From: Victivallales bacterium
GTDB taxonomy: Bacteria; Verrucomicrobiota; Lentisphaeria; Oligosphaerales; Oligosphaeraceae
Assembly: GCA_017615955.1 (NCBI GenBank)
Contig: JAFZZD010000543.1
Coordinates: 1-6,632, forward strand
Reading direction: 5' to 3'
DNA: 6,632 nt
The position numbers and the translations under genes were made by a program. The notes beneath the pieces were generated by a model, which was not told where the DNA came from, did no database searches, and saw nothing but the letters and a program-made list of their open reading frames with translations. This document shows positions 1-6,632 of this stretch, piece by piece. How positions within the stretch are numbered: position 1 is the first letter of the stretch; each line of letters starts with the position of its first letter.

Positions 1-27
1 ATGGTGGTTGTGCCATTGCGGACACTG

Positions 28-40
28 GCCGCTTCGCGGC
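28..40 (+). other. Small GC hairpin in the upstream leader
   Basis: The sequence GCCGC-TTC-GCGGC forms a 5-bp stem with a 3-nt loop. It lies 12 nt before the first copy of the 20-bp leader motif, and a larger hairpin stands in the same relative place before the second copy. No T-run follows, so it is not an obvious terminator. Its role is unknown. Confidence 0.4.
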
Positions 41-52
41 TTCAATTGCCTA

Positions 53-72
53 CCCTCTTGGGGAACATAGCG
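53..72 (+). repeat. Leader motif copy A (CCCTCWTGGRGAACATAGCG)
   Basis: This 20-bp stretch matches positions 213-232 at 18 of 20 positions, the differences being T/A and G/A. In both copies a GC-rich hairpin and the tetramer TACC lie just upstream, which suggests that a composite leader element was duplicated. This copy is followed by AT-rich DNA, not by a gene. It is either the remnant of an older leader or one half of a repeated regulatory site. Confidence 0.5.
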
Positions 73-79
73 TTCACAT

Positions 80-110
80 AATAAGACGCAAAAATCTGAT
101 TTTTCTTATT
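80..110. other. Imperfect AT-rich inverted repeat
   Basis: AATAAG (80-85) pairs with CTTATT (105-110), and AAAAAT (90-95) pairs with ATTTTT (99-104) around the loop CTG. The four bases ACGC (86-89) bulge out on the left arm. It could be a weak hairpin that ends transcription entering from the left, or a protein binding site. Such repeats arise easily in AT-rich DNA, so the call is tentative. Confidence 0.3.
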
Positions 111-151
111 GCTCATTCACTTTTTTCTTTCAAACGAAAGCATCGCCGTTT

Positions 152-165
152 TTATTACGTAATAA
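152..165. promoter_or_regulatory. Perfect 14-bp palindrome, candidate operator
   Basis: TTATTAC-GTAATAA is a perfect palindrome about 100 bp before the first gene. Immediately downstream is TATAAA (168-173), a fair -10 element, but no convincing -35 box stands at the right distance. A palindrome overlapping the spacer of a promoter is what a dimeric repressor or activator site looks like. This is inference; the only observed facts are the symmetry and the position. Confidence 0.35.
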
Positions 166-181
166 TTTATAAAGGTTATGT

Positions 182-206
182 TGTGCGTGGCCATTGGCCG
201 CGCACA
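182..206 (+). other. 11-bp stem hairpin with ATT loop in the leader of the first gene
   Basis: TGTGCGTGGCC pairs with GGCCGCGCACA across a 3-nt ATT loop. All 11 pairs form, one of them T-G. It sits between the candidate -10 at 168-173 and the start codon at 267, so it would be in the 5' untranslated RNA if that promoter is real. No T-tract follows. It may stabilise the mRNA or act as a regulatory leader. Confidence 0.5.
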
Positions 207-212
207 TACCTT

Positions 213-232
213 CCCTCATGGAGAACATAGCG
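213..232 (+). repeat. Leader motif copy B
   Basis: This is the second copy of the 20-bp motif found at 53-72. It starts 6 nt after the hairpin at 182-206 and ends 19 nt before the ribosome binding site of the first gene. After it, ACATAGG occurs twice (238-244 and 249-255), and the second occurrence runs into the Shine-Dalgarno. The element is probably part of the transcribed leader; function unknown. Confidence 0.5.
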
Positions 233-251
233 AAAAAACATAGGCAACACA

Positions 252-258
252 TAGGAGG
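252..258 (+). promoter_or_regulatory. Strong Shine-Dalgarno of the ankyrin-like gene
   Basis: TAGGAGG lies 8 nt before the ATG at 267. It is the best ribosome binding site in the window and fixes the start of that gene. Confidence 0.85.
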
Positions 259-266
259 CTATAACA

Positions 267-1211
267 ATGGACAATCAAATCCAGCACAAACCTGAATGCA
301 TAACCATCTGGACCAATGGCAAGAAAATCAGGAATCTGGTATGGCATTGCAATGATGGCTGTTCGCCACGCGAGGCACTGTCATTGCTTCAGGAATGCGG
401 CATTGACCACAGCATGCTTAACAAATGCTTCCTGGTACGTGAGGCAAGCCCCATACCCGTCCATCCCATCGGGCATCCATTCATTTCCTCATGCCTCCAT
501 GATAATCTGCCCGTCGTCCGCCTGCTTATGGAACTGGGACAGGATCCAGACGCATTAATTACATATCATCCATATCATCCAGGTCAATATATTTCTGCAC
601 GGCAATGTTATGCCGACAAGCCTGCCTTGCAGGATATCTTTGCAGGAGGAAAGCACTGGTGGAAACAGGAATATCCAGAGGCACGCAGGCTGGAATTGCA
701 GAATGCGCTGGAAAAGAACATCCTTGAAGGAGAGGCTTCAGAGGCAATCTGGCTGATGTGCCACGGGGTTCGCCTTGCATCGCCCGCCATCCTTGCAAGC
801 AAGGAATGCTCACGCCTGCCCGAAGCCTTTCTGGAATGCGTCTGCCGCATGGGCATCCCCACCACACGGATCGCGGAATTCCAATCCTGGATCAAAAAAT
901 GCAATGCGGTGCCTGCCATCCTCGACATAATGGATACGCTGCTGCTGACACACAACGACGAAGGAAAGGAACTAGCCTGGAAAATCATCAACTCCTGTGG
1001 ACTTATCAACGAGAAAACACTTGAAGACCTCCTGGCATCATTTACATCCATATCAATGCGGATCAGTTTGCTCCAGCATTGCATTCGCCAGTGCGACATC
1101 GCCGCACTGCATCCGTTCATTGCCAAGACCATAACCAGTCTATTCTGGGAAATCCTCTGCAAATCCATTATGTCATTCCGAGAAATCCAGTGCAAGTGCA
1201 TGGGGCTATGA
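267..1211 (+). CDS. Ankyrin-repeat-like, cysteine-rich hypothetical protein
   Basis: The gene encodes 314 residues from an ATG with an ideal Shine-Dalgarno. No signal peptide or membrane segment is seen, so the protein is probably cytosolic. Residues 70-96 (HPFISSCLHDN...VVRLLMELGQDPDA) fit the ankyrin consensus well: a short helix, a turn, then V-V-x-L-L followed by G-x-D-x-x-A. Weaker copies of the second ankyrin helix may be present near residues 35-47 (EALSLLQECGIDHS) and at EAIWLMCHGVRLAS and EAFLECVCRMGIPTT, so the whole protein may be a degenerate ankyrin solenoid. Eighteen cysteines in 314 residues is unusually many, and they are scattered with no clean CxxC zinc pattern. Ankyrin solenoids bind other proteins; no enzymatic motif is visible and the partner is unknown. 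The next gene starts 108 bp downstream, so co-transcription is possible but not shown. The coding call is firm, the fold assignment moderate. Confidence 0.8.
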   Translation: MDNQIQHKPECITIWTNGKKIRNLVWHCNDGCSPREALSLLQECGIDHSMLNKCFLVREASPIPVHPIGHPFISSCLHDNLPVVRLLMELGQDPDALITYHPYHPGQYISARQCYADKPALQDIFAGGKHWWKQEYPEARRLELQNALEKNILEGEASEAIWLMCHGVRLASPAILASKECSRLPEAFLECVCRMGIPTTRIAEFQSWIKKCNAVPAILDIMDTLLLTHNDEGKELAWKIINSCGLINEKTLEDLLASFTSISMRISLLQHCIRQCDIAALHPFIAKTITSLFWEILCKSIMSFREIQCKCMGL

Positions 1212-1319
1212 TGTGGGCGGACACGTCAAAATCCACCACCTGATATTGTATTTTCACCATGCCCAAGCATAGTATTGCAAAAGTTCGCAGACTTTCCACC
1301 AACAAAAAAACAATACGGC
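1212..1319 (+). other. Short intergenic gap with no firm signal
   Basis: A weak promoter-like pair can be drawn, TTGTAT (1246-1251) and TAGTAT (1270-1275) with an 18-bp spacer, but both boxes are poor. GTGG...CCAC (1213-1239) forms only a weak broken stem with no T-run. Nothing here clearly ends the first gene or starts the second. Confidence 0.3.
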
Positions 1320-2219
1320 ATGGATACACAAAAAAGCATCAATGGCGACATTCCATTCGTCGCCTACTTCTCGCTGTCGGGGAACAAGACTGACGCTGAA
1401 ATCGCTGAGCATATCGAGGACTACATGGCCAGCGGAAAGCATGTCTTCACCCTTTCGTCAGACCTTATGCAGGAACTTCTGGACCATCCCGAGCGAGTGG
1501 AAGGCATCAAGTCAATCTATTCGCAGCACGGAGCCACCTGCCGTTGCGCCCACTCCACCTGGGGCGAAGGCAATGAGCTGTCACTGCCATTCGAGGGCGA
1601 CCGCAAGAAAATGCTGCGCCTGGCGGAACGGCAGCTTGAACTGGCGGCCATGTTCGGTGCAGACACCTGCGCATTCCATGCGGAGACATGGTCAAACGAC
1701 AGCTTCCGCCCACGCACGGCTGAACAATGGCGCTCATACATTGACGATGCGCTGGAAAGGCTGCTTCCTATTGCAGAGCGATACAAGGTCGTCATCGCGC
1801 TGGAGAACATCTGGTCCCAAATGTCAATGCCAAAAGAACTCTGCGGCTTTGTGGAACGCTTCAATTCGCCGAGTCTCGGCCTCTGCTTCGACATAGGGCA
1901 CGCAAACGTGCTTGCTGCATCTGGCACAAGAAGCTGCCACTGGATGCCTTGGGCCTGCAAGGACTTCGGCGAAATACCATGGAACGACAACATCCTGGAG
2001 GAAATGCTGCCATACATCGTCACTGCGCACCTGCATGACAATGCGACAGACACAGACAGCCATGACATACCTGGGCACGGCAACATCGACTGGGCAGGCA
2101 AGCTGGCTAAACTAATGACGGCGCCACGTCTGCGCTCCCTTCAGCACGAAGTGGCGCAGTCATTCAACTATGATGCAAAGACCATACTGGACGCCTTTGC
2201 CGCAAAGGGCCTCAAATAA
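1320..2219 (+). CDS. Sugar phosphate isomerase/epimerase-like TIM-barrel protein (AP_endonuc_2 superfamily)
   Basis: The 299-residue product has the layout of xylose-isomerase-like TIM barrels, which isomerise or epimerise free or phosphorylated sugars using a divalent metal. The expected metal ligands lie on successive strands: E162 in ALENIW, D191 and H194 in CFDIGHAN, H239 in HLHDN and E277 in LQHEVA. The motif PGHGNIDW (251-258) is the usual loop after the seventh strand. The first strand is FVAYFSLS near residue 12, so the ATG at 1320 leaves a short natural N-terminus. A TTG at 1275 in the same frame would add 15 residues. Neither start has a good Shine-Dalgarno, so the start is the least certain point. 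The segment between D191 and H239 is longer than in D-tagatose 3-epimerase-type enzymes and includes a Trp/Cys-rich stretch. The substrate cannot be told from sequence. The GH127 gene downstream suggests a pentose or another sugar from arabinose-containing glycan. No signal peptide is seen, so it is probably cytosolic. Confidence 0.85.
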   Translation: MDTQKSINGDIPFVAYFSLSGNKTDAEIAEHIEDYMASGKHVFTLSSDLMQELLDHPERVEGIKSIYSQHGATCRCAHSTWGEGNELSLPFEGDRKKMLRLAERQLELAAMFGADTCAFHAETWSNDSFRPRTAEQWRSYIDDALERLLPIAERYKVVIALENIWSQMSMPKELCGFVERFNSPSLGLCFDIGHANVLAASGTRSCHWMPWACKDFGEIPWNDNILEEMLPYIVTAHLHDNATDTDSHDIPGHGNIDWAGKLAKLMTAPRLRSLQHEVAQSFNYDAKTILDAFAAKGLK

Positions 2220-2230
2220 AGGTGTCCTGT

Positions 2231-2254
2231 GCGCGGGCGTTCTCGCCCGCGTTT
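2231..2254 (+). terminator. GC-rich hairpin after the isomerase gene, possible terminator
   Basis: CGCGGGCG (2232-2239) pairs perfectly with CGCCCGCG (2244-2251) around a TTCT loop, 12 nt after the stop codon, and is followed by TTTAGTT. The stem is strong but the T-run is short, so termination is plausible, not certain. The same hairpin recurs at 2344-2363 at the other end of the repeat array. Confidence 0.5.
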
Positions 2255-2343
2255 AGTTCTGTGCGCGGGCGTTTTGTCCTGTGCGCGGGCGTTTTGTCCT
2301 GTGCGCGGGCGTTTTGTCCTGTGCGCGGGCATTTTGTTCTGTG

Positions 2344-2366
2344 CGCGGGCGTTTTCGCCCGCGTTT
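2344..2366 (+). terminator. Right-hand capping hairpin of the array
   Basis: CGCGGGCG (2344-2351) pairs with CGCCCGCG (2356-2363) around TTTT, then TTTAACA follows. It is almost the same as the left cap. A second, weak AT-rich hairpin, GTTTAA (2363-2368) with TTAAAC (2374-2379), directly follows. Either could hinder read-through into the GH127 gene. Confidence 0.4.
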
Positions 2367-2400
2367 AACAGCTTTAAACCACAGACACCCACGAATCACA

Positions 2401-2442
2401 GTCCACAGTCCACTGGCCACGGTCCACTGTCCACTGTCCACC
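2401..2442. repeat. Six tandem heptamers, GTCCACT type
   Basis: Six 7-bp units run head to tail: GTCCACA, GTCCACT, GGCCACG, GTCCACT, GTCCACT, GTCCACC. Three are identical and the rest differ by one or a few bases. The preceding ACCACAGACACCCACGAATC has a similar C/A-rich style. The tract ends 18 bp before the GH127 start codon and so probably lies in its 5' untranslated region. A heptamer is not a multiple of three, which fits a non-coding tract. It resembles the short tandem heptamers known from cyanobacteria in form only. Confidence 0.8.
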
Positions 2443-2447
2443 CATTT

Positions 2448-2456
2448 AAAAGGAAG
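2448..2456 (+). promoter_or_regulatory. Ribosome binding site of the GH127 gene
   Basis: AAAAGGAAG precedes the ATG at 2461 by 4 nt. This purine run decides for the 2461 start. An upstream in-frame ATG-like start at 2281 lies inside the GC-rich repeat array and would add 60 residues encoded by repeats. Confidence 0.65.
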
Positions 2457-2460
2457 ACCA

Positions 2461-4257
2461 ATGGAAATCCATTTGAAAGACACATTTTTCGCACCGCGGC
2501 AGGCAATGAACATTGCCGTGACAATACCATCCGCAATCAAGCGCTGCGAGGAGACGGGGCGCATTGACGCTTTCAAACTGCAATGGAAGCCAGGATGCAC
2601 CCTGCCCCAGCCACACGTATTCTGGGACAGCGACGTGGCCAAGGTCATGGAAGGCATGGCATATACGGCGGCATCCTCACCTGAAATAACCCAACGCCTG
2701 GACAAGCTGGTGGATCTGGTCATATCCGCACAACAGGAAGACGGCTACCTTAACACGCATTATATAGTCACCGAAACCGACAAGCGCTGGTGCGAACTGT
2801 TTTACAAGCATGAACTCTACTGTGCGGGACATCTCACCGAAGCTGCCGTGGCCCATTACAACGCAACTGGAGACAAGAAGTTCCTCAACGCCATGAGACG
2901 CTACTGCGACTACATATGCGATGTGTTCGGTCCAGATGGCAAGCAGGGCTATCCAGGCCATGAAGAAATCGAGCTTGCTCTGGTGAAGCTCTACAAGGCT
3001 ACAGGTGACGAGAAATATCTCAGGCAGGCAAAGTTGTTCATAGACAGGCGCGGCACATCACCCAATTACTTTGTCGCAGAGGAAAAGCAGCCAGAAATCG
3101 TGCTGCCATTGTTCCAGGCGCACAAGCCAGTCCGCGAACAGACCAAGGCCGTGGGCCACGCGGTCCGTGCGCTCTACCTATACAGCGGCATGGCGGATGT
3201 GGCGGAGGCCACTGGCGACACTGAGTTGCTGGCCGCCTGTGAACGGCTGTTTGATGACCTGGCGCAGAACAAGATGTTCATCACAGGCGGCGTGGGCAGC
3301 CGCCAGATTGGCGAGTGTATCGGCGGCGCTGGCGAACAGGTAAGCGAGCGCAGCTATGCGGAAAGCTGTGCCGCCATGGCACTGGTGCTGTTCACATCAA
3401 GGATGCTGAAAATCACAGGCAAGAGCAAATACGCGGATGTTATGGAGCGGGCCTTGTACAACTGCGTCATGAGCGGGTTGTCCCTGTCAGGCGACCGCTT
3501 CTTCTACGCCAATCTCCACGCCTGCCACCGTGGCATGGAATGCCAAGGCCATGTGGCGACAGAGCGCCAGAAGTGGTACGATTGCAGCTGCTGCCCCACC
3601 AGCTACTGCCGTTTCCTGCCCCAGATCGGCAACTTCTGCTTCCGCGCTGAAGCGGACTATCTTGCAATCGACATTCCAGCTGCGGCCAGTGTCAAAGGCG
3701 ACAATTACGAAGTGGAGATTGCTTCCAACTATCCCTATAGCGGAAAAGTCAGCGTCCGTGTCGTGCGTGGCGGCAACTTTGAACTTAAGGTGCGCATTCC
3801 TGGCTGGTGCGGCAAATATACACTGCCCAATGAAGGCGAAACAAAAGATTCATACTGGACACTGAAAAAACACTTTGCCGACGGCGAATCATTTGACTTC
3901 GATTTCGCCATGCCAGTGGAGACTATATTCACATCAATCCCCTCGCTGGCAAGCCAGGCTGCGCTGTGCCGCGGCCCCCTGGTCTATTGCGTGGAATTGC
4001 CGCTTACATCTGAAATATCACCATTCGAGTTGATACTCACGCCAGAAAGCACATTTGAAACATTCCCCATGGACGACCTTGTTCCTGGCTGCGTGGGCAT
4101 CAGGTTCACAGCCAAACGCCTGCACAGGCCAGACGCACTCTACTCAACTCATTATGAAAGGCTGACGGACACTTCCGCCGTCGCCATTCCATACTCATTC
4201 TGGCAGAACCGCGAAAAATCGGAAATGACCATATTCATGCCATTCTATCACCAATAA
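2461..4257 (+). CDS. GH127 family glycosidase, likely beta-L-arabinofuranosidase
   Basis: The 598-residue product matches family GH127 (formerly DUF1680), retaining enzymes that remove beta-L-arabinofuranose from plant glycans with a zinc-bound cysteine nucleophile. The (alpha/alpha) barrel spans about residues 1-400. Family landmarks are HVFWDSD (52-58), YCAGH (H124), YPGHEE (H167), VGHAVRALY (H233), GSRQIGEC (E285, acid/base position), SYAESC (E301 and C303, zinc ligands) and CSCCPT (C377 nucleophile and C378 zinc ligand). The distances H233-E285 (52) and E285-E301 (16) equal those in the characterised HypBA1 of Bifidobacterium longum. Beta-sandwich domains follow, with RIPGW (445-449) and RGPLVYCVE (504-512). 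No signal peptide is present, so it probably acts in the cytoplasm on short imported arabinosides. All catalytic residues are intact. The family also includes members with other substrates, so the sugar specificity is inferred. It is slightly shorter than HypBA1. Confidence 0.93.
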   Translation: MEIHLKDTFFAPRQAMNIAVTIPSAIKRCEETGRIDAFKLQWKPGCTLPQPHVFWDSDVAKVMEGMAYTAASSPEITQRLDKLVDLVISAQQEDGYLNTHYIVTETDKRWCELFYKHELYCAGHLTEAAVAHYNATGDKKFLNAMRRYCDYICDVFGPDGKQGYPGHEEIELALVKLYKATGDEKYLRQAKLFIDRRGTSPNYFVAEEKQPEIVLPLFQAHKPVREQTKAVGHAVRALYLYSGMADVAEATGDTELLAACERLFDDLAQNKMFITGGVGSRQIGECIGGAGEQVSERSYAESCAAMALVLFTSRMLKITGKSKYADVMERALYNCVMSGLSLSGDRFFYANLHACHRGMECQGHVATERQKWYDCSCCPTSYCRFLPQIGNFCFRAEADYLAIDIPAAASVKGDNYEVEIASNYPYSGKVSVRVVRGGNFELKVRIPGWCGKYTLPNEGETKDSYWTLKKHFADGESFDFDFAMPVETIFTSIPSLASQAALCRGPLVYCVELPLTSEISPFELILTPESTFETFPMDDLVPGCVGIRFTAKRLHRPDALYSTHYERLTDTSAVAIPYSFWQNREKSEMTIFMPFYHQ

Positions 4258-4361
4258 TGCAAAGCAACTATTCAGAAATGTAACAGTGAAAAAGAGACGT
4301 GAGGAAGATGAGGGTAAATTCTGAAGAAAAACTTGCTTTGTCCCATTACTGCCTTCGCCCC
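4258..4361 (+). other. Intergenic region after the GH127 gene, no clear terminator
   Basis: TTCAGAA (4271-4277) and TTCTGAA (4319-4325) are complementary but 41 nt apart, which makes a poor stem. No GC-rich hairpin with a T-run is seen. A purine-rich GAGGAAG (4301-4307) precedes a 26-codon frame (4308-4388) that I do not consider a gene. Confidence 0.3.
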
Positions 4362-4389
4362 TTGCAAATGCACGTGTGCCATATATAGT
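4362..4389 (+). promoter_or_regulatory. Candidate sigma-70-type promoter for the acetyltransferase gene
   Basis: TTGCAA (4362-4367) and TATAGT (4384-4389) are separated by 16 bp and match the -35 and -10 consensus at 4 and 5 of 6 positions. Transcription would start near 4396, about 60 nt before the ATG at 4457. It is the best promoter-like pair on the + strand of this window. Confidence 0.4.
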
Positions 4390-4443
4390 GTGCTAAATTA
4401 CCCATCTGCCATCATACAACATATATGACATGGCGCATATAAC

Positions 4444-4449
4444 AAAAGG
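4444..4449 (+). promoter_or_regulatory. Ribosome binding site that decides the acetyltransferase start
   Basis: AAAAGG stands 7 nt before the ATG at 4457. The in-frame ATG at 4430 has no such purine run, so 4457 is preferred. Confidence 0.6.
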
Positions 4450-4456
4450 CTTGACA

Positions 4457-6259
4457 ATGACAAGACAACTACGCATAGGCTTCGCGCAGACATTGGGCCT
4501 GGGCGTCAATGCCGCAAATGAATACCTGGCATACGCTATAAGGCAGACGGTATTTGAGAGCCAAGGTTCAGAATGGTCTGAACAGTATAGCATACACTAC
4601 CTTGAGAATGATATTCCTGGCAAGCTGAAGCAGGCAAGCGTGATATTCGCGACTGACGCTGGCCGTCCAGTCGGCTGCATTTTATTTGGCTTCCAGAAAC
4701 GCAAGGCCCCTTGGCTGCAAGACGCAAACAACTATGATCTCCTTTACATCGACACGCTGTATGTCGCGCCTGAATACCGTCGCCAGGGCATCGCCAAACT
4801 ACTGATCAGGATGGCGGTGCGCCAGCATGTCTCATCGTCAGGAGCTGTGCTGCTGGTAACGGACGATGACAATGAGAAGGCACTGGCACTTTATCATAGC
4901 CTGGGCTTCAAGTACGTGTCCTTCATTAGAGCAAGTTCTGGCTACATAAACACGGTCAAGGAAATAAGAGCACTGCTGAAAAGCATCAAGGCCAGCTTTG
5001 GCAAACACAAGGTCACCAGCAAGAAGATAGACATTATTGACGATGTGTTCATCATCATGCAACTACAAAGGCACGGGCTTCAAAGCATATACGGAGGCCA
5101 GCATATCTTCTCTTTTGACGAGGATGAGGTATTGCCGAAAGGCATGAAATGGCGTCGCAGATACTATGGTCTGAATAAGGGCGACAAGCATCATCTTCTC
5201 TCAAGAACGATGCCATTGCTGAATTATCTTGTGCGCTTCGTGAACTACGGGATATACATGGATGACAAGCTGGTGGGCATATACAGCCTCTGGGAGCCGA
5301 CGGAGGGAATGACAAACCTCTGCATATTCCCCACTGACGACGACACAGCCGCCAATCTGGCGCGATTTGCCATCTACGATGCCATGATACAACTTCTCCC
5401 GTCAAGAAAGGAAAACGGAACCACTGGCTACCACAACATCACCTTCTATCCGGCATTTTTCCTCAGCTACCTTTGCCTGACAGAAAAGGAGAAACAATTC
5501 TGGTCAAATGAGGACTTTGTCATAATGGGTCAGACATTGCTGGGCAACAGGTGGCATATCGAAGATACTACCAACTTGCCAATAGATCAGCTGGCGTCTC
5601 TCCCCAAGGACATGCAGCTCTGCCATGCAGTGGCAAACGGCTGGAAGCCTGAAGACCTCCCGCCTCAGATGTCGGCGGACGACTGGCTTTTCCTAATATC
5701 GGGAATACAGCAAAGAAGAGATTTCTGGCTGGAAAAAAACTGCAAGGATTTCAGCGCTTTCAGCAAGGAAAGCCTGGTGGCGCTCTTCGCAGCCCGCGAA
5801 ATCAGCCAAGAGATTCTGTTCGCCAATGTCAACCCACAGGACCTGTCAGTGGAGGACTGGGCAAAAATCATCTGGATGGAAAAGGAGTGCATACCAATGT
5901 GCCCGAAGGAGATTTGGCTGCAATTCACACCTTCTCTCTGGGAGAAGATCATGGCGAACAACACGTCCAAGGAATGGCATTTCGGAGACATTGAGGAATG
6001 GAAAAGCAAAAGCTATTCCGATGAAATCAAGGCATTTATCGCAGAACACCCAGCATTCGTGGACAAATATCCCATTGGCTCCTCATATAGATACAAAGTG
6101 TACCCCTGGGAGATACTTGGGCGCTCCGAACTTGACGATGATGGTGTGAAATACCCGGAGGTGCTGAAAATGAACCAACCCAGCGATGACGCCAGATGGA
6201 TTTCGGACGATGAAGACGACAAGGCCGACGAAGAAGAGGACGAATACGCATTCAATTGA
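4457..6259 (+). CDS. GNAT N-acetyltransferase fused to a degenerate second GNAT-like module and a helical repeat tail
   Basis: The predicted protein has 600 residues, far longer than the 150-180 of a simple GNAT enzyme. Residues about 3-158 form a GNAT domain, which transfers an acetyl group from acetyl-CoA to an amine. The beta strand LYIDTLYVAPEY leads to the acetyl-CoA loop R108-R-Q-G111-I-A113 (Q/R-x-x-G-x-G/A), and Y146 with LGF (149-151) marks the last helix and strand. Residues about 190-370 look like a second GNAT fold: GIYMDDKLVGIYSLW (265-279) resembles its central strands, but the R-x-x-G-x-G loop is absent, so it probably does not bind acetyl-CoA. Residues about 405-515 hold spaced S/T-x-x-x-W/L units (MSADDW, FSKESL, LSVEDW, FTPSLW) about 27-30 residues apart, likely helical repeats. 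The end (about 580-598) is highly acidic. The substrate is unknown; the repeats may hold a protein target. It has its own putative promoter and no clear link to the sugar genes. A start at 4430 would add nine residues. Confidence 0.85.
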   Translation: MTRQLRIGFAQTLGLGVNAANEYLAYAIRQTVFESQGSEWSEQYSIHYLENDIPGKLKQASVIFATDAGRPVGCILFGFQKRKAPWLQDANNYDLLYIDTLYVAPEYRRQGIAKLLIRMAVRQHVSSSGAVLLVTDDDNEKALALYHSLGFKYVSFIRASSGYINTVKEIRALLKSIKASFGKHKVTSKKIDIIDDVFIIMQLQRHGLQSIYGGQHIFSFDEDEVLPKGMKWRRRYYGLNKGDKHHLLSRTMPLLNYLVRFVNYGIYMDDKLVGIYSLWEPTEGMTNLCIFPTDDDTAANLARFAIYDAMIQLLPSRKENGTTGYHNITFYPAFFLSYLCLTEKEKQFWSNEDFVIMGQTLLGNRWHIEDTTNLPIDQLASLPKDMQLCHAVANGWKPEDLPPQMSADDWLFLISGIQQRRDFWLEKNCKDFSAFSKESLVALFAAREISQEILFANVNPQDLSVEDWAKIIWMEKECIPMCPKEIWLQFTPSLWEKIMANNTSKEWHFGDIEEWKSKSYSDEIKAFIAEHPAFVDKYPIGSSYRYKVYPWEILGRSELDDDGVKYPEVLKMNQPSDDARWISDDEDDKADEEEDEYAFN

Positions 6260-6275
6260 GGCAATTTCAAAACTC

Positions 6276-6337
6276 CCATGCCACGCCGCAAACTATCGGA
6301 GCCGCTGGCTTTAGCCAGCAGGAAAGGCATGGCTTTT
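6276..6337. terminator. Two-level stem-loop after the acetyltransferase gene
   Basis: CCATGCC (6276-6282) pairs with GGCATGG (6326-6332), and inside it GCTGGCT (6304-6310) pairs with AGCCAGC (6313-6319). CTTTT follows on the + strand. Reading the other strand, GAGTTTTG follows the same outer stem. It begins 17 nt after the stop codon and could end transcripts from both directions between the acetyltransferase gene and the RNA candidate. Confidence 0.55.
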
Positions 6338-6339
6338 CA

Positions 6340-6361
6340 GTGAGCACCGAGCGGCGCTCAC
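6340..6361. other. Second hairpin between the convergent units
   Basis: GTGAGC (6340-6345) pairs with GCTCAC (6356-6361), with inner CC/GG pairs closing a GAGC loop. No T-run follows on either strand. It may support the neighbouring terminator. Confidence 0.4.
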
Positions 6362-6413
6362 ATAATTAGGTCCTATGATCATTACCTTACCATACGGGAA
6401 AACTGGCAATCAT

Positions 6414-6597
6414 AAAAAGAGCACTCAGGGACAGGGCGGACCACATTTGCGCGCAATTCAATCTTGCTTGAACTGCCGTGTAACAATCATCTACAGCGGG
6501 CATCCTTTCCCACGGATATTACAAGGCCCGTGCTTCTGTGGCGGGAAAAAATCGCGTGCGCAATTGGCAATGGCCATTGCCCTGCCCCTGAGTGCTC
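6414..6597 (-). ncRNA. Candidate structured small RNA, about 184 nt, 6S-like in outline
   Basis: On the - strand, 6597-6579 pairs with 6437-6419 over 19 bp, including a G-U pair at 6585/6431. Inside it, 6563-6558 pairs with 6452-6447 and 6555-6550 with 6458-6453, a further 12 bp with a 2-nt bulge and a G-U pair at 6553/6455. Both G-U pairs would be A-C mismatches in a + strand transcript, which fixes the strand. A T5 tract (6418-6414) follows the stem directly, and TATACT (6605-6600) precedes it. The apical part can form ACAG/CTGT, CGGGC/GCCCG and ATCC/GGAT pairs, and a small TTCAA/TTGAA hairpin lies on the 3' side of the open middle. Length, closing stem, open centre and side hairpin resemble 6S RNA, which sequesters sigma-70 RNA polymerase. 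I see no diagnostic 6S sequence. No long reading frame covers the region. An alternative is a mobile inverted-repeat element. Confidence 0.6.
6566..6581. repeat. Perfect 16-bp palindrome inside the RNA candidate
   Basis: GGCAATGG-CCATTGCC is fully symmetric. In the - strand RNA it could form GGCAAU/AUUGCC around GGCC, which would compete with the innermost base pairs of the closing stem. It may be a structural switch or simply a protein site in the DNA. Confidence 0.6.
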
Positions 6598-6599
6598 CA

Positions 6600-6605
6600 A
6601 GTATA
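6600..6605 (-). promoter_or_regulatory. -10 box of the RNA candidate
   Basis: On the - strand TATACT differs from TATAAT at one position and ends 2 nt before the base of the closing stem at 6597. Transcription would begin within or next to the first bases of the stem. No good -35 box stands 16-18 bp upstream, so the promoter may be an unusual or activator-dependent one. Confidence 0.5.
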
Positions 6606-6632
6606 AAAATCCATTTGCGAGATGACTGGAAT

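Follow-up and report, generated by a model that had tools for sequence, protein, structure and literature searches.

A minus-strand structured RNA at a Victivallales contig end, most likely the second of two non-coding RNAs of a reverse transcriptase system

Reverse transcriptases with neighbouring RNAs

According to their published accounts, DRT2, DRT3, DRT9 and DRT10 each copy a neighbouring non-coding RNA (ncRNA) into unusual DNA, and the same sources describe the Class 2 UG enzymes as using short templates within such RNAs. The template is a conserved uridine tract in DRT9 (PMC12483538), a loop beside a boundary hairpin in DRT10 (PMC12632851) and the sequence ACACAC, in an ncRNA downstream, in DRT3a (PMC13174585), and in DRT2 the ncRNA, 280 nt long and pseudoknotted, precedes a reverse transcriptase (RT) of 425 aa (PMC12039810).

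The window analysed here is a stretch of 6,632 nucleotides from a Victivallales bacterium (contig JAFZZD010000543.1, assembly GCA_017615955.1). Near its end lies a minus-strand structured RNA, here called RNA B, which in related genomes follows an RT gene and a first structured RNA, RNA A. DRT9, DRT10 and DRT2 resemble this arrangement: each pairs a single RT with a cis ncRNA, about 140–280 nt long and with several stem-loops, and the U-tract template of DRT9, the hairpin by the DRT10 template and the DRT2 pseudoknot recall features of RNAs A and B. In DRT2 and DRT9, however, the ncRNA precedes the RT, and in DRT10 it precedes the SLATT gene, whereas here two RNAs lie downstream. DRT3 shares the downstream position but combines two RTs (DRT3a and DRT3b) with one ncRNA, in contrast to one RT with two RNAs here, and two RNAs per RT are not described in the available portions of the DRT2, DRT3, DRT9 and DRT10 accounts. 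The RT also falls far below the NCBIfam cut-offs for Drt2 (37 of 390 bits) and Drt3a (44 of 200 bits), and it scores 56 bits against PADLOC Drt9. A search made largely outside subscription journals found no literature on this RNA pair.

A structured RNA at the window end

RNA B is a real, unannotated structured RNA. Its parts, and the adjoining arm of RNA A, are as follows (coordinates are those of the window).

6414–6598, minus strand: RNA B, from closing stem to T-tract, with homologues in genomes G041, G029, G262, G449 and G442
6579–6598, minus strand: closing stem of RNA B, 5' arm (20 bp with 6418–6437)
6550–6565, minus strand: hairpin H1, adjoining the U-rich tract on its 5' side
6543–6551, minus strand: U/C tract UUUUUUCCC, a possible template, complementary over 6 bp to the GGGAAA strand
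6526–6532, minus strand: helix P, 5' strand CACGGGC, of a covarying helix
6502–6513, minus strand: purine strand GUGGGAAAGGAU, pairing with the tract in a 12-bp stem that crosses helix P
6494–6501, minus strand: helix P, 3' strand GCCCG-C-UG with a bulged C, of the same covarying helix
6484–6554, minus strand: core of RNA B as delimited by covariance model R1 (74.2 bits, for a sequence that is in the R1 training set)
6453–6476, minus strand: 9-bp hairpin H2, lying 3' of the core, from fold and location
6418–6437, minus strand: closing stem of RNA B, 3' arm (pairs with 6579–6598)
6414–6418, minus strand: terminator-like T5 tract, read from the sequence
6606–6632, minus strand: closing stem of RNA A, 3' arm, cut by the window end

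The minus strand of 6414–6598 folds at −91.4 kcal/mol (z −6.6) and the plus strand of the same region at −77.3 kcal/mol (z −4.4), with 0 of 200 shuffles equal in either case. An unannotated minus-strand RNA had been proposed here by the initial annotation, and the strong fold, the homologues and the compensating changes described below all support it. The proposed 19-bp closing stem is present (6579–6597 with 6419–6437; 20 bp counting the terminal G-U pair 6598/6418), and the sequence confirms both its one internal pair that is G-U on the minus strand only and the T5 run exactly after it (6418–6414). The inner 12-bp stem exists as well (6541–6552 with 6502–6513), with three G-U pairs where one had been reported, and it crosses a second helix, 6526–6532 with 6494–6501, that was absent from that description. 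The structure also extends beyond the RNA first outlined, where 6606–6632 forms the 3' arm of another structured RNA.

The G-U pairing had been offered as a signal of strand. The pair is there, but it is a weak guide, as the sense strand has the better z in four of five B RNAs (a count that takes in the window's own) but in two of five A RNAs. Stronger evidence comes from the RT, which lies on the same strand in the relatives, and from a T run of at least 5 after the stem in five of the six B RNAs, that of G041 being 4 only. The TATACT motif noted before the stem is likewise present (6605–6600, minus strand), but it lies 1 nt from the 20-bp stem and is therefore too close to serve as the −10 box of a full-stem transcript; inspection by eye of the five B relatives revealed no similar box at the matching place.

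No Rfam family reaches its gathering score in the window; weak matches to snoR15, snoM1, Hrs13 and M23 fall below that score, and none overlaps 6414–6598. No tRNA was found in the window region. On the plus strand at 6279–6336, after the GNAT-domain gene (4430–6259), an inverted repeat (CCATGCC...GGCATGG, with an inner GCTGGC/GCCAGC hairpin and then TTTT, by eye) is likely a terminator facing RNA B. Further from the RNA, a tandem repeat of period 20 (2249–2355; 5.3 copies, 94% matches) separates a sugar-isomerase-like gene from a GH127 gene, and a second short one of CACTGTC-like units (2397–2441) lies just before the GH127 gene.

Linkage to a reverse transcriptase and a second RNA

A blind BLASTN search of 47 genomes of the order, with the 206-nt region as query, gave matches in two, G029 (72% identity, query 38–160, E 2.6e-14) and G041 (32 nt, 88%, E 2.5e-4), each just downstream of the same RT. 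In G041 the RT frame, of 514 aa (Pfam RVT_1), is upstream of the RNA on the same strand, and a partial RT is placed likewise in G029. A close form of the RT occurs in three of the 47 order genomes (G001, G041 and G029); 14 further genomes of the order hold distant RTs only, 22–32% identical apart from one 56-residue match. Across the class, the RT was found in six of 197 genomes at E ≤ 1e-20, one copy each, and a search of 387 genomes of the phylum yielded three, all Lentisphaeria already among the known loci.

Covariance model R1, built on the core of RNA B from five sequences with seven pairs, was run over the 197 class genomes with stricter filters, which can lose weak matches, and matched five of the six genomes that have the RT, with no match in the other 191. 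Since four of those five matches had trained the model, only that in G442 is new (58.4 bits, E 4.8e-9). Under lax limits in the six RT genomes, R1 returned one B at E ≤ 0.01 in each of five, with E of 1.36 or more for the remainder; dispersed copies, which the initial annotation had named as a sign of a mobile repeat, were thus not seen. In the sixth genome, G001, RNA B sits in an assembly gap and therefore gives no match.

Looser searches gave little beyond these loci. The core written as a DNA pattern, with up to 3 mismatches, matched three of 387 phylum genomes (G041, G239 and G277). Of these, G041 is the genuine match; those in G239 and G277, at 3 mismatches, are near chance, and a reversed control also matched one genome (G397); G029, G262, G442 and G449 were either missed by the pattern or outside the 387-genome sample. 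Core matches on two viral contigs, L058 and L059, lie inside phage coding frames, score 12–15 bits with R1 and were set aside as chance or unrelated; no RT was among the ORFs listed for them.

The initial annotation had suggested a divergent 6S RNA, which would regulate RNA polymerase, and the size, long closing stem and open middle of RNA B do fit one. 6S RNA is a housekeeping RNA, whereas RNA B is sporadic, found only in genomes with one particular RT. Furthermore, the 6S family RF00013 has no match in the window at E ≤ 5 with permissive filters or in five of the RT loci at E ≤ 0.5, and none in any of the 47 order genomes with strict filters, a search that gave a signal in five of 14 control genomes, four of them over the cut-off. 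With no such match and an RNA tied to one RT, the 6S reading is not supported, and we regard it as extremely improbable.

In all four genomes with sufficient contig (G041, G029, G262 and G449), a single contig carries RT, RNA A and RNA B in this order and on the same strand, and A and B abut within 7 nt at each of these loci. RNA A measures 219–242 nt (sense z −8.2 to −12.5) and RNA B 175–191 nt (sense z −3.9 to −7.3), for five RNAs each. In G442 the RT contig ends inside RNA A, and RNA B, found by the covariance model, is on another contig whose end is complementary, by eye, to the A arm on the RT contig. An upstream ncRNA has no room in G262 and G442, since only 48 and 23 nt, respectively, separate the preceding gene from the RT. 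A third core upstream of the G041 RT was considered on a weak R1 match (15.8 bits, E 0.14) and rejected: a stricter motif, with a chance rate of about 0.1 per 200 nt, was absent upstream of the RT in four genomes.

The window itself joins this arrangement through its closest relative, G001, in which the RT gene (locus L039, 3510–4877) gives way to RNA A, a structured element of 240 nt that reaches the end of the contig. Over its final 27 bases the window is identical (27/27) to L039 5071–5097, the 3' arm of RNA A in G001, which stops one base before that contig ends. Because the contig end after the G001 RT matches the window end exactly, the window probably stops just before an RT; very likely its end falls within RNA A, with the presumed RT gene a few hundred bases further on. 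The other contig of G001 goes no further than window position 6099. Elsewhere in the window, the GNAT-domain gene has one relative among GTDB species contigs, in the Victivallales MAG RGIG3456 from goat rumen (91% protein identity), the DNA of which matches window positions 2459–4250 at 89% and 4443–6099 at 94%; the window thus derives from a close relation of that Lentisphaeria species of the rumen.

RNAs A and B have a core in common, in which H1 stands directly 5' of a U-rich tract and is followed by CA and the 5-bp helix P. The 3' side of helix P is closed by a bulged base (a pyrimidine in 10 of 11 RNAs) and UG (10 of 11), and the core includes a purine strand complementary to the tract. 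R1 run on RNA A gives no match, so the two RNAs resemble each other less in sequence than in plan and motif. In a hand register of 11 RNAs (six A and five B), helix P is paired in 54 of 55 cells with both-side changes at all five positions, matched by 0 of 5000 strand shuffles, though such a register favours the structure and the related sequences are not independent. A machine alignment of six B RNAs, including that of G442, paired 97.6% of 42 cells, with three of seven pairs changing on both sides and a covariation score reached by 1 of 500 shuffles; sliding the helix P partner by 1–3 columns lowers the pairing to 17–55%. The outer helix P0 is paired in 35 of 35 cells (six A RNAs and one B), with 3 of 5000 shuffles as good. 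The compensating changes that the initial annotation had looked to in relatives are therefore present, in helix P and not in the stems it described.

Pairing between the U/C tract and the GGGAAA strand holds in 62 of 66 cells over the 11 RNAs, and 258 of 5000 shuffles equal its covariation and 535 of 5000 its pairing; the complement is conserved and hardly covaries. An H-type pseudoknot of tract and GGGAAA strand is no more than a possibility, and the linkers of RNA A seem too short to bridge the crossing stem. All 12 A and B RNAs have H1 ending at the tract, with p < 0.05 singly in four of 12 and a combined p of 1e-4 when the 12 are treated as independent.

A simpler explanation is that A and B belong to the RT mRNA as its structured 3' UTR and its terminator, serving protection, termination or autoregulation, and are never separate ncRNAs. 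Both follow the RT directly, the 5' arm of RNA A overlaps the end of the RT frame in four of five genomes with an uncut frame (in G041, the exception, it begins 22 nt later), and RNA B ends in a stem and T-run. Termination, however, does not call for 180 nt of RNA with an internal core that is conserved and covaries, and a tandem pair of such elements is difficult to account for in this way; we consider this explanation unlikely.

The reverse transcriptase and its possible use of the RNAs

The RT has 847 relatives at E ≤ 1e-10; among the 120 matches listed, 21 exceed 50% identity (the query's own record included) and 99 fall at 38–44%, and YADD is present in 20 of 20 aligned relatives. Its best PADLOC family is UG26, an uncharacterised group whose profile has no stated cut-off, with 115 bits over most of the profile, yet this is barely above the generic RT model (111 bits); five wider relatives score 112–136 bits with UG26, the generic model being higher in two of the five. 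The literature search found no publication on a UG26 ncRNA. The NCBIfam group II maturase model gives 95 bits, far below its cut-off of 300. In an AlphaFold2 model of the G001 RT (pLDDT 88), the top Foldseek match is DRT9, whereas by Z the group II intron RTs (28.9) and a DGR RT (27.8) are nearer than G2L4 (26.3) and DRT9 (25.1), with no one class singled out. The model matches RTs that act with an ncRNA, DRT9 among them, and, as in DRT/UG Class 2 systems, a conserved structured ncRNA stands beside the RT.

Two observations concern the RT's C-terminal end. In G029 the RT frame (L004 3477–3827, minus strand) is cut short (…AIIDVC) and lacks the conserved DYYLKH motif and the C-terminal part, and a catalogue protein of 380 aa, P0019, has the same end; RNAs A and B remain at this locus, which weighs against the reading of them as partners of the RT. 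In the 38–44% group (e.g., P0022, P0028 and P0110), a C-terminal tail with a repeated FSPxPEA motif occupies the place at which, in the Lentisphaeria loci, the RT gives way to RNA A.

RNA A or B could alternatively yield branched DNA in a retron-like msDNA system, the closing stems being the a1/a2 arms. As in retrons, an RT is accompanied by a cis RNA closed by a long stem; the RNAs here, however, lie downstream of the RT, and the retron RT model is far missed (St85, 53 of 235 bits). The retron RT motifs VTG and NAxxH occur in one and two of the 20 aligned RTs, respectively, and neither is found in the five RTs from the loci studied here. We therefore hold a retron to be very doubtful.

The RNAs might instead be the ends of a mobile retroelement, group II-like or other, needed for its own copying and insertion. 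An RT fold nearest to group II RTs and different neighbours at each locus would suit such an element, but the RT (E ≤ 1e-20) and RNA B are single in each genome, and the five loci, some of them cut by contig ends, have no Rfam intron match at E ≤ 0.5. Nor was a close RT found in phages or plasmids, where 80% coverage was reached in no phage record and in three plasmid records at 22–24% identity. A mobile element thus seems improbable, if marginally less so than a retron. Among viral contigs, a single RT sequence as query found nothing, and an RT alignment found two distant relatives (35% and 32%). On one such contig, L051, an antisense R1 match without helix P lies just upstream of the RT (23.6 bits, E 0.0026), and on another, the phage contig L050 with the 35% RT, a strong fold or hairpin just upstream of the RT (4761–4940) has z of about −9 on both strands against mononucleotide shuffles; neither was counted as the same RNA.

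The neighbours of the RT differ among genomes and offer no steady defence context: G041 has a WYL regulator, and G442 has a PD-Lambda-3_A-like gene and a zinc-ribbon/Sel1 gene. In G001 the RT is immediately preceded by an RNA-repair pair (L039 1376–3299), an RtcB RNA ligase with a release-factor-domain gene that we take to be PrfH-like, and between the latter gene and the RT (about 3320–3410) an inverted repeat of about 30 bp is predicted to fold.

RT, RNA A and RNA B are thus structured or coding elements with homologues in several Lentisphaeria, a constant order and a shared occurrence. As RNA B is the second of paired RNAs just after the RT in relatives, it probably works with the RT, and we are fairly confident that it is an RT-partner RNA of some kind. 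Most probably a DRT-like RT system, so far undescribed, has two ncRNAs, and RNA B is the second of them; binding by the RT, templating and defence would be the expected activities. The reading as a whole, that it is the ncRNA partner of an RT whose gene begins beyond the window end, seems to us somewhat better than an even prospect.

On this preferred reading, the RT gene, RNA A, RNA B and the T-tract would form a single co-transcribed unit from which both RNAs are released. The RT would then bind A and B through the shared core, that is, helix P with its bulged pyrimidine and H1 before the U-rich tract. The U/C tract may be a short template, bounded on its 5' side by H1 and copied by the RT as in DRT9, DRT10 and DRT3a, and the GGGAAA strand may act as a lid, its pairing keeping the tract closed until the RT is triggered. 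That RNA B is copied as a template is plausible, at a little under even chances, and the cDNA product may serve phage defence or another stress response; use of the cDNA or RNA B system in defence is the more tentative proposal. Similarly tentative is the suggestion that one RT served by two different structured RNAs in tandem, both containing a hairpin, a tract rich in U and a core with a bulged helix, represents a new immune or regulatory kind, in which two distinct cDNAs are made or one RNA primes or gates the other.

In this case a genuine RNA was recognised from raw sequence although the gene of its partner is missing from the window. At least in Lentisphaeria, likely RNA partners of this RT, which has 847 relatives, can be given names, boundaries and models, so that RT pull-down and cDNA sequencing can target them directly.
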